Shown here piece by piece: positions 1 through 64,000 of a stretch of DNA of 64,000 nt. The stretch comes from Salinicola socius (GTDB lineage: Bacteria > Pseudomonadota > Gammaproteobacteria > Pseudomonadales > Halomonadaceae). The stretch lies in contig NZ_MSDO01000012.1 of the NCBI RefSeq assembly GCF_001937195.1, positions 62,001 through 126,000 of the forward strand, in the 5' to 3' direction. Positions within the stretch are counted from its first letter, which is position 1. Each line of letters opens with the position of its first letter. The notes beneath the pieces are model-generated. The model was not told where the DNA came from, did no database searches, and saw only the letters and a program-made list of their open reading frames with translations. The position numbers and the translations under genes were made by a program.

Positions 1-1102
1 CATCCAGATCGCCATCATCGATGAATGCCGCGAGTACCGCCTGGTCGAGCAGCCGACCTTCGCGAAAGACACCGGTGCGTACCCGATTGATCGCGTCGCT
101 CAGGCCCCGCGGTACCACCAGATAGCCCAGACGCAAACCGGGAAACATGAGCTTGGAAAACGAGCCGATCAGGATCCGGTTGCCGGCGTCGGGGTCGAAC
201 GCCAGCTCCCGGTGGCAGCCGTCACCGAATTCGTAGTCGTCTTCCAGTATCCAATCCGGTTCGAGCTCCCGAACGAGCGATTGCTTGTGGGCGCTTACTG
301 ACCTGACGCCCAACGGATAATGGTGAGCGCCAGTAAAGTAGAGCAATCTGGGATGCGTTCGTGGCAGCGTTCCCGCGTAGCCGGCTTGCGGTTCCCAGAT
401 AGCGTGCTCGATCTCGAGGCCGCCGGCGTGAAAGACGTTGCGCGCACCCCAGTAAAACGGGGAATCCATGACCACGCGGTCGCCGGTATCGGCCAGTGTC
501 AGGGCGCACAGCTGCAGGCCGTGGTGGGCACCTTCGGTAATCACGATCTGGTCCAGTGAGCAATCGATACCTCGCCACCGGGCCAGATAGCCGGCGATGG
601 CTCGTTTCAATGGCCCATAGCCGCCAGAGGCGTAGGAGAGCAGCAGCGTATTGTGGGGCACGGTGATGCGCGAGTAGAGCTGGCGCCAGCGGGCGATCGG
701 GAAGTGCACGATATCGGGCACGCCCGGGACGAAGGCGCCGCTCTGCAGCGGGCTGGCGCCAACGTCGGCCAGCAGGCCGACCGCACGGCGCGATATCGGT
801 CCGATATCGGCAATCTCGCGCTGACGCGAGAGTAAGCGCTTGCACACCCAGGTACCCCGGCCGTGATCGGTGATCAGGTGCCCCTGTCGGGTCAGGCTCT
901 CGATAACGCCGGCCAGCGTGTTGCGGGCCACGCCGAGCGTGACGCATAGCGCTCGATGACCGGGCAGTCGTTGGCCGTCCTGCCACTGCTGCGCGATCAG
1001 CGTCAGCAGGGTCTGTTCCAGGCGGCAACGCTTGGTTAAATGGTCGGGTTGGGCCTGATAGCCCCGTTCGATCCGCTCCAGCGTCTGGCGACGGTCGTCC
1101 AT
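1..1102 (-). CDS. MocR/GabR-type transcriptional regulator with aminotransferase-like domain (C-terminus cut by window edge)
   Basis: 367 codons are visible from an ATG at 1102; the gene runs off the left edge. The N-terminal ~75 residues form a GntR-type winged helix (LPGHRALCVTLGVARNTLAG region). The rest is a fold-type I aminotransferase-like domain, with the PLP lysine at residue 317 in GSFSKLMFPGLRLGY. MocR proteins use PLP or amino-acid binding to switch transcription of neighbouring amine or vitamin B6 genes. It is divergent from an APC permease and gabT, so a GabR-like role in GABA or amino-acid use is likely but inferred. A 9-bp direct repeat in the shared upstream region is its probable operator. 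PdxR- or TauR-like roles cannot be excluded. Confidence 0.88.
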   Translation of the reverse strand, partial: MDDRRQTLERIERGYQAQPDHLTKRCRLEQTLLTLIAQQWQDGQRLPGHRALCVTLGVARNTLAGVIESLTRQGHLITDHGRGTWVCKRLLSRQREIADIGPISRRAVGLLADVGASPLQSGAFVPGVPDIVHFPIARWRQLYSRITVPHNTLLLSYASGGYGPLKRAIAGYLARWRGIDCSLDQIVITEGAHHGLQLCALTLADTGDRVVMDSPFYWGARNVFHAGGLEIEHAIWEPQAGYAGTLPRTHPRLLYFTGAHHYPLGVRSVSAHKQSLVRELEPDWILEDDYEFGDGCHRELAFDPDAGNRILIGSFSKLMFPGLRLGYLVVPRGLSDAINRVRTGVFREGRLLDQAVLAAFIDDGDLD

Positions 1103-1158
1103 GGCCTACCTCACAAGAGACGTAGCGGGAATCCACGGATTATGCGTTGGGCTCATCG

Positions 1159-1188
1159 AGTGGTCTACAGTCAGAGGGAAGTGGTCTA
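1159..1188. promoter_or_regulatory. Direct repeat AGTGGTCTA, probable MocR-family operator
   Basis: AGTGGTCTA occurs exactly at 1159-1167 and 1180-1188, 21 bp start to start, so both copies lie on one face of the helix. It sits between the divergent regulator (start 1102) and permease (start 1292). MocR regulators typically bind paired direct repeats, and the GTGG-CTA core resembles published PdxR-type sites. The assignment to this regulator is inference. Confidence 0.5.
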
Positions 1189-1266
1189 GCCCCGACGCCG
1201 TGTTGGAGTGATAGCGTGGTATCAGGGCCGAGCCCCGCGATGCACTGGCGACGATCTCGGCTTATC

Positions 1267-1274
1267 AACAACAA
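1267..1274 (+). promoter_or_regulatory. Candidate Hfq/Crc catabolite-activity (CA) motif AACAACAA
   Basis: AACAACAA fits the AAnAAnAA consensus known for Hfq/Crc-repressed mRNAs in Pseudomonas. It lies 18 nt upstream of the permease ATG, next to the purine-rich ribosome site GAAGAGA. A crc homologue is present at 53724-54491 in this window. The functional link is inference. Confidence 0.4.
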
Positions 1275-1291
1275 CCTGAAGAGAATCCCCT

Positions 1292-2713
1292 ATGTCGAAC
1301 CCCTCTCAACCTCCGGAGTTCGTGCGCGTCCTTGCACGGGCGGATGTCCTCGCCCTGGCCTTTGGCGCCATGATCGGCTGGGGCTGGATCGTCCTGACCG
1401 GCAGTGCCATTCTCGACGGTGGCAGCGTGGGCGCGATCCTCGCGTTCGTCATCGGTGGCATTGCCGTACTGCTGGTGGGCCTGACTTACGCCGAACTGGC
1501 CTCGGCAATGCCGCAGGTGGGTGGCGAGCATGTCTACAGCTACCGTGCGCTTGGCCATTTTGCCTCGTTCGTCTGCACCTGGAGCATCGTGCTGGGCTAT
1601 GTCAGTGTCGCATCGTTCGAAGCCGTGGCACTGCCGACGGTGGTCGAGCATCTGTTCCCCGGCTACGCCGTCGGCGATCTATGGACTATCGCCGGCTGGG
1701 ACGTCAAGGCGACCTGGGTCGCTGTCGGCGTGGCCGGCTCGATCGTGATGATGGCAGTCAACTATCTGGGTATCTCCACTGCCGCGTTGCTGCAGAAAGT
1801 CGTTACCGGATTGATTCTGGTGGCCGGGGTGATGTTCGTGACCGGCGCGTTGTTCACCGGTGACGGCGCCAACATGCAGCCACTGTTCGCCAGCGGCGAG
1901 CATGGTGCTTTCGGCGGTATCGTGGCGGTACTGGTGCTGGTCCCGTTCCTGTTCGTCGGCTTCGATGTCATTCCTCAGGCGGCAGAGGAGATCAATCTGC
2001 CGTTCCGAGACATTGGCAAGGTGCTGGTGCTCTCGGTGATCATGGCGGTTTGCTGGTATACCCTGATCATTCTCGGCACCAGCCTGATGCTCGACAACCA
2101 GGCATTGCAGGGCAGCTCGCTCAGCGTGCCGGATGCGATGACCGCGGTCTTCGATGCATCCTGGGCCGGCGATCTGATGGTACTGGCGGGCATCGCCGGG
2201 ATCATCACCAGCTGGAATGCGTTCTACATCGGCGGGTCGCGCGCAATCTATGCGCTGGCCCATTCCGGCATGCTGCCGGCTTTCCTCGGCAAGCTGCACC
2301 CGCGTTACAAGACGCCGACCAACGCGATCATCCTGATCGGCGTACTCTCCACCGCGGCGCCATTCTTCGGACGCCCGGCGCTGGTATGGCTGGTCGATGC
2401 CGGCGGGCTGGGCATCGTGCTCGCTTATCTGTTCGTGGCGCTGTCGTTCGTCATTCTGCGCTATCGCGAACCCGACATGCCGCGCCCCTATCATGTCGGT
2501 GCCGGCAAACTGGTCGGCGTGCTGGCGGTGCTGCTGTCGCTGGGCATGACCTGTCTGTACCTGCCCGGCAGCCCGTCGGCGCTGACGCCCATCGAGTGGT
2601 CCATCTTCGGTGGCTGGATGATCGCCGGATTGGCACTGTACGGATGGGCTCGACGGCACTACGGTCGAGAGATGGGCGATCGCCTCATTCGGGCTGCCTA
2701 CGAAAAATCCTGA
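1292..2713 (+). CDS. APC-superfamily amino acid/amine permease
   Basis: This is a 473-residue polytopic inner-membrane protein with roughly 12 or more hydrophobic segments. The first segment has the APC glycine-rich signature (GAMIGWGWIV, about residues 25-34), and FVGFDVIPQAAEEI (about residues 217-230) is typical of this permease group. It probably imports an amino acid or GABA-like amine by cation symport or exchange. Start at 1292 is preceded by GAAGAG. gabT follows after about 90 bp with no terminator between them, so the two probably form one transcript. Divergence from the MocR-type regulator suggests control by it. The substrate cannot be read from the sequence. Confidence 0.88.
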   Translation: MSNPSQPPEFVRVLARADVLALAFGAMIGWGWIVLTGSAILDGGSVGAILAFVIGGIAVLLVGLTYAELASAMPQVGGEHVYSYRALGHFASFVCTWSIVLGYVSVASFEAVALPTVVEHLFPGYAVGDLWTIAGWDVKATWVAVGVAGSIVMMAVNYLGISTAALLQKVVTGLILVAGVMFVTGALFTGDGANMQPLFASGEHGAFGGIVAVLVLVPFLFVGFDVIPQAAEEINLPFRDIGKVLVLSVIMAVCWYTLIILGTSLMLDNQALQGSSLSVPDAMTAVFDASWAGDLMVLAGIAGIITSWNAFYIGGSRAIYALAHSGMLPAFLGKLHPRYKTPTNAIILIGVLSTAAPFFGRPALVWLVDAGGLGIVLAYLFVALSFVILRYREPDMPRPYHVGAGKLVGVLAVLLSLGMTCLYLPGSPSALTPIEWSIFGGWMIAGLALYGWARRHYGREMGDRLIRAAYEKS

Positions 2714-2804
2714 TCGCGATTTCATGGCGCGCCGCCTGCCGAACTCGACGACGACGCGCGATCCACGTTAGCGGCACCCGGTGCCGCGCCAGCAGGAGTG
2801 TTCC

Positions 2805-4097
2805 ATGGCTAATGCATCCATGACCAATGCAGAACTCAACGAACTCAAGCAGCGCTACGTCGCCAACGGTGCGGCAAGCCCGGCGGTCGAGTTCGCCGCG
2901 CGGGCGGAGAACGCCGAGCTCTGGGACGAGGACGGCAAGCGCTTCATCGATTTCGCCGGCGGGATCGGCGTGCTCAACATCGGTCACCGCCATCCCAAGG
3001 TGGTCGAAGCGGTCAAGGCCCAGCTCGACAAGGTGATGCACACCTGCCAGACCGTCATGCCCTACGAGGGCTACGTGCGCGTGGCGCAGAAGCTCAGCGA
3101 GGTGACGCCGGTGCGCGGCCACGCCAAGGTGATGCTGGCCAATTCCGGTGCCGAGGCGCTGGAGAACGCGGTCAAGGTGGCGCGCGCCGCCACCGGGCGT
3201 TCCAGCGTGATCTGCTTTACCGGCGGCTATCACGGCCGCACCTTCATGACCATGGCGATGAACGGCAAGGTGGCGCCGTACCGCAACGATTTCGGCCCGA
3301 TGCCCGGTCAGGTCTATCGCGCGCCCTATCCGGTGCCGTCCATCGGTGTCAGCGAGGACGAGGCGCTTCGCCACTTGAAGATGACGCTGAAGACCGATGC
3401 CAATCCCAATGACACCGCGGCGATCGTGATCGAGCCGGTGCTGGGTGAGGGCGGTTTCCACGCCGCGCCGGCAAGCTTTCTCAAGGCGCTGCGCGAGATC
3501 TGCGACGAGCACGGCATCCTGCTGATCGCCGACGAGGTGCAGTCGGGCTTCGGGCGAACCGGCAAGCTGTTCGCGATCGAACACAGCGGCGTCGAACCGG
3601 ACATCATCACCATGGCCAAGAGCATGGCCGACGGCATGCCGATCTCGGCCGTGGTAGGGACCGACAAGGTCATGGACGCCTCCGGCGGCAATTCGCTGGG
3701 CGGGACCTACACCGGTAGCCCGGTTTCGTGTGCCGCGGTGCTGGCCGTGCTGGAGGTGTTCGAGGAAGAGCGCATTCTGGAAAAGAGCCAGGCGCTGGGC
3801 GAGAAACTCCGGGTGCGCTTCGACAAGTGGCAGCAGGATTACGCTGGCGTTGCCAACGTGCGCAATCTGGGCGCCATGGCGGCCTTCGATCTGGTCACTG
3901 ACAAGAAGAGCGGCGTGCCCAATGCCGAACTGGCGGGCAAGCTCTGCAAGACCGCTCGCGAGCGCGGCCTGATTCTGCTCTCCTGCGGTCTTTATGCCAA
4001 CACGATCCGCTTTTTGATGCCGGTCACCATCAGTGACGAGGTGCTCGAAGAGGGGCTCGACCTGATCGAGAAGATGCTGAGCGAATTCGGCGCCTGA
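2805..4097 (+). CDS. gabT: 4-aminobutyrate aminotransferase (class III, PLP-dependent)
   Basis: This 430-residue enzyme is full length for GabT. It should transfer the amino group of GABA (possibly also other omega-amines) to 2-oxoglutarate, giving succinate semialdehyde and glutamate in the cytoplasm. Visible motifs are NSGAEALENAVKVAR (phosphate-binding region), GGYHGRT, IADEVQSGFGRTG, and the Schiff-base lysine K272 in MAKSMADGMPISAV. Start ATG at 2805 follows AGGAG by 6 nt; an in-frame GTG at 2781 lacks a good site. It lies behind the permease and ends just before a strong terminator. PuuE or 5-aminovalerate specificity is the main alternative. Confidence 0.92.
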   Translation: MANASMTNAELNELKQRYVANGAASPAVEFAARAENAELWDEDGKRFIDFAGGIGVLNIGHRHPKVVEAVKAQLDKVMHTCQTVMPYEGYVRVAQKLSEVTPVRGHAKVMLANSGAEALENAVKVARAATGRSSVICFTGGYHGRTFMTMAMNGKVAPYRNDFGPMPGQVYRAPYPVPSIGVSEDEALRHLKMTLKTDANPNDTAAIVIEPVLGEGGFHAAPASFLKALREICDEHGILLIADEVQSGFGRTGKLFAIEHSGVEPDIITMAKSMADGMPISAVVGTDKVMDASGGNSLGGTYTGSPVSCAAVLAVLEVFEEERILEKSQALGEKLRVRFDKWQQDYAGVANVRNLGAMAAFDLVTDKKSGVPNAELAGKLCKTARERGLILLSCGLYANTIRFLMPVTISDEVLEEGLDLIEKMLSEFGA

Positions 4098-4143
4098 TCG
4101 GAATGATCTCTTCCCCGCTTGGCGGGTAGACACGCCAACGACA

Positions 4144-4174
4144 AGCCGACGCTGCGAATCAGCGTCGGCTTTTT
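4144..4174 (+). terminator. Rho-independent terminator after gabT
   Basis: A perfect 11-bp stem (AGCCGACGCTG, 4144-4154, with CAGCGTCGGCT, 4160-4170), a 5-nt loop and a T-rich tail from 4170. It lies 46 bp after the gabT stop and 17 bp before the end of the convergent elaA-like gene. Confidence 0.9.
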
Positions 4175-4190
4175 ATTGGATCGACAATGA

Positions 4191-4664
4191 TTACTGGCGC
4201 TCGAGGCTGGATTCGCGCTGCATGTCGATATGCGGGATGCCGTCCTCGACATAAACCCGTGAGACCGCTTCGAAGCCGTGGTGACCGTAATAGCCCTGGA
4301 GATGGGCCTGGGCGGACAGCCGGGCGTCGCGGCCGGGCCACAGCGATTCGATGCGCCTCAGCGCGGCTCGCAGCAGTTCATGGCCGAGACCGCCACCGCG
4401 GTGATCGGGGTGAATGACCACGCGGCCGATGGAGACCGGCTGGTCAGGCTGCTCCGGTACCAGTAGCCGCAGGGTGGCCGCCAGTTGGCCCGCCGCCCGA
4501 ACCTGCAAGTGATGTGTCGATGCCGACAGGTCGCGGCCATCCAGTTCCTGATAGGGGCACTGCTGTTCTACCACGAACACGGCCTCACGCAGCGAGAGCA
4601 GCGCATAAAGTTCGGCAGGATCGAGTTCGGGGCCCGTCTGCCATATCCAGTCGTATGATGCCAT
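4191..4664 (-). CDS. ElaA-like GNAT family N-acetyltransferase
   Basis: 157 residues, the usual ElaA length. The N-terminal signature ALLSLREAVFVVEQQCPYQELDG matches ElaA (motif about residues 23-45). The acetyl-CoA loop appears as VVIHPDHRGGGLGHELL, and YYGHHGFEAVS is near the end. The physiological acceptor of ElaA is not established. ATG at 4664 follows a strong GAGGAAAG; an upstream ATG at 4724 would add 20 residues unlike the family. It reads towards the gabT terminator. Confidence 0.86.
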   Translation of the reverse strand: MASYDWIWQTGPELDPAELYALLSLREAVFVVEQQCPYQELDGRDLSASTHHLQVRAAGQLAATLRLLVPEQPDQPVSIGRVVIHPDHRGGGLGHELLRAALRRIESLWPGRDARLSAQAHLQGYYGHHGFEAVSRVYVEDGIPHIDMQRESSLERQ

Positions 4665-4809
4665 CTGTCTCTTTCCTCGCGGCCATTCAGCCATCATGAT
4701 CGAAGCCCTGTCCAAGGGCTTCATTTAAGCATTGTGAAGGGCTTTCAATGTAGCGCTGGAAGCGATAACCGCGACAATGACGCCATGACAACGGGAGAAC
4801 GATGACGGC

Positions 4810-5805
4810 ATGAGCACTCTGGCAATCGATTACGACGACGTGGTAGCGGCGCACCGACGGCTCGAGGGCATCGCTCATCACACGCCGGTGCTGCGTTCGG
4901 CGACGGCGGACGAACGCACCGGTGCGAGCCTTCACTTCAAGGCCGAGCATCTTCAGCGCATCGGCGCGTTCAAGTTCCGCGGCGGCTACAACGCCATCAA
5001 CCAGTTCGACACCAGACAGAAAGCGGGCGGGGTCATCGCCTTTTCCTCGGGCAATCATGCTCAGGCGATCGCGCTCTCGGCCAGGCTACATGGCATCCGT
5101 GCCGTCATCGTGATGCCGGAGGATGCGCCAGCCATCAAGATTGCCGCTACTCGGGGTTATGGCGCCGAGGTGGTGCTCTATGATCGCTATACGCAGGATC
5201 GTGAGGCGCTGGGCCGGGAACTGGCCGTGGCCGAAGGGCTGACCCTGATCCCGCCCTTCAACCATCCGCATGTGATGGCGGGTCAGGGAACGGCGGCCAA
5301 GGAGCTTTTCGATGATGTCGGCGAACTCGATCTGCTGCTCGTGCCGGTGGGCGGCGGTGGCCTGCTCTCCGGCTGTGCCACGGTTGCCAAAGCGCGTTAT
5401 CCGCGTTGCCACGTGGTCGGGGTCGAGCCGGAGGCCGGCAACGATGCCCAGAGAAGCCTTGCCAGCGGCGAGATCGTCTCTATTGCCACGCCGCGTACCA
5501 TCGCCGATGGCGCCCAGACCCAGGCCCTGGGCAGTCTGACGTTTCCGGTGCTTCGCGAGTACGTCGACGAGATCGTCACGGTGAGCGATGGCGAGCTCGT
5601 CAACGCCATGAGTTTCCTGGCCGGGCGGATGAAGCAGTTCGTCGAGCCTACCGGTTGTCTGGCGGCGGCTGCCGCCCTGAGTGGGCAAGTGGCGATCGAG
5701 GGACGTCGAGTCGGAATCATTCTGTCCGGGGGGAATGTCGACCTGAACCGGTTTGCCGAGCTGATCCAGAGCGCGGAGGGCAATCCGCATGAAATACACC
5801 GCTGA
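4810..5805 (+). CDS. PLP-dependent serine/threonine ammonia-lyase family, probably threo-3-hydroxy-L-aspartate ammonia-lyase
   Basis: This 331-residue fold-type II PLP enzyme has no C-terminal ACT domain. The PLP lysine is K55 in GAFKFRGGYN. The SSGNHAQA substrate loop, the VGGGGLLSG phosphate-binding loop and a LSGGN end motif are all present. It should deaminate a hydroxy amino acid to a 2-oxo acid plus ammonia. The stretch AATRGYGAEVVLYDRYTQDR resembles the hydroxyaspartate dehydratase branch more than IlvA, but catabolic threonine/serine dehydratase remains possible. ATG at 4810 follows GGGAGAA; the earlier ATG at 4802 stops after three codons. A separate biosynthetic ilvA is at 38485. 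Confidence 0.85.
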   Translation: MSTLAIDYDDVVAAHRRLEGIAHHTPVLRSATADERTGASLHFKAEHLQRIGAFKFRGGYNAINQFDTRQKAGGVIAFSSGNHAQAIALSARLHGIRAVIVMPEDAPAIKIAATRGYGAEVVLYDRYTQDREALGRELAVAEGLTLIPPFNHPHVMAGQGTAAKELFDDVGELDLLLVPVGGGGLLSGCATVAKARYPRCHVVGVEPEAGNDAQRSLASGEIVSIATPRTIADGAQTQALGSLTFPVLREYVDEIVTVSDGELVNAMSFLAGRMKQFVEPTGCLAAAAALSGQVAIEGRRVGIILSGGNVDLNRFAELIQSAEGNPHEIHR

Positions 5806-5912
5806 CTGCCTCTTACCGGCCATGTGACGGGCAGCGCGAGGCGACGGACACGCCTGACGTCGATTTCTCAGGGCAATGCCCACGGCGATGACCGATGCTG
5901 TCGCCGTCGACC

Positions 5913-5943
5913 CCAGGCGTTCCGATAGCCTCGGAACGCCTGG
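5913..5943. terminator. 13-bp perfect inverted repeat between convergent genes
   Basis: CCAGGCGTTCCGA (5913-5925) pairs with TCGGAACGCCTGG (5931-5943) across a 5-nt loop. It lies between the ends of the ammonia-lyase and the aldehyde dehydrogenase. Neither side has a T-run, so it is terminator-like but not canonical. Confidence 0.5.
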
Positions 5944-5951
5944 TCAGGGGA

Positions 5952-7472
5952 TTAGAAAAACCCCATGGGATTGATGTCGTAGCTGATCAGCAGATTCTTG
6001 GTCTGCTGGTAGTGCTCCAGTGCCATCTTGTGCGTCTCGCGACCGACGCCGGACTTCTTGTAACCCCCGAATGCGGCGTGCGCCGGATAGGCGTGATAGC
6101 AGTTGGTCCACACGCGGCCGGCCTGAATGCCGCGCCCCATGCGATAGGCGCGATTGATGTCGCGAGTCCAGACGCCGGCCCCCAGGCCGAACTCGGTATC
6201 GTTGGCAATGGCCAAGGCTTCCTCTTCATCCTTGAACGTCGTGACCGAGACCACGGGGCCGAAGATTTCCTCCTGGAAGACCCGCATCTTGTTGTTGCCC
6301 TTGAGCAGGGTTGGCTGGATGTAATAACCGCGGGATAGATCATCGCCAAGGGACTCCCGTTTCCCCCCGGAGAGGAACTCGGCGCCTTCATCCCGGGCCA
6401 CATCCATGTAGGACATGATCTTGTCGAACTGCTCCTGCGAGGCCTGGGCGCCAACCTGGGTGTCGGTATCCAGCGGATGACCCCGTTTGATCTTCTTGAT
6501 TCGCTCGATGACACGCGCCATGAACTCGTCGTAGATGCTCTCCTGAACCAGGGCTCGGGAGGGGCAGGTACAGACTTCGCCCTGGTTGAGGAAGCCCATC
6601 ACCAGGCCTTCGGCGCATTTGTCGATGAACGCCGGTTCGGCGGACATCACATCCTCGAAATAGATGTTCGGTGACTTGCCGCCAAGCTCTACCGTCGAGG
6701 GAATGATATTTTCGGCTGCGCATTTCATGATGTGCGAACCGATGGGAGTGGAGCCGGTGAACGCGATCTTGGCGATGCGTTTGCTGGTGGCAAGCGCCTG
6801 ACCCGCCTCCTCGCCATATCCGTTGACAATGTTGATGACGCCTTTGGGCAGCAGGTCGTGAATGACCTCGATGACCTTGAAGATCGAGACCGGCGTCTGT
6901 TCGGCGGGCTTGAGCACGACGCAGTTGCCAGCCGCCAGCGCTGGCGCCAGCTTCCAGGTCGCCATCAGGATCGGAAAGTTCCAGGGAATGATCTGGCCGA
7001 CCACGCCCAGAGGCTCGTGGAAGTGATAAGCCACCGTGTTTTCGTCGATCTCGGCAGTCGAGCCTTCCTGGGCGCGGATACAGCCCGCAAAGTATCGGAA
7101 ATGGTCGATCGCCAGTGGGATATCGGCGGCAAGCGTTTCGCGCACGGCCTTGCCGTTATCCCAGGTTTCGGCGACGGCCAGCATTTCCAGATTCTGTTCC
7201 AGACGATCGGCGATTTTCAGCAGCAGTGTCGAGCGCTCCTGGACGGATGTCCTGCCCCACGCGGGTGCTGCCTTGTGGGCCGCATCGAGCGCCAGATCGA
7301 TATCCTTCTCACTGGAACGTGCGACTTCGCAGAATACTTCACCGGTCACCGGCGTGATGTTTTCGAAGTATCTTCCCTCGACCGGCGGTATCCATTCCCC
7401 ACCGATGTAGTTGTCGTAGCGTTTCTCGAACTGGGTAATGGCGTCCGAGGTGTTCGGGTTGGCGTAACGCAT
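5952..7472 (-). CDS. NAD-dependent aldehyde dehydrogenase, ExaC/AldB type
   Basis: 506 residues of the ALDH superfamily. It oxidises an aldehyde (acetaldehyde for known ExaC/AldB enzymes) to the acid with NAD(P)+. Visible features are IIPWNFPI, the [10 protein letters not shown] cofactor region, [12 protein letters not shown], and catalytic C301 in [17 protein letters not shown], with the second cysteine (C303) characteristic of this subgroup. [12 protein letters not shown] is near the C-terminus. ATG at 7472 follows a consensus GGAGG; an in-frame extension to 7550 lacks such a site. Its proximity to gabT might suggest amine-derived aldehydes, but the motif set points to the ExaC branch. Confidence 0.92.
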
Positions 7473-7638
7473 GATGATACCTCCTGATGGATCGATGCCA
7501 GATCGCTGGATTTCCCCACCAATCTGCGCTCTCCGACACGCCCCCGCCATTACGCTTTAGGCGACCCCGCACTCAGGGATCTACCGAGCTTCGACCAATG
7601 GCGAACAGTCACCAAAAACCGCAGTGCTACTATGAATT

Positions 7639-7671
7639 TAGAGATCAGCGATGGGTCTAGAGATCAGCGAT
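7639..7671. repeat. 14-bp direct repeat TAGAGATCAGCGAT, two copies
   Basis: Exact copies lie at 7639-7652 and 7658-7671, 19 bp start to start, ending 20 bp before the start of the 132-residue unknown gene. The position in the leader or promoter suggests either an operator pair or a local duplication. No regulator can be named. Confidence 0.6.
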
Positions 7672-7691
7672 CAAACAAGGAGGGCCTGATC

Positions 7692-8090
7692 ATGTGGCAG
7701 ACTCGAGAAGAAACGGCTCACAATCGCCCAATGACCGACGATAGCGGTTGCTGTCAGATGAGTTCGATCAACCTGCTGGACGACAGTGTCTCTACGCAGA
7801 AGGAAGTGCAGGAGCGCAACGTTCTTCAGCTCTACCTGCTGACGGTGCAGGTCAGGGCACTGATGGATGTGGCTTGTCATCAGGGGCATGCGGCGTTTTT
7901 GACCGAACGTCTGCGTTATCACACCGAGCAGCTTGAGTCGCAATTCTCCAACCTGGTCAATAAGCACAAAGGCGCCTCATACACCCGTCACTTCTACTCC
8001 CAGCAGCAGCAGCGCTTTGATGCTGAAATCGAAAAGCTCATCGGCGCTCTGGAATCACTTGGCGAGCAGTACAAACGGGGCGCGCGCTAG
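7692..8090 (+). CDS. Conserved-looking hypothetical protein, helical, 132 residues
   Basis: I do not recognise a domain. The protein is acidic to neutral, Gln-rich and strongly helical in character. The region from about residue 40 to the end (EVQERNVLQLYLLTVQVRAL through SLGEQYKRGAR) looks like one or two long helices, possibly a coiled coil. There is no signal peptide or membrane segment. ATG at 7692 follows AAGGAGG with ideal spacing; 20 extra in-frame residues upstream would cross the 14-bp direct repeat. It stands alone, divergent from the aldehyde dehydrogenase, with terminator-like hairpins downstream. Coding is well supported; function unknown. Confidence 0.7.
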   Translation: MWQTREETAHNRPMTDDSGCCQMSSINLLDDSVSTQKEVQERNVLQLYLLTVQVRALMDVACHQGHAAFLTERLRYHTEQLESQFSNLVNKHKGASYTRHFYSQQQQRFDAEIEKLIGALESLGEQYKRGAR

Positions 8091-8144
8091 GCTGTGTCTG
8101 AGAGGTCGACGAGCAAAGGCAAGACCGGGACGCGTAACTAAGGC

Positions 8145-8190
8145 AAAAATCGGCGAAGACGGACCGGGCTGGCGCACCCGCCGATTTTTT
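8145..8190 (+). terminator. Rho-independent terminator (A-tract/T-tract flanked)
   Basis: AAAAATCGGCG (8145-8155) pairs with CGCCGATTTTT (8179-8189) and is followed by a further T. The loop is 23 nt and can fold internally. The A and T tracts on both sides make it bidirectional. It lies 55 bp after the unknown gene. Confidence 0.75.
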
Positions 8191-8262
8191 AACCCCGTAG
8201 GGGCAAGCGCAGTACTGTTCAAACATAGCCTAGGTATCCCTTCTCTCTTTCCTCTTACTACC

Positions 8263-8309
8263 TTGACCCCGATACCGCATCACTGGCGCATCGGGGTCAA
8301 ATGCTTTTT
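8263..8309 (+). terminator. Second hairpin, TTGACCCCGAT/ATCGGGGTCAA with T-run
   Basis: An 11-bp perfect stem (8263-8273 with 8290-8300), a 16-nt loop, and TTTTT at 8305-8309. No gene ends directly before it. The 8091-8472 gap holds this hairpin, the terminator at 8145 and two parS sites; I see no gene in it. Confidence 0.5.
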
Positions 8310-8422
8310 GATTCCGGTACTTGCCATTTCGGATGGTGCCACGTGGGCGAACACAGCTTATTCTTGCCAGCGCGACAGTGTCTGCGGACAGTGGTGTTTG
8401 TGGGCGCAGTGTTTGCGGACAA

Positions 8423-8438
8423 TGTTCCACGTGAAACA
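8423..8438. other. parS site 1 (one mismatch)
   Basis: TGTTCCACGTGAAACA differs at one base from the ParB-binding consensus TGTTTCACGTGAAACA. It is intergenic, 27 bp centre to centre from parS site 2. Confidence 0.85.
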
Positions 8439-8449
8439 ATCTACCGTGT

Positions 8450-8465
8450 CGTTTCACGTGAAACA
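8450..8465. other. parS site 2 (one mismatch)
   Basis: CGTTTCACGTGAAACA keeps the full inner palindrome GTTTCACGTGAAAC; only the first outer base differs. It lies just after the asmA stop codon. Confidence 0.9.
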
Positions 8466-8472
8466 TGACTTC

Positions 8473-10539
8473 TCATTGGTTGCCCGTCTGAATCTGGCTC
8501 AGAAAGTCATTGCATGGCGTCGTCTCATCGGCGCTAGGGGAAACCAGTGCCAGTAGCGCCGCGGCGGGAGTCGCAACGGTCCCGAGGAAAGCGCCAATCG
8601 CGCCCCGAGCGAGCAATGACCCCGTATCGACACCAGGCGAAGGGTTCTTGAAGGTACCTTCCACGTAGAGCGGCGAGCGCAAGGTGAACACGCGCGCACC
8701 CTTGCTTTCCGGTTCGATGGTCAGGTCCAGCGCTTCGTTGGCGAAGTTGACGGTACCATCGATCTTGATCAGAGCGTTTTCCGTATCGATCAGGAAGAAG
8801 CGAGTACTGGCCAACCCATCGGTGACTTCCAGATTAGTGGCTGCACAGTTGATCTTGACCTGCTCGTCTCCGAACAGCTTGCCAACCAGATAGTTACCGA
8901 CATTGAGACCGGCGAGCTCCATCAGGTTCTGGCTGATGAGGCCATCATTGATCAGCATTTGAAGATTGCCGTCACTCGTCCCCAGCATGCTGGCTACCGA
9001 GTTGCCGGTGCCGCTCAGCGTGGCGTCTCCGTTGAGTTCTCCTCGGCTGTTTTGCATCAGCTCCACATCGGGAAACAGACGGCTCAGCATCAAGTGGCGG
9101 ATATGCATATCGATCCGGCTCTGCATCGGGCTCTGGCTGCCGTCGAGACGTAGTGTCGTATTCAGACTGCCGCCTGCAACGCCGAATCTCAGCGGGTCCA
9201 GCAGGATCTCCCCGTCATTCAGCGTGACATGCGTATAGATGTCTTCCAGGGGAAGGGAGTCACCGTGTTCGATGCGTTGTGCGGTGAACTTGACGTCGGC
9301 GTCCATCGTTTTCCATTGAGCCGTATCGAATTCCTCGACCGGCAGCAACTTGTCTTCTGGCTGACGACTGGCTTCACCCCGGTCGCTTTTTTCCGCATTC
9401 GAGTCAGCGCCTATCAATGGGGCGAGGTCGGCGAAGCGCAACTGCTGCGAGACGACTTCGCCCTTGAGCAAAGGTCGTGGTTCACCCATCCGATAAGTGA
9501 GATCGCCATGGATATCGCTGTCACCAATACGGCCATCAAAATCCCGGTAGCGAAAGGAAAGTGCTTCTTGGGTATCCAGATTGGCCGTTAGATGACCCTG
9601 TGTGGAGTAGGGTGGGGTATCAGGCAGCGTGACGCCGATGATGTCATAGAGATCGCCCAGGTTCTGACCCGAAAAGCTCAGATCCATGTCGATCTTTTTG
9701 GGTGCCAGGGGGTCTACCAAGGTGCCAGTGACGGAAACCCGGGTTGCGCCGGCTTCCACCGAAGCCTGGATCGGATAGGGTGCACCGCGACGTCTCAGGG
9801 CGGCCAGGCCGCCGAGCTTACCTTCTCCATCAACATTCTGGCGCTGGTACTCACCCTCGGCTTTCCAGCCAAATGCGTAATCAGCGATGTCCTGGTCGTG
9901 GACGGCCTGTTCGGCGGCGCCTTCATTCTCGGTGAGCTCGCTGAACGCGATCGGCTTGCCGAGAAGCGCGATCGTGGCATCGATATTGGCAGCCAAGGGG
10001 GCGTCTTCATAATGGACATCGACCGGATCGAAGGCGATGTCCCCGACATCGATCGTCCAGCCACTGCCGTCGTCCACCGGCTCGTCTGCGCCCTGGCTTC
10101 CTTTTTCGAGATCGAACGTCCAGTTGTTCTTGCCGTCTTCGAGACGCACCAGTGCCGCCTTGGCTCCCGAAAATTCGATATGAGGAATGGAGACCGTCTT
10201 GCCCATGAGCGGTATCAGCGATAGCTTCACATCCAACGAAGCGAGCTCGAGTAAATCCCTGTCAGTGACGGCTTCCGGGCTGCCCAGGTGAATGTCCTCG
10301 GCGTGAACGTGAGGCCATGGCACCCAGCTGCGCCACCCGGACTCGCCCTGCGGCGATTCCCACGAGACGGTCAGATCTCCGTCGATGGCGAAGGGTCTGT
10401 GAATCGCATTCGAGACTCGTTCATTGATGGTGGGCTTGAGTCGATTCCAATCGAATGTCACAACGATGATGATGAGGGCGATCATCAGCAACAAGACGAT
10501 CGCCACCACCCATAGCGCAATTTTCTTTCCCAATGTCAT
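8473..10539 (-). CDS. AsmA family protein (inner-membrane anchored, periplasmic)
   Basis: 688 residues. One N-terminal membrane segment (about residues 7-27, rich in L, I and V) is followed by a long periplasmic beta-rich region typical of AsmA/TamB-type bridge proteins, which are linked to phospholipid transport and outer-membrane homeostasis. The C-terminal DLTIEPESKGARVFTLRSPL with GTFKNPSPGVD is characteristic of the AsmA C-terminal domain. ATG at 10539 is chosen; the longer frame would begin at a TTG. The site GGACGG upstream is weak. It is monocistronic and flanked on both sides by parS sites. Confidence 0.85.
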   Translation of the reverse strand: MTLGKKIALWVVAIVLLLMIALIIIVVTFDWNRLKPTINERVSNAIHRPFAIDGDLTVSWESPQGESGWRSWVPWPHVHAEDIHLGSPEAVTDRDLLELASLDVKLSLIPLMGKTVSIPHIEFSGAKAALVRLEDGKNNWTFDLEKGSQGADEPVDDGSGWTIDVGDIAFDPVDVHYEDAPLAANIDATIALLGKPIAFSELTENEGAAEQAVHDQDIADYAFGWKAEGEYQRQNVDGEGKLGGLAALRRRGAPYPIQASVEAGATRVSVTGTLVDPLAPKKIDMDLSFSGQNLGDLYDIIGVTLPDTPPYSTQGHLTANLDTQEALSFRYRDFDGRIGDSDIHGDLTYRMGEPRPLLKGEVVSQQLRFADLAPLIGADSNAEKSDRGEASRQPEDKLLPVEEFDTAQWKTMDADVKFTAQRIEHGDSLPLEDIYTHVTLNDGEILLDPLRFGVAGGSLNTTLRLDGSQSPMQSRIDMHIRHLMLSRLFPDVELMQNSRGELNGDATLSGTGNSVASMLGTSDGNLQMLINDGLISQNLMELAGLNVGNYLVGKLFGDEQVKINCAATNLEVTDGLASTRFFLIDTENALIKIDGTVNFANEALDLTIEPESKGARVFTLRSPLYVEGTFKNPSPGVDTGSLLARGAIGAFLGTVATPAAALLALVSPSADETTPCNDFLSQIQTGNQ

Positions 10540-10631
10540 GGCCCGGTTCCCGTCCTTGGAGTGACTCTCCAAGGGTAGTCCAAGCGGAGCGCCAGGGTGG
10601 TGACCGATCGTAGTGATTGGAAGGGTTCTCG

Positions 10632-10647
10632 TGTTTCACGTGAAACA
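10632..10647. other. parS site 3 (perfect consensus)
   Basis: TGTTTCACGTGAAACA, an exact 16-bp palindromic ParB site, lies between the asmA start and the gmhB end. Confidence 0.97.
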
Positions 10648-10687
10648 TGAGAGGTCGGGTCGGCGTCACGTTATTGGGTGACGTTGC

Positions 10688-11239
10688 TCACACGTCCAGG
10701 CTCAGAAGGCGTTTGCTGAACGCCTCGAGGTCATCACAGATCCAGGTGTCGCTATACGCCTCGTCCAGCTCGCGTCGAGTACGCTGCCCCTTTCCGGTGA
10801 GAACCAGTGCCGTGCGGCATCCGCCCGCGATTCCTGCTTGTATGTCGCGAAGGCTATCTCCGACCATCCAGCATCCGTCGAGAGTCGGGATGTTCAGGCT
10901 CTTGCGTATCCGTATTAACATTCCTGCTCGGGGCTTTCGGCAATCACAGTTGTCGGCAGGCAAGTGAGGACAGTATTCGATGATCGCAATCTCGCCGCCC
11001 GCTTCATTGACCAGTGATCGCAACCGGCAATGAATTTGCTCGAGAGTGCGAGTGTCATAGTAGCCGCGCCCGATGCCGGACTGATTCGTGGCAATGGCAA
11101 TGGTCCAGCCGTTCTGGTGGAGCTGGGCGATCGCGGCGATCGCGTCAGGGTAGGGCTCCCATTCCGACAGCGACTTGATGTAGGCATCGGAGTCCCGGTT
11201 GATCACGCCGTCGCGATCGAGAATGATGAGCTTGGCCAT
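10688..11239 (-). CDS. gmhB: D-glycero-beta-D-manno-heptose 1,7-bisphosphate 7-phosphatase
   Basis: 183 residues, the normal length for this HAD phosphatase. It removes the 7-phosphate during ADP-heptose synthesis for the LPS core. The HAD nucleophile and acid are D8 and D10 in LDRDGVIN; ATNQSGIGRG is the second motif; KPRAGM and VGDSLRDI carry the remaining catalytic residues. The zinc loop CPHLPADNCDCRKP is present. The other heptose-pathway genes (hldE, hldD) are in the LPS cluster downstream. In Pseudomonas gmhB also sits near glyQS close to the origin. ATG at 11239. Confidence 0.93.
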   Translation of the reverse strand: MAKLIILDRDGVINRDSDAYIKSLSEWEPYPDAIAAIAQLHQNGWTIAIATNQSGIGRGYYDTRTLEQIHCRLRSLVNEAGGEIAIIEYCPHLPADNCDCRKPRAGMLIRIRKSLNIPTLDGCWMVGDSLRDIQAGIAGGCRTALVLTGKGQRTRRELDEAYSDTWICDDLEAFSKRLLSLDV

Positions 11240-11308
11240 GGAGGGAATACCAAAAAAAGAGTCGTGCCTGATTATCGAACGTCATCGCAAGGGACGCAAA
11301 GCCGGCGA

Positions 11309-11324
11309 TGTTTCACGTGGAACA
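11309..11324. other. parS site 4 (one mismatch)
   Basis: TGTTTCACGTGGAACA, one base from consensus, lies between the gmhB start and the glyS terminator. Confidence 0.88.
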
Positions 11325-11384
11325 TGCTCGTGACGGTAAATTGCATTGCAAGAAGGCTAAAAGTTAACAGGCTTTGAAAGGCAC

Positions 11385-11410
11385 AAAAAAGCCCGGCTCC
11401 ATGGCCGGGC
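11385..11410 (-). terminator. Rho-independent terminator of glyQS
   Basis: On the minus strand a 7-bp GCCCGGC/GCCGGGC stem (11391-11397 with 11404-11410) is followed by six U's (A-run 11385-11390). It is 30 bp after the glyS stop and separates glyQS from gmhB; parS site 5 begins 4 bp from its base. Confidence 0.88.
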
Positions 11411-11413
11411 TAG

Positions 11414-11429
11414 TGTTTCACGTGAAACG
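11414..11429. other. parS site 5 (one mismatch)
   Basis: TGTTTCACGTGAAACG has the complete inner palindrome with only the last outer base changed. It lies between the glyS stop and the glyS terminator, so it is transcribed in the 3' UTR. Confidence 0.9.
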
Positions 11430-11439
11430 TGCCTGTCGA

Positions 11440-13506
11440 TCAGGACTGGAGTTCGGCAATGTCCGCCACTTCGAGGAACAGCGACTGCAGGCTGGCGAGC
11501 AGCGCCAGGCGATTGGCCCGAATGGCATCGTTCTCGACCGCGACCATGACTTCATCGAAGAAGTGGTCCACGGGCCCACGCAGTGTCGCCAGGATGTCCA
11601 GCGCCTGCGCATACTCGGCCTCGCGGAACAATGGCTCGACCTGATCGCGACAATCCGAAACGGCGTTTGCCAGTGCGACTTCCGCGTCTTCGATGAGTCG
11701 ATCGCTGTTCACTTCGGTGCCGCCATCATGCTGCTGCTTGGCCAGGATGTTCGATACGCGCTTGTTGGCGGCAGCCAGGGCGCTGGCTTCCTCGCGCTGA
11801 CTGAAGCGATGGACGGCGCGCAGACGCCGGGCGAAGTCGAGTGGTCGCGTCACCGGACGCGCTCGCACCGCCAGGTAGACGTCGACCGGCAGGCCCTCGT
11901 CCTGAGCCCAGGCACGGAAGCGGTCCAGCATATAGGTCAGGACATCATCGACCAGGCCCTCCGACTTGGGCAGCTCCCGATGCTGGGACGCCGCTAGCTC
12001 CAGCAGTTCGCGCAGGTCGAGATCCAGCTCACCCTTGATCAGGATGTTGAGTACGCCGATGGTGGCGCGCCGCAGGGCGAACGGATCCTTGGCGCCGGTC
12101 GGGCGCTGGCCGATGCCGAAGATACCGGTCAGGGTATCCAGCCGGTCAGCCAGAGCGAGCGCCTGGCCGGTGGGCGTCCGAGGGATCTCGTCACCGGCGA
12201 AGCGGGGTAGATACTGTTCGTGAATGGCTTCCGCTACCGATTCCGGTTCACCGTCGTGGCGGGCATAGTAGGTGCCCATGATGCCCTGAAGCTCGGGGAA
12301 TTCGAGCACCATCTCGGTGACCAGATCGCATTTCGCCAGTTGGGCCGCACGCCCGGCCGCCTGGGAGTCACCGCCGATCTTGCCGGCAATGAAGCGGGCA
12401 ACGACTTCGCTGCGGGCGGCCTTGTCGGCGAGCGACCCCAGCTCGCGCTGAAACACCACGCTGGCCAGCGATTCACGACGCGCTTCCAGCGTCTGCTTGC
12501 GGTCGGTCTCGAAAAAGAAGGCGGCATCGGCAAGTCGTGGACGAATGACCTTTTCGTTGCCGTAAATGACCTGCTGAGGATCTTCGCTGTCGATGTTGGC
12601 CAGGGTGATGAACTGCGGCTTGAGCTTGCCGTCGGCATCGAGCAGGTGGAAGTACTTCTGATTGGCCTTCATCGAGGAGATCAGGCACTCGGCGGGCACC
12701 TCGAGGAAGCGTTCATCGAATGTGCCGGTCAGCGCCACCGGCCATTCGACCAGCCCGTTGACCTCTTCCAGCAAGTCTTCATCGATGACCGCCCGGGCGT
12801 CATGGACTTCCGCCTCGGCCAGGACCTGTTCACGAATGCGCTCACGACGGCGCTCGAGATCCACCAGCACATAGGCGTCTTCGAGCGCGGCCTCGTAGTC
12901 GTCGGCGTGACGGAGTTCGATCGGCGTCGGGGCATGAAAGCGATGGCCCAGCGTCGTACGACCGGATGCCAGGCCGAGCACGCTGGCCGGCACGACCTGA
13001 TCGCCGTAAAGCAGCACCAGCCAGTGAACCGGGCGTGAGAACTCGATGCGCGAGGCACCCCAGCGCATGTTCTTGGGCACGGGCAGGGCGTTGATGGCAG
13101 CGTTGAGGATCGCCGGCAGCAGCGTCTCGACCGTTTCTCCCGACTGCCGTTCACGATAGCCAAGCCAGGTACCCTTGTCGGTTTCCAGATGGATCAGCTC
13201 TTCCACCGTCACGCCGCAGGAGCGGGCGAAGCCTTCGGCCGCCTTGGTGGGCTGGCCTTCCTTGAATGCGGCGACCAGGGCCGGGCCGCGCTTTTCGACT
13301 TCACGGTCCGGCTGCTTGTCTGTCAGTGCCTCGATGCGAACGGCGAGACGGCGCGGAGAGGCGAGTGCGTAGGCTTCGCCATGGGGCACCTCGGCATCGA
13401 CGAGCCCCTTGACGACACCGTCGCGTAGCGCAAAGGCGAGACTGGAAAGGGCGCCCGGCGGCAGCTCTTCGACGCCCAGTTCGATCAGTAGGGTGTTGGC
13501 TGCCAT
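11440..13506 (-). CDS. glyS: Glycine--tRNA ligase beta subunit
   Basis: 688 residues, matching the bacterial alpha2beta2 GlyRS beta subunit (689 in E. coli). It works with GlyQ to charge tRNA-Gly. Typical features are TLLIELGVEELPPGAL at the N-terminus, a central HD-like region, and a C-terminal helical anticodon-binding domain ending in EVADIAELQS. Start choice: ATG 13506 gives the family N-terminus, while ATG 13512 overlaps the glyQ stop as ATGA and is closer to GGAG; either implies translational coupling to glyQ. The much longer in-frame extension into glyQ is not real. Confidence 0.95.
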   Translation of the reverse strand: MAANTLLIELGVEELPPGALSSLAFALRDGVVKGLVDAEVPHGEAYALASPRRLAVRIEALTDKQPDREVEKRGPALVAAFKEGQPTKAAEGFARSCGVTVEELIHLETDKGTWLGYRERQSGETVETLLPAILNAAINALPVPKNMRWGASRIEFSRPVHWLVLLYGDQVVPASVLGLASGRTTLGHRFHAPTPIELRHADDYEAALEDAYVLVDLERRRERIREQVLAEAEVHDARAVIDEDLLEEVNGLVEWPVALTGTFDERFLEVPAECLISSMKANQKYFHLLDADGKLKPQFITLANIDSEDPQQVIYGNEKVIRPRLADAAFFFETDRKQTLEARRESLASVVFQRELGSLADKAARSEVVARFIAGKIGGDSQAAGRAAQLAKCDLVTEMVLEFPELQGIMGTYYARHDGEPESVAEAIHEQYLPRFAGDEIPRTPTGQALALADRLDTLTGIFGIGQRPTGAKDPFALRRATIGVLNILIKGELDLDLRELLELAASQHRELPKSEGLVDDVLTYMLDRFRAWAQDEGLPVDVYLAVRARPVTRPLDFARRLRAVHRFSQREEASALAAANKRVSNILAKQQHDGGTEVNSDRLIEDAEVALANAVSDCRDQVEPLFREAEYAQALDILATLRGPVDHFFDEVMVAVENDAIRANRLALLASLQSLFLEVADIAELQS

Positions 13507-13508
13507 GC

Positions 13509-14471
13509 TCATGCGTCTCCTGAATGGGTTTCTGGCGTTTTCTGCAACAGCTCGCGGCGCAGCGCTTCCGGCGCCATCGGAAAGCCGGCAGCTTCGCGTG
13601 ACGCGTAGTAAGCGTGAGCGACCTCTCGCGCCAGCGTGCGCACTCTCAAGATGTAGCGCTGACGTTCGGTGACCGAGATCGCGTGGCGCGCATCCAGCAA
13701 GTTGAAAGTGTGTGAGGCCTTGAGCACCTGCTCGTAGGCGGGCAACGGCAGGTTGGCCTCGAGCAGCTTGTTGCATTCGCTCTCGCAGTGGTCGAAGGCT
13801 TCGAACAGATAGGGCACGTCGGCGTGTTCGAAGTTGTAGGTCGACTGCTCGCGCTCGTTCTGCAGGTAGACATCACCATAGGTGATGCGGCTACCGTCCG
13901 GCGCGATCGTCCACACCAGATCGTAGACGCTGTCGACGTCCTGCAGGTACATGGCGATACGCTCGAGGCCGTAGGTGAGCTCGCCGGTCACCGGGAAGCA
14001 TTCGATCCCGCCCGCCTGCTGGAAGTAGGTGAACTGGGTCACCTCCATGCCGTTCAGCCAGACTTCCCAGCCGAGCCCCCAGGCGCCGAGCGTCGGCGAT
14101 TCCCAGTTGTCCTCGACGAAGCGGATATCGTGAACCCGTGGATTGATGCCGAGACGCTCCAGCGAGCCGAGGTAGAGATCCTGCAGGTCTTTCGGCGAGG
14201 GCTTCATCACCACCTGAAACTGATAGTAGTGCTGCAGGCGATTGGGGTTTTCCCCGTAGCGACCATCGGTGGGTCGACGCGACGGCTGGACGTAGGCGGC
14301 GTTCCAGCTCTCCGGGCCGATCGAGCGCAGGAAAGTCGCCGGATGAAAGGTGCCGGCGCCCACTTCCATGTCGAGTGGCTGCAGCACGACACAGCCTTTT
14401 TCCGCCCAGTATTGCTGAAGGGCCAGTATCAGCCCCTGAAAGGTTTTCGCATCTGCCGTCGAGACTGTCAT
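13509..14471 (-). CDS. glyQ: Glycine--tRNA ligase alpha subunit
   Basis: 320 residues. [37 protein letters not shown] and [18 protein letters not shown] are hallmark class II GlyRS alpha sequences for ATP and glycine activation. ATG 14471 is chosen because the family begins a few residues before TFQG and because a -10 box at 14510-14515 would place transcription start near 14503, excluding the in-frame TTG at 14510. Cotranscribed with glyS. Confidence 0.95.
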
Positions 14472-14509
14472 TGACTGCGCACCGTTGCCCATGAATTCGT
14501 GAGCCGCCA

Positions 14510-14515
14510 AGTATA
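14510..14515 (-). promoter_or_regulatory. glyQ: Putative -10 box TATACT of the glyQS promoter
   Basis: TATACT on the minus strand lies about 38 bp upstream of the chosen glyQ ATG. I see no good -35 hexamer at 17 bp, so this is a partial promoter call. Confidence 0.4.
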
Positions 14516-14649
14516 CAATTAGCGCTCAATCGGTTATAGGCACCGTCGACCATCGCTCCGGCTTGTTTTAAAGAGTCAGCGAACATCGGATGCGTCGCAC
14601 GGTCGTAAGCGCCACAAGATAACCGAGTCGATCAAACAGGAGTTACGAC

Positions 14650-15621
14650 ATGATCGTTGTCACTGGCGGGGCCGGCTTCATCGGGGCCAATCTGGTCAAG
14701 GCACTCAACGCACGCGGCCATCAGGACGTCATGGTGGTCGACGATCTCAGCGATGGCACCAAATTCGTGAACCTGGCGGACTGCACGCTGGGCGACTATC
14801 TCGACAAGGACGATTTTCTGGCCCGGGTGAAAGCGGAACTGCGCGGCGAACTCGGCGGTCTGCCCACGATTGACGCCATTTTCCATGAAGGCGCCTGCTC
14901 GGATACTACCGAATGGGACGGACGCTTCATGCTGGAAAACAACTTCGAATACTCCAAGGTGCTGCTCGAGTACTGCCAGGCCAGGCGCATTCCATTTCTC
15001 TACGCCTCTTCCGCCGCTACCTATGGCGGTAGCGAAGTCTTCGTCGAGGACCCCGCGCATGAGAAGCCGCTCAACGTCTACGGTTACTCCAAACTGCTGT
15101 TCGACCAGTATGTACGCGCGCGCTGGGATGATTTCGACAGCCAGGTCGTCGGCTTTCGATACTTCAACGTCTACGGCCCGCGCGAGCAGCACAAGGGCAA
15201 GATGGCAAGCGTCGCCTATCACCACCACACTCAGGTCAAGCGTGGCGAGAACCCCAAGCTGTTCGGTGCCTGGGATGGCTATGACGCTGGCATGCAGAGC
15301 CGCGATTTCGTCTATGTCGGTGACGTGGTCGACGTCAATCTGTGGTTTCTCGACAACCCCGAGGTTTCCGGCATCTTCAACCTGGGCACCGGACGTGCCG
15401 AGCCGTTCAAGGCGATCGCCGAGACCGCCATCGATTTCTATTCCGACAAGGATGGGGCAGAGGTCGGGATCGAGTACATCGACTTTCCCGACGAGCTCAA
15501 GGGGCGCTATCAGAGCTATACCCGCGCCGATATCGGTCGACTTCGAGAGGCGGGCTACACCGCCGAGTTCAAGACGGTGCGCGAGGGTGTTTCGGCCTAT
15601 CTGGAATGGTTGAATGGGTGA
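14650..15621 (+). CDS. hldD: ADP-L-glycero-D-manno-heptose 6-epimerase
   Basis: 323 residues of the SDR-type epimerase family. It converts ADP-D,D-heptose to ADP-L,D-heptose, the donor for inner-core LPS. Motifs: NADP-binding [11 protein letters not shown] at the N-terminus, [19 protein letters not shown], and the catalytic [24 protein letters not shown] is typical of HldD. ATG follows AGGAG by 7 nt. It is first in a run of LPS genes; its stop overlaps the waaF start by 8 nt. Confidence 0.96.
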
Positions 15622-16651
15622 AGCCAAGCGGGGCGATACCGCGGCAAGGAACACGCCACGTATCCTCGTCGTCGGCCCCTCCTGGGTCGGCGATATGGTC
15701 ATGGCGCAGAGCCTGTTCATCACGCTCAAGCGACGTCATCCGGGCGCGAGGATCGGCGTGCTGGCGCCGGGCTGGTCGCTGCCGATTCTCGAGCGTATGC
15801 CGGAAGTCGACGAGGCCATTGCACTGGACGTGAAACATGGCGAGTTCGGCTGGAAAACCCGGCGCGATGTCGCGCGTTCGCTGAAAGGTCGCTTCGATCG
15901 GGCCATCGTTCTGCCACGCTCGCTGAAGTCGGCGCTGGTGCCGTTTCTCGCCGGCATCCCGCACCGCACCGGTTTTACCGGCGAACAGCGCTACGTGCTG
16001 CTCAACGATCGGCGCAAACTCGACAAGACGGTGCTCGATCAGACCGTGAAGCGCTTCGTCGCGCTGGGCCTGGATGCCGACGAGGAAGTCGGCGGCGAGC
16101 TGATCACGCCTCATCCGCGGCTCCGTGTCGACGCGGCGCGTCAGGACGCGCTGCGCGCCGAGCTTTCTCTGGGCGAGCGACCCGCCATCGGGATGATGCC
16201 GGGAGCGGAGTACGGTCCGGCCAAGCAGTGGCCGCTCGAGTATTTTCGTGAGCTGGCCGCGACGCTGATCGCCCGCGGCCACGCCGTCTGGGTTCTCGGA
16301 GGCCCCAAGGATGCCGCCGCGGGCGATGTCATCGCCGAAGGGCTGGCGCATGCCCATAACCTGTGCGGCAAGACCCGTCTGGCGGACGCCGTCGACCTGC
16401 TCGCTGCCTGTGAGCAAGTGGTCACCAACGACTCCGGGCTGATGCACGTGGCTGCTGCGGTCGGAACGCGGATTCAGGCGCTCTATGGCTCCTCCTCGCC
16501 GGCTTATACACCGCCGCTGACCGACAACGCCGATATCCACTATCTGGCGCTGTCATGCTCGCCCTGTTTCGAACGCACCTGCCCACTGGGGCATCGAAAT
16601 TGTCTCAAGCAGCTGTCGCCTGCAAGCATTCAGCAGGCGATCCAGGGCTGA
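15614..16651 (+). CDS. waaF: ADP-heptose:LPS heptosyltransferase II
   Basis: 345 residues, GT9 family. It adds the second L,D-heptose to the LPS inner core at the cytoplasmic face. [30 protein letters not shown] and [15 protein letters not shown] are diagnostic for WaaF, and [17 protein letters not shown] is the usual cysteine-rich C-terminus. The first ~15 residues precede the domain, consistent with the start inside the end of hldD (8-nt overlap, translational coupling). Confidence 0.94.
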
Positions 16652-16725
16652 CGAAGAGAGCGGCAGCCGGTCGGCTAGCCACTGTCCGTGATGTCGATCC
16701 TCCGCCATATCTATCGAGAGCGAGC

Positions 16726-17613
16726 ATGCCGCTACTGACTGCCAAGCGAAAACGCAAACTGCGATCAGCGCTTCGTTTCCTGCACTATCGAATGAAGAAC
16801 CCATGGTCCTCTCGCCGCGTCCCTTCCAGCGGTGATCGGCTCATCATTTCATTGACCACCCACCCGCCGCGTATTCGTCAGGTCTTCGCTACGCTGGAAT
16901 CCCTCTGCGAACAGGATCTCGACGCCTTCGACATCCACCTTTATCTTTCCCGGCGCGACAGAGAGGCGATCGGTAGCCTGCCAGCATCGCTGCAGCGTTT
17001 GGCGCGACGGGGAGTGAGAATCGTCGTGACCGAGGAAGACTACCGCTCCTACGACAAGTTGGTGCACGCGCTGAAGGCTTTTCCGGAAGCCACGATCATC
17101 ACCGCCGACGACGATATGCTTTATCCCCCGAATTGGGCGCGGCGGCTGGTCGACGGCGTGACCCGATTTCCCGGCTGTATCGTCTGCCACCGCGGTCATA
17201 TGCTCTGCGAGAGTGCGCCGGGCTCGGGGGAAATTTCCTATCAGATGGTCAAGAGTCGTCGCGACCCCGGTGCCATCCATCCCAACTTCGCGCTGATGCC
17301 CACCGGAAGCGGAGGCGTGCTGTACCCGCCTGGCGCACTGAACCCCATGGTCTTCGACGTCGAGGCCTTTCGGGCGCTGGCGCCCAACGCCGACGACATC
17401 TGGTTCAAGATGGCCTCTCTCAAGGCCGGCACGCGCTGCGTCAGAATCAACCCGCGTAATGTCGACTTTCTGCCGACCCCGGCAGCGGGGGAGTCGGCGC
17501 TGCACGAAGACAATATCAAGCGCGGCGGTAACGACGTGCAGTTCGCCAACTGTCTCGCCCGCTATCCCGAGCTCAAGCCGCTGATCTTCGGTGGGCCACC
17601 GGAGCGCGAGTGA
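16726..17613 (+). CDS. Putative glycosyltransferase with GT-A-like DDD motif
   Basis: 295 residues. The core reads RLIISLTTHPPRIRQVF near residue 35, then ATIITADDDMLYPPNW (about residues 123-138), whose DDD is a likely metal/nucleotide-sugar site, and later PTGSGGVLYPPG and PNADDIWFKM. This pattern occurs in LPS/capsule glycosyltransferases related to GT2. Donor and acceptor are unknown. ATG 16726 follows GAGAG; an earlier in-frame ATG at 16555 would lie inside waaF. Located between waaF and a GT4 gene, so LPS core extension is likely. Confidence 0.72.
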   Translation: MPLLTAKRKRKLRSALRFLHYRMKNPWSSRRVPSSGDRLIISLTTHPPRIRQVFATLESLCEQDLDAFDIHLYLSRRDREAIGSLPASLQRLARRGVRIVVTEEDYRSYDKLVHALKAFPEATIITADDDMLYPPNWARRLVDGVTRFPGCIVCHRGHMLCESAPGSGEISYQMVKSRRDPGAIHPNFALMPTGSGGVLYPPGALNPMVFDVEAFRALAPNADDIWFKMASLKAGTRCVRINPRNVDFLPTPAAGESALHEDNIKRGGNDVQFANCLARYPELKPLIFGGPPERE

Positions 17614-17638
17614 ACGACATGACACGGATGATGACTTC

Positions 17639-18784
17639 ATGACCCAGAGAGTATTGCTGGTCGTACGCAAGCTGAGTATCGGCGGCATCGAGCGAGTGAC
17701 GGTGAACCTTGCCAACGTGCTGGCGCGAGAAGGCCACGAGGTTCACGTGCTGGTACTCAAGGGAGGGGAAGAGCTGGCACCGGATCCTGGCGTTACGGTC
17801 CACCGGGTGGATTTCGACAAGGCCTTTCGCAAGACGGGGCTGGGGTTGGTGTACGACCTCTTCACGCGGGCGCTATTGAAGCCGTTGCTGCCGGGTTCCG
17901 GCTTCCTGTGGCGAGGCTGGTACGGCGGCCGCTATCTCGAGCGTTTCGTGGCCAGGCTCGAACGCGAACGCGGCCCGATCGACCGCGTCATCATGCGCGG
18001 ACAGGGCGCGTTCGAAACGGTCTGGTCCTGGCGGGATCCGCGTCTGTGGCAGGTGACGGTATCCTGGCCCGGTGAGTACGGGGGGCGGCTGAAGGGCGTC
18101 TATCTCAAGCGCCTCTACGAGGGCAAGCAGGTCATCTGCAATACGCCCAACGTTCGCGCCCAGCTGGAGAAGCAGCTCGACCACCATGGGATTCGGCCCC
18201 GTCAGTGGGCAACCATCATGAACCCGTGCGATATCGACGCCATCCGCCGCCAGGCTGATGAGCCCGTCGAACTGCCCGCCAAGCCTTTCATCGTTCACGT
18301 CTCCCGGCTTTCCGACGTCAAGCGTCAGGAATGGCTGATTCGCGCGTATCTCGAAGCGGAAATCGACGAGGATCTGGTCATCGTCGGCGACGGTCCCAAG
18401 CGTGAAAGTCTGGAGCAGCTCGTCAACGAGCTGGGGGCCCGAGGGCGCATTCACTTCATCGGTAGCCGGCCCAACCCCTACCCATGGATGAAACATGGCC
18501 GTCTTTTCGTGCTGAGCTCGCGTAGCGAAGCCTTTGGAATCGTGCTGGCGGAGAGCATGATCTGTGGCACGCCCTGTGCCGCTGTCGATTGCCCCGGTGG
18601 CGTTCGCAATGTCCTGATCAACGATCAGGCGCGGCTGATCGCCGAGAATTCCATATCCGGCCTTTCGCAGAAGATTCGCGAAGGACTGGCGCATCCGCCG
18701 CGATTGGAAGCCGACCCGGAGTTGATTGAACGGTTTCGGGATACACGCATCATGCAGCAGTTTCTCGACCTGCCAACGATCTAG
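17639..18784 (+). CDS. Glycosyltransferase family 4
   Basis: 381 residues with two Rossmann-like halves. The acceptor half starts LLVVRKLSIGGIERVTVNLA. The donor half includes HVSRLSDVKRQEWLI, GDGPKRESLEQ and the EX7E-like SEAFGIVLAESMICGTPC motif of retaining GT4 enzymes. It probably extends the LPS core at the cytoplasmic face. ATG 17639 begins the family N-terminus MTQRVLLV; an upstream ATG at 17591 overlaps the previous gene. Last of the hldD-waaF-GT-GT4 run. Confidence 0.88.
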   Translation: MTQRVLLVVRKLSIGGIERVTVNLANVLAREGHEVHVLVLKGGEELAPDPGVTVHRVDFDKAFRKTGLGLVYDLFTRALLKPLLPGSGFLWRGWYGGRYLERFVARLERERGPIDRVIMRGQGAFETVWSWRDPRLWQVTVSWPGEYGGRLKGVYLKRLYEGKQVICNTPNVRAQLEKQLDHHGIRPRQWATIMNPCDIDAIRRQADEPVELPAKPFIVHVSRLSDVKRQEWLIRAYLEAEIDEDLVIVGDGPKRESLEQLVNELGARGRIHFIGSRPNPYPWMKHGRLFVLSSRSEAFGIVLAESMICGTPCAAVDCPGGVRNVLINDQARLIAENSISGLSQKIREGLAHPPRLEADPELIERFRDTRIMQQFLDLPTI

Positions 18785-18856
18785 ACGCGGGACTGCGAGA
18801 CAAGGAACTGCAAGACAAGAGTCAACGGGGGACAGAGGAGTCAGTGGCAGCAGCTG

Positions 18857-18900
18857 TTGATGGTAAACTGTATAGCATGCTCATTAATGTGCTATGCTAT
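18857..18900. promoter_or_regulatory. AT-rich upstream region with inverted repeat
   Basis: A locally AT-rich stretch contains ATAGCAT (18872-18878) and ATGCTAT (18894-18900) as a 7-bp inverted repeat, preceded by a -35-like TTGATG (18857-18862). It lies 62 bp before the next gene. It is probably a promoter/operator; no -10 at good spacing stands out. Confidence 0.35.
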
Positions 18901-18961
18901 GTTGAATCCGAACAGCGTTTGATAACTTCGCTTTTCCTGAACTCCCATGTGTAGGTTCCCC

Positions 18962-19873
18962 ATGGCGCGCGCTTCACATCCCCAGTCGCCTGCCTCTTTG
19001 CGCTTGCCCGCCGAGGATGAGGCGTTCAGCGAACTGCTCGATCCTCGCATGAAATGGGGGATTCGGCGTGCGCTCTGGCAGACGAGTCTGCGCGACGGGT
19101 TTCAACGTGGCGTGGGTATGCCCCTGGAAGAGGCGCTCTATCGGCGCTGGGCTCATGAGAAAGCGGGCGGCCAATGGGCCGAGCGCCACGGTCTGCCTCG
19201 GCGTTCTATCGAGGCGCGGTTAGGGCGTGCGCTGGTCGTGCAGGTCGATCCGCGTGCGTTGATCCGCGATCTCAATGCCAAGGGCATCGATGGCAAACGC
19301 CCATCGTCCTCTGCTTTCATCTGGGATGGCGATTGGGACCGGAGTCGCGGTGATCTGCGCCGCGGCTCGCGTTATCGTTTCATCAGCGATCTCGACGAGC
19401 ATAGAGACGATCTCACTCAGACCGAGCGCTTTCGCCAGTACCGCTCCCGGCTCGAGTCCGGGCATCCCTGGTCTTCGTACCAGCAGGGTATTCTGCTGGA
19501 TACGGAAGAGAAGATACTTGCCTACCTGCGAACCTATCTCGGCTTCCTCGACGATATGGCGACTCGGGGTTTCGATGCCGAACTGGGCAAGGACGATCTC
19601 GGCGTCGCCGTCACGCGCGACGGGCATCTGCTCAAGATCAATCGTGGCCTGCATCGCCTGGCGATGGCACAACGGCTGGGCCTGCGCTCGATACCCGTGG
19701 TCGTTCGCGCCGTGCACCGGCAGTGGTGGGCGCGCGTAGTCGAGAAGGCAAGAGGTGAGGCTGCCCTGGCGCGGGTAGCCGACGCGCTGCGGTACACCAC
19801 CCCGGAAACCCTGCCGGGTGAGCTGGATCCGGGCGAGGATCTGGGGCCCATCGAGTGGCCGGCACCGCGTTAG
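18962..19873 (+). CDS. Hypothetical protein with ParB/Srx-like GxHR segment
   Basis: 303 residues, not a family I can name. No signal peptide or membrane segment. Residues ~205-225 (VTRDGHLLKINRGLHRLAM...LGLRSIPVVV) resemble the ParB/sulfiredoxin-fold motif where a G-x-H-R helix follows a beta-hairpin; the canonical D-G-x-R is only partly kept. The middle is rich in W, R and D (FIWDGDWDRSRGDLRRGS). ATG 18962 chosen over ATG 18947, which lacks a ribosome site. It has its own AT-rich upstream region and sits in the LPS cluster, so it could be a kinase-like or accessory enzyme; this is only a guess. Confidence 0.65.
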   Translation: MARASHPQSPASLRLPAEDEAFSELLDPRMKWGIRRALWQTSLRDGFQRGVGMPLEEALYRRWAHEKAGGQWAERHGLPRRSIEARLGRALVVQVDPRALIRDLNAKGIDGKRPSSSAFIWDGDWDRSRGDLRRGSRYRFISDLDEHRDDLTQTERFRQYRSRLESGHPWSSYQQGILLDTEEKILAYLRTYLGFLDDMATRGFDAELGKDDLGVAVTRDGHLLKINRGLHRLAMAQRLGLRSIPVVVRAVHRQWWARVVEKARGEAALARVADALRYTTPETLPGELDPGEDLGPIEWPAPR

Positions 19874-19898
19874 TTCGCCACTGGCCACGTCTGGCGGT

Positions 19899-21461
19899 TC
19901 AGTTGACGCCGTTCCAGAGTCGCTCCTGCAGGACATTCTCGCTGCGCATGCGCTGGTTCATCTCCTCGAGCGAGTGGCGCTCGACCAGCGTCGGCTTCGC
20001 GGAGAGTAGCGACACGCCCAGTCCTGCCCGATGATCGGGGATGGTGTAGCCCATTGCCTCCAGCAAGGTCGGAAGCACGTCCACCATGCTCGCCGGCTGC
20101 TCGATGACGCGGGGGCGCAGCCCGTTGCCCAGCATCATCAGCGTGTTTTCGCGGTCTTCGGCGATCAGATCCTCCCACGCCGAGTTCTTCATCGAGAGAT
20201 GGTCGCTGGCCACCACCACCAGGGTGTTGTCCAGTAGCCCCTCGGCGCGAAGGCGTTCCACGAAATTCTTCACCAGCCAGCCGGTACATTTGACCGAGTA
20301 GAGAATATCGGTGCCATCGAACGGGCCCTGATTGTCGATACAAGATTGCGATGGATGGCCGAAGGGCGGGTGTGCCGCCAGCGTCAGGCCGAAGAAGGCG
20401 TAGGGCTTGTCACTGGCATGCAGCTGGCGGATTCGCTTCTCGGCAAGACCGAACAGCGTATCGTCGTAGAGTCCCCAGTCGTTGAGATAGCCGGCCGGTG
20501 CCTTGCCTTCCAGCTCATCGCGACCGAGCACGGTATCGAAGCCATGACCGCGGTAGAACTTCGCCTTGCCGGCGAATTTCGTGCTGGCGCCGCCCATGTA
20601 GGTGAGATCGTAACCGCGTTCGTGCAGCAGATCGCCGAGGCAGTTGACGCCGGGGAGCACGTCCGAGAGCGGCTCGAACTGGTTGTCGTGCATCAGGCCC
20701 GCCGGCATCAACGGCACCCCGCACTGGCTGGCCACCATGCCGGCCATCGTCCAACCGGTGTTGTCGAGCTGCTGGACGCCCTGGAAGACCACGCCTTCCT
20801 TGCCCAACTGAGCGAGATCCTCGTAGGCGTCACCGAAGCGGCGGGTGTCGCTGTAGGTACGCTCGGTGCTCTCCATGTAGAGATAGATCAGATTAGGCGG
20901 CCGACGCGGCGCCGCCACGATCTCCGGTGGCCGATAGCGGTCGTTGAGCCAGGCCTCGTCATCGTCGATCACCGAAGCGCCGCGCAATGACAGTCCGAAC
21001 AGCAGCGGGTTGAAAGCGAGCAGAAACAGGCTCAGGACCCGCTCCCACAAACGCCAGCGGTGATCCGCCCGGACCAGCCACGTCACCGCCATCAGCATCA
21101 CGATCGCGGCCACGGTGTAGATCACGCCGGCGATCTGGCGGTCGGTGCTGCCGTTCTCCTCGATACCGGCCTGCAGATGAAAGATCACCGCCCCCAGATC
21201 GAGCTGGCCGAAGCTGTCGTCGAGATAGATGTAGACCCACCACAGGATCAACGGCACCAGCGACCAGGGCCACGCCTTGCGCTTCGTGGCACGTTGCGAC
21301 GGATGGCCCCAGTGGAAGTGGTAGCCGACGGCCAGCCAGGCGAGGGTGGTCACGATGGGGGTCCACCATGGCAGCACCCAGACCACCATGATGGCGTAGC
21401 CGATACAGAGGCCGATGTAAGTGAGTGCGCACCAACGTCGAGTATTGAGAGAAATGGGCAT
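19899..21461 (-). CDS. OpgB/MdoB-like phosphoglycerol transferase, membrane-anchored sulfatase fold
   Basis: 520 residues. Four or so N-terminal membrane segments precede a periplasmic alkaline-phosphatase/sulfatase-type domain. PNLIYLYMESTERTYSD, NTGWTMAGMVASQCGVP (its Thr being the likely nucleophile), LPGVNCLGDLLHERGYD and YMGGASTKFAGKAKF closely resemble phosphoglycerol transferase I, which modifies periplasmic glucans with phosphoglycerol. Position in an LPS cluster leaves open a role in modifying LPS core instead. ATG 21461 is preferred over ATG 21518 because the hydrophobic N-terminus follows directly; neither has a strong ribosome site. Confidence 0.8.
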   Translation of the reverse strand: MPISLNTRRWCALTYIGLCIGYAIMVVWVLPWWTPIVTTLAWLAVGYHFHWGHPSQRATKRKAWPWSLVPLILWWVYIYLDDSFGQLDLGAVIFHLQAGIEENGSTDRQIAGVIYTVAAIVMLMAVTWLVRADHRWRLWERVLSLFLLAFNPLLFGLSLRGASVIDDDEAWLNDRYRPPEIVAAPRRPPNLIYLYMESTERTYSDTRRFGDAYEDLAQLGKEGVVFQGVQQLDNTGWTMAGMVASQCGVPLMPAGLMHDNQFEPLSDVLPGVNCLGDLLHERGYDLTYMGGASTKFAGKAKFYRGHGFDTVLGRDELEGKAPAGYLNDWGLYDDTLFGLAEKRIRQLHASDKPYAFFGLTLAAHPPFGHPSQSCIDNQGPFDGTDILYSVKCTGWLVKNFVERLRAEGLLDNTLVVVASDHLSMKNSAWEDLIAEDRENTLMMLGNGLRPRVIEQPASMVDVLPTLLEAMGYTIPDHRAGLGVSLLSAKPTLVERHSLEEMNQRMRSENVLQERLWNGVN

Positions 21462-21584
21462 GCCGTGCTTCGATCCGTGAACGTCGTGTTCTACCGGTGC
21501 CAATTCCGGGCACCGCATGAAGAGTGGTTATGACTCTATCATGACGAATCCAAGACAAGCAGGTTACTGCCGAGTTCCCGGGGA

Positions 21585-22682
21585 CTAGCGGGAATGTCGC
21601 AAGCCCAGGTCTTCGGCGTGGCGTGCCATCGCGAGTTCGATCAGGCGCGTCACCAGTGCCGAGTAGGTCAGGCCGCTGGCTTGCCACAGCTTGGGATACA
21701 TGCTGATACGGGTGAACCCAGGCAGGGTGTTGATCTCGTTGACGACGACCTTTCCCTCGGCCGTGAGGAAGACATCGACACGCGCCAGGCCGGCGCACTC
21801 CAGTACCTGGAATGTGCGAACCGCGATGTCGCGAATCGCCTCGCTGGCGCTGGCGTCGATAGCGGCCGGAACGGCAACGGTGGCCGCCTCGTCGTCGATA
21901 TATTTGGTGTCGTAGGAGTAGAAACCGTTCTCGACCACGATCTCGCCGCAGACGCTCGCTTCCGGGCTATCGTTGCCCAGCACTGCACACTCGATCTCGC
22001 GCCCGACGACGGCGGATTCGATCAGCACCTTATGGTCGAACGTCAGGGCCAGTGTCAGCGCCTGATGAAATTCGGCGGCGCTCTCCACCCGACTGACACC
22101 GACCGATGAGCCCTGGTTGGCCGGCTTGACGAACAGCGGCGTGCCGAGCTCCGCACGCAGGGCCTCGAAGTCGGCGCTGGCTGCCGTGCGGCGGGTCAGA
22201 GTGACGAAAGGCGCCACCGGGATGCCGGCATCGCGCAGCAGGCGCTTGGCGACATCCTTGTCCATGCCGGCGGCCGAACCGAGCACGCCGGAGCCGACGA
22301 AGGGCAGATTGGCCATGCGTAGCAGCCCCTGTAGCGAACCATCTTCGCCCAGGGTGCCGTGGACGATGGGGAAAACCACATCCAACTGGCCCAGGGTCCC
22401 CTGAGACGTCTCGGTGGCGATCAGCTGGCGCTGTTCACGACCGGGCACGAGGGCGATGTCACCATCGGAAGGATTGAGGGCGATACGCCGGGGATCGTCG
22501 GCATGAACCAGAAAGTTGTCGGCATCGTTGACGTGCCACTGGCCCTGTTTGTCGATCCCGATGACCGTGACCTCGAAACGTTCGCGATCCAGCGCATCGA
22601 CGATATTCCTGGCCGACTGCAACGACACCTCGTGCTCCGCCGATTTGCCGCCACAGATGACGCCAACCCGAATCTTGCTCAT
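21585..22682 (-). CDS. ddlA: D-alanine--D-alanine ligase, DdlA type
   Basis: 365 residues, the DdlA length (DdlB is about 306). ATP-grasp ligase making D-Ala-D-Ala for peptidoglycan. [20 protein letters not shown] at the start, [34 protein letters not shown] and [16 protein letters not shown] are all present. ATG follows GGAGCAG. It is not beside murC/ftsQ, where ddlB normally lies, so a second Ddl elsewhere is plausible. It sits between the OpgB-like gene and a GT4 gene. Confidence 0.93.
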
Positions 22683-22853
22683 AGTTCTGCTCCACTTCGC
22701 TTACGATCTCGACGCCGCTCGGGTGCGGCTCATCGGGCGTCATGATGCCACGTTCACGCCATGCAAGTATTGCCTCGAAACCGCCGGATCCTGACGGCAT
22801 TCGCTGGCCGGGGCCGGGCGTCGCCGAGGTGTCCGGCGCTTCCGTCCGGTGGC

Positions 22854-23897
22854 TCAGCGGTCGAGGAGTCCGCGGTAGAGGGCAAGGTAGGCCTCCGCCA
22901 TGGCCGCGGGCGTGAAGGCTTCCAGCTGTCGTCTGGCGGCGGCGACCAGCCGCTGTCGGTGCGCTGGATCGTCCAGCAGGACGGCAAGCGCCGCAGCCAG
23001 CGCCTCGGGATCGCCCGTCGGTACCAGCAGCCCACTGACATCGTGCTCGATCAGATCGGGAATGCCGTCGACGTCGCTGGCCACGATCGGTACGCCATGA
23101 TCCATGGCGTCGAGCAGCGTCGAGCCCAGCCCCTCGTTGCGCGAGGGGAACGCGAACAGCGTCATGATCTCGAGATAGTCGCCGACGTTGGGCCGAAACC
23201 CCTCCCAGATCACGTTGTCCAGCCCGGCGCTCTCGGCCTTCAGTGTCTCGCCGTCCTCACCTTCTCCCAGCAACAGGAAGCAGACGTCCGGATGCGTTTC
23301 GCGCAGCCGTCGGGCTGCCGCAAGCAGCACTCGCTGGCCCTTGTGGCGATCCACCAGTGCGCCGATATGACCGACCACACGACGCCCGGCAAAGCGCTCG
23401 CGTAGCGCCGCGACCTGGGTCGGATCGCTCGGCTGGCCGGAAAGCACGCTCGGGATGCGGACGACGGGGCACCAGCGCCGATCACGAAGATGGGTTTCGA
23501 TCACCGACGAGATCGCCACGGCAGTCGCGGCGCCACGATAGGTCAATCGATTGAAGCGCTTGTCCTTGACCGGCTGGGGGACGCGACGCGTCAGGATGTA
23601 GGGCGTGCCATGCAGGCGGCGTTCGACCCAGGCCCAGTGCACCGCCTTGGCTTCATGAGCGTGAGTCAACGTCGCCCTGGTGCGGTGACCATGCCCGGCC
23701 AGCGCATGGTCGGCATCGATCAATTCGACATCCGTCCCCGCCAGCGCCGCGCGCATCGGCGAATCGCGCCGACACACCAGGCTCTGATCGATACCACCCT
23801 GGGGTTCTCCCAGTCGTGCCAGCGCCTCGATCAGCAGCAGCGTCTGGCGCTCACCGCCCCGAAAGCCGCGGGCCAGATTGACGTGTCGAATATGCAT
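22854..23897 (-). CDS. Glycosyltransferase family 4
   Basis: 347 residues. N-terminal HVNLARGFRGGERQTLLLIEAL is the GT4 acceptor-domain glycine loop. The donor domain has GHIGALVDRHKGQRVLL, LLGEGEDGETLK and the EX7E-like NEGLGSTLLDAMDHGVPIVASD. Likely adds a sugar to the LPS core; specificity unknown. It ends 171 bp from the ddlA start and lies 19 bp downstream of the WaaE-like gene on the same strand, so the two form an operon. Confidence 0.88.
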   Translation of the reverse strand: MHIRHVNLARGFRGGERQTLLLIEALARLGEPQGGIDQSLVCRRDSPMRAALAGTDVELIDADHALAGHGHRTRATLTHAHEAKAVHWAWVERRLHGTPYILTRRVPQPVKDKRFNRLTYRGAATAVAISSVIETHLRDRRWCPVVRIPSVLSGQPSDPTQVAALRERFAGRRVVGHIGALVDRHKGQRVLLAAARRLRETHPDVCFLLLGEGEDGETLKAESAGLDNVIWEGFRPNVGDYLEIMTLFAFPSRNEGLGSTLLDAMDHGVPIVASDVDGIPDLIEHDVSGLLVPTGDPEALAAALAVLLDDPAHRQRLVAAARRQLEAFTPAAMAEAYLALYRGLLDR

Positions 23898-23916
23898 CGG
23901 GCGACCCTTCGTCGTT

Positions 23917-24720
23917 TCACCAGATCCGGTCGAAATCTTCAGCGTCGCGAACCTTGGGGTCGCGTTGAAGCTCGAGCAGCTTGGCGTACTTCAGGTAAGC
24001 GTTGACGGCTGCCGAGAGTGCCACGGAGACGCCGTCGAGCCCGCCGAGAAAGCCGCGCTGGAAAACGTACTTGCGCACGAACGCGTTGGCGCCGTGCAAA
24101 AACGGCGAGAAGGCATTGGCGCGTTTGCCCTTGAGATACATGATCTTGGCCGCGCGATTCGAAAAGCGCCCGCTGGCCTTGCCGAAGAGCTCCCCCAGAT
24201 TGGCGAACGAGTAGTGTTCCAGATCGGCATCGAGGCGCTTGGCGGTTTGCGCCTGCACGGAGGCATGCTGGCGGCTGTCGGAGAATCCGGTCCGTTCGCG
24301 ATCGAAAAGGCGAATGCAGTAGTCCGGATACCAGCCGCAGTGACGGATCCAGCGGCTGCCGACAAAATTGCGTCGCCGCAGCGCATAAGCGTCGTGGCTG
24401 CGCTCTCCGTTGGCGGCGGCATCCAGGTCGAGCGCCTGAATGGCCGCCACGGCGCCATCGGTGAGCCGTTCATCGGCATCCAGCGACAGCACCCAGCGAT
24501 GGCTGGCGGCCTGCGGACCGACGTTCTTCTGCGGCCCATCGCCCAGATAGGGCTGATGGATCACGCGAGCGCCGAATCTCTCGGCGATGACCACGGTATC
24601 GTCGCTGGAGCCGGAGTCGACCACGATCAATTCCTCGCAGACTCGGGCGAGCGAAGTCAGGCAGGCTTCGATGTTATCGGCTTCGTCGAGCGTGATCACC
24701 ACGCCGCTAATTTGTGACAT
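23917..24720 (-). CDS. Glycosyltransferase family 2, WaaE/KdtX-like
   Basis: 267 residues. SGVVITLDEADNIEACL, the DxD-containing ELIVVDSGSSDDTVVIAE, DGPQKNVGPQAA and LSLDADERLT match the WaaE/KdtX (beta-1,4-glucosyltransferase of the LPS inner core) group. HCGWYPDYCIRLFDRERTGFS is typical of its second half. ATG 24720 starts right before the GT-A core; the longer frame to 24792 begins with a weak alternative start. It precedes the GT4 gene by 19 bp. Confidence 0.87.
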   Translation of the reverse strand: MSQISGVVITLDEADNIEACLTSLARVCEELIVVDSGSSDDTVVIAERFGARVIHQPYLGDGPQKNVGPQAASHRWVLSLDADERLTDGAVAAIQALDLDAAANGERSHDAYALRRRNFVGSRWIRHCGWYPDYCIRLFDRERTGFSDSRQHASVQAQTAKRLDADLEHYSFANLGELFGKASGRFSNRAAKIMYLKGKRANAFSPFLHGANAFVRKYVFQRGFLGGLDGVSVALSAAVNAYLKYAKLLELQRDPKVRDAEDFDRIW

Positions 24721-24898
24721 GTCGAGGTACGCTTGGGTTCTCTTATGGACGGAGGAAGGCGGTGTCACATGACTTTGAATCAATTGGACCACCTAACGGT
24801 CTTAGCGTCCATGGCCGAGGTTCTCGTCGGCGAATTCGCTCACGGCGTCGATAGACGCCACGACATCGCATTCATGGTCAACTTTGGAAGAAACCCTT

Positions 24899-25792
24899 GT
24901 GCTAAACGATGACGCCCGAATTGCCTTTGGTACCGATATGGGATTGCTGGCGCCCACGGCTCTGGCGTTGGATTCCGCCCTGCGGACGACCGCGATCTCG
25001 CAGATCGAGATCCTGGGGGTATCCCTGACCGCCAACGCCGAATCGATTCTCCGTCGCGTTGCCGAAAATAGAGAGGTTCCGATTCGGTTTCATGCCATCA
25101 ACGAGTCTGCCTTCGCAGGCGTTGGTGCCAAGGGAAGCCACGTTCCCAACGCCGCGTTGGCTCGTCTTTATCTGCCTCAGCTCGTCGATGGGCGCGTCCT
25201 TTATATCGATGGCGACACGCTGGTTCGTCGCGATGTCGGCGACGCGTTTCGCATGTCGATGAATGGCCATTGCATCGCCGGCGTCAGGGATTTTTCGACG
25301 TTGAAGAAGGAAGTCAAATTCCAGTCCGGTCGGTCTTGGGTCGATCGCGCGCGGGTGGGCGATATCGTGGCGCCCCTTCCGGTCGAAAGCTATATCAATT
25401 CGGGTGTGTTGCTCATCGATTGTGGCGCCATTCGACGCGAGAGAGGCCTGGCGGAAGCGATGCTCGACTTCGAATATGCCGATCGATACCCGCTGGTGGA
25501 TCAGGACTACATCAACGAGCTGTTCAAAGGACGTATCTTGCATCTCAATCCATCGTGGAACGCGTCCTGGGGGCGTCAGAAGCAGCAGGTCAGCTGGACT
25601 CGAGAACTGGGGTACTCGGGAGATGAGGTCAAGCGGGAGCCGGCAAGGATAGTCCACTACCATGGCGCGGAAAAACCTTGGAGAAAGCTACCGCGCAATC
25701 GGTGGAAACGTAGTTTCAGTGGCGTTCTCGCCTACAGGATCGCGCTGCGAAACTTTCAGAAGCGATTCCCCGAGGTGTCATTCGATCGATGA
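24899..25792 (+). CDS. Glycosyltransferase family 8 (LPS galactosyl/glucosyltransferase-like)
   Basis: 297 residues. FGTDMGLLAPTALALDSAL, HVPNAALARLYLPQLV, the DxD motif in RVLYIDGDTLVRRDV, and YINSGVLLIDC are GT8 signatures (retaining LgtC/WaaJ-type). The chosen start is GTG 24899, because GGAAG sits 8 nt upstream; an in-frame TTG at 24884 is the alternative and no ATG precedes the domain. VHYHGAEKPW near the end is the family's C-terminal motif. It lies alone on the plus strand between oppositely oriented LPS genes, with somewhat lower GC than its neighbours. Confidence 0.87.
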   Translation: MLNDDARIAFGTDMGLLAPTALALDSALRTTAISQIEILGVSLTANAESILRRVAENREVPIRFHAINESAFAGVGAKGSHVPNAALARLYLPQLVDGRVLYIDGDTLVRRDVGDAFRMSMNGHCIAGVRDFSTLKKEVKFQSGRSWVDRARVGDIVAPLPVESYINSGVLLIDCGAIRRERGLAEAMLDFEYADRYPLVDQDYINELFKGRILHLNPSWNASWGRQKQQVSWTRELGYSGDEVKREPARIVHYHGAEKPWRKLPRNRWKRSFSGVLAYRIALRNFQKRFPEVSFDR

Positions 25793-25794
25793 TC

Positions 25795-25839
25795 TTCGGG
25801 GCCGGGAGATTCGACGAAGTCGAAAATCCCGGCCCCGAA
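25795..25839. terminator. Long inverted repeat between convergent genes
   Basis: TTCGGGGCCGGGA (25795-25807) pairs with TCCCGGCCCCGAA (25827-25839), 13 bp perfect, with a nested TTCGAC/GTCGAA hairpin in the loop. No T-run. It sits between the GT8 and YejM-like gene ends. Confidence 0.55.
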
Positions 25840-25877
25840 CGGAACACCGAAGCAAAGCATGCCGGGGTCGAGTCGGC

Positions 25878-27719
25878 TTATTGATAAAACTGTCGAAACC
25901 ACTGCATGGCCTCGAACACCGCCGGCGAGAACTCGGCGCCTTCGATCGGATCGAGCTGGCGATCGACGATATCCCATTGGCCGGTGCCGTCGACCACGGT
26001 GATTCGATCCGGTTCGATGATACCGTAGTCGATGTAGCTGCTGGACTGGACCCAGGGGTGATCGATCCCCGGTGTCAGCAGATCCTCGCCCTGGGCGTAG
26101 TCGGAGAGCGGATTGCTGCAGCCCAGCGCATGACGCATCAGCATCGGTGCGACGTCGAGATGGCTGGTCATGCCCTCGACGCGCCCGGGTTCGACACCGG
26201 GGCCGTTGACGATCATCGGCACGTGGGTCTGAGGCGAGGCGAAGTTGCTGTTGTGGCCCCAGTAGTTCTTGCCGAAATCGTTGAACGACTGGCCGTGATC
26301 GGCGGTCACGATCAGCATGGTGTTATCCCACTCACCCTTGGCCTTGAGATCGTCGATCACGCGACCGAGCAGGACGTCGTCGTAATGCACGGCATTGCGA
26401 TGGCGATTGGCGTAGGGTACCGGGTCGGTATCGGGTCCCAGATCGAGATAGTCCATTCTCTGGACCGACGGCTGATAGGGCTGCTCCGCCCCGTCCGGCA
26501 CGTCGTAGCCGTGGGGCGCGTCGTAGAACAGCATGCCGAACCAGGGGGCGTCGTCCTTCTGCTCCTGCCGATCGAGCCAGCTCAGCCAGTCCTCGGTCAT
26601 CTTCTGATCCCGGCCCGCTGGCGAGTCACCCGGCGTGCTCAAGCGCAGCGGATCGACCGACGAGAAAATCGTGCGATCGAAGCCGACACCATCGATGCTG
26701 GCCGACGAGAAGATGCCAAGCGCGTAGCCCTGCTTTTGCAGCTGCGTGACCAGCAGCGGTGGCGTCTGGGTGTTGTCCAGATAGGCGTAGTAGTTGCCGG
26801 TGAGGCCGTAGAACAGGCTCATGGTGCCGTTGCGCGTGGCATTGCCGCCGCTGTAGTGATCGAGATAGCGACGTCCGCTTGCGTTGAGGGCGGCATAGAG
26901 ATTCGGAGTGTTTTCGGGGCCGTACTCGTCGGCGCGCCAGGAGTCGATCAGCACCACCATGACATTGGGGGCGTCGTCGGCCTGGCAGCTGAGCGGATTC
27001 TTGGGCCAGTCGAGATTCTGCGCCTGCTTGGCATCGATATCGGCACGTTCGGCGCGGGCGGCGCGGGGGTCGAGCCAGCCGTGCTCCTCCATGAAGTCCT
27101 TGGCCGTCGCCGGGAACAGCAGCGGATAGATGCCGACCTGCTGGGTCACGCTGCGCTGATAGCGGGCATCGGCGACGATATGCAGCGCATGGCTGGCAAT
27201 CAGCATCACCAAAATGACGCCGCAGGCGATACCTGCCGGTAGATGTCGTCCCTTGCCGCCCACGATGAGGCGGCGCGCCAGCCAGCCTTCGAGTGCCAGG
27301 GCGGCGATCACGCAACCGACGACAATCAGCCAGGTCGTGGGGGCAAAGCTGAAAATCTCGCCGTTCTTGTCGTTCAGGAACAGCGAGATCATGAAGGCAT
27401 TCACGTGGAAGCGGTACTGGGCGTAGACCACCGTATCCAGCAGCAGCGCGCTCAGCCCTAGCGCACCGAGCAGTGTTGCCGGCAGCCAAAGCCAGCGCGC
27501 CTTGATCACCAGCGCCAGAAGGGCGAGCGGTAGCCAGCCAAGCAGGACCAGCATGCCGAAATGGCCGATCCAGGTCAGGATCAGATAGGCGATCCCCATG
27601 GCATCGTGCGGCATTGCCAGGTAAGGCGTGTAGCGCAAGGCGATCAGCCAGACGAGCGGCAGTTGGAATAGGGCGAATAGCAGAGTGCTGCGCCAACGGC
27701 GCTTCAACGTGTCATGCAT
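25878..27719 (-). CDS. LapC/YejM (PbgA)-like inner-membrane protein, DUF3413 plus sulfatase-type domain
   Basis: 613 residues. Five hydrophobic segments in the first ~200 residues are followed by a periplasmic sulfatase-fold domain (PNVMVVLIDSWRADEYG onward). HYSGGNATRNGTMSLFYGL matches the YejM family, as do NDKNGEIF near the fourth segment and IVTADHGQSFND. In E. coli this protein senses periplasmic LPS and tunes LpxC proteolysis via LapB. Placement in an LPS gene cluster agrees. ATG 27719; 14 bp downstream of kdkA on the same strand, so probably one operon. Confidence 0.85.
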   Translation of the reverse strand: MHDTLKRRWRSTLLFALFQLPLVWLIALRYTPYLAMPHDAMGIAYLILTWIGHFGMLVLLGWLPLALLALVIKARWLWLPATLLGALGLSALLLDTVVYAQYRFHVNAFMISLFLNDKNGEIFSFAPTTWLIVVGCVIAALALEGWLARRLIVGGKGRHLPAGIACGVILVMLIASHALHIVADARYQRSVTQQVGIYPLLFPATAKDFMEEHGWLDPRAARAERADIDAKQAQNLDWPKNPLSCQADDAPNVMVVLIDSWRADEYGPENTPNLYAALNASGRRYLDHYSGGNATRNGTMSLFYGLTGNYYAYLDNTQTPPLLVTQLQKQGYALGIFSSASIDGVGFDRTIFSSVDPLRLSTPGDSPAGRDQKMTEDWLSWLDRQEQKDDAPWFGMLFYDAPHGYDVPDGAEQPYQPSVQRMDYLDLGPDTDPVPYANRHRNAVHYDDVLLGRVIDDLKAKGEWDNTMLIVTADHGQSFNDFGKNYWGHNSNFASPQTHVPMIVNGPGVEPGRVEGMTSHLDVAPMLMRHALGCSNPLSDYAQGEDLLTPGIDHPWVQSSSYIDYGIIEPDRITVVDGTGQWDIVDRQLDPIEGAEFSPAVFEAMQWFRQFYQ

Positions 27720-27733
27720 GAACAGGAAGAGCC

Positions 27734-28468
27734 TCAGCGTGGATGAGTGTTGGGCGCGTCGTGATATCCCTCGACGACGAGATCATAGGTGTCTTGGGCA
27801 CTCGCAGGCGAGAAGCGAACGAAAGAGCGCTTGAGTCGTGACAGGTTGCGCTGACGCCAGTCGCCGGGAGGGCGCAGCCGACAGCGGTCGAAATCTATCA
27901 GCCAAACCTTATCATCGGCTGAAACGAGGAGGTTACGCGCGTTGAGGTCGACATGATCGAGTCCTGCATCGTGGAATCGCCGGATGGTGGCGCCGACATC
28001 GGCGAGCAATCGTGGCGTCGCGTCGGCTAGGCGTTCTGCCAGTGCCTGGCTACTCGCGAGGCGCTCGGTGATCAGTGCCGCGCGATAGGTGAGGCCGTGA
28101 CGCACGACGATGGTCGCGACTGGCGCCGGTACCGGCAGGCCTCGCTCGAACAGGGTTCGCGTCAGACGCATCTCGCGGAAGCCACGGGTACGCTCGAGCC
28201 CGGTCCAGAGATAATCAGCCTGACTGACCTTGGCGGCAATGCCGCCGCGACGATAGGGCCTTAGCACCCACTGATGCGCATCGATCGTGAGAAACTGGCT
28301 GGCGCCGCGACCGGGTGCGGAGCCGACTACCAGGCCCCGTTCGTCCCAGGCTTCCGGATCGAGCCACGCTTCACCGAACGCCGGCAGAACCGGCAGGTCG
28401 AGCTGAGCGAGACGCGCAGGATCATATAAGATATGCGCGTTCCGATGATGGTAGGTCGTGAGCGACAT
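27734..28468 (-). CDS. kdkA: 3-deoxy-D-manno-octulosonic acid (Kdo) kinase
   Basis: 244 residues with a small protein-kinase-like fold of the WaaP/KdkA group. SQFLTIDAHQWVLRPYRRGGIAAKVS gives the ATP-binding beta strands, DHVDLNARNLL the catalytic loop and WLIDFDRCRLR the metal-binding aspartate. KdkA phosphorylates the 4-position of the single Kdo in lipid A-core. ATG 28468 follows AAGGA by 6 nt; the longer frame to 28561 has no support. Its neighbours waaA and the heptosyltransferases fit a one-Kdo, phosphorylated inner core. Confidence 0.88.
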   Translation of the reverse strand: MSLTTYHHRNAHILYDPARLAQLDLPVLPAFGEAWLDPEAWDERGLVVGSAPGRGASQFLTIDAHQWVLRPYRRGGIAAKVSQADYLWTGLERTRGFREMRLTRTLFERGLPVPAPVATIVVRHGLTYRAALITERLASSQALAERLADATPRLLADVGATIRRFHDAGLDHVDLNARNLLVSADDKVWLIDFDRCRLRPPGDWRQRNLSRLKRSFVRFSPASAQDTYDLVVEGYHDAPNTHPR

Positions 28469-28639
28469 TGACCGATCCTTACATTGGGCTGTGCCAGATT
28501 GCGCCGCCTGTGCTGGCTGACAAATGAGGCATGGCGTACGGTGATGATCGCCGGATCGCATTGTAACCGGGCGAGCCCATCACCGCATGCGGGCACTACT
28601 CACCGCTCGGCATTCATCGTTAACCGCAAGGAAGCTGTC

Positions 28640-29782
28640 GTGACCGAAGATTTGCAAGCACCGTTGGCCGTGATTGCCATTCGCCAAGTGGAGAAGAGCA
28701 CCGGTGCCAGTCGCAACGCCTTCGAACAGGCCGCGGCGCTGAAATCGCTTGGCTATCGGGTGGCGATCCTGGCCGAGCGGGGGCGACACGAACTCGCGGA
28801 AGCCGCCGGCGCCAAGTTGGTTCGGCTGAAACGCTGGCCGTTCAAGGGTCCCTTCCGGCGCTTCTGGTTCAACCGTCGGGTGCAGGCCTGGTGTCGGCGC
28901 CATCACCCCGCCATGCTGGTCAGCCACGGCGATGTGGAGACGCCTGACGTCGTCTACATGCACAACTGCGTGCACCTCGCCAGCCAGCGCATCCACGGCC
29001 GGGATCTGCCCGCGGGCCACGAAGTCGCGGCCATTCACGACCAGGTGCTCAAAAGCGGGAAATTCCGCCGAGTTGCGGTCAATTCGCGCATGATGGCGGA
29101 AGATTTCCGGGATCGCTACGGCATCGACGAGTCCACAATCGAAATCAGTTATCCCGGCTATGACCCGCACATCTTCAATCTCGAACGGGCCGCGGCAGGC
29201 CGAGAGGCGCGTCGGCGCGAACTCGGCGTCGATGACGATACCCGCTTGATCGGCCTGATCACGTCCGGCAACTTCACCAAGCGCAACGTGGCCGGGTTCG
29301 TCGACATCGCCGTCGGTGTGGAAAAACGCCTGCCCGGCAAGTGTCGCTTTCTGGTCGTGGGCAAGGATGATTTCTCGCCTTACCAGCGCCAGGCCGAACA
29401 GGCCGATATCGCCGAAAGCTTCATCTGGAAAACGACGGTCGCCGATGTCGAAACGCTCTACGGCGCGCTGGATCTGTTCGTGCTGCCAGCCCATATCGAG
29501 GAGTTCGGGCGCGTCTGTCTCGAGGCGATGGCCTGCGGGACGCCAGTGGTGTTGTCATCGACCACTGGCGCGGCCGAATTGCTCGAGTCGAATCATGCCG
29601 ACCTGATTCTGGGTAGTCGCGATACCCTTGCCTGGATCGAACGTCTGGAAACGATGTTGAACGACGATAGTCTCGGTGCCCTGGGATCGAAACTCTCTAC
29701 CCTGGTGACTGACTACTCCTATCGACGCCAAACCGAAAAGCTGCGGGACTCGTTCGATGCGTTGAGGCGCTCGGTAGGATGA
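28640..29782 (+). CDS. Glycosyltransferase family 4
   Basis: 380 residues. APLAVIAIRQVEKSTGASRNAFEQAAAL begins the acceptor domain; SYPGYDPHIFN, LIGLITSGNFTKRN and the EX7E-like EEFGRVCLEAMACGTPVV define the donor side. Start is GTG 28640 with AAGGAAG 5 nt upstream; an earlier in-frame start at 28484 would enter the kdkA leader. Divergent from kdkA; begins the right-hand plus-strand run of LPS genes. Confidence 0.86.
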   Translation: MTEDLQAPLAVIAIRQVEKSTGASRNAFEQAAALKSLGYRVAILAERGRHELAEAAGAKLVRLKRWPFKGPFRRFWFNRRVQAWCRRHHPAMLVSHGDVETPDVVYMHNCVHLASQRIHGRDLPAGHEVAAIHDQVLKSGKFRRVAVNSRMMAEDFRDRYGIDESTIEISYPGYDPHIFNLERAAAGREARRRELGVDDDTRLIGLITSGNFTKRNVAGFVDIAVGVEKRLPGKCRFLVVGKDDFSPYQRQAEQADIAESFIWKTTVADVETLYGALDLFVLPAHIEEFGRVCLEAMACGTPVVLSSTTGAAELLESNHADLILGSRDTLAWIERLETMLNDDSLGALGSKLSTLVTDYSYRRQTEKLRDSFDALRRSVG

Positions 29783-29870
29783 TGTTTGATCGATGTCGCC
29801 ATCTCATCGTTCGTCCGGGAGTCGGCAGATCTGCGTATTCCCTCTTTCGAGACATAAGTGTGGATAGATC

Positions 29871-30503
29871 ATGAAGACGACGGATGCGCTTGCCGAATCG
29901 CTCGGAGTTCCCGAGAGCTTGATCGCCAGGCTCAAGGCGACTGACCGCGTCGTGCTGGTGGCGAGTAATCCCAATATCACCAGACGCCATATTCGCCAGG
30001 CACAGATAACTCCCCGGTCCCTGGTTTTTAGCTTCAACAAGTGTCGTCAGCTACACAAGCTGCCTTTCGATACCAGTCACTATTTAGTTCATCGTTACGG
30101 CGTCAGGGACAAACACTATTTTGGTTATCCCCATAAATTGAGAGTTCGCCTGTTCGAACGCTTCGCTAGAGATACCACCACGTTACTGTTGGATGGGGAG
30201 GCAGAGCCTGCCGATGGCAAGCACGTTTACGGTATCCCTATGCTTGGAAAGCTTTCTTTGTTGGAAAACTATCCGTTCGATACTCTGCCCGAGCGAGGCG
30301 GTGCCTCCACGGGTTTTTACATGATCGCCTTGTTGGCGGAGCTGAAAACGGCGCTGGGTCTAGACTTTTCCATGGCGCTGATCGGTTTCACCGACGGCGG
30401 CGGGGGCCGGCAGTGGTATGGTCATGCCTGGGAGTTCGAGCGCCAAATGACGGCGCGATTGAATCCGGAAATGATCGAGGTGTTTCCTAAAAAGCAGACT
30501 TAG
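29871..30503 (+). CDS. Hypothetical protein in LPS cluster, possibly a glycosyltransferase
   Basis: 210 residues, not recognised. It starts with a short helical segment, then DRVVLVASNPNITRRHI, VFSFNKCRQLHKL, HYLVHRYGVR, and near the end GGASTGFYMIALLAEL, ALIGFTDGG and WYGHAWEFER. The order VASNP / FN / STG / GF loosely recalls sialyltransferase-like GT29 proteins, but this is weak. No signal peptide or clear membrane segment. Codon use is visibly more AT-rich than neighbours (for example around 30100-30300), hinting at recent acquisition. The ribosome site (GTGGATAG) is poor. Confidence 0.65.
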   Translation: MKTTDALAESLGVPESLIARLKATDRVVLVASNPNITRRHIRQAQITPRSLVFSFNKCRQLHKLPFDTSHYLVHRYGVRDKHYFGYPHKLRVRLFERFARDTTTLLLDGEAEPADGKHVYGIPMLGKLSLLENYPFDTLPERGGASTGFYMIALLAELKTALGLDFSMALIGFTDGGGGRQWYGHAWEFERQMTARLNPEMIEVFPKKQT

Positions 30504-30616
30504 CCAGCCGGACGGTTGGCTCGATGGTCGTTGTAGGCTGAGCCGAGCGTTGGACGAAATCCCCCTGCTGTTCCGGTAGACTACGCGTTTTATCCAATGG
30601 GAATTCAGTCAAGCCC

Positions 30617-31726
30617 ATGAAGCACTCTCTGCCAGCGTGCCCGCGCCATATCGGCATCCTGCGCCTCTCGGCGCTGGGCGATGTCTGTAATCTGGTCCCC
30701 ACGGTACGGGCGTTGCAGCGCCAGTGGCCCGAAGCACGAATCACCTGGATCGTCGGCAAGGCGGAATACAGCCTGCTGGATGGACTCGATGGCGTCGACC
30801 TGGTGGTCTACGACAAGGCCACCGGGCTCAAGGGCATGCGCGCGATATGGCGTCAATTCGAGGACGTGCGTTTCGACGTGCTGCTGCACATGCAGCAGGC
30901 GCTGCGGGCCAGCGTGCTGTCGCTGGGTCTCAAGTGCGACGTACGGGTGGGTTACGACAAGGCGCGGGCCAAGGATTGGCAGCACTGGTTCACGCATCGC
31001 CAGCTGGCCCCGCATCCGCGTGCCCACGTGCTCGAATCCTTCATGGATTTCGCGCGGCTGCTGGGCGTCGAGGATACGCGTCTCGACTGGTCGCTGCCGG
31101 TACCGGAGGCCGCCTATGAAGAGGCCCGCCAGTTGACCGGCGATCAGCCCTACCTGGTCATCAGCCCCTGTGCCAACCCGCGGCTGCGCAACTTTCGCAA
31201 CTGGTCGGCGGAAGGTTATGCGGCGATCATCGAGCATGCCTGGCAGCGCCACGGCTTGAAGACCGTCATGAGTGGCGGCGGTAGCCCCCTGGAACGTGAC
31301 ATGGGCGAGCAGATACGACGGCTGTGCCCCGACATCGAGATCATCGACGCCATCGGCCGAACTTCTCTCAAGGGGCTGCTGGCCTTGCTCGATCGGGCCC
31401 GCGTCGTGATCGCGCCGGATTCCGGCCCGGTTCACATGGCCAACGCGCTGGGTACACCGACGCTCGGGCTCTACGCCACCACCAACCCGGATCGTGCGGC
31501 CCCGTACTGCTGGCGCAATCAGGTGGTCAATCGCTACCCTGACGCCGTACGCCGCTATCTGAAGAAAACCGTCGAGACCGTCAGCTGGGGCACCCGCGTG
31601 CGACACGCCGACGCCATGGCGCTGATCACGCTGAACGACGTGGTCGACCACCTGGACAGACTGATGGCCGCGACGGACGATACCGCCCTGGCCGAAGACG
31701 CAACGGAGCCGTCGCATGAAGGTTGA
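30617..31726 (+). CDS. Glycosyltransferase family 9, heptosyltransferase I-like
   Basis: 369 residues. [22 protein letters not shown] is the GT9 N-terminal motif; [16 protein letters not shown] and [27 protein letters not shown] form the ADP-heptose binding half. It is most like RfaC/WaaC-type enzymes that attach the first heptose to Kdo, and it precedes hldE by an 11-nt overlap, which fits. It could instead add a later heptose; waaF at 15614 is the clear heptosyltransferase II. ATG 30617 is used. Confidence 0.85.
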
Positions 31727-33146
31727 TCTTTCGCAGTTGGAGCACGCCCGTCTGCTGGTGGTGGGTGATGTCATGCTCGACCGATACTGGCACGGCGCGA
31801 CGTCACGGATTTCCCCCGAGGCGCCGGTACCGGTGGTCAAGGTGGAAGACGCCGATGATCGTCCGGGCGGGGCGGCCAACGTGGCGCTCAATATCGCCTC
31901 GCTGGGCGGTCGGGCCAGCCTGGCCGGCGTGGTCGGGGAGGATGACAACGCCGGCCATCTCGAGCGCGCGCTGGAAGCGGCCAATGTGAGTGCTCACTTT
32001 CAGCACAGCCCCGAGATACCGACGATCACCAAGCTGCGGGTCATGAGTCGCAATCAGCAGCTGATCCGCCTCGATTTCGAATCGCCGCTGTGGAACGTCG
32101 ACACCGCGCCACTGATCGAGAAGGTTCAGGCGGCATTGGGCGACGCGGACGTCGTGATCCTTTCCGATTATGGCAAGGGGAGCCTCAACCGGGTCGAGAC
32201 ACTGATCGCCGCCGCGCGCGCCGCCGGCAAGCGAGTGCTGGTCGATCCCAAGGGCAGCGATTTCAGCCGTTATCGTGGTGCCAGCGTGATCACCCCCAAT
32301 CTGACCGAATTCGAGGCGATCGTCGGCCCATGCGCGGATGATGCCGAGCTCGCCGAAAAGGGCGAGACGCTGCGGGCGGCGCTGGAGCTCGAAGCATTGC
32401 TGGTCACGCGCAGCGAACGCGGCATGACGCTGATCCGTGAGAATCACGCCCCGCTGCATCTGCCGACCCACGCCCGCGAGGTATTCGACGTCACCGGGGC
32501 CGGCGATACCGTGATCGGTGTGCTGGGTCTGGCGTTGGCGGCCGGCCACGGCTTTGGCGAGGCGGTGATGCTGGCCAACCTGGCCGCCGGCCTGGTGGTG
32601 GCCAAGCCCGGCACGGCCGTGCTCTCGGTGGCTGAGCTCTACACCGCGCTTCACGGCGACAGCCTAGCCGAGTACGGCGTCATCGAGGAAGGTGCGCTCA
32701 TCGCGGCGGTGCGTGCGGCGCAGGCCCGCGGCGAACGCGTGGTGATGACCAACGGCTGCTTCGATATTCTGCACGCCGGTCACGTGGCGTATCTGGAGCA
32801 GGCCAAGCGCCTCGGCGATCGCCTGATCGTCGCGGTCAACGACGACGCCTCGGTGGCGCGGCTCAAGGGTCCCAAGCGGCCGATCAACACCTTGGCGCGA
32901 CGGTCGCAGGTGCTGGCCGGGTTGGCGGCCGTCGACTGGGTCGTCCCGTTCAGCGAAGACACGCCGGCGCGGCTGATCGAGGCGATTCTGCCGGACCGGC
33001 TGGTCAAGGGCGGCGATTATCGGCCCGAGGATATCGCCGGCGGCGAGGCGGTCATCGCCAACGGCGGTGAAGTTCTGGTGCTGGGCTTCGAGGATGGCGT
33101 GTCGACCACCACCATGATCAATACCATTCTCGACCGCGAGCGCTGA
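31716..33146 (+). CDS. hldE: Bifunctional D-glycero-beta-D-manno-heptose-7-phosphate kinase / heptose-1-phosphate adenylyltransferase
   Basis: 476 residues, the usual length. The N-terminal ribokinase-like domain (to about 315) has [13 protein letters not shown] and the [11 protein letters not shown] catalytic motif. The C-terminal nucleotidyltransferase (about 340-476) has [14 protein letters not shown] with the HxGH site, and [11 protein letters not shown]. Works with gmhB and hldD to make ADP-heptose. ATG 31716 overlaps the preceding GT9 gene by 11 nt; waaA begins 6 nt after its stop, so these are translationally linked. Confidence 0.96.
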
Positions 33147-33152
33147 CCGACG

Positions 33153-34439
33153 GTGCGTGCCCGACCTGGACTATCGTCGCGCCTCGCGCGCTGGCTCTAC
33201 TCGCTGGCGATCTACCTGCTGTCGCCCCTGATCTGGTGGCGGGTGTGGCGTGAGTGGGCACCCACTCACCCGCGGCTTGAGCGACTCGGGCTCATCCGGG
33301 CCAGCGGAGATCGCCCCCGGCTTTGGCTACATGCGGCCTCGGTGGGGGAAGTCGTCACGGCGACCTCGTTGATCCGAGCCCTGCTCGACGATCACCCCGA
33401 TCACGATCTCGTTGTCACCACCATGACCGCCACCGGGGCCGAACGCGTGCGCCAGACCTTCGGCGACCGCGTCTCCCACCATTTCCTTCCGCTGGATTTC
33501 CCCGGTAGTGCACGGCGTTTCATCGCCCGGCTGAATCCGCGCCTGGCGATCATCACCGAGACCGAACTCTGGCCCAATCTGCTGGCGACCTGTCGGCGAA
33601 GAAACGTGCCGGTGGTGGTGGCCAACGGGCGTCTTAGCGCTGGCGCCTTTCGCCTCTATCAGCGTTTCGGAGCCCTGAGCCGCGGCATGCTCGAGACGAT
33701 CAGCTGGATCGGGGCCAAGTCGCCGGTGGATGCCGAGCGGTTCATCTCGCTGGGCGCACCGGCGGCGCGGGTGGCGGTGACCGGAGCGTTGAAGTTCGAT
33801 CTCGATGTGGACGACGCCACGCGCCAGGCCAGTCGGCGACTGCGGGCGAGCTGGGGCGGGCGGCCGGTCTGGATCGCCGGTTCCACCCATCCGGGGGAAG
33901 ACGAGCAGGTACTCGCCGCGCACGCTGCGCTCAGACGCCATATTCCCGATGCGCTGCTGATCCTGGTGCCGCGTCACCCGCAGCGCTTCGACGAGGTCTA
34001 CGCCCGCTGTCTCGACGCCGGGGAGCAGGTTCTGCGATTGAGCGCCAAGCCAACGCTGACCGATGCAACGACGCTGTTGCTGGGCGATACCATGGGCGAT
34101 CTGATGCGCCTCTACGGCTGTGCCGATGTCGCTTTTGTCGGCGGTTCGCTCACGCCGATCGGGGGACATAACCTGCTCGAGCCGGCGGCGCTCGGCGTCG
34201 CGGTGGTCAGTGGCCCCCATCTCGATAACCTGCGCGAAATAGCCGATACGCTGGCGCAGAGCGATGCGCGGATTGAGGTCGGCGATGGTCGATCGCTGGG
34301 CGAGATTCTCGTGGCCTTGCTGGGCGATGACGAGCGCCGCCATGCGCTGGGTGAAGCGGGGCGCGCGGTCGTTGCCGCCAACCGCGGTGCGCTGGCGCGG
34401 ACCCGTGAACAGGTCGCTGCACTGCTGAACGATTCGTAA
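33153..34439 (+). CDS. waaA: 3-deoxy-D-manno-octulosonic acid (Kdo) transferase
   Basis: 428 residues. An N-terminal membrane-anchor helix (WLYSLAIYLLSPLIWWRVW) precedes two GT-B domains. LWLHAASVGEVVTATSLI, TETELWPNLLATC and VGGSLTPIGGHNLLEPAALG (conserved Kdo transferase motif) are visible. It transfers Kdo to lipid IVA; with kdkA nearby it is probably monofunctional, which is inference. Start is GTG 33153 immediately after hldE. Confidence 0.95.
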   Translation: MRARPGLSSRLARWLYSLAIYLLSPLIWWRVWREWAPTHPRLERLGLIRASGDRPRLWLHAASVGEVVTATSLIRALLDDHPDHDLVVTTMTATGAERVRQTFGDRVSHHFLPLDFPGSARRFIARLNPRLAIITETELWPNLLATCRRRNVPVVVANGRLSAGAFRLYQRFGALSRGMLETISWIGAKSPVDAERFISLGAPAARVAVTGALKFDLDVDDATRQASRRLRASWGGRPVWIAGSTHPGEDEQVLAAHAALRRHIPDALLILVPRHPQRFDEVYARCLDAGEQVLRLSAKPTLTDATTLLLGDTMGDLMRLYGCADVAFVGGSLTPIGGHNLLEPAALGVAVVSGPHLDNLREIADTLAQSDARIEVGDGRSLGEILVALLGDDERRHALGEAGRAVVAANRGALARTREQVAALLNDS

Positions 34440-34544
34440 CGTCGTCAACGGAATGATCGAAAGCTCGGTCTGTCAGAGAAGTGTCAGAAATGACTGCGAC
34501 ACTCTTCTCAGGGCACGGACCTTTTGGCTGCTGGACATTCCCGT

Positions 34545-35603
34545 ATGGATCTTCGATTCAAGACTCGCAAGCTGCGATTTTACGCTGGCGGCATCGCCAG
34601 CCTGCTCGTTCCCGATGGCCTCTATCGCCGACGCCTGGATCGATTGATGGCCTCGCTGTCTATCGAGGAGATGAACGCCGTCCTGGCGCGGGTCGACTAT
34701 TACAACCGGCTGGCGAGCCCCTTCGATCCCGGCGAGACTGCCGTGCGCATCGACGATTTCCGCTACGAGAAGCGGAGCGCCTACTATCTCGACGCCAAGC
34801 AGGTGATGCGCCATTTCGATCCCGATCTGCGCTTTGCCTATCGCTTTGGCGACGTGACCTGGGTGGCCGACACGCCGACGGTCGTCAAGAGCCGCCCGAT
34901 CTGCCGCGAGGCGCGGCCCGGTCGGTCGATGCTGCCCAGCCAGTCAACACGGCCCCGGAACGCCAACAACCTGCTGCTGAAACTCAACAGCGTTCGCCAC
35001 TTCCATTTCGTCGACGATCAACTCGCGTTCGCCGACAAGAAACCGGCGGTCGTCTGGCGCGGCAAGTGTTTCCACGAGCATCGCGCGGCAGTGCTGCGTG
35101 AGTATCGCCATCATCCGCGCATGAATATCGGCCAGAGCCACGCCAAGCGCCGCCATCAACCCGATTACCGGCCGTATCTCTCGATCGAGGAGCAGTTGCA
35201 GTACCAGTTCGTGCTCAGTCTCGAAGGCAAGGACGTCGCCACCAACCTGAAGTGGATCCTGTCGTCGAATTCGCTTTGCCTGATGCCGACGCCGCGTTAC
35301 GAGACCTGGTTCATGGAAGGAACGCTCGAGCCCTATGTCCACTACGTACCGCTGGCCGATGACTGCAGCGATCTGGAGGCCAAGATGGACTACTACACCG
35401 CTCATCCCGAGGAGGCGGAAGCGATCGTTCGCAATGCCAACTCTCACGTGGCGCAGTTTCTCGATGGGCGTCGCGAACGGCTGATTTCACTGCTGGTGAT
35501 GCACAAGTACTTCGTGCTGTCCGGTCAGCTTGCGGCTCAGCCTTTGCCGCTGCGGCAGCACTCGGGATTCAGCGCCAGTGCGGCGAGAAACAACTGGGCG
35601 TGA
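34545..35603 (+). CDS. Glycosyltransferase family 90 (CAP10/LpsA-like)
   Basis: 352 residues. LSLEGKDVATNLKWILSSNS followed by LCLMPTPRYETWFMEGTLEPYVHYVPL is the clear GT90 signature (about residues 225-275), as is the DLEAKMDYYTAHPEEAEAI tail. Such enzymes add glucose, galactose or xylose to LPS core in Gram-negatives. ATG 34545 is preferred to the TTG at 34524. The last 67 bp overlap the convergent histone-deacetylase-like gene, which is unusual for two real genes. Confidence 0.86.
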   Translation: MDLRFKTRKLRFYAGGIASLLVPDGLYRRRLDRLMASLSIEEMNAVLARVDYYNRLASPFDPGETAVRIDDFRYEKRSAYYLDAKQVMRHFDPDLRFAYRFGDVTWVADTPTVVKSRPICREARPGRSMLPSQSTRPRNANNLLLKLNSVRHFHFVDDQLAFADKKPAVVWRGKCFHEHRAAVLREYRHHPRMNIGQSHAKRRHQPDYRPYLSIEEQLQYQFVLSLEGKDVATNLKWILSSNSLCLMPTPRYETWFMEGTLEPYVHYVPLADDCSDLEAKMDYYTAHPEEAEAIVRNANSHVAQFLDGRRERLISLLVMHKYFVLSGQLAAQPLPLRQHSGFSASAARNNWA

Positions 35604-36469
35604 CGATCCGCCAGTGCCTGGAGATCGCGGTCGTAACCTCCGCCGATGACTCCCGCGACGGGAATGCCGAGGTCGCGACACCGTGCGAGGACGAAGCGAT
35701 CCCGGCGGTAGAGCCCCGCGGTACTCAGCGAGAAATGCCCCAGCCGATCACCGGCATGCACGTCGGCGCCGGCGTCGAACAGCACGAACTGCGGTCGGAA
35801 ATCGCTCAGGATCGGATCGAGTTCCCGGGCGAGACAGCGCAGGTAGGCGTCGTCGTCAGTCCCTCTGGGAAGTGCGACGTCGCGATCGCCCCGGACTTTC
35901 TCGAAGGGAAAATTGGCCTCGCCATGGATCGAGAATGTGAAGACTCGCGGCTCGTGGCGGAAGATCCAGGCGGTACCATCGCCCTGATGGACATCGCAGT
36001 CGACGATCAGAATTCGCTCGAGACGATGTTCGGCCAGCAGGTAATGCGTCGCGACCGCCAGATCGTTGAGCAGGCAGTAGCCACTGGCACGATCGGCATA
36101 GGCGTGATGGGTGCCGCCGGCACTGTTGAGCGCCAGGCCGTTCTCCCGCGCTGCCTCCACGGTGGCCAGCGTGCCGCCGACTTCCAGCAGGGTGCGTTCG
36201 ACCAGCGCCGGCGACCAGGGGAAGCCGCTGGGCGTGCGCCTTGTGTTGGCGATGTCGCCCAGATAGAACCGCTGCAGGTAGTCGGCGGTATGGGTCCGCA
36301 GCAATGCGTCACTGCTGGCCGGGTGCGGCGTTATCCAGCGGACGTCATCGCGGCTATCGAACCCCAGCGCCGACAGGCGCTCCCGCAGGGCGCGGAATTT
36401 CGCCATCGGGAACGGATGGCGCTCGGGCCAGTCGATGCTGTAGCCCGGGTGATGAACGATGGGTAGCAC
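35537..36469 (-). CDS. Histone deacetylase family protein (arginase/deacetylase fold)
   Basis: 310 residues. VHHPGYSIDWPERHPFPM at the start, GGTHHAYADRASGYCLLND with the HH active-site pair, DCDVHQGDGT for zinc binding, DAGADVHAGDRLG and GGGYDRD are the family motifs. Bacterial members act as amidohydrolases/deacetylases of acetyl-lysine or acetylpolyamines; substrate here unknown. No ATG fits; GTG 36469 with GGAG 11 nt upstream gives the family N-terminus. The much longer open frame to 37243 runs antisense through ldhA and is not used. Confidence 0.85.
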   Translation of the reverse strand: MLPIVHHPGYSIDWPERHPFPMAKFRALRERLSALGFDSRDDVRWITPHPASSDALLRTHTADYLQRFYLGDIANTRRTPSGFPWSPALVERTLLEVGGTLATVEAARENGLALNSAGGTHHAYADRASGYCLLNDLAVATHYLLAEHRLERILIVDCDVHQGDGTAWIFRHEPRVFTFSIHGEANFPFEKVRGDRDVALPRGTDDDAYLRCLARELDPILSDFRPQFVLFDAGADVHAGDRLGHFSLSTAGLYRRDRFVLARCRDLGIPVAGVIGGGYDRDLQALADRHAQLFLAALALNPECCRSGKG

Positions 36470-36561
36470 GCTCGAGTGATCTCCGCTGGGTCGATGGAAG
36501 CGCCGTTGCTGCCGGGCCGCGGCAATTGGTCCCTGGCGGCGGTGCCAGGGGGCACTACGCT

Positions 36562-36575
36562 GGGAGATGTCTCCC
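36562..36575. promoter_or_regulatory. Perfect palindrome GGGAGATGTCTCCC upstream of ldhA
   Basis: Two 6-bp arms around TG lie 20 bp before the ldhA start in the divergent region with the deacetylase-like gene. It could be an operator or a small hairpin over the leader; no regulator is suggested. Confidence 0.35.
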
Positions 36576-36595
36576 GATGCCGCGAGTTTTTCGCC

Positions 36596-37591
36596 ATGCG
36601 AGTTACCGTTTTCAGTGCCCAGCCCTATGATCGCCGCTTTTTCGACGAACTCGCTGTCGTGCAAGATGCCGATGACGACATCGAGTGGCACTATCAGGAG
36701 GCCAGTCTCGATGCCGGCACCGTAGCGCTGGCGGCGGGCAGTGATGCGGTCTGCGTATTCGTCAACGACTGCCTCGACGCCGCCGTGCTCGACATGCTGG
36801 CCGCCCTCGGGATCCGCGCGATCGTGTTGCGCTGCGCCGGTTTCAACAACATCGATCTCGCGGCTGCCCATCGGCTCGGGCTGTTCGTGGCGCGGGTGCC
36901 GGCCTACTCGCCGGAGGCGGTGGCCGAACACGCGCTGGCGATGATCATGACCCTGAACCGCAAGACTCACCGGGCCTTCAACCGCGTGCGCGAGGGCAAC
37001 TTCGCACTCGATGGGCTGCTGGGGGTCACGCTGCATGGCAAGACGGCAGGCGTGATCGGGACGGGGCGGATCGGACTGTGCATGGCACGTATCCTGAAGG
37101 GACTCGGCTGCGATGTGCTGGGCTACGATCCCTATCCTGCCGACGCGTTCCAGGCCTACGGGGAAGCGGTCCCGCTCGAGGCGCTGCTGGCACGCTCCGA
37201 TATCGTCTCGCTGCACTGTCCGCTGACCGAGCAGACCCATCACCTGATCGATGACGGGACCCTGGCGGCGATGAAGCCGGGCGCCATGCTGGTCAATACC
37301 TCGCGAGGGGCGCTGATCGATACCCCCGCGGTCATCGGTGCGCTGAAATCACGTCAGTTGGGGGCGCTGGCCATCGACGTCTACGAGCAGGAGAGCGAAC
37401 TGTTCTTCCGCGACCACTCGGCGGAGATCATCGACGATGACGTGTTCGCGCGCCTGGCGAGTTTCCCCAATGTGCTGATCACCGGGCACCAGGGTTTCTT
37501 CACCGTCGAGGCGCTGCGCGAGATCGCCCAGGTGACCCGGGCCAACCTGATGGCCTTCGCCGAAGGCATCGAGTGCCCCAATCGGCTGTAG
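36596..37591 (+). CDS. ldhA: D-lactate dehydrogenase (2-hydroxyacid dehydrogenase family)
   Basis: 331 residues, similar to E. coli LdhA (329). NADH-dependent reduction of pyruvate to D-lactate. RCAGFNNIDLAAAHRLGL, VPAYSPEAVAEHALA, nucleotide-binding GVIGTGRIGLCMARIL, NTSRGALIDT with the catalytic Arg, and GHQGFFTVEAL with the catalytic His are all present. ATG 36596 gives MRVTVFSAQPYD, the family start; the in-frame GTG at 36476 would add 40 unrelated residues. Convergent to rpiA, only 9 bp apart. Confidence 0.93.
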   Translation: MRVTVFSAQPYDRRFFDELAVVQDADDDIEWHYQEASLDAGTVALAAGSDAVCVFVNDCLDAAVLDMLAALGIRAIVLRCAGFNNIDLAAAHRLGLFVARVPAYSPEAVAEHALAMIMTLNRKTHRAFNRVREGNFALDGLLGVTLHGKTAGVIGTGRIGLCMARILKGLGCDVLGYDPYPADAFQAYGEAVPLEALLARSDIVSLHCPLTEQTHHLIDDGTLAAMKPGAMLVNTSRGALIDTPAVIGALKSRQLGALAIDVYEQESELFFRDHSAEIIDDDVFARLASFPNVLITGHQGFFTVEALREIAQVTRANLMAFAEGIECPNRL

Positions 37592-37600
37592 CGGGTCGGG

Positions 37601-38272
37601 TCAGCGGGTCATGCGCTCCACGCCACCGCCGGTACCCAGCAGCAGCACGTCGGCGGGGCGGCGGGCGAAAAGCCCGTTGGTGACCACGCCGACGATGGCG
37701 TCCAGCGCGGCTTCCATCGCTTCCGGATCGTCGAACAGCCTGTCGTAGCCATCGAGGATACGGTTGCCGTTGTCGGTCAGCACGCCATCCCGATAAACCG
37801 GGGTGATGCCGAGTTTGACCATTTCGCGGGCGACGTAGGAACGCGCCATCGGAATCACCTCGATCGGCAGCGGGAATCCGCCCAGTATCTCGACACGCTT
37901 GCTGGCATCGGCGATGCAGATGAAGCGCTCGGCGCAGGCCGCCACGATCTTTTCGCGCGTCAGCGCCGCGCCACCGCCCTTGATCATGCGCAGTCTGGCA
38001 TCGATTTCATCGGCGCCATCGACATAGACCGGTACCGTGCCGACATGATTGAGCTCTAGCACATCGATACCATGGGATTTCAACCGCGCTTCGGTCGCAT
38101 CGGAACTGGCCACCGCACCGCGGAAATCGTGTCGGCGAGCGGCCAGCAGGTCGATGAAATGATTGGCCGTGGAACCTGTGCCCACGCCGATCACCGCGTC
38201 CGGTGTCAGTAGATTGTCGATGTCATCGAGGGCTGCGGCGGAGACGGCGCGTTTGAGATCGTCCTGGGTCAT
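37601..38272 (-). CDS. rpiA: Ribose-5-phosphate isomerase A
   Basis: 223 residues. Interconverts ribose-5-phosphate and ribulose-5-phosphate in the pentose phosphate pathway. [15 protein letters not shown] phosphate loop, [25 protein letters not shown] with the catalytic Asp and Glu, and [18 protein letters not shown] are present. ATG 38272 gives the family start [10 protein letters not shown]; a 15-residue upstream extension is not supported. Divergent from ilvA, an arrangement also found in Pseudomonas. Confidence 0.95.
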
Positions 38273-38484
38273 GTCGGTTCCGGCAGGCTGAAAGAGGAGA
38301 CAGATGTGGATTTTCACGAGGTGCGGCCAGTATAGAGTAAGCGAGGCGCGCTGCCGATGGCGCTGGACGCTCGGGGTCGGGGTCTGCTAACAATACGGGT
38401 CCACAATTATTACACACCGTTCTCGTGCCCGCCGATTCCGAGGCGGGAGCGCTGCGCCCCAGCTGTTCGCCAGGACATACCCGA

Positions 38485-40002
38485 ATGCAACTCGAAGACA
38501 TCGTCAAGAAGATCCTCCAGGCCCGCGTCTACGAGGCGGCCCGGGAGACGCCGATCTCCCCGCTGCCCGCGCTTTCCCGTCGTTTCTCCAATCGCATCCT
38601 GATCAAGCGCGAAGACCTGCAGCCGGTCTTCTCGTTCAAGATTCGCGGCGCCTACAACAAGATGGCGCAGCTGAGCGAGGAACAGAAGGCCAACGGCGTG
38701 ATTGCGGCCTCCGCCGGCAACCATGCCCAGGGTCTGGCGATGGCGGCCAAGCAGATGGGGGTCAAGGCGGTGATCGTGATGCCGCGGGTCACACCGGATA
38801 TCAAGGTATCTGCGGTGCGTGGCTGGGGTGCCAAGGTCGTATTGAAAGGCGATGCCTTCGGTGAGGCCTTGAGCCACGCCCGGGAGCTGATCGCCGAGCA
38901 CGGTTACACCTACATTCCGCCCTATGACGATTTTGACGTGATCGCCGGTCAAGGCACCGTGGCCATGGAAATCCTCCGTCAGCACACCGGTCCGCTCGAT
39001 GCGATCTTCGTGCCGGTGGGTGGCGGCGGCCTGCTGGCGGGTATCGCTGCTTACGTCAAGTATCTGCGCCCGGAGATCAAGGTGTTCGGCGTCGAGGCCG
39101 AAGACTCCGCGTGTCTCAAGGCGGCGCTGGAGGCGGGCGAACGGGTGACGCTGGATCAGGTCGGCGTGTTTGCGGAAGGGGTCGCGGTCGCTCAGGTTGG
39201 CGAAGCGCCGTTCGAGATCCTGCGCCATCACGTCGACGGTGTCATCACCGTCAATACCGATGAAATGTGCGCCGCGGTCAAGGATACCTTCGACGACACG
39301 CGGGCGATGGCGGAGACGTCCGGCGCGCTGTCGCTGGCGGGGCTGAAGAAGTATATCCAGCAGACCGGGGCGCATGATCAGACGCTGATGTGCATCAACT
39401 CCGGCGCCAATATCAATTTCGACCGCCTGCAGCATATTGCCGAACGCACCGAGCTGGGCGAACAGCGCGAAGCGATTCTGGCGGTGCAGATTCCCGAACG
39501 GCCGGGCAGCTTCAAGCAGTTCTGCCGGGTGATCGGGCGGCGAATGGTGACCGAGTTCAACTACCGCTACGCCGACCCTGACGGCGCGCATATCTTCGTC
39601 GGTGTACAGGTCAAGCCGGGCGGCGAAGATCGCGAAGAGGTCATTCGCCGGCTACGCGACGCGGACTATCCGGTCGAGGATCTCACCGATAACGAACTGG
39701 CCAAGCTGCACATTCGCCACCTGGGCGGTGGACGACCGCGGGAGCGTTTCGAGGAAGAGGTCTATCGTTTCGAGTTCCCCGAGCGGCCCGGTGCGCTGAT
39801 GAACTTCCTCACCCACCTGCCGGCGGACTGGAACATCTCGCTGTTCCACTATCGCAACCATGGCGCTGCCTACGGGCGCGTGCTGGTCGGGCTGCAGATG
39901 CCCAATGGCGATCGCGCCCATGCCGAGGAGCATTTCGATCGCATCGGCTACCGTTATTGGAAGGAGACCGACAATATGGCGTATCGGCTGTTCATGGCCT
40001 AG
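38485..40002 (+). CDS. ilvA: Threonine ammonia-lyase, biosynthetic
   Basis: 505 residues. PLP fold-type II catalytic domain (1-~320) with the lysine K52 in FSFKIRGAYNK, SAGNHAQG and VGGGGLLAG, followed by two ACT-like regulatory repeats (from about 335 and 430: AVQIPERPGSFKQFC and RFEFPERPGALMNFL). This is the isoleucine-inhibited first enzyme of isoleucine synthesis. ATG 38485 follows AGGA by 9 nt. A 331-residue relative without ACT domains is at 4810. Confidence 0.95.
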   Translation: MQLEDIVKKILQARVYEAARETPISPLPALSRRFSNRILIKREDLQPVFSFKIRGAYNKMAQLSEEQKANGVIAASAGNHAQGLAMAAKQMGVKAVIVMPRVTPDIKVSAVRGWGAKVVLKGDAFGEALSHARELIAEHGYTYIPPYDDFDVIAGQGTVAMEILRQHTGPLDAIFVPVGGGGLLAGIAAYVKYLRPEIKVFGVEAEDSACLKAALEAGERVTLDQVGVFAEGVAVAQVGEAPFEILRHHVDGVITVNTDEMCAAVKDTFDDTRAMAETSGALSLAGLKKYIQQTGAHDQTLMCINSGANINFDRLQHIAERTELGEQREAILAVQIPERPGSFKQFCRVIGRRMVTEFNYRYADPDGAHIFVGVQVKPGGEDREEVIRRLRDADYPVEDLTDNELAKLHIRHLGGGRPRERFEEEVYRFEFPERPGALMNFLTHLPADWNISLFHYRNHGAAYGRVLVGLQMPNGDRAHAEEHFDRIGYRYWKETDNMAYRLFMA

Positions 40003-40022
40003 CAGCGTACGATAGCGGTTAC

Positions 40023-40050
40023 AAAAGTGTGAAATAGGCTGTAAAAGTGT
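40023..40050. repeat. Direct repeat AAAAGTGT, two copies 20 bp apart
   Basis: AAAAGTGT at 40023-40030 and 40043-40050 lies within the longer similarity TACAAAAGTGTGAAA / TGTAAAAGTGTCTGAAA. It falls between ilvA and the small gene at 40213, about 80 bp before that gene's promoter. It may bind a regulator. Confidence 0.4.
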
Positions 40051-40131
40051 CTGAAACCGACTTAAATCTTTTTGTGTAAATGCCGATACTATCGGGTAAC
40101 GAAAAAGGTGTCATCTGGGCCGGAAACGCTC

Positions 40132-40160
40132 TTGTCAAGTTTTTGGCCTGACCCTATAGT
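40132..40160 (+). promoter_or_regulatory. Strong sigma70-type promoter
   Basis: TTGTCA (40132-40137), a 17-bp spacer and TATAGT (40155-40160). Predicted transcription start near 40167, giving about 46 nt of leader before the 31-residue membrane protein. Confidence 0.75.
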
Positions 40161-40212
40161 CGTGCGCGTCGCTGCGGGGGGCAGCGGCCGAACCCAACGC
40201 AGCGGAGTCGAC

Positions 40213-40308
40213 ATGAAACGCAAGCCCGACTTGGTAATGGCATTGGTATTGATCTTTGGTGTCGGCGTGGTGGCCACGGGCTACGCGCAGACATTGCTGG
40301 GCGCCTGA
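40213..40308 (+). CDS. Small single-span membrane protein, 31 residues
   Basis: The protein has a basic start MKRKPD, a hydrophobic stretch LVMALVLIFGVGVVATGYA (residues 7-25) and a short polar end. It is either a single-span inner-membrane miniprotein or, less likely, an isolated signal peptide. ATG 40213 follows GGAG by 6 nt. A strong promoter lies upstream and a 17-bp hairpin follows downstream, so it looks like a genuine separate transcription unit. Function unknown; not recognised. Confidence 0.7.
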   Translation: MKRKPDLVMALVLIFGVGVVATGYAQTLLGA

Positions 40309-40396
40309 GGCCCGCGAACACTCCGCATCCACCGGCTGGTGACAGACGTGAGATCAGGGAGTGGCGAAGAGAGTGAAAAGCCAATGGGGTGTGGCT

Positions 40397-40434
40397 GACG
40401 ACGGCCGGTAGCGGAAACGCTGCCGGCCGTCGTC
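40397..40434 (+). terminator. 17-bp hairpin with GAAA tetraloop
   Basis: GACGACGGCCGGTAGCG (40397-40413) pairs with CGCTGCCGGCCGTCGTC (40418-40434), with one T-G wobble, closed by the GNRA loop GAAA and followed by GTTTC. It probably ends the small-gene transcript and may serve the convergent fau side too. Confidence 0.75.
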
Positions 40435-40484
40435 GTTTCGGACTCCATTTCCGGCGCGGGCTGGCGTTATGGCGTCAGCGGTCA

Positions 40485-41201
40485 TTAGCGTCGTGGCTGG
40501 ATGACTCGCCGGTCGCTGACGATCGCATCCAGCGGCACGTCCCAGCTGGCCACGGGCAGCGCCTCGACGCGCTGGCAGTCGTGGGCAAGCCCGATCAGTG
40601 CCGGCCTGGGGCGACGGCGCCGGGCGAAGGCAAAGGTCCGGTCGTAGAAACCGCCACCCATGCCGATCCGCTGACCGTCATCGTCGAACCCTACCAGTGG
40701 CATCAGCACGGTATCCAGCGCCCAGGCCGGCAGCCGGTTGGCTCGTCGGGCGCCGAATCGGGTGTCCGGCTCGGCAATGCCGAAACGGTTGTGCGTCATT
40801 CGGGTGCCGGCGTGATAGCGCACGAACCACAGCCGGTTCTCGGAAAGAGGCCGCAATACCGGCAGATAGACCTGGGCACGACGCGCCGTCAGCCAGTCGA
40901 TCAGCGGTCGGGGATCGATCTCGCCATCATTCGGCAGATAGAGCGCCACGCGTCGGGCACGTTGAAGTTCAGGCAACCGCGTGAGGCGGCGACAGAGTTC
41001 CCGGGAGGCCAGGCGTCGTTGATGCGGGGTCAGTGCGCGTCGACGTCGGCGCAATTCTCGCCGAAGTTCGCGTCTATCGAAGCTGCCATCGACGCCGGAT
41101 ACGGCGATTGACGATGCCGTCGCGGCCTGGGCAGATTCGGTGGTGATCGTTGCGGTGGTCTCGTTGAAAGACAAGAGAGTTCCCCAGAGTGCCGCTGTCA
41201 T
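40485..41201 (-). CDS. fau: 5-formyltetrahydrofolate cyclo-ligase
   Basis: Up to 238 residues (E. coli YgfA is about 200). ATP-dependent conversion of 5-formyl-THF to 5,10-methenyl-THF. RRELRRELRRRRRALTPHQRR, YLPNDGEIDPRPL, and GMGGGFYDRTFA with DAIVSDRRVI are the family motifs. Start is uncertain: ATG 41201 lies inside the 3' arm of the 6S RNA gene, whereas TTG 41174 sits just past it with GGGGAA upstream. The zapA-6S RNA-fau order is conserved across gammaproteobacteria, and cotranscription is known in E. coli. Confidence 0.88.
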   Translation of the reverse strand: MTAALWGTLLSFNETTATITTESAQAATASSIAVSGVDGSFDRRELRRELRRRRRALTPHQRRLASRELCRRLTRLPELQRARRVALYLPNDGEIDPRPLIDWLTARRAQVYLPVLRPLSENRLWFVRYHAGTRMTHNRFGIAEPDTRFGARRANRLPAWALDTVLMPLVGFDDDGQRIGMGGGFYDRTFAFARRRRPRPALIGLAHDCQRVEALPVASWDVPLDAIVSDRRVIQPRR

Positions 41202-41360
41202 TCTGGCCCTGAACCTACTGGTTCAAGGTGGGTGGCCGCAGGCAGGCCTTCAGGCTTTCCGTCGCGCGGACATGCACACGGGCCTGCCTAGCATTTGGCC
41301 CCCTGGGTACTGCGCATAGGCTCGAGGGACTTTAATGACTGGCGCACACTCCAGGAAACA
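41176..41360 (-). ncRNA. ssrS: 6S RNA
   Basis: About 185 nt on the minus strand between zapA and fau, the conserved ssrS location. The 3' half carries CACCTTGAACCAGTAGGTTC, close to the E. coli 6S segment CACCTTGAACCAAGGGTTCA. Terminal arms TTTCC..GAGTG and CACTC..GGGAA can form the closing stem, and GAGCCTATGCGC and CATGTCCG have counterparts in other 6S RNAs. 6S RNA binds sigma70-RNA polymerase as an open-promoter mimic. Ends are estimated to within about 10 nt. Confidence 0.85.
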
Positions 41361-41422
41361 CCACCATCGTAGCAGAGCGGCCCTGCATGCCCAATGACGG
41401 ATTGAGATATGCGTTGAAGGAA

Positions 41423-41743
41423 TCAGGAAGAAGGCGTGTTCTGGCCGGGTTCGCCGACCCGGGCCAGCGCGCGCTCGAGTCTTTCGCTCAAGTCGTTCAG
41501 GCTCTGTTCGCCGGCGCGATGGGAGTCCAGCGCGGTCAGCAGCTCATGGGTGATATTGAGGGCAGCCATGATCGCGATCTTGTCGGCACCCAGCACCTTG
41601 CCGCGGGAATGGATGCCGTGCATGGCCCGGTCCAGGTAGCGGGCGGAGCGCTTCAACTGCTCCTGCTCTTCGGGTGGACAGGCGATCACGTAGGGTTTGC
41701 CCAGCAGGGTGACTTCGGTCGTCGGGCGAGACGTGTCGCTCAT
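41423..41743 (-). CDS. zapA: Cell division protein ZapA
   Basis: 106 residues. VTLLGKPYVIACPPEEQEQLKRSARYLDRAM is the ZapA globular N-terminus, and the rest is a predicted helix/coiled coil (KIAIMAALNITHELLTA onward) used for tetramerisation. It bundles FtsZ filaments at the Z ring. ATG 41743 follows GGAG; the long in-frame extension upstream is not coding. Divergent from the UPF0149 gene and upstream of 6S RNA. Confidence 0.92.
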   Translation of the reverse strand: MSDTSRPTTEVTLLGKPYVIACPPEEQEQLKRSARYLDRAMHGIHSRGKVLGADKIAIMAALNITHELLTALDSHRAGEQSLNDLSERLERALARVGEPGQNTPSS

Positions 41744-42013
41744 GGTGTCGCTCCGGGGTGGGCGGTGAAGATCGATGCGGTAAGATGGCAGGCATTCGCG
41801 TCGTGAGCCGAGCGGCCATCGCCTGGATTCGACACTCTGCCTGCGGTCGGTGATCGACCAGGCTGGGCAACCTGACAACGCCCGGGCCGCTCGCCGCCGC
41901 GATTGATCCGTCACTATAGAGAGCCGATTATGGGCGGTCAACGCGATGCGCAGCCTTGGCTGCCGCGCTGCTCGTCCGCAATCGCTCGCGATCACCCAAT
42001 CATGGATGCCGAC

Positions 42014-42640
42014 ATGTCGATCATCAACGACCAGCTCGATTTTTCCACCGTTGCCAACGTCTTCCTGGTGCATGGCAGTCTGCAGTCACCGGCGTTTCTC
42101 GACGGTCGTCTGTGTGCCGAGCTGGGCCTGCATGACGTAAGCGCCGAGGGCTGGCTGGAGGAAGTCTGCCTGGCGCTCAACGTCGAACAGCCGGAAAGCC
42201 GTGACGATGCCGACGTGCTGCTGGGCTGGCGTCGCCAGACGCTGGACGCCTTGTCAGCTGCCGAGCTCAACTTCGAGCCGCTGTTGCCGGACGAGCTGTT
42301 CTCGCTCTCCGAGCGGGCCCAGGGCCTGAAGGAGTGGACCCACGGTTTTCTCGAGATCGTCAACGAAGTGGACGGCGAAACCTACGAGAACTGGTCGTCG
42401 CCCCTGAAAGAGGCGCTGGAGGATCTGGGCCAGCTGTCGGCGATCGATGTCGAGATCACCGACGACCCCGAGAACGAAAATGACCTGTTCGCGTTGACCG
42501 AGCACGCCCGCATGGCGGCGATGCTGCTCTACACCGAGCAACATCCCGGCCAGCCCCAGGTAGAACAGCCCGAGGGCGAACAGGCCGAGAGCGGTGATCC
42601 CGCCGCCAATGACGCTGAAAAGCCGTCGTCGCTGCATTGA
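42014..42640 (+). CDS. UPF0149/YgfB-like protein
   Basis: 208 residues. FDGRLCAELGLHDVSAEGW-type N-terminus (residues ~15-45) and YENWSSPLKEALEDLGQLSAIDVE (helical UPF0149 signature) support the YgfB family, whose gene neighbours zapA and pepP in many gammaproteobacteria. Very acidic, with a polar C-terminal tail rich in E, Q and P. Role unclear; Pseudomonas YgfB has been linked to regulation of ampDh3 and alpA. Start uncertain: ATG 42014 (weak TGGA), 42002 or 41930 are in frame; an upstream -10-like TATAGA near 41915 disfavours 41930. Confidence 0.82.
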   Translation: MSIINDQLDFSTVANVFLVHGSLQSPAFLDGRLCAELGLHDVSAEGWLEEVCLALNVEQPESRDDADVLLGWRRQTLDALSAAELNFEPLLPDELFSLSERAQGLKEWTHGFLEIVNEVDGETYENWSSPLKEALEDLGQLSAIDVEITDDPENENDLFALTEHARMAAMLLYTEQHPGQPQVEQPEGEQAESGDPAANDAEKPSSLH

Positions 42641-42744
42641 AGCCGCTCGCGTCTCGGGGCCGAAAGCCACCGGACGCGACGCGAATCGCCAATATCCCAG
42701 GCGTCTCTCTCGACTCTCGAGGCGCCTCGCTCAAGGAGAGAGGC

Positions 42745-44082
42745 ATGTTACCCGAGCCGTTACCGCGCCCAGCCCCCATCTCGGCGGAAGAGTTTGCCGC
42801 CCGCCGCGAGCGTCTGATGGCCGAATTGCCGGAAGGCAGCGCCGTGCTGCTGCCGGGAGCCGCGCTCAAGACGCGCAATCACGACAGCGAATACGCCTTT
42901 CGCCAGAACAGCGATTTTCACTATCTCTGTGGATTTCCCGAACCCGACGCCCTGCTGTTGTTACTGCCCGGCCGCGACGCCGGAGAAGCCATTCTCTACT
43001 GCCAGGAGAAAGATCCGGAGAAAGAGGCCTGGACCGGTATTCGCATCGGTCCCGAAGGCGCCGTGAGCGATTACGGCATGGACGAGGCGTTCGACAACAC
43101 CCAGCGGCACAACCTGACCGAACTGCTTGACGGTCGGCAGGCCCTCTATCTGCCGCTGGCCGACACCACCGCCATGGGGATTGCCGAGCGCGTGCGTGCC
43201 CAGCTGAGTGCGCGAGCGCGGCGGGGCGCGGTCGCTCCCACCCGGTTTGCCGATGTCAGCGCCTTGATTCACGAGCTTCGTCTGACCAAGAGCGAGGCCG
43301 AACTGGCGTTGATGCGCCACGCAGCGCACATCAGCGCGCTGGCACACCGGCGGGCCATGCATGCCAGCCGCCCGGGGCGCTTCGAATATCAGCTGCAGGC
43401 GGAAATCGAGCACGAATTCGTCTGGCACGGCGCCCGGGCGCCCGCCTACGGCACCATCGTCGGTGGCGGAACCAACGCCTGCGTGCTGCATTACGTCGAG
43501 AATGCGGCGCCACTGGCAGACGGCGACCTGGTGCTGATCGACGCTGGCGGCGAGTTCGATCTCTACGCCGGCGACATCACCCGCACCTTCCCGGTCAACG
43601 GCCGCTTCAGCGATGCCCAGCGCGCGCTCTACGACATTGTACTGGCAGCAGAAGAACGCGCCGTGGCGGCGGTCAAGCCCGGCGTCACGCTGGAAGCCAT
43701 CCATCAGGGTGTGGTGCGGGATCTTACGGCCGGCCTGATCGAACTCGGCCTGCTGGAAGGTGAGCTGGAAAAGAACATCGAGTCCCAGCATTTCCGACGA
43801 TTCTATCTGCATTCGACCTCGCACTGGCTCGGTCTGGACGTTCACGACGTCGGCAGCTATCGGGTCGACGGTGAGCCACGGCCGCTGGAGCCGGGCATGG
43901 TGTTGACGGTGGAACCCGGCCTGTACATTCCCGACGCTGAAGACATTCCCGTGGCTTATCGGGGCATTGGCATTCGTATCGAGGATGACGTGGTCGTGAC
44001 CGACTCTGGCGGGGAGGTGTTGACCTCGCAGGTGCCTAAAGCAACCGCCGAGATCGAAGCGTTGATGCAGGGCCAAAATTGA
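42745..44082 (+). CDS. pepP: Xaa-Pro aminopeptidase (aminopeptidase P)
   Basis: 445 residues of the M24B family. Removes N-terminal residues preceding proline. RNHDSEYAFRQNSDFHYLCGFPEPDA is the PepP N-domain, and the pita-bread domain has VLIDAGGEFDLYAGDITRTFPV (metal Asp pair), HSTSHWLGLDVHDVG (His) and LTVEPGLYIP plus GIRIEDDVVV (Glu pair). ATG 42745 follows AAGGAGAG by 4 nt. Precedes ubiH, as in E. coli and Pseudomonas. Confidence 0.95.
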   Translation: MLPEPLPRPAPISAEEFAARRERLMAELPEGSAVLLPGAALKTRNHDSEYAFRQNSDFHYLCGFPEPDALLLLLPGRDAGEAILYCQEKDPEKEAWTGIRIGPEGAVSDYGMDEAFDNTQRHNLTELLDGRQALYLPLADTTAMGIAERVRAQLSARARRGAVAPTRFADVSALIHELRLTKSEAELALMRHAAHISALAHRRAMHASRPGRFEYQLQAEIEHEFVWHGARAPAYGTIVGGGTNACVLHYVENAAPLADGDLVLIDAGGEFDLYAGDITRTFPVNGRFSDAQRALYDIVLAAEERAVAAVKPGVTLEAIHQGVVRDLTAGLIELGLLEGELEKNIESQHFRRFYLHSTSHWLGLDVHDVGSYRVDGEPRPLEPGMVLTVEPGLYIPDAEDIPVAYRGIGIRIEDDVVVTDSGGEVLTSQVPKATAEIEALMQGQN

Positions 44083-44116
44083 TCATTTTTTGATCGCTTC
44101 TGAATCGGGTCAAAAT

Positions 44117-44139
44117 ATTACGTAATCGGTGTAACCGAT
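44117..44139. promoter_or_regulatory. Two adjacent palindromes upstream of ubiH
   Basis: ATTACGTAAT (44117-44126) is a perfect 10-bp palindrome, and ATCGGT-GTA-ACCGAT (44125-44139) overlaps its end. Both lie 60-85 bp before ubiH in the otherwise AT-rich pepP-ubiH gap, consistent with an operator or promoter region. Confidence 0.35.
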
Positions 44140-44199
44140 ATGTAGGTCGCGTGATGGCTGGATTCTGAATTTTCAATCGTAACGCAATGGCGGATGCGG

Positions 44200-45462
44200 A
44201 TGTCTCAGACACAGCAAGCAACCACGGTCGACGTGGCGATCATCGGCGGTGGCCTGGTGGGTGCCAGCCTCGCCTGTGCGCTAGGCGGCCTGATAGAGAC
44301 CGAGCGAGCACGGGTGGATGGGCGAGAATCTGACGCTGAGCCGCGCGCGCCGCTGCGCGTCGCGATCATCGAGCCCAATTCGCTACCCAGCGTGGACGAC
44401 GCGAGCACTTACCAGCCCAGTTTCGACGCCCGGGCCAGCGCGATTGCTTATGGCTCGCGCCGCCACTTCGCACGGTTGGGCGTGTGGCCGGCGATGGCAA
44501 CGGAAGCGGCGCCGATTCGACACATCCACGTCAGCGAGCGTGGCCGCCTGGGCGCGACACGGCTGCATGCCGAGGAGCTTGGTGTCGAGGCGCTGGGTTA
44601 CGTCATTCCCAACGCCTGGATGGGGCGAACGCTGCATGCGCGGCTCGGCTCACTGCCGATCGACTGGCGCTGCCCGGCGCGCGTCGAGTCGCTGGAAGCC
44701 GAGAGCGGCGGCTACCGCCTCACGCTCGATAGCGGCGAGGTCATTCACGCGGGCCTGACCGTGCTGGCCGACGGTGGCCGGGCCGGTTTCAAGGAGCGCC
44801 TGGGGATCGAGAGCGACCATCATCCCTACGAGCAGACCGCGCTGATCGCCAACGTCGAGGTCAGCCAGGCGCATGCCGGCTGGGCGTTCGAGCGCTTCAC
44901 CCGAGAGGGTCCGATGGCCTTGCTGCCACTTGCCGGGCGCCGGATGGAGCTGGTCTGGACCCACCAGCAGGGCGCGGTCGACAGCACCCTGGCGCTTTCC
45001 GACGGCGCGTTTCTCGAGCGCTTGCAGCAAGCGTTCGGTGATCGCGCCGGCCGCTTCCGACGGGTGGGGCAGCGGCACACCTATCCGCTGTCGCTGGTCA
45101 CGGCGCGGGAGACGATCCGCCCGCATCTGGCCATACTGGGCAATGCGGCCCACGCGCTGCACCCGGTCGCCGGCCAGGGCTTCAATCTGGCACTGCGAGG
45201 TGTCATGGATCTGGCAGCTGCCATCGAAGAGGCCCGGGCGAACGGGCGCACGGCCGGTGATCCACGGACCCTGGCAAGCTTCGAGGCGCGGCGGGCGGCC
45301 GATACGCACCAGATCGTACGCTTCAGCGATGGTCTGATCCGGCTGTTCGGCATCGATCATGCGGGCCTGGGGCATGCCCGCGCCGCCGGCTTGATCGGGC
45401 TCAATGCGGTGGGACCATTGCGGCGAACGTTGGCGAGGCGCGCCATGGGGATCGAACGTTAG
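44200..45462 (+). CDS. ubiH: 2-octaprenyl-6-methoxyphenol hydroxylase (FAD monooxygenase)
   Basis: 420 residues, class A flavin monooxygenase. Hydroxylates the ring during ubiquinone synthesis. FAD motif VAIIGGGLVGASLACAL at the N-terminus, central LTVLADGGRAGFKERLG, and GNAAHALHPVAGQGFNLALRGVMDLA at the C-terminal FAD site. An insertion after the first strand (ERARVDGRESDAEPRAP) is longer than usual. ATG 44200 or 44194 (two codons apart) both possible. Followed by a paralogue, as in many gammaproteobacteria. Confidence 0.92.
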   Translation: MSQTQQATTVDVAIIGGGLVGASLACALGGLIETERARVDGRESDAEPRAPLRVAIIEPNSLPSVDDASTYQPSFDARASAIAYGSRRHFARLGVWPAMATEAAPIRHIHVSERGRLGATRLHAEELGVEALGYVIPNAWMGRTLHARLGSLPIDWRCPARVESLEAESGGYRLTLDSGEVIHAGLTVLADGGRAGFKERLGIESDHHPYEQTALIANVEVSQAHAGWAFERFTREGPMALLPLAGRRMELVWTHQQGAVDSTLALSDGAFLERLQQAFGDRAGRFRRVGQRHTYPLSLVTARETIRPHLAILGNAAHALHPVAGQGFNLALRGVMDLAAAIEEARANGRTAGDPRTLASFEARRAADTHQIVRFSDGLIRLFGIDHAGLGHARAAGLIGLNAVGPLRRTLARRAMGIER

Positions 45463-45580
45463 ATCCTGGCCTGGATGAACGCCCAGTCTGGCCTCGATCT
45501 GACCTTCTCGCCGACGTTGCAAAGAACGCTGGGCCGCGCGATACGCGCGTTCACGGGCCGAATCAGAGAGGAGACGCGTT

Positions 45581-46849
45581 ATGGATGACAGCGATGTACT
45601 CATCGTGGGCGGCGGGGTGGTCGGCTCGACCCTGGCCTTGCTGCTGGGTGAAGCCAACTGGCGAGTGACGATCATCGATGCCTCGCCGGCGCCGGAAGGC
45701 AATGAAACCGTGGGCCAGGGGAAACCGGCGCTGCGTGTCAGTGCCTTGACCGCGACCTCGCAGCGTCTGCTGATGGCGCTGGACGTCTGGCCCTGGCTCG
45801 CTTCGCGCCGCGTGTCGGCCTACCACGGCATGCAGGTCTGGGACGCCGAGGGTAGCGGCGAGATCGGGTTCGACGCCGACGAGGTGGGAGTCGATGCGCT
45901 GGGGCATATCGTCGAGAACGAGCTGCTGCTGGCGGCGCTGGCGCGACGTCTCGAGTCGTTGCCCAACGTGGAATGGCTGCGGGAAGCCACACTGACCGGC
46001 TATACGCGCGACAACGATGTTGACCGCGAAGGCGCTCGCAACGCCGGCCATGCCGTGATCACGCTGGACAATGGCGAGCAGCGACGGGCACCGCTGATCG
46101 TCGGCGCCGATGGCGCCAATTCTCCGCTGCGCACGATGGCCGGTATTCCGGTCAGTGAACGCGACACCGGTCAGGCAGCCGTGGTGACCACCGTGCGCAC
46201 CGATGTCGGTCATGGTGGCGTCGCTCGTCAGGCGTTTCTTGCCACCGGCCCGCTGGCGTTCCTGCCGCTGACTATCGATGGCCGGGACGACCACTGCTCG
46301 ATCGTCTGGTCGACCACGCCCGGCGAGGCCCGGCGGCTGACGGCGCTGGGCGATAGCGACGAGGGTCGGGCGCAGTTGGGAATCGAGCTGGCGCGAGGGT
46401 TGGGCGGACGGCTGGGCGACGTCGAAGTGATCGACGCCGCACCGCATTTCCCGATTACCCAACGCCATGCCCAGCGTTATGTCGACGAGGGCCTGGCGCT
46501 GATCGGCGATGCGGCTCACAGCCTGCACCCGCTGGCGGGTCAGGGCGTCAATCTCGGGTTGATGGACGCCGCCGTCCTCGCCGAGGAGTGGATTCGCGCC
46601 CGACAGCGGGGCGCCCCGCCGGGAGACCGACGTATCCTGGTTCGCTACGAGCGTCGCCGGCGCGGCGAAAATGCGGCCATGCTCGCCGCCATGCAGGGAT
46701 TCCAGCGGCTGTTCGGCAGTCGTCAGCCGGCGCTGCGGCTCGCCCGCAACTGGGGCCTTAGTGGCGTCGATCGGCTGATGCCGATCAAGCGGCTGCTGAT
46801 TCGTCAGGCGCTGGGAGAATACGGCGATCTGCCCGAGCGATGTCGGTAG
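45581..46849 (+). CDS. ubiI: UbiI/VisC-type ubiquinone biosynthesis FAD monooxygenase
   Basis: 422 residues, paralogous to the preceding ubiH. DVLIVGGGVVGSTLALLLGEANW is the FAD-binding start, LIVGADGANSPLRTMAGI the middle motif, and GDAAHSLHPLAGQGVNLGLMDAAVLAE the third. The pepP-ubiH-visC order points to UbiI (C5 hydroxylase), but UbiF-like specificity is possible from sequence alone. ATG 45581 follows GAGGAGA by 7 nt. Ends 28 bp before a strong hairpin. Confidence 0.88.
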   Translation: MDDSDVLIVGGGVVGSTLALLLGEANWRVTIIDASPAPEGNETVGQGKPALRVSALTATSQRLLMALDVWPWLASRRVSAYHGMQVWDAEGSGEIGFDADEVGVDALGHIVENELLLAALARRLESLPNVEWLREATLTGYTRDNDVDREGARNAGHAVITLDNGEQRRAPLIVGADGANSPLRTMAGIPVSERDTGQAAVVTTVRTDVGHGGVARQAFLATGPLAFLPLTIDGRDDHCSIVWSTTPGEARRLTALGDSDEGRAQLGIELARGLGGRLGDVEVIDAAPHFPITQRHAQRYVDEGLALIGDAAHSLHPLAGQGVNLGLMDAAVLAEEWIRARQRGAPPGDRRILVRYERRRRGENAAMLAAMQGFQRLFGSRQPALRLARNWGLSGVDRLMPIKRLLIRQALGEYGDLPERCR

Positions 46850-46877
46850 CTCGGAGCCGGCCATCACTGTCTCGTCA

Positions 46878-46904
46878 AAACGGCTGCCCATTGGGCAGCC
46901 GTTT
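46878..46904. terminator. Bidirectional terminator between ubiI and ctpA
   Basis: AAACGGCTGCCC (46878-46889) pairs with GGGCAGCCGTTT (46893-46904), a 12-bp perfect stem with a 3-nt loop and A/T ends on both sides. It serves the two convergent genes. Confidence 0.8.
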
Positions 46905-46929
46905 CGCCTTTCCCGTTACGAGAACATCA

Positions 46930-48393
46930 TCAGGGAGCGGAATCGGTACTCTTTTCAGTCTGAGTGCGCTTGCCAGTATCAGCGCCTTGCCCCGCCCGAG
47001 GCCGCTGCACCACGTTGAGTGCCTTGAGCAGGTTCAACGCTTCACCCAGCTGATAGTCGTCGGCAGCGATCGGGGTGTCGATGCTGTCCGTCGCCTGGTC
47101 GGGATCGCCGTTCAGCAGATGGCCGCGAAGGTTGGATTCTCGCAGCTGGAAGCCGCTGTTGTCCTCGACTTCCAGGCGTCCACGAACCACGCGGACATCG
47201 GGCGCGATGCCTTCGGCCTGGATCGAGCGCCCACTGGGCGTGTAATAACGCGCGGTGGTGAGCTTGAGGCCATCCCCGTTGCCGAGCGGCATGACCTGCT
47301 GCACCGAACCCTTGCCGAAGCTCCGCGTGCCCATCAGCACGGCGCGGCCCTGATCCTGCAGTGCGCCGGCGACGATCTCGGCGGCGGATGCGCTACCACC
47401 ATTGATCAACACCACCAGCGGCACATCGGGGGCCGTCGTCCTGGCATGGGCGGTGAAGCGCATGTCGTCGTCGGTCAGCCGGCCCTTGGTGTAGACCACC
47501 AGACCGCTGGAGAGAAACTGATCGGCCACGTCGACGGCGCTGGAAAGAACGCCGCCGGGGTTGTTGCGCAGATCCAGCACCAGGCCCTGCAGCGGGCCCG
47601 ATGTCGTCAATGAATCCAGCGCGTCCCGGGTCTGCTCGCCGGTCCGACTCTGGAACTGGCTGATCCGCAGATAGCCGTAGCCTGGCTCCAGCAGGCGGCT
47701 GGACACGCTCTCGGACTGGATCGACTCGCGGGTCAGCGTCACCTTGCGAGGCTCCTGTTCGCCGTCTCTCAGCAGCAGCAGTTCGATATCGGTGCCGGCT
47801 TCGCCACGCATCAGGTCCACGGCTTCCTGCAGGCTCAGATCGTTGGTCGGGGTGCCGTCGATGGCGACGATGCGGTCGCCCGGCTGGACGCCGGCGCGAG
47901 CGGCAGGCGTATCGTCGATCGGTGCGATCACGGTGAGCTGGTCGTCACGCAGGCCGACTTCGATGCCGACGCCGCTGAACTCCCCCTCGGTGCTTTCCCG
48001 CAGATTCTGGAAGGCATCGGCATCGAGGTATTCGGAGTGAGGATCGAGCTGACTGAGCATGCCGCGCATGGCGTTGCGCAGCAGCGTCTTGTCGTCGACC
48101 TGTTCCACATAGGTGCGTTTGATCCGCTCGAAGACTTCGGCGAAGGTCTGGACATCCTCGACCGGCAAGCCGTTGGCGGCATCCTGCTCGGCCTGACTGG
48201 GCGTGCTGCCAGCGTTGTGGCTTTGTGCTTCGGCGGTAGGAGCCAGCCCCATGGCCAGTGCCAGCGCGAATAGCAGCGCGCCGACGCTCGGGCGAGCGAG
48301 CTCGGCCACCGGTGTGCGAAGTCGTCTGGCAGTTGCCCCTTTGGCGAGGAGACCTGTGACGAAAGGCCGTTGGTTCAGGCGGCTTGAATTCAT
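46930..48393 (-). CDS. ctpA: C-terminal processing peptidase (S41 family, PDZ)
   Basis: 487 residues. A basic N-terminus and hydrophobic segment (VGALLFALALAMGLAPTAEA, ending near residue 56) suggest export. The PDZ domain spans about residues 125-215 (GVGIEVGLRDDQLTV, GVQPGDRIVAIDG), and the S41 protease has INGGSASAAEIVAGAL (catalytic Ser) and GTRSFGKGSVQ (catalytic Lys). Periplasmic Ctp proteases trim or degrade envelope proteins and peptidoglycan hydrolases. ATG 48393 follows GGAG. It lies downstream of envC and gpmI, the same trio as in Pseudomonas. Confidence 0.93.
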   Translation of the reverse strand: MNSSRLNQRPFVTGLLAKGATARRLRTPVAELARPSVGALLFALALAMGLAPTAEAQSHNAGSTPSQAEQDAANGLPVEDVQTFAEVFERIKRTYVEQVDDKTLLRNAMRGMLSQLDPHSEYLDADAFQNLRESTEGEFSGVGIEVGLRDDQLTVIAPIDDTPAARAGVQPGDRIVAIDGTPTNDLSLQEAVDLMRGEAGTDIELLLLRDGEQEPRKVTLTRESIQSESVSSRLLEPGYGYLRISQFQSRTGEQTRDALDSLTTSGPLQGLVLDLRNNPGGVLSSAVDVADQFLSSGLVVYTKGRLTDDDMRFTAHARTTAPDVPLVVLINGGSASAAEIVAGALQDQGRAVLMGTRSFGKGSVQQVMPLGNGDGLKLTTARYYTPSGRSIQAEGIAPDVRVVRGRLEVEDNSGFQLRESNLRGHLLNGDPDQATDSIDTPIAADDYQLGEALNLLKALNVVQRPRAGQGADTGKRTQTEKSTDSAP

Positions 48394-48578
48394 GCAGTCT
48401 CCGCGACTCGAGCTGGGTAGATTGGTGGGTGCCGTTGAGCTTGATCCGCTGATCCCGGCACGGTAGCAACGAAGAAAATGGTGAGAAGACATCTGACGGC
48501 ACTGAGCCGCCCCCGTGAAGGAACGGCGTTTGATAACCCAGCATAGCGGTTCGACGGGGCGATGATCCAGCTTGCCGA

Positions 48579-49754
48579 TCAGCGTTTGCCAATCCAGTTG
48601 CCGGGATTGATCGGATTGCCGTTCTGGCGCACCTCGAAATAGAGCGCCGGACGCGACTGGCCACCGGTATTGCCGACGGCGCCCACCGTCTGGCCGTTGG
48701 CGACCTGCTGTCCGGGATCGACATCGATCTGCTGCAGATGGGCATAGAGGGTGAGGATGCCGTCGCCGTGATCGAGAATCAGCAGGTTGCCGAAGCCGCG
48801 CATCCAGTTGGCAAAGACCACCCGGCCCGCGTGCACCGCCTTGATCGCGGTTCCTGCCGGTGCACCGATCAGGATCCCGTTGCGATTGACCCCGTCGCCG
48901 CTGCCATAGCTCGACAGCATCGATCCCTGAACCGGCCACGGCAGATCGCCCCGCGTCTTGCTGATGGCGGTCGAGGGTGGCGGCTTCTTGAGGTTGGCGA
49001 GCTCTTTCTGCATGCGGCTCAGCAGGCGTTCGACGTGCGCTCGATCCTGGTTGAGATCCTCGAGACGGGCCTGTTCGCTGTCATAGCGACCGTCGAGCTT
49101 GGCCACCAGCGCCTGCCGGTCCTTCAGGCTCGCGGCCAGTTTCTGACGCTGCTGCTCGAGGTCGGCTTGCACCTCATCCAGTCGCGAGCGGCGCTGATCG
49201 ATCGCCGCCAGATTGTCATCCAGCTCTCGGTTGAGCGCACGCAGCGCCTCGAGCCGTTCCCGACGCGCCGACGACAGCGCGTTGAGATAATGCTGCAGCC
49301 GATCGACCTCGGCCGGGTCGTCCTGGTTGAGCAGCAACTTCAGCTGGGGCGTGGTGCCGAGACGATAGAGCGCGTCGAATTGCCGTGCCAGTGCCTCGCG
49401 TTGTCGTTCGCGCTCGGCAGCCAGGGTCTGGCGCTGCTGCTGGAGCTTGTCGACTTCGCCATCCAACCGACCGCGCTCGGCCTGCAGCGAATCCAGGCGC
49501 TTGTGAGTCTGGCCGATGGCGGTCTCGACCTGCTCCAAGGCCTCCTGGGCGTCGCCGCGGGCCGCCTGGGTATTGCCCAGCTTGCCCTGCAGCGCCTGAA
49601 TGTCGGTCGCCAGGCTGTCCAGTCTGGCACGCGCCTCCTGGGGGTTGGCCTGACCCAGGGCCGGGCCAGCCAGCACCAGGCTGCCGGCCAGCAAGAGAGA
49701 GTATCCACCACTGCCTAGCCGGCACCGCGGGCGTCGCCTGCCTTGCCTATGCAT
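48579..49754 (-). CDS. envC: EnvC-type murein hydrolase activator (degenerate LytM domain)
   Basis: About 391 residues. Signal peptide (LLLAGSLVLAGPALGQA), then two long coiled-coil stretches (~30-250), then a C-terminal LytM/M23 fold. The zinc ligands of active M23 enzymes are absent: HxxxD is replaced in RNGILIGAP, and HxH by LYFEV. This matches E. coli EnvC, which activates amidases AmiA/AmiB at the septum rather than cutting murein itself. Start uncertain: ATG 49754, GTG 49757 and GTG 49766 are adjacent. It begins about 50 bp after gpmI on the same strand. Confidence 0.9.
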   Translation of the reverse strand: MHRQGRRRPRCRLGSGGYSLLLAGSLVLAGPALGQANPQEARARLDSLATDIQALQGKLGNTQAARGDAQEALEQVETAIGQTHKRLDSLQAERGRLDGEVDKLQQQRQTLAAERERQREALARQFDALYRLGTTPQLKLLLNQDDPAEVDRLQHYLNALSSARRERLEALRALNRELDDNLAAIDQRRSRLDEVQADLEQQRQKLAASLKDRQALVAKLDGRYDSEQARLEDLNQDRAHVERLLSRMQKELANLKKPPPSTAISKTRGDLPWPVQGSMLSSYGSGDGVNRNGILIGAPAGTAIKAVHAGRVVFANWMRGFGNLLILDHGDGILTLYAHLQQIDVDPGQQVANGQTVGAVGNTGGQSRPALYFEVRQNGNPINPGNWIGKR

Positions 49755-49802
49755 CACGTCGGGCACGCTCCATCGTGCTGGGCAGCGACAGGCGAGCGGA
49801 CA

Positions 49803-51392
49803 TCATGCATCGTCGATCAGCACGTTACCGGTCATCTCCTCGGGAGCGGGTTGTCGCAGCATATGCAGCAGTGTCGGTGCCAGATCGCACAGCCGACCGT
49901 CCGGCTTGAGCCTGACGGGCTTGTCGCGGCTGCCCTGACTTTGACAAACGTAGACCAGCGGCACCATGAAGGTGGTATGAGAGGTATGCGGATTGCCGGT
50001 TTCGGGGTCGACCATCATTTCAGCGTTGCCGTGATCCGCCGTGACCAGACATTCGCCACCGACTTTCTCGATCGCCTCGACCACGCGTCCCAGACAGGTA
50101 TCGACGGCCTCGATCGCCTTGGTGGCGGCGCCCAGGTCGCCGGTATGGCCAACCATGTCGCCGTTGGCGTAGTTGCAGATGATCAGGTCGTACTTGTCGT
50201 CCTCGATCGCCTTGACCAGCGTGTCGGTCAGTTCGAAGGCGCTCATCTCCGGCTTCTCGTCGTAGGTCTTGACGTCCTTCGGTGACTGGATCAAGGCCCG
50301 ATCCTCACCCTTGAACTTGGCCTCGCGTCCGCCGGAGAAGAAGAAGGTGACGTGGGCGTACTTTTCCGTTTCGGCAATGCGCAGTTGAGTCAGCCCATGG
50401 CTTTCTGCCACTTCGCCCAAGGTGTTGACCAGATCCCGGGGCGGGAAGGCGGCGGGCGTATCGATGTCGTCCGCGTACTGGGTCAACATCACCAGACCGT
50501 TGCCGGCCAGCTTGATGCGCTCGCCGCGATCGAAACCGTCGAATGCCGGATTGACGAAAGCGCGGGTCAGTTCGCGCGCGCGGTCGGAACGGAAGTTCAG
50601 AAACAGCGCGGCATCGCCCTCGGCCATGACGATCTTGTCGCCGTTGGGCCGCACGGCGGTAGCGGCGACGAATTCATCGGTTTCGCCCCGCTCGTAAGCG
50701 GCGCTCAGGCCGGCCTCGGCACTCTCGGCGACGTGCTCGCCCTCGCCGAAGCGCACCACGCGGTAGGCTTTCTCGACACGATCCCAGCGGTTGTCACGGT
50801 CCATCGCGAAGTAGCGACCGACCACCGAGGCGACGAAGCCGTTCTCGGCGCCCACCAGCTCGGCCAGTTTGGCGTTGGCACGCTCGATCGACGCACCGGC
50901 GCTCTTGGGAGCAGTATCCCGGCCGTCGGTGAACGCGTGGAGATAGATTCGCTTGGCGCCGCGATCGGCGGCCAGCGCTGCCACGGCCAGCAGGTGATCT
51001 TCATGGCTGTGTACGCCGCCGGGTGAGAGCAGGCCCATCAGATGGACGGCCTTGCCGTTGGCGACCGCATCGTCGATTGGCAAGGTCAGCGCTTCGATCG
51101 TTTTCAGCTCGTCATCCGTAATCGCCTTGGTGATACGGGTGAAATCCTGGTAGACGATCCGGCCGGCACCGATGTTCATGTGACCGACTTCGGAATTCCC
51201 CATCTGGCCCTCTGGCAGACCCACGTAATTGCCATCGGTATGAATCAGGGTATTGGGGTAATCGCGCTTGAGGCGATCCATCACCGGCGTGTCGGCGGCG
51301 GCGACAGCGTTGTTGGCGCTGTTGTCGTTCTGGCCGTAGCCATCGAGAATCAGCAGTGCGACGGGGCGCGGAGTGCGGGAAGTATCTGCCAT
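49803..51392 (-). CDS. gpmI: 2,3-bisphosphoglycerate-independent phosphoglycerate mutase
   Basis: 529 residues. Interconverts 3- and 2-phosphoglycerate using Mn2+. [19 protein letters not shown] carries the first metal Asp, [20 protein letters not shown] the phosphorylated Ser, [16 protein letters not shown] and [12 protein letters not shown] the remaining ligands. ATG 51392. Divergent from yibN-secB, and first of a gpmI-envC-ctpA set on the minus strand, a widely conserved order. Confidence 0.96.
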
Positions 51393-51580
51393 GACAAGCC
51401 TCGAAAAATCGGATGGACGGGATGAGTCGTGTCGAAAACCTATCGTTCGGCACCAGAGATGCTGGAATCTGTCGCTCTAGAATTCGTCGTTTTGAAACGA
51501 AGGTCTCAAAGGATAGCGCACCGGGCGAGTCGGGTCAGCCGTCCGCCTCGCGCTTGCCTCGTTTCACCGACGCCCTTGTG

Positions 51581-51586
51581 TATAAT
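51581..51586 (+). promoter_or_regulatory. Consensus -10 box TATAAT, probable yibN-secB promoter
   Basis: TATAAT with TTGTG directly before it; no clear -35 at 17 bp. It implies a leader of about 150 nt before yibN. The whole 51393-51745 divergent gap otherwise holds no gene I can see. Confidence 0.5.
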
Positions 51587-51745
51587 GGCGGGCCAGGATT
51601 TTCAGCCGTTCGCGCCCCTAGCAACGAAGGCTTCCATGCCGGATTGCAAGACGCGGTTTGACGCAGACGCGCCAAGGGCGGAGTCGCACGCCATGACGGC
51701 GTTTCGCGATCCCATTGGCCCCAGAATTAGAGTGCCGGCAGACCC

Positions 51746-52168
51746 ATGATCGATCAGTTGTTCGAATTCGTCGAAAACCATCCGCTGCTGGTCAGCGCCT
51801 TTCTGGTCGTGCTGCTTGCGTGGTTGGCGTTCGAGGCCAAACGCGGCGGTGCTTCCGGCGTCTCCACCACCGAGACCACGTCTCTGATCAACCGCGAAGA
51901 CGGCGTGGTGATCGATATCCGCGAGAGCAGCGAGTTCAAGGCCGGGCACATCGCCGGGGCCAAGAACATTCCGCAGTCGCGCCTGAAGGAGCGACTGACG
52001 CAGATCGAGAAGCACAAGGACACGCCGGTCATCGTGGTCTGCAAGCAGGGCCAGACATCGGCAGCCGCGGTTACCGAACTCACCCAGGCCGGCTTTTCGC
52101 GCGTCTACAAGCTCAAGGGCGGCATGGCACAGTGGCAGGCCGACGGCCTACCGGTCGTGCGTCGCTGA
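51746..52168 (+). CDS. yibN: Membrane-anchored rhodanese-like protein (YibN type)
   Basis: 140 residues. One membrane helix (about residues 13-30) then a single rhodanese domain with IDIRESSEFKAGHIAGAKNIP and the catalytic C99 in VVCKQGQTSAA. Thus an active sulfurtransferase site is retained. In E. coli yibN lies in gpmM-yibN-grxC-secB; here grxC is missing and secB follows after 80 bp. The ribosome site is weak. Confidence 0.88.
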   Translation: MIDQLFEFVENHPLLVSAFLVVLLAWLAFEAKRGGASGVSTTETTSLINREDGVVIDIRESSEFKAGHIAGAKNIPQSRLKERLTQIEKHKDTPVIVVCKQGQTSAAAVTELTQAGFSRVYKLKGGMAQWQADGLPVVRR

Positions 52169-52248
52169 TCGCGGCTCGGGCATCGCGTCGGCCAGTCACG
52201 CCGATCAATCATTCCGGCAGTCATTCAGGAACATAAAGGAAACGCACC

Positions 52249-52746
52249 ATGGCGGAAGACAACAATCAGCAGGGTTCTCAGGGCGGCTCCCAGGATAAGC
52301 CGCAGCTGCAGTTCTCCCTGCAGCGCATCTACGTGAAGGACATCTCGTTCGAATCGCCCAATGCGCCCAGCGTGTTTCAGCAACCGTTCAAGCCCAAGGT
52401 CGGCCTGGACCTCGACACCACCAGCCAGTCGATCAGCGAAGATCTGTACGAGGTCGTGGTCAAGGTGACCGCGCAGGTCTCGAACAACGAAGACGGCGCC
52501 ACGGCGTTCCTGGTCGAAGTCGAGCAGGCCGGGCTGTTCCGTATCTCCGGCCTTGCCGGTGATCAGCTGGACCACACGCTGGGCGCCTTCTGCCCCAACG
52601 TGCTGTTCCCCTACGCTCGCGAGTGCATCGACAACCTGGTCAGCCGCGGCAGCTTCCCTCCGCTGATGCTGGCGCCGGTGAACTTCGAGGCGATGTACGC
52701 CCAGAAGAAGCAGCGCACCGCCCAGGCCAGCGAAACCACGCAGTAA
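52249..52746 (+). CDS. secB: Protein-export chaperone SecB
   Basis: 165 residues. Tetrameric cytoplasmic chaperone delivering preproteins to Sec[20 protein letters not shown], the conserved beta strands, [23 protein letters not shown] and [17 protein letters not shown] are diagnostic. A polar Q/G-rich N-terminal tail precedes the core. ATG 52249 follows AAAGGAAA. rsmE begins 7 nt after its stop, so the two are probably cotranscribed. Confidence 0.96.
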
Positions 52747-52753
52747 GCCAGCC

Positions 52754-53479
52754 ATGGCCAATCCGCGCATTCACGTCGCCGTCAGCCTTGTCGTTGGCGG
52801 CGACGTCGTTCTGCCCGAGGGGGCGGCGCGCCACGTCGCGCTGGTCCTGAGACTTCGTGAAGGCGCACGGCTGACCCTGTTCGATGGCGAGGGCCACGAG
52901 GCGCAGGCCCGGCTGATCGAGGTGGGCCGCAAGCGCGTCGTCGCCCAGATCGATACGATGACGGCGGGCGGCGGCGAATCTCCGCTGGCCGTTCACCTGG
53001 GACAGGCGATCTCCAAGGGCGATCGCATGGACTACGCGATCCAGAAGTCGGTGGAGCTCGGCGTGGCGACCATCACGCCGCTCTATGTCGAGCACGGTGA
53101 CGTGCGCCTGAAGGGCGATCGCGAGGCCAGGAAATTGGCCCATTGGCAGGGGGTGGCCGTCAGCGCCTGCGAACAGTGCGGACGCGCCCGCGTACCGACG
53201 ATCCATCCGCCGCGATCCCTGTCCGAATGGCTCGGCGAACGGGACGAGGCGCTGCGCCTGGTGCTGCATCCCGCCACCGACGACAGCTGGCAGCAGGCGG
53301 ATTCGGTCGAATCCGCGGCACTGCTGATCGGGCCGGAAGGCGGGCTCAGCGCCACCGAGGTCGACAACGCCCGGCGTGCCGGTTTTCAGCCGCTCACCCT
53401 GGGTCCGCGCATTCTGCGCACTGAAACCGCCCCCGTCGTGGCACTGACGCTACTGCAGCATCACTTCGGCGATCTGTAG
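52754..53479 (+). CDS. rsmE: 16S rRNA (uracil(1498)-N(3))-methyltransferase
   Basis: 241 residues, SPOUT/trefoil-knot family. Methylates U1498 of 16S rRNA with SAM. VLRLREGARLTLFDGEGHEAQA is the PUA-like N-domain, AISKGDRMDYAIQKSVELGV a core motif, and LLIGPEGGLSATEVDNARRAGF with LGPRILRTETAPVVAL the SAM-binding knot. ATG 52754 lies 7 nt after secB. Confidence 0.95.
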   Translation: MANPRIHVAVSLVVGGDVVLPEGAARHVALVLRLREGARLTLFDGEGHEAQARLIEVGRKRVVAQIDTMTAGGGESPLAVHLGQAISKGDRMDYAIQKSVELGVATITPLYVEHGDVRLKGDREARKLAHWQGVAVSACEQCGRARVPTIHPPRSLSEWLGERDEALRLVLHPATDDSWQQADSVESAALLIGPEGGLSATEVDNARRAGFQPLTLGPRILRTETAPVVALTLLQHHFGDL

Positions 53480-53601
53480 CGACGGCGCTTGGGCGCCGCT
53501 GCCGGGGGCAATGTCGACTGGAACTCTCTTGCAGCCTTGCTTCAGAAATCACACGGATTTCAGCAACCCCACGGGCTTCGGTAACCATACGGGCCTCAGC
53601 A

Positions 53602-53647
53602 ACCAGAACGTCTCGCAGAAACCAGAACGTCTCGCAGAAACCAGAAC
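53602..53647. repeat. Tandem 19-bp repeat, two full copies plus partial
   Basis: The unit ACCAGAACGTCTCGCAGAA is exact at 53602-53620 and 53621-53639, followed by ACCAGAAC at 53640-53647. More degenerate copies of a GGGC-CAGCAACC pattern precede it from about 53555. It sits between rsmE and the terminator, in non-coding DNA. Confidence 0.75.
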
Positions 53648-53682
53648 ACCCCGCCAGCCGTTATCCGGTTGGCGGGGTGTTC
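53644..53682. terminator. Hairpin between convergent rsmE and crc
   Basis: GAACACCCCGCCA (53644-53656) pairs with TGGCGGGGTGTTC (53670-53682), 13 bp perfect, loop 13 nt. There is no long T-run, but the position between convergent genes supports termination. Confidence 0.65.
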
Positions 53683-53723
53683 CGTAGACGAATCGCGGAC
53701 CGCTGGCGTGCGTGGTGTCGCGA

Positions 53724-54491
53724 TTACAGCTCGAGATCGTACTCGACGATCAGCGGAGCGAACTCGCTGAACGTCGCGTCGGTATCGATCCAGGCGTCTT
53801 TCACGTTGCGACGGAAGTTGGGACCGACGATCTGATAATCGAGGCGCCAACCTTCCTGGCGGGAGCGCGACACTTCCTGGTCGAGCCTGGGCCACCAGGT
53901 GTACTGGTTGGCATCCCGGTTGACCTCGCGGAAGGTGTCGATGAAGCCGGTCGGGCCGAATACCTGATCCATCCACGCGCGTTCTTCGGGTTTGAAACCC
54001 GGCGTCGTCTGGTTGTCGGTCCAGTTGGCGAGATCGAGGGTCTTGTGCGCGATGTGCCAGGTGCCGCAGATGATGTACTCGCGACGTTTGCGAGCCATCT
54101 TGTTCAAGTACTCCAGATACTGGGTCATGAACGTCTGCTTGATCGCCGGGTCGTCACCTTCCGGCATCAGGAAGGTTGCGATGCTGAAGCGGTCGTAGTC
54201 CGCCTGCAGGAAACGACCTTCGTTGTCGCACTGCTCGAAGCCCAGACCATACATGATGGCCTTGGGAATCTTGCGGCAGTAGAGCCCGACGCCGGAGAAT
54301 CCGTCCTGCTCGGCATCCAGGAAATAACCTTCATAGCCTTCCGGGTAGAGAATGCTGTCATCGAGCTCGAAGCTCTTGGCCTTCAGGTTCTGCACGCAGA
54401 CGACGTCAGCATCCTGGTCGGCCAGCCAGTCGAGGAAGCCCCGCTCGACGGCCTCTCGGATCCCGTTCACATTGATGCTGGCGATTTTCAT
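53724..54491 (-). CDS. crc: Catabolite repression control protein Crc (ExoIII-fold, catalytically degenerate)
   Basis: 255 residues of the exonuclease III/EEP fold. MKIASINVNGIREAVERGFLDW, GVGLYCRKIPKAIMYGLGF, CGTWHIAHKTLDLANW, PGFKPEERAWMDQVFG and APLIVEYDLEL follow Pseudomonas Crc, and the neighbour is pyrE as in Pseudomonas. The ExoIII catalytic residues are lost: the Glu of LQETK is N35, the GDxN pair is T144/H146, and SDHAP is S-E243-F244-AP. Crc is not a nuclease; it stabilises Hfq on A-rich mRNA sites to block translation when preferred carbon is present. ATG 54491 is chosen over a 26-residue extension. Confidence 0.88.
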   Translation of the reverse strand: MKIASINVNGIREAVERGFLDWLADQDADVVCVQNLKAKSFELDDSILYPEGYEGYFLDAEQDGFSGVGLYCRKIPKAIMYGLGFEQCDNEGRFLQADYDRFSIATFLMPEGDDPAIKQTFMTQYLEYLNKMARKRREYIICGTWHIAHKTLDLANWTDNQTTPGFKPEERAWMDQVFGPTGFIDTFREVNRDANQYTWWPRLDQEVSRSRQEGWRLDYQIVGPNFRRNVKDAWIDTDATFSEFAPLIVEYDLEL

Positions 54492-54651
54492 ACAGTGTTC
54501 CTTCTTTGTCGCGCGTGTATGATACCCGAGCTTGAAAGATTTAGGTAAATGGCCGCTGTGTTTGGCCAAAACGGCAGCGGTCGGTTAAGCGTCACGAGGC
54601 CGTACATTGCGGCCTGCATCAGGACCTGCATCAGACTTAGGGAGACCCGGG

Positions 54652-55356
54652 GTGAGCGTCGAGATTCAGCCGTATCAGCAAGAGTTCATCGAATTTGCGA
54701 TTGCCGAAGGCGTCCTGCGCTTCGGTGAATTCACGCTCAAGTCCGGCCGCGTCAGTCCCTATTTCTTCAATGCCGGCCTGTTCCGTTCAGGTCACGCCCT
54801 GGCCCGTCTGGGGCGTTTCTATGCCAGCGCCATTGCCGACAGCGGCATCGAGGCCGATGTACTATTTGGCCCAGCTTACAAGGGTATACCGCTGGCGGCG
54901 AGTGCAGCGGTTGCGCTTGCCGACCATCACCAGCGCGATATGCCCTTTGCCTTCAACCGCAAGGAAGCCAAGACCCACGGTGAGGGCGGCAATATCGTGG
55001 GTGCCGAGCTGCGCGGCAACATCCTCATCATCGATGACGTCATTACGGCCGGGACGGCGATCCGCGAGGTCATGCAGATCATCCACGATGCGGGTGCTCG
55101 AGCCGCGGGCGTCGTGATCGCTCTCGATCGGCAGGAACGTGGCCAGGACGCCGACGGTCTGAAGCCCCACAGCGCGATTCAGGAAGTCGAGGCGACGTAT
55201 CATATGCCGGTTGTCAGCATCGTCAACCTCGATCAGCTCCTCGCCTACCTGGAAACCCGCCAGCCACGCAGTGGCGAGGACGGCGCTTCCCTCGCCCAAC
55301 AGGCTGACGCCATCCGCGCCTATCGTGATCGCTACGGTGTCCGCAACGCCCACTGA
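54652..55356 (+). CDS. pyrE: Orotate phosphoribosyltransferase
   Basis: 234 residues, about 20 longer than E. coli PyrE because of a C-terminal insertion ([20 protein letters not shown]). Converts orotate plus PRPP to OMP in pyrimidine synthesis. [28 protein letters not shown], the [13 protein letters not shown] flexible loop, and PRPP motif [15 protein letters not shown] are present. Start is GTG 54652 with GGGAG upstream; no ATG fits. Divergent from crc. Confidence 0.94.
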
Positions 55357-55529
55357 CCTTCGATGCCGCGGGTGATGACCCTGTCACGCCCGCTACCATT
55401 TGCCGCAGCAGCGCTGGTCGACGGGCAGGTTACAAAAGGTTTAAAAACACCGTTTCATAATCTCGGAAATTATGCCACGCTTACGCCGTTAGTCCAACGC
55501 GATTTGGCGCCAATTTCGGGAGACGCATC

Positions 55530-56099
55530 ATGATCAACCGCAGCAGGATCAAACCCTGGGGCTTTGCCCTGGCCACAGCGACCTTCGTATTCGCCAGTCA
55601 GCAGGCGATGGCGCTGAGCGTATCCGCCAACGGCGGCGATGAATCCTTCGGTGTCGAAGCCAGCCAGACCATCTTCCCCACCTTGCGGGCCGGCGTCGGC
55701 TATCTGAACACCGATGACAGCGGTCACAACGCCAAGGCCTATTCCGGTTCACTGATGTTCACGCCTTGGCTGCCGGGCATCGACCTGTCGGTTGGCGGTC
55801 GTTACCAGTATCAGGACACCTATTACGGCAATGGCGGCGGTCTGGGCCTCGGCGGCTCCGCGTTCGTCGATACGCCGATTCCGCTGACCTCGATCGGCGG
55901 CTACGGCTTCTACACGCCGGAAGGCCTGACCAGCGGTGATGTGGAAAAGAGCTACGAGTACGGCGCCCAGGCGCGGGTCAACATCATCTCGCAGACCTAC
56001 GTCTATGGTGGCTATCGCTACATGCGTACCGATTTCGACAACGACAACGGCCACACGCTGGATAGCGGACCGGTGCTCGGCGTCAGCGTCGGTTTCTAG
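55530..56099 (+). CDS. YfaZ-like outer-membrane beta-barrel protein
   Basis: 189 residues. Signal peptide (FALATATFVFASQQAMA, cleavage near residue 28), then alternating strands with glycine and aromatic residues and a terminal Phe (GVSVGF), typical of outer-membrane barrels. The overall pattern (FPTLRAGVGYL, SYEYGAQARVNII, YGGYRYMRTDF) fits the YfaZ family, whose function is unknown. An inverted repeat CATAAT/ATTATG (55456-55474) and an AT-rich stretch lie upstream, probably the promoter. ATG 55530 follows GGGAGA. Confidence 0.82.
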   Translation: MINRSRIKPWGFALATATFVFASQQAMALSVSANGGDESFGVEASQTIFPTLRAGVGYLNTDDSGHNAKAYSGSLMFTPWLPGIDLSVGGRYQYQDTYYGNGGGLGLGGSAFVDTPIPLTSIGGYGFYTPEGLTSGDVEKSYEYGAQARVNIISQTYVYGGYRYMRTDFDNDNGHTLDSGPVLGVSVGF

Positions 56100-56147
56100 A
56101 CGGTACTGAACCACGACCGCGCCGGGTTCGAGGCGCGGTTGAAAGCC

Positions 56148-56188
56148 GCGCCGCCTCCCAGCTTTACAGGGGAGGCGGCGCCGCTTTT
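56148..56188 (+). terminator. Rho-independent terminator after the YfaZ-like gene
   Basis: GCGCCGCCTCCC (56148-56159) pairs with GGGAGGCGGCGC (56170-56181), 12 bp perfect, loop 10 nt, followed by CGCTTTT. Confidence 0.75.
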
Positions 56189-56255
56189 GGGGCGCTGTAG
56201 AAAGCTGCGCCGATTGCGTATGATGCAGGAGTTACCCGCATACGAGCCGGCCGCC

Positions 56256-56726
56256 ATGCTTGATATCGTGCTGTTTGAGCCCGAAATTCCGCCCAATACC
56301 GGTAATATCATCCGGTTGTGCGCCAATACGGGTTTTCGCCTTCACATCATCGAACCGATGGCCTTCGAACTCGACGACAAGCGGCTGCGTCGCGCCGGGC
56401 TCGACTACCACGAATGGGCCCGAGTCCAGGTCCATGCCAACTGGGCCGCGTTTCTCGAAACCATCGGCCCCGAGCGCGTATTCGCCGTTTCCACCCGCGG
56501 CCGCCACGGTTACCACCATATCCACTTCCGCGAAGGCGACGCCCTGGTCTTTGGCCCGGAAACCCGCGGTCTGCCGCAATCGATGCTCGAAGCGCTACCC
56601 CCGGCGCAGCGTCTACGCATTCCCATGCTCGCGGACAGCCGCAGCCTCAATCTTTCCAACGCCTGCGCCATCATCGTCTTCGAGGCGTGGCGGCAGATGG
56701 ATTTCGCCGGCGCGGTGGACGTTTAA
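56256..56726 (+). CDS. trmL: tRNA (cytidine/uridine(34)-2'-O)-methyltransferase
   Basis: 156 residues, SPOUT family, same length as E. coli TrmL (157). Methylates the wobble ribose of tRNA-Leu isoacceptors. [45 protein letters not shown] and [17 protein letters not shown] are conserved. ATG 56256 reproduces the family start; ATG 56223 would add 11 residues. The upstream hairpin separates it from the YfaZ-like gene. Confidence 0.94.
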
Positions 56727-56756
56727 ACCGGTGGGAAACCCGCGGACAGGCAAAGA

Positions 56757-57212
56757 CTAGAGCGCTCGCGTCATGAACACGCTGTACGGATCTTCGCGGT
56801 AACTGCCAAACGGCTCGCAGTAGTCGAAGCCGAACGCTTCATACAACCGTCTTGCCGGGGCGAAGTGCGCCATCGGACCCGTTTCCAGGCTTAGCCGCCG
56901 CAGGCCGGCGGCGCGCGCTTCCTCGATCAGGTGCGCGAGGATCGCCCTCGCCACGCCTTTGCGCAGATGAGCCGGATCGGTACGCATCGATTTGATCTCG
57001 GCGTGCGTATCGTCGAGCCGCTTGAACGCGCCGCAGCCGAGGAGCTCGTTATTTTCCCAGGCGGTATAGAAGTGAACCTCCGGGCGCCGCAGCCCGTCGA
57101 GATCCAGCGCATGGCGACTTTCGGGCGGGGAGTGGGGCTCGAAGTCCTTGAGATGGGCTTCCAGCATGGCGGCAATCTCGGGGCCGCGTAAATCGTCTCT
57201 TGCGATGCGCAT
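56757..57212 (-). CDS. GNAT family N-acetyltransferase
   Basis: 151 residues. The acetyl-CoA loop is RTDPAHLRKGVARAILAHL (the usual Q/RxxGxG/A). MRIARDDLRGPEIAAMLEAHL, GCGAFKRLDDTHAEIKSM and LYEAFGFDYCEPFGSYREDPYSVFM match the small PanZ-unrelated YjgM/YpeA-like group seen widely in proteobacteria. Acceptor unknown. ATG 57212 starts the family motif; ATG 57224 is four codons upstream with GAGAG very close. Confidence 0.88.
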   Translation of the reverse strand: MRIARDDLRGPEIAAMLEAHLKDFEPHSPPESRHALDLDGLRRPEVHFYTAWENNELLGCGAFKRLDDTHAEIKSMRTDPAHLRKGVARAILAHLIEEARAAGLRRLSLETGPMAHFAPARRLYEAFGFDYCEPFGSYREDPYSVFMTRAL

Positions 57213-57309
57213 GGGGTGTATCATTCTCTCTTCTGTTGTTCTGATTTCGTCGTGCTGATTCAGCCGTTCTCTGGATTGCTACCGTTCTCACTTCTGCGAT
57301 TTTGCCCTC

Positions 57310-59358
57310 ATGTCCGATATTCGCCAACGCCTTGCCAAGCTCAATCCGCGTCAGCAGGAGGCGGTGCGCTTCATCGATGGCCCCTGCCTGGTGCTGGCGG
57401 GGGCCGGTTCCGGCAAGACCAGCGTGATCACCACCAAGATCGCCTATCTGGTCCAGGAGTGCGGGATGAGCGCGCGCAAGATCGCCGCGGTCACCTTCAC
57501 CAACAAGGCGGCCCGCGAGATGAAGGAGCGCGTCGGGCAGATGCTCAAGGGCCGCGAGGGCCACGGACTGACCGTTTCCACCTTCCATAACCTGGGGCTC
57601 AATATCATCCGCCGCGAGCTCAAGGCGCTCGGTTTTCGTCCCGGCTTTTCGCTGTTCGACCCCGAAGACGCCAAGGCATTGCTGCGCGATCTGATGCAGA
57701 AGGAAGCGGATACCGACGCCGAACAGATCAACGGCGTGCAGAGCCAGATATCCCAGTGGAAGAACGATCTGATATTGCCAGGACCTGCGATCTCGCACGC
57801 CGCCGACGAGGATGAGCAGTACGCCGCGCGGATCTACGAAGCCTACAATCGCCATCTCAAGGCCTACAACGCGGTCGACTTCGATGATCTGATCATGCTG
57901 CCGGTGGTGCTGCTGAAGACCGATCCCGAGGCGCTGGCCCGCTGGCGCAAGCGCATCCAGTACATGCTGGTCGACGAGTACCAGGACACCAACGTCAGCC
58001 AGTATCAGCTGGTCAAGATGCTGATGGACGAACGTGCGACGTTCACCGTGGTGGGCGACGACGATCAGTCGATCTACGCCTGGCGTGGCGCCCGGCCTGA
58101 GAACCTGGTGACGCTGGGCGAGGATTTCCCGCGGCTCAACGTGATCAAGCTGGAGCAGAACTACCGTTCCACGGCGACGATCCTGCGCGCCGCCAATACG
58201 CTGATCGCGAATAATCCTCACGTCTACGAGAAGACGCTGTGGTCGGACATGGGCCAGGGCGATCCGATCCGGGTGGTGGTCAACCGCCACGAGGAAGCCG
58301 AGGCCGAACGCGTCGCCGGCGAGATCCTGACACGCCGGATCAAGGAGCGCGCCGAATGGCGTGACTTCGCCGTGCTCTATCGCGGCAACTTCCAGGCGCG
58401 ATTGCTCGAGCTCAAGCTGCAGCATCACCAGATCCCCTACAAGCTTTCCGGTGGCACTTCGTTTTTCTCGCGCAACGAGATCAAGGATTCGATGGCCTAT
58501 CTGCGGCTGTTGATCAATCCGGACGACGACAACGCCTTCCTGCGCATCGTCAACGTGCCGCGCCGCGAGATCGGCCCCGGCACGCTGGAAAAGCTCGCCA
58601 ACTATGCGAGTGAGCGCAGCGGCTCGATGTTCTCCGCCTGCCATGAGATGGGGCTCGAGCAAGTGCTACCCACGCGCGCCGTCGAGCGTCTCGGCCGTTT
58701 CGCCCACTTCATCGATGGCGTGCGCAAGCGCATGGATCAGGGCGATGCCATCGCCGCCATTCGCGAGATGATCCGCGACATGGACTACGAAGCCTGGCTC
58801 TATCAGAACGCCAGCGCGCCAACCATTGCCGAGCGCCGCATGGCCAACGTCTGGACGCTGATCGACCAGCTCGAGAAGTCCATGCACCGCGACGACGAAG
58901 ACGGTGAAGCTTCGGAGGAGACCGACGACGTGCAGTCGGCGATCTCGCGGTTGGTGCTGCGCGATATCCTCGAGCAGCAGGCCGAAGAGGACGACTCCGA
59001 CCGCGTCCAGCTGTTGACCATGCACGCCTCCAAGGGGCTCGAGTTTCCCCACGTCTATCTCATGGGATTGGAAGAAGAGCTGCTGCCGCACCGCAACTCC
59101 ATCGAATCCGGTACCGTGGAAGAGGAGCGGCGTCTCGCGTATGTCGGCATCACCCGTGCCCGGCGCACGCTGACCCTGACCCTCGCTCGCCAGCGCAAGG
59201 CTTACGGCGAACTGCTCGACTGCACCCCGAGCCGCTTCCTCGACGAACTGCCGGCGGACGATCTCGAATGGGAAGGGCGCGCCGACAAGGAAAACCCGGA
59301 GAAGAAGCAGGAACGCGGCCAGAGCGCCATCGCCGGGCTGAGATCGCTGCTAGGCTAG
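57310..59358 (+). CDS. rep: ATP-dependent DNA helicase Rep
   Basis: 682 residues of the UvrD/Rep SF1A family (E. coli Rep 673). LNPRQQEAVRFIDGP (Q motif), AGAGSGKTSVIT (Walker A), VDEYQDTNVSQY (motif II), VGDDDQSIYAWRGARPEN (III), MHASKGLEFPHVYLMGLEE (V), VGITRARRTL (VI). A 3'-5' helicase helping replication forks past obstacles. The shorter length and the motif wording favour Rep over UvrD. ATG 57310 chosen. Downstream is the tRNA-Arg where the island begins. Confidence 0.93.
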   Translation: MSDIRQRLAKLNPRQQEAVRFIDGPCLVLAGAGSGKTSVITTKIAYLVQECGMSARKIAAVTFTNKAAREMKERVGQMLKGREGHGLTVSTFHNLGLNIIRRELKALGFRPGFSLFDPEDAKALLRDLMQKEADTDAEQINGVQSQISQWKNDLILPGPAISHAADEDEQYAARIYEAYNRHLKAYNAVDFDDLIMLPVVLLKTDPEALARWRKRIQYMLVDEYQDTNVSQYQLVKMLMDERATFTVVGDDDQSIYAWRGARPENLVTLGEDFPRLNVIKLEQNYRSTATILRAANTLIANNPHVYEKTLWSDMGQGDPIRVVVNRHEEAEAERVAGEILTRRIKERAEWRDFAVLYRGNFQARLLELKLQHHQIPYKLSGGTSFFSRNEIKDSMAYLRLLINPDDDNAFLRIVNVPRREIGPGTLEKLANYASERSGSMFSACHEMGLEQVLPTRAVERLGRFAHFIDGVRKRMDQGDAIAAIREMIRDMDYEAWLYQNASAPTIAERRMANVWTLIDQLEKSMHRDDEDGEASEETDDVQSAISRLVLRDILEQQAEEDDSDRVQLLTMHASKGLEFPHVYLMGLEEELLPHRNSIESGTVEEERRLAYVGITRARRTLTLTLARQRKAYGELLDCTPSRFLDELPADDLEWEGRADKENPEKKQERGQSAIAGLRSLLG

Positions 59359-59571
59359 GGTTTAACCCAACCCTATCTTCAGTGCCCTGTCAGCCGAGAC
59401 GTGCGAAGGCGCGACCGCCAACCGGTATCATTCGAATTGAGAACGTCGAACGTCGCTCCCCCCGGTTGGCGTGGGATGTCTGGACAGCCATTGACCGAGC
59501 GGGTAGGATGGCCGCGCCGCTTGCGGGCCGTCCATGGCCATCGACGCAAACCGGCATGACTCCCGTCATAC

Positions 59572-59648
59572 GCGCCCATAGCTCAGCTGGATAGAGTACT
59601 GCCCTCCGAAGGCAGGGGTCGCAGGTTCGAATCCTGCTGGGCGCGCCA
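59572..59648 (+). tRNA. tRNA-Arg (anticodon CCG)
   Basis: A 77-nt cloverleaf with encoded CCA. The acceptor GCGCCCA pairs with TGGGCGC, the D-stem GCTC with GAGT, the anticodon stem CTGCC with GGCAG around CTCCGAA (anticodon CCG), and the T arm is GCAGG-TTCGAAT-CCTGC. It decodes CGG. The integrase downstream suggests its 3' end is the attachment site. Confidence 0.97.
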
Positions 59649-59814
59649 TCTGGACTTCCTGAACGTTCCGAGAAAGTCCAAAATAGAAAGAAAAACGCTT
59701 AAAAATCAGTTGTTTTTAGTCCCATATCTTCCTAAGCGTTCCTACCGAATCCAGCCGCAATGTGGTATAGATCAGGGTATATACCCCCTGTTCGGAAAAC
59801 CTAGCTATACCCCA

Positions 59815-61002
59815 ATGCCGCTAACTATCAGAAAAATCGAATCAATCAAGCCAGGCTCTAAAACGATCACCCTCATTGATGGGGCGGGATTACAACTTGT
59901 GATTTCGAACACAGGGAGCCGAGGCTGGCGCTTGCGCTACACGCGACCCAACGGCAAGCGCAACATGATGAGCCTGGGGAGCTACCCCGAGGTGACGCTG
60001 GCTGAGGCCCGTGAGAAGCGCACGGACGCACGCCGTCTGCTGAGTCAGGGCATTGATCCGGTCGAGCGCCGCAAGGAGGAGAAACGGGAGCAGCAATTCT
60101 CCCAGCAGAACACCTTCCGAGCGCTCGCGCATGAGTGGCACGCGACAATGGCGCCAAGGTGGAAGGCCAACTCCAAGCGTTCCAAGGAGAGCATCCGGTC
60201 GCTCGAGAACTACATCTTCCCGACCGTTGGGGATAAACCCATCGAGACGATCAAGCCGCTGGAGTGGCTGGAGCTTCTAAAGCGTCTCGAGCACGCCGGC
60301 AAGCTTGAGCAGAGGCGCAAGGTCTATTCGTTCTGTCGCGACATCTACCGCTTTGCCGTTATTACCGGCCGTGCCTCCCACAACCCGCTCACGGATCTCT
60401 CTGGCGCTTTCACGCCTCATAAGCAGAAGAGCTTTCCACACGTATCGCAGGAGGAGCTGCCGGAGCTGGTCGAGGCGATTGAGAGTTACCACAACCCACT
60501 GGTACGAATCGGGCTGAAATTGCTGCTGATGACGGCGTTACGGCCGGGCGAGATGCGCCAGGCGCGATGGGATGAGATCGATCTCGAGCGCGCTATCTGG
60601 AGCATCCCTGCCGAGCGGATGAAGATGGGCCGCGCACATCGCGTCCCTTTGCCCAGCCAGGCCGTCGCCGAGCTGCGCAGGCTGCACGTCATGACGGGCC
60701 AGTACGGCCTACTGTTTCCCGGTCGCAACGATCCCACCAAACCCCTATCGGATGCTGCTTTCGGCGTCGCGCTCAAGCGTATGGGCTACCAAGGCCGGCA
60801 CGTGCCACACGGATGCCGCCACGTCGTGGCCACGGGGCTCAAGGAGTTGGGCTACCCCGGCGAGTGGATCGAGATGCAGCTCTCGCACAAACTGCCGGAC
60901 ATTCAGGGCGTCTACACTCATGCTGAGCACATGGCCCCCGAACAACGCCCGGCGATGATGCAGTTTTGGGCTGATCAATTATTTGGAACTACTAGCGTTT
61001 GA
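59815..61002 (+). CDS. Tyrosine-type site-specific integrase (P4-like, DUF4102)
   Basis: 395 residues. The N-terminal arm-binding domain is MPLTIRKIESIKPGSKTITL, LRYTRPNGKRNMMSLGSY; the core-binding domain spans about 100-200; the catalytic domain has R243 (TALRPGEM), H332 and R335 (HGCRH), H358 (LSHK) and nucleophile Y367 (GVYTHAEH). All catalytic residues are kept, so it should be active. ATG 59815 starts the standard MPLT motif; a 35-residue upstream extension is not used. Codon use is slightly AT-richer than rep. Confidence 0.94.
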   Translation: MPLTIRKIESIKPGSKTITLIDGAGLQLVISNTGSRGWRLRYTRPNGKRNMMSLGSYPEVTLAEAREKRTDARRLLSQGIDPVERRKEEKREQQFSQQNTFRALAHEWHATMAPRWKANSKRSKESIRSLENYIFPTVGDKPIETIKPLEWLELLKRLEHAGKLEQRRKVYSFCRDIYRFAVITGRASHNPLTDLSGAFTPHKQKSFPHVSQEELPELVEAIESYHNPLVRIGLKLLLMTALRPGEMRQARWDEIDLERAIWSIPAERMKMGRAHRVPLPSQAVAELRRLHVMTGQYGLLFPGRNDPTKPLSDAAFGVALKRMGYQGRHVPHGCRHVVATGLKELGYPGEWIEMQLSHKLPDIQGVYTHAEHMAPEQRPAMMQFWADQLFGTTSV

Positions 61003-61789
61003 TATCGCGATTTGAGATTTCGATGGTTTGTATATCAATTATCCCATCTTCTTTCACTTTCGCTACGCTTACAATCCCGCCATTATGGACTATCGATTTT
61101 ATACCAGACAATCCTGGGTATCGATAGTTGTCTGAGTAATCTAAATAGTACGCTATTTTCTTGACCCAAGATCTGGATAGTGTTTCATAGTATTCAGAGC
61201 TTGCTTGAAAAGCAGCGAATGATAGAGAAAGTAGGGCCAATGCTCCTAGCGCCCTAATAGAGGTAAGAAAAATGCTTTTCTGACTCTGTTTTATACTTTT
61301 GGTGGGAAAAAACAAAGCGAGGGGTGTTAGTGGCAATATGGCTTTTGCTGTCATGACAAGCATCGCAAGGATATAAGCGGACAGTATTATCAGTGTCGTG
61401 ATGGCCATTGCTGTTAGGATATAACAAGCTATTGACGTTATTGCCAAAGTTGAAGGGAAATCGTCTGCGGGGAGCCCCAGCTTTGAGGACAAGTCTATTC
61501 TGGCAGCAATTATGGCAATGCCCACAATTGTGGCGTGAAAAGTTATGTATAGGATCTTAAATTTCTTAAAAAAATAGAATTTCTCTCTTATTGAATATAT
61601 CCACAAGAGTGAGTGTGTTGAAAAGGATAGCGCAGCTATATTGATAAAAATTTCGGTGAGATAAATATTGTGTGTGAACATTGAAGCAAAAAACGCTGCT
61701 ATAGAAAGACCGCCGGTTACAATTGTGATTCTAGCCAATATGTTAGTGATAGATGCGGGTTCATAAATGTTGCTTGCTTTATCTTGCAT
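60992..61789 (-). CDS. AT-rich polytopic membrane protein, unknown
   Basis: 265 residues, not recognised. Five or six hydrophobic segments (roughly 16-40, 45-66, 80-98, 115-145, 147-165 and 178-198) are followed by a soluble C-terminal domain of about 65 residues (SEYYETLSRSW onward). Codon use is dominated by ATA, TTA and AAA-type codons, unlike all genes left of the tRNA, so it is clearly foreign. Its 3' end overlaps the integrase by 11 bp on the opposite strand. ATG 61789 is assumed. It could be an effector of a defence system or simply cargo. Confidence 0.72.
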   Translation of the reverse strand: MQDKASNIYEPASITNILARITIVTGGLSIAAFFASMFTHNIYLTEIFINIAALSFSTHSLLWIYSIREKFYFFKKFKILYITFHATIVGIAIIAARIDLSSKLGLPADDFPSTLAITSIACYILTAMAITTLIILSAYILAMLVMTAKAILPLTPLALFFPTKSIKQSQKSIFLTSIRALGALALLSLSFAAFQASSEYYETLSRSWVKKIAYYLDYSDNYRYPGLSGIKSIVHNGGIVSVAKVKEDGIIDIQTIEISNRDIKR

Positions 61790-61941
61790 GGCTTATATCC
61801 TCTGCTAATATATGGATGTACATATCATGCTATCTCGATTAAGTAAATAATTGTACCTTGGTTATTAAAGCGATTAACGTCATCCGTCCTATGATGGTGC
61901 ACCGATGAGCATTGATCGCCTAACCGATCCGACTACAGCGT

Positions 61942-61975
61942 AAGCCGCAGTCCTCCTTGAGGGCTGCGGCTTTTT
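61942..61975 (+). terminator. Rho-independent terminator in the island
   Basis: AAGCCGCAG (61942-61950) pairs with CTGCGGCTT (61964-61972), with a nested CCTC/GAGG, followed by TTT to 61975. No identified gene ends before it on the plus strand; it could end a small RNA transcribed from about 61860, in the AT-rich gap. Confidence 0.75.
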
Positions 61976-62014
61976 CGTATCCCGATTCCGGAACCTGTCG
62001 GCCGCCATTCGGTT

Positions 62015-62116
62015 GTGAAGGCGAGTTCTACAACGCAGATCGAACTCGGCAACTGCACGCTGGCCGGCCGCCAGATTCACCACTTCGTCAACAACGCCCA
62101 GGAGGCCCGCGCATGA
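62015..62116 (+). CDS. Possible small protein or remnant, 33 residues
   Basis: GTG start at 62015; the sequence includes TQIELGNCTLAGRQIHHF and ends NNAQEARA. It looks protein-like and its TGA overlaps the next ATG (ATGA). The frame opens only from 61961, so it may be the tail of a decayed gene. There is no good ribosome site. Small proteins of this sort occur in P4-like islands between integrase and primase, but I cannot name it. Confidence 0.35.
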   Translation: MKASSTTQIELGNCTLAGRQIHHFVNNAQEARA

Positions 62117-62193
62117 AACGTTTCACACTGGCCGTGGGCGACAAATGGGTACAACAATGGGTACGGGTGTCGTTTGCCTCTGAGAGAGGGTGA
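62113..62193 (+). CDS. Possible small protein, 26 residues
   Basis: ATG 62113 overlaps the stop of the preceding frame (ATGA), with GGAGG at 62101-62105, about 7 nt upstream. The product is basic-aromatic: FTLAVGDKWVQQWVRVSF. Two copies of AATGGGTAC inside it encode parts of KWVQ and QWVR. It may be real and coupled, or a fragment of a longer ancestral gene. Confidence 0.3.
   Translation: MKRFTLAVGDKWVQQWVRVSFASERG
62145..62165. repeat. Direct repeat AATGGGTAC, with inverted copy nearby
   Basis: AATGGGTAC at 62145-62153 and 62157-62165, 12 bp apart. The reverse form GTACCCAT appears at about 62228-62235. They belong to the same repeat-dense 140-bp segment as the TGTTCCC repeats. Confidence 0.55.
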
Positions 62194-62196
62194 TTC

Positions 62197-62284
62197 TGTT
62201 CCCACTGTTCCCAAAACCGGGAACGGTGTACCCATCCTGTAACCCGCATGGTTGAGCCTTGTTCCCGGTGTTCCCACTGTTCCC
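62197..62284. repeat. Iteron-like 9-bp-phased TGTTCCC repeats
   Basis: TGTTCCC starts at 62197, 62206, 62260, 62269 and 62278; within each group copies are exactly 9 bp apart, and an inverted GGGAACG is at 62219. The 62194-62553 gap has no convincing gene. The pattern could be a replication or regulatory region of the element or a remnant of a repetitive coding end. Confidence 0.6.
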
Positions 62285-62553
62285 ACTAAAAAATCACGTG
62301 TGTAATAACGCATTGGGGAGATGAGAAACGTTATCGACTGAGAGAGAGCGCCGAATTGCATAATCGTGCGGTCGATCATTCGCTCCCTGGCGAGCGAATG
62401 GGGTAGATTGAATCCATGACGACTTTTCTCGCGAACGCCATCCGTATCATTTGCATCCTGCACGGTAGGGTGGGGTAGCGTTCGTCTTTCACCACCTGCC
62501 TCCGACGGCGGGTGGTCATTTCCCGCCCAGGTGGCCAAGTCGAGGAGCCTCCC

Positions 62554-62985
62554 ATGGCAGATAACCCTTCCGCTGAATCACATCCCGTCGCCGCTCTCAT
62601 TCGGCAGGCCGACCGTCTGATTACCGCCGAGGACTTTGGCCGTCTACTGGCGATCTATGACGAGGACGCCACCCTAGTGGTGAAGCCCGGCCTAGTCGTA
62701 TCCGGCAGAGCACGCATTCGACAGGCATTCGAAGCCATCGCCGATCACTTCGAGCATCGGCTGACCGTGACCCAGGGAGCCATGGAGATCATCGAAGGCA
62801 GCGACACCGCGCTGGTAGTCATGGAAACACTGCTCGAGATCCCGCATGGCGACGGTGGAGCGCTCATACCAGTGAGGCGTAAGGCTACGTATGTCTTTCG
62901 CCGCTCGGCGGACGGGCAATGGCTCTGCACCGTCGATAACTCCTATGGCACAGATATTCTCGAGGAGGTTTCTGAGGCGCTGTAG
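62554..62985 (+). CDS. SnoaL-like / nuclear transport factor 2-fold protein
   Basis: 143 residues. ALIRQADRLITAEDFGRLLAIYDEDATLVV and GRARIRQAFEAIADHF followed by WLCTVDNSYG are the usual SnoaL/YybH-like (SgcJ/EcaC) pattern: one cone-shaped alpha+beta barrel. Such proteins may be small isomerases, hydrolases or ligand binders; no substrate can be assigned. ATG 62554 follows GAGGAG by 7 nt; 14 upstream in-frame residues are not used. Its GC is like the host chromosome, so it may be older cargo. Confidence 0.85.
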   Translation: MADNPSAESHPVAALIRQADRLITAEDFGRLLAIYDEDATLVVKPGLVVSGRARIRQAFEAIADHFEHRLTVTQGAMEIIEGSDTALVVMETLLEIPHGDGGALIPVRRKATYVFRRSADGQWLCTVDNSYGTDILEEVSEAL

Positions 62986-63392
62986 TGGTCTGGCAGCGTA
63001 AGGCTCGATGTGGCTGCTCGAGCCCTCTCCTGGCAGCGAGGAAGCGGCTGAGTCTGAGTCGCGTTCCCGTGGCCAGATTTCGCCGCCCGATCCGCTTGCG
63101 ACCCGCTGGCGCGCTGTCGACTCCCCGCCCCGCCTGCGCGCTAAATGGGTCGGTTTTGATGCAGCGTTGCAGGGGGCGCGAAGCCGCACCACCACTGGGG
63201 CGGCTGGGCAATTTCGAGTCCTTGAAAACGATGCGAAATGACGCATTTTGCGCCGCACCCGACGAAAGACGGGGAGCGTTAGATAGAGAAGTGAAACGGA
63301 ATGTGGCAGGTTGATACAAAAGGTATTCCTAACAGGCCTCGAGAAAGCTGACAGGTTCCGACCCAAAGCGGAAGTTCTATTAGGAGAGGCCG
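62986..63392. other. Gap without a supported gene
   Basis: About 400 bp between the SnoaL-like gene and the leader ORF. It contains an imperfect hairpin ATGCG-AAATGA-CGCAT (63231-63246) and AT-richer sequence after 63290, presumably the promoter of the OLD-type gene. Open frames here (for example 62985-63314 plus) lack ribosome sites and protein-like composition. Confidence 0.5.
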
Positions 63393-63497
63393 ATGACAGC
63401 TCCGCCGAGGTTGTTGTCGGCCGGGGGGTGTCGGCCAAACGACCGCTCTTTGGTGAAGATTGACCACTCACCTCCCCATAACGACAAACTCAGGTGA
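63393..63497 (+). CDS. Possible leader peptide upstream of the OLD-family gene, 34 residues
   Basis: ATG 63393 follows TAGGAGAGG with good spacing. The peptide begins MTAPPRLLSAGGCRPNDRS and ends just 9 nt before the ATPase ATG. The strong ribosome site and tight spacing suggest translational coupling; the sequence resembles no family I know and it may be non-functional. Confidence 0.35.
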   Translation: MTAPPRLLSAGGCRPNDRSLVKIDHSPPHNDKLR

Positions 63498-63506
63498 GGA
63501 CGTTCA

Positions 63507-64000
63507 ATGAAGCTTCAAACGATCCGGCTCGCAAACTTCCAATCATTCGGAGCGGCGCCCACCGAGATCCGGCTGGAAGAGATTACTTATCTCATCGGCC
63601 CTAACGGCTCGGGCAAGACAGCCGCACTCCAAGCCCTGTGCCGTCTATTTGCCTTTGAGCCGTCACTACGTCGGATCTTGCGCTCGGATTTTCATGTTCC
63701 ATTCAACGAAGCAGAACCGCCTGATGAGCGTCAGCTATGGATCGAGGCCGACTTTTTGTTTCCGGAACTCGGCGACGATGACGACGAAAACAGCACGGTA
63801 GCTCCTCATTTCGGCCACATGCGCCTTGACGAAATCGACGGCACACCGCGAGTGCGTTTCAGGCTCACTGCCACCATGGGCTTGGATGGAGATATAGAAG
63901 AAAGCATGGCCTATGTGCTGGACATCGATGCAGATGGCTCGCCGCTAAGCACAGCTCAAGTTCCCCGATCTGAACGCAACCATGTACACGTTCACTACCT
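63507..64000 (+). CDS. OLD-family ATPase / endonuclease, N-terminal part (cut by window edge)
   Basis: 164 codons visible. MKLQTIRLANFQSFG and ITYLIGPNGSGKTAALQALCRLF (Walker A, residues 31-38) are the SMC/RecF-like ABC ATPase start of overcoming-lysogenization-defect (OLD) nucleases; LRRILRSDFHVPFNE and the acidic DDDDENS loop follow. OLD proteins carry a C-terminal TOPRIM nuclease, beyond the window. GajA of the Gabija phage-defence system is of this type, and location in a tRNA-linked P4-like island fits. ATG 63507 follows GAGG. Which OLD class it is cannot be decided without the rest. Confidence 0.85.
   Translation, partial: MKLQTIRLANFQSFGAAPTEIRLEEITYLIGPNGSGKTAALQALCRLFAFEPSLRRILRSDFHVPFNEAEPPDERQLWIEADFLFPELGDDDDENSTVAPHFGHMRLDEIDGTPRVRFRLTATMGLDGDIEESMAYVLDIDADGSPLSTAQVPRSERNHVHVHY

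Follow-up and report, generated by a model that had tools for sequence, protein, structure and literature searches.

Five clustered parS-like palindromes beside gmhB and glyS of Salinicola socius: a probable chromosomal centromere in a genus without the recF pair

A group of 16-bp palindromes surrounds the asmA and gmhB genes of Salinicola socius and reaches the end of glyS. The locus raises two questions: whether these palindromes form the centromere of the chromosome, and how such a centromere came to lie apart from the dnaA-recF-gyrB genes.

Five near-perfect palindromes between four genes

The 64,000-nucleotide stretch analysed here (the window; C14:62001-126000) was scanned with the ParB consensus TGTTTCACGTGAAACA at up to 3 mismatches. 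Exactly five matches were found, at 8423, 8450, 10632, 11309 and 11414, and the window contains no other; they carry 1, 1, 0, 1 and 1 mismatches, respectively, which bears out the description of five 16-bp sites with zero or one mismatch inside 3.0 kb given in the first-pass annotation. All are listed on the forward strand. Site 1 (TGTTCCACGTGAAACA, 8423..8438) and site 2 (CGTTTCACGTGAAACA, 8450..8465), 27 bp apart, occupy the interval between orf152 (which ends at 8090) and the asmA stop (8473), site 2 lying 7 bp beyond that stop. Site 3, the perfect palindrome (10632..10647), is found in the asmA-gmhB interval, bounded by the asmA start (the ORF extends to 10572) and by the stop of gmhB at 10688. 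Site 4 (TGTTTCACGTGGAACA, 11309..11324) and site 5 (TGTTTCACGTGAAACG, 11414..11429) share the gmhB-glyS interval, which runs from the start of gmhB at 11239 to the stop of glyS at 11440. By these ORF boundaries all five are intergenic, as had also been stated. A 207-aa ORF (7933-8556) spanning sites 1 and 2 was not taken for a gene, because it runs over orf152 in a different frame and its peptide at the two sites, MFHVKQ and FHVKH, is simply what parS encodes in that frame.

The genes around the sites were compared to NCBIfam models. No match was obtained for orf152 (7632..8090, forward strand), and the AsmA-like protein gene, asmA (8473..10572, reverse strand), matched NF008091 weakly, far below its cut-off. 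The other three, all on the reverse strand, scored above the respective cut-offs: gmhB, encoding a heptose bisphosphate phosphatase (10688..11239; NF006506), glyS (11440..13776; TIGR00211, residues 95-776) and glyQ (13509..14510, an ORF taken from an upstream start; TIGR00388, residues 22-313). Since the TIGR00211 match begins at residue 95 of the glyS ORF, the true glyS start is probably near that residue. A homologue search with gmhB returned 80 loci of 49-56% identity, nearly all of them betaproteobacterial by their record titles; these were left out of the comparison.

The number of sites is far above random expectation: 100 dinucleotide shuffles of the window yielded a mean of 0.10 matches and a maximum of 1, and five were reached in none of them. 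As the sites are also conserved in the genus and the family, the probability that they reflect chance or a repeat family is negligible.

The positions of sites 3 and 4, upstream of the asmA and gmhB starts, are possible promoter places, and the ParB protein of P. aeruginosa represses promoters beside the intergenic parS3 and parS4 (PMC5521831). The sites could accordingly be viewed as chiefly ParB-dependent operators repressing asmA, gmhB or glyS, with segregation as a side effect. Sites 1 and 2, however, are flanked on both sides by the 3' ends of genes, and site 5 is placed between the glyS stop and a terminator-like hairpin of the glyS transcript (11390..11411, reverse strand, just past site 5), which was identified by consensus scan only. 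The number and exact place of the sites, moreover, vary among genomes of the genus. A promoter scan of the region gave no excess over chance (1 found, against a mean of 1.7 in shuffles), which says little either way; the same type of scan for terminator-like hairpins gave 5, against a mean of 3.2 in shuffles. We consider a primarily regulatory role very unlikely.

Linkage to parA, parB and dnaA

A chromosomal centromere is expected to have few similar sites elsewhere. In the draft genome (4,174,124 bases in 156 contigs, so that sites in the gaps would escape the count), TGTTTCACGTGAAACA has six matches in all at up to 2 mismatches, five of them within the 3 kb of the window. The even scatter round the chromosome named in the first-pass annotation as a refuting result was thus not seen. 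The sixth match (C101:2575, 1 mismatch) lies outside the window, inside the coding sequence of hyi. This hyi site is conserved yet never perfect: of 25 orthologs, 19 have a single mismatch, which falls at position 7 or at the mirrored position 10. It would allow the purpose of a parS that is conserved yet imperfect to be tested.

The contig of the window (C14) also bears dnaA, parB, parA, rsmG and mnmG. The dnaA gene (C14:50066-51517) lies ~10.5 kb ahead of the window start and 19 kb from the array, in agreement with the earlier remark that the window itself holds none. The genes parB (C14:16543-17457) and parA (C14:17486-18253) adjoin rsmG and mnmG ~53 kb from the array. The parB product matches TIGR00180 with 190 bits (cut-off 58) and ParB chains of solved structures with a best E value of 4.9e-57; a GERRW stretch and a helix-turn-helix (HTH) region align to these chains, and may represent the CTP-binding motif and the parS-reading part of ParB, respectively. 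The parA product matches ParA/MinD-type models, but no match reaches the cut-off of its model; the best, to NF041546, scored 121 bits where 180 is required.

How far the array is from oriC depends on where the origin is placed. The array lies 20-24 kb from the rpmH-dnaA interval, and about 49-52 kb from a DnaA-box cluster on the mnmG side, at the GC-skew minimum. The position of this minimum suggests that oriC is nearer to mnmG than to dnaA, in which case the array may lie about 50 kb from it. The earlier placement, a few tens of kb at most from oriC, depends on which of the two candidates is the origin.

The locus thus combines 16-bp palindromes of the ParB consensus, origin-near clustering with few sites elsewhere, and parA and parB on the same chromosome. 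The near-uniqueness of the sites, their linkage to parA, parB and dnaA and their conservation in the genus support the reading of the five palindromes as the chromosomal parS centromere, which we regard as very highly probable from the sequence; the partition locus originally proposed is backed by the five of six genomic matches found here and by dnaA, parA and parB on the contig. Judging by the known behaviour of the family, ParB encoded ~53 kb away would load at each site, close as a CTP-dependent clamp and slide onto the flanking asmA-gmhB-glyS DNA; the clamps would then form one partition complex, and ParA would separate the two sister complexes soon after the region has been replicated.

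Comparison to known parS arrays

The array resembles parS1-parS4 of P. aeruginosa, described in PMC4368675, PMC5521831 and PMC3909081 as a group of nearly perfect 16-bp palindromes close to the origin, in a dnaA-recF-gyrB-PA0006-glyS-glyQ neighbourhood. By the same sources, parAB likewise lies across the origin from the sites and further imperfect sites are found elsewhere, mostly in coding DNA. Differences emerge as well. P. aeruginosa parS1 and parS2 are inside recF (PMC5521831), whereas recF here carries no parS; and parS3 and parS4 precede PA0011 and PA0013, past glyQ, whereas the five sites here are intergenic between orf152 and glyS, with gyrB 16.7 kb away from glyS. The B. subtilis consensus TGTTNCACGTGAAACA (PMC7022226) is the same 16-bp consensus, and the arrays of B. 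subtilis and Caulobacter are clustered near the origin as well, but the gene context differs in both.

Conservation in the genus and family

At least one match to TGTTTCACGTGAAACA at up to 1 mismatch was found in 55 of 61 family genomes, and a reversed control pattern gave no match in these 61. All 14 genus genomes with fully listed matches, our own included, have 3 to 6 sites grouped within 3.0-6.2 kb. Solitary sites occur in G063, G064 and G066. The order orf152-[sites]-asmA-[site]-gmhB-[sites]-glyS was seen in all five relatives of the genus in which the stretch was read, orf152 being present in each. The asmA gene is at the same place in 6/6 genus genomes read, and no match to it was obtained in 110 stretches taken from other genera and families (tblastn, E 1e-10). 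Site pairs 28 bp apart, similar to sites 1 and 2, occur in three relatives (G027, G067 and G069; the asmA context was read in G027), and a site 7-20 bp past the end of glyS, like site 5, in all six genus genomes read, our own included; that of G062 carries 2 mismatches. Site 3 has an apparent counterpart in the site that several other genera of this family carry between gyrB and gmhB. Among the titles listed in a literature search on parS in Halomonas, none concerned a chromosomal array.

The retention of clustered sites in each of the 14 genomes bears on whether all five sites work. Any one of the four origin-proximal sites is enough in P. aeruginosa (PMC4368675), and the one-mismatch sites could be relics, with only some of the five functional. 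Set against this retention, and against the occurrence of the same kinds of mismatch (a changed end base, or C replacing T at position 5 or the mirrored position) in strong P. aeruginosa sites (PMC4368675), this seems improbable.

Absence of the recF pair

Across the order, two in-frame parS sites are present inside recF at fixed codons, at about residues 144 and 354 of RecF, in 88 of 108 readable genomes and in 40 of 44 families. In the genus of the window both were missing in 18/18 genomes searched, neither place being within 1 mismatch; in our own genome the two places show 4 and 11 mismatches, so that recF here does not hold an array of the Pseudomonas type. The 18 genomes form one group in the recF tree (100/100). 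The centromere put forward by the first-pass annotation is supported, with the amendment that the ancestral array was apparently larger, its recF sites being absent here.

The loss coincides with a change in gene neighbourhood. The gyrB-glyS gap is 16.7 kb here and 11-17.5 kb across the six genus genomes read. Among the family genomes measured, both recF sites were present in 25/25 in which gyrB, gmhB and glyS are together, versus 0/18 in which they are broken up. This contrast suggests that in the family the sites of the gmhB-glyS region may act together with the recF pair as one short array. A general rule by which break-up of gyrB-glyS leads to loss of the pair holds in these genomes but is contradicted by the rest of the order, where both sites were kept in 21/23 stretches with the neighbourhood broken and in 32/38 with it intact. 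That count covers 77 stretches outside the family in which gyrB was read (one more stretch lacked gyrB): both sites were present in 32 of 38 with a gap of up to 3.3 kb, 4 of 4 with 3.3-5 kb, 6 of 6 with more than 5 kb, 15 of 17 with no glyS within at least 8 kb after gyrB, and 10 of 12 too short for the gap to be read.

Comparison of these genomes points to an ancestor with two sites inside recF and others around gmhB. In the genus, and in whatever succession, gyrB and glyS would have become separated by 11-17.5 kb, the recF pair would have decayed and sites would have been gained beyond asmA, leaving the centromere apart from the dnaA-recF-gyrB genes. It is tempting to go further and propose a natural displacement, in which one lineage lost the pair as its gyrB-glyS neighbourhood broke up, the centromere now rests on outer intergenic sites, some of them new, and the hyi parS is held one mismatch short for a function needing weak ParB binding; given the order count, we weigh this extended proposal lower and offer it tentatively.

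The array itself is a standard parS array; what is new is its history, the loss of the recF pair in the genus. A genus without recF sites and with clusters 20-50 kb from the origin, set beside genera that keep the pair, makes position, number and coding context separable. It is a natural experiment on where parS must sit relative to oriC and why it sits inside recF, an issue that laboratory studies have approached by relocating sites. Tn-seq in Caulobacter identified the recF-gyrB region as a hot spot for additional parS insertions (PMC5815017), whereas the present genus has no sites in recF. In the largely non-subscription literature searched, recF parS came up only in statements on P. aeruginosa and in this Caulobacter hot spot. 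The 630-bp distance between the two recF sites in relatives does not amount to a separate spacing signal, since it equals 210 codons of recF; it differs in other families.

The five sites very probably form a parS array near the origin region

A consensus search of the window recovered the five 16-bp sites at 8423-11429 in the same positions as the first-pass annotation had given them; no match besides these five was found in the window at up to three mismatches, a threshold at which the shuffled window yielded 0.10 matches on average. The sites are nearly unique in the draft genome (4,174,124 bases in 156 contigs), where the sole further match within two mismatches was C101:2575. The window represents positions 62001-126000 of contig C14, which is 133,863 bp long. 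As had also been claimed, the sites were intergenic according to the ORF map: two lie between orf152 (a small ORF bounding the array) and asmA, one between asmA and gmhB, and two between gmhB and glyS, the fifth being flanked by the glyS stop on one side and by a terminator-like hairpin on the other. It is very likely that the five sites constitute a chromosomal parS array. The original reading as a chromosomal centromere was correct; it is of an ordinary kind, wholly inside the known ParABS type and with nothing beyond it, and has an informative history.

The gene order on C14 is atp genes, parB, parA, rsmG, mnmG, some 25 kb holding other genes, mnmE, yidC, rnpA, dnaA, dnaN, recF, gyrB, a further stretch of other genes of about 14 kb, and then asmA, gmhB, glyS and glyQ. 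Models above cut-off support the names of dnaA (C14:50066-51517), parB (C14:16543-17457; TIGR00180), gmhB, glyS and glyQ; asmA and parA were named by weak matches, and the remaining names are readings of the ORFs. Among proteins of known structure, ParB aligned to ParB chains (best E 4.9e-57). The matches of parA were ParA/MinD-type models, all below cut-offs, so that the gene is named from these sub-threshold matches together with its position next to parB.

Two intervals resemble a replication origin; they lie 28 kb from each other, and each combines a DnaA-box-like cluster with an AT-rich stretch. Upstream of mnmG (C14:20916-21828), six DnaA-box-like 9-mers, each with one mismatch, occupy 21005-21415, and the AT-rich stretch lies near 21,050; upstream of dnaA (C14:49300-50050), six such 9-mers, three of them perfect, occupy 49588-49983, and the AT-rich stretch lies near 49,760. 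Along C14, cumulative GC skew reaches its lowest point at about 19-21 kb, on the mnmG side; a turn near mnmG is also suggested in a one-contig relative (G064), of which 71 kb were read, very little of it to the left of this gene. The skew minimum favours the mnmG side and the perfect boxes the dnaA side, which leaves two candidates: if the origin is at dnaA, the array is 20-24 kb from it, and if at mnmG, about 49-52 kb.

Proteins of the ParB family act as CTP clamps. By analogy with this family, ParB would load at the five sites and then slide, after which ParA would drive separation; the five sites may jointly nucleate one complex. This course of loading, sliding and ParA-driven separation is described for the family in PMC7022226.

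Conservation of the array and of a sixth site in hyi

Matches to parS were present in 18/18 genomes of the genus. In each of the 14 for which all matches were listed, our own included, 3 to 6 sites span 3.0 to 6.2 kb. The same order was observed in all five relatives for which the stretch was read (G027, G062, G055, G065 and G064): orf152, one or two sites, asmA, one site, gmhB, one to three sites (counted at up to one mismatch), and glyS. The glyS-adjoining site of G062 carries two mismatches.

The further match, C101:2575-2590 (1501-1516 of stretch L006), is a one-mismatch parS inside hyi, which exceeds the cut-off of NF043033 and encodes 2-oxo-tetronate isomerase. Of the genus genomes 15/18 have a full-length ortholog, as do 10/10 genomes of another genus, g2, and 19 of these 25 (10/15 and 9/10, respectively) carry the motif with exactly one mismatch, at position 7 in seven and at the mirror position 10 in 12. 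None of the 25 has a perfect motif; G186 displays three mismatches, and the motif is missing from hyi of G043, G071, G063, G064 and G073. No such motif was seen in the 21 orthologs read from other genera, where the corresponding 16 bp carry 7 to 13 mismatches. All 19 use GTT, GAA and ACA here, despite the low shares of these codons in these genes (0.107 of V, 0.348 of E and 0.124 of T codons, motif codons counted), and the loop around the motif is variable in both length and sequence; among these 19 genes, which share ancestry, this suggests selection acting on the DNA. The site lies 57-143 kb from the array in the nine genomes with both on one contig, among the matches listed. P. aeruginosa likewise has coding parS sites with central mismatches, which bind more weakly in vitro and cannot substitute for the four main sites (PMC4368675). 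Other solitary one-mismatch sites occur about 49-57 kb from the cluster at G063:C17:437118, G064:C1:108798 and G066:C11:169051; hyi is devoid of parS in the first two of these genomes, and no hyi was found in G066.

Probable loss of the recF sites in the genus

The other-genus relatives first examined all (12/12) contain two sites inside recF, 630 bp apart and in frame at RecF residues ~144 and ~354, where they are translated FHV(E/K). The placement of parS1 and parS2 of P. aeruginosa in recF has already been published (PMC5521831 and PMC3909081). Of 115 genomes of the order searched, 112 had a recF match and 108 were read, the fragmentary matches of G095, G104, G124 and G144 being left unread. 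At up to one mismatch to TGTTYCACGTGRAACA, both sites were present in 88/108, only the second in nine, only the first in five (including G086, whose contig stops before the second) and neither in six; both occurred in at least one genome of 40/44 readable families. The stretches of relatives with two in-frame sites are among L098-L109, L138-L167 and L217-L361. Within two mismatches, the 178 genomes read (order, family and genus) yielded 139 first and 144 second sites; bases 2-4, 6, 7 and 13-15 are invariant at both, two of them third codon positions, and position 5, also a third codon position, varies freely between T and C. Since a two-mismatch filter itself favours invariant bases, this pattern illustrates constraint rather than testing it.

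Both recF sites are absent, at the one-mismatch threshold, from 18/18 genus genomes. At residue 144 there are 2 to 7 mismatches, the closest remnant (two) being that of G065, and at residue 354 there are 10 or more in register. A midpoint-rooted tree of RecF proteins, with 76 rows, unites these 18 genomes in one group (100/100), whose position among other genera is weakly supported. In the family draw, 42/61 genomes have both sites, 9/61 one and 10/61 none.

In the family, a gyrB-glyS gap of up to 3.3 kb was accompanied by both recF sites in 25/25 measured genomes (20 and 5 in two measurement sets; G006, whose stretch ended before glyS, is excluded). Both were present in 0/12 family members outside the genus with a gap above 5 kb or glyS off the stretch: the gap is 5.5 kb in G009, ten have no glyS within the 10.4-10.6 kb read after gyrB, and the 4.4 kb read for G024 showed no gmhB and no glyS. 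Within the genus, both were likewise present in 0/6 genomes, with gaps of 11.0-17.5 kb. As these genomes share ancestry, the 43 amount to only a few independent events. No such link was seen in the rest of the order (78 stretches outside the family, one without gyrB): both recF sites were found in 32/38 with gaps up to 3.3 kb, 4/4 with 3.3-5 kb, 6/6 above 5 kb, 15/17 where the 8 kb or more read past gyrB lack glyS, and 10/12 too short to tell. Displacement of the centromere as a coupled event is a tentative and rather doubtful explanation.

Another family member, G017, has no parS site in recF, and eight perfect, unclustered sites over 82 kb (G017:C12:6635-88459; L110-L113 cover 1-80000 of this contig). 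Genomes of genus g6 (L106-L109 and L114-L117) have the recF pair; in G057, G045 and G030 the contig with this pair also bears two or three further sites at a distance of about 46-47 kb. A single TGTTTCATGTGAAACA site stands alone about 12 kb away.
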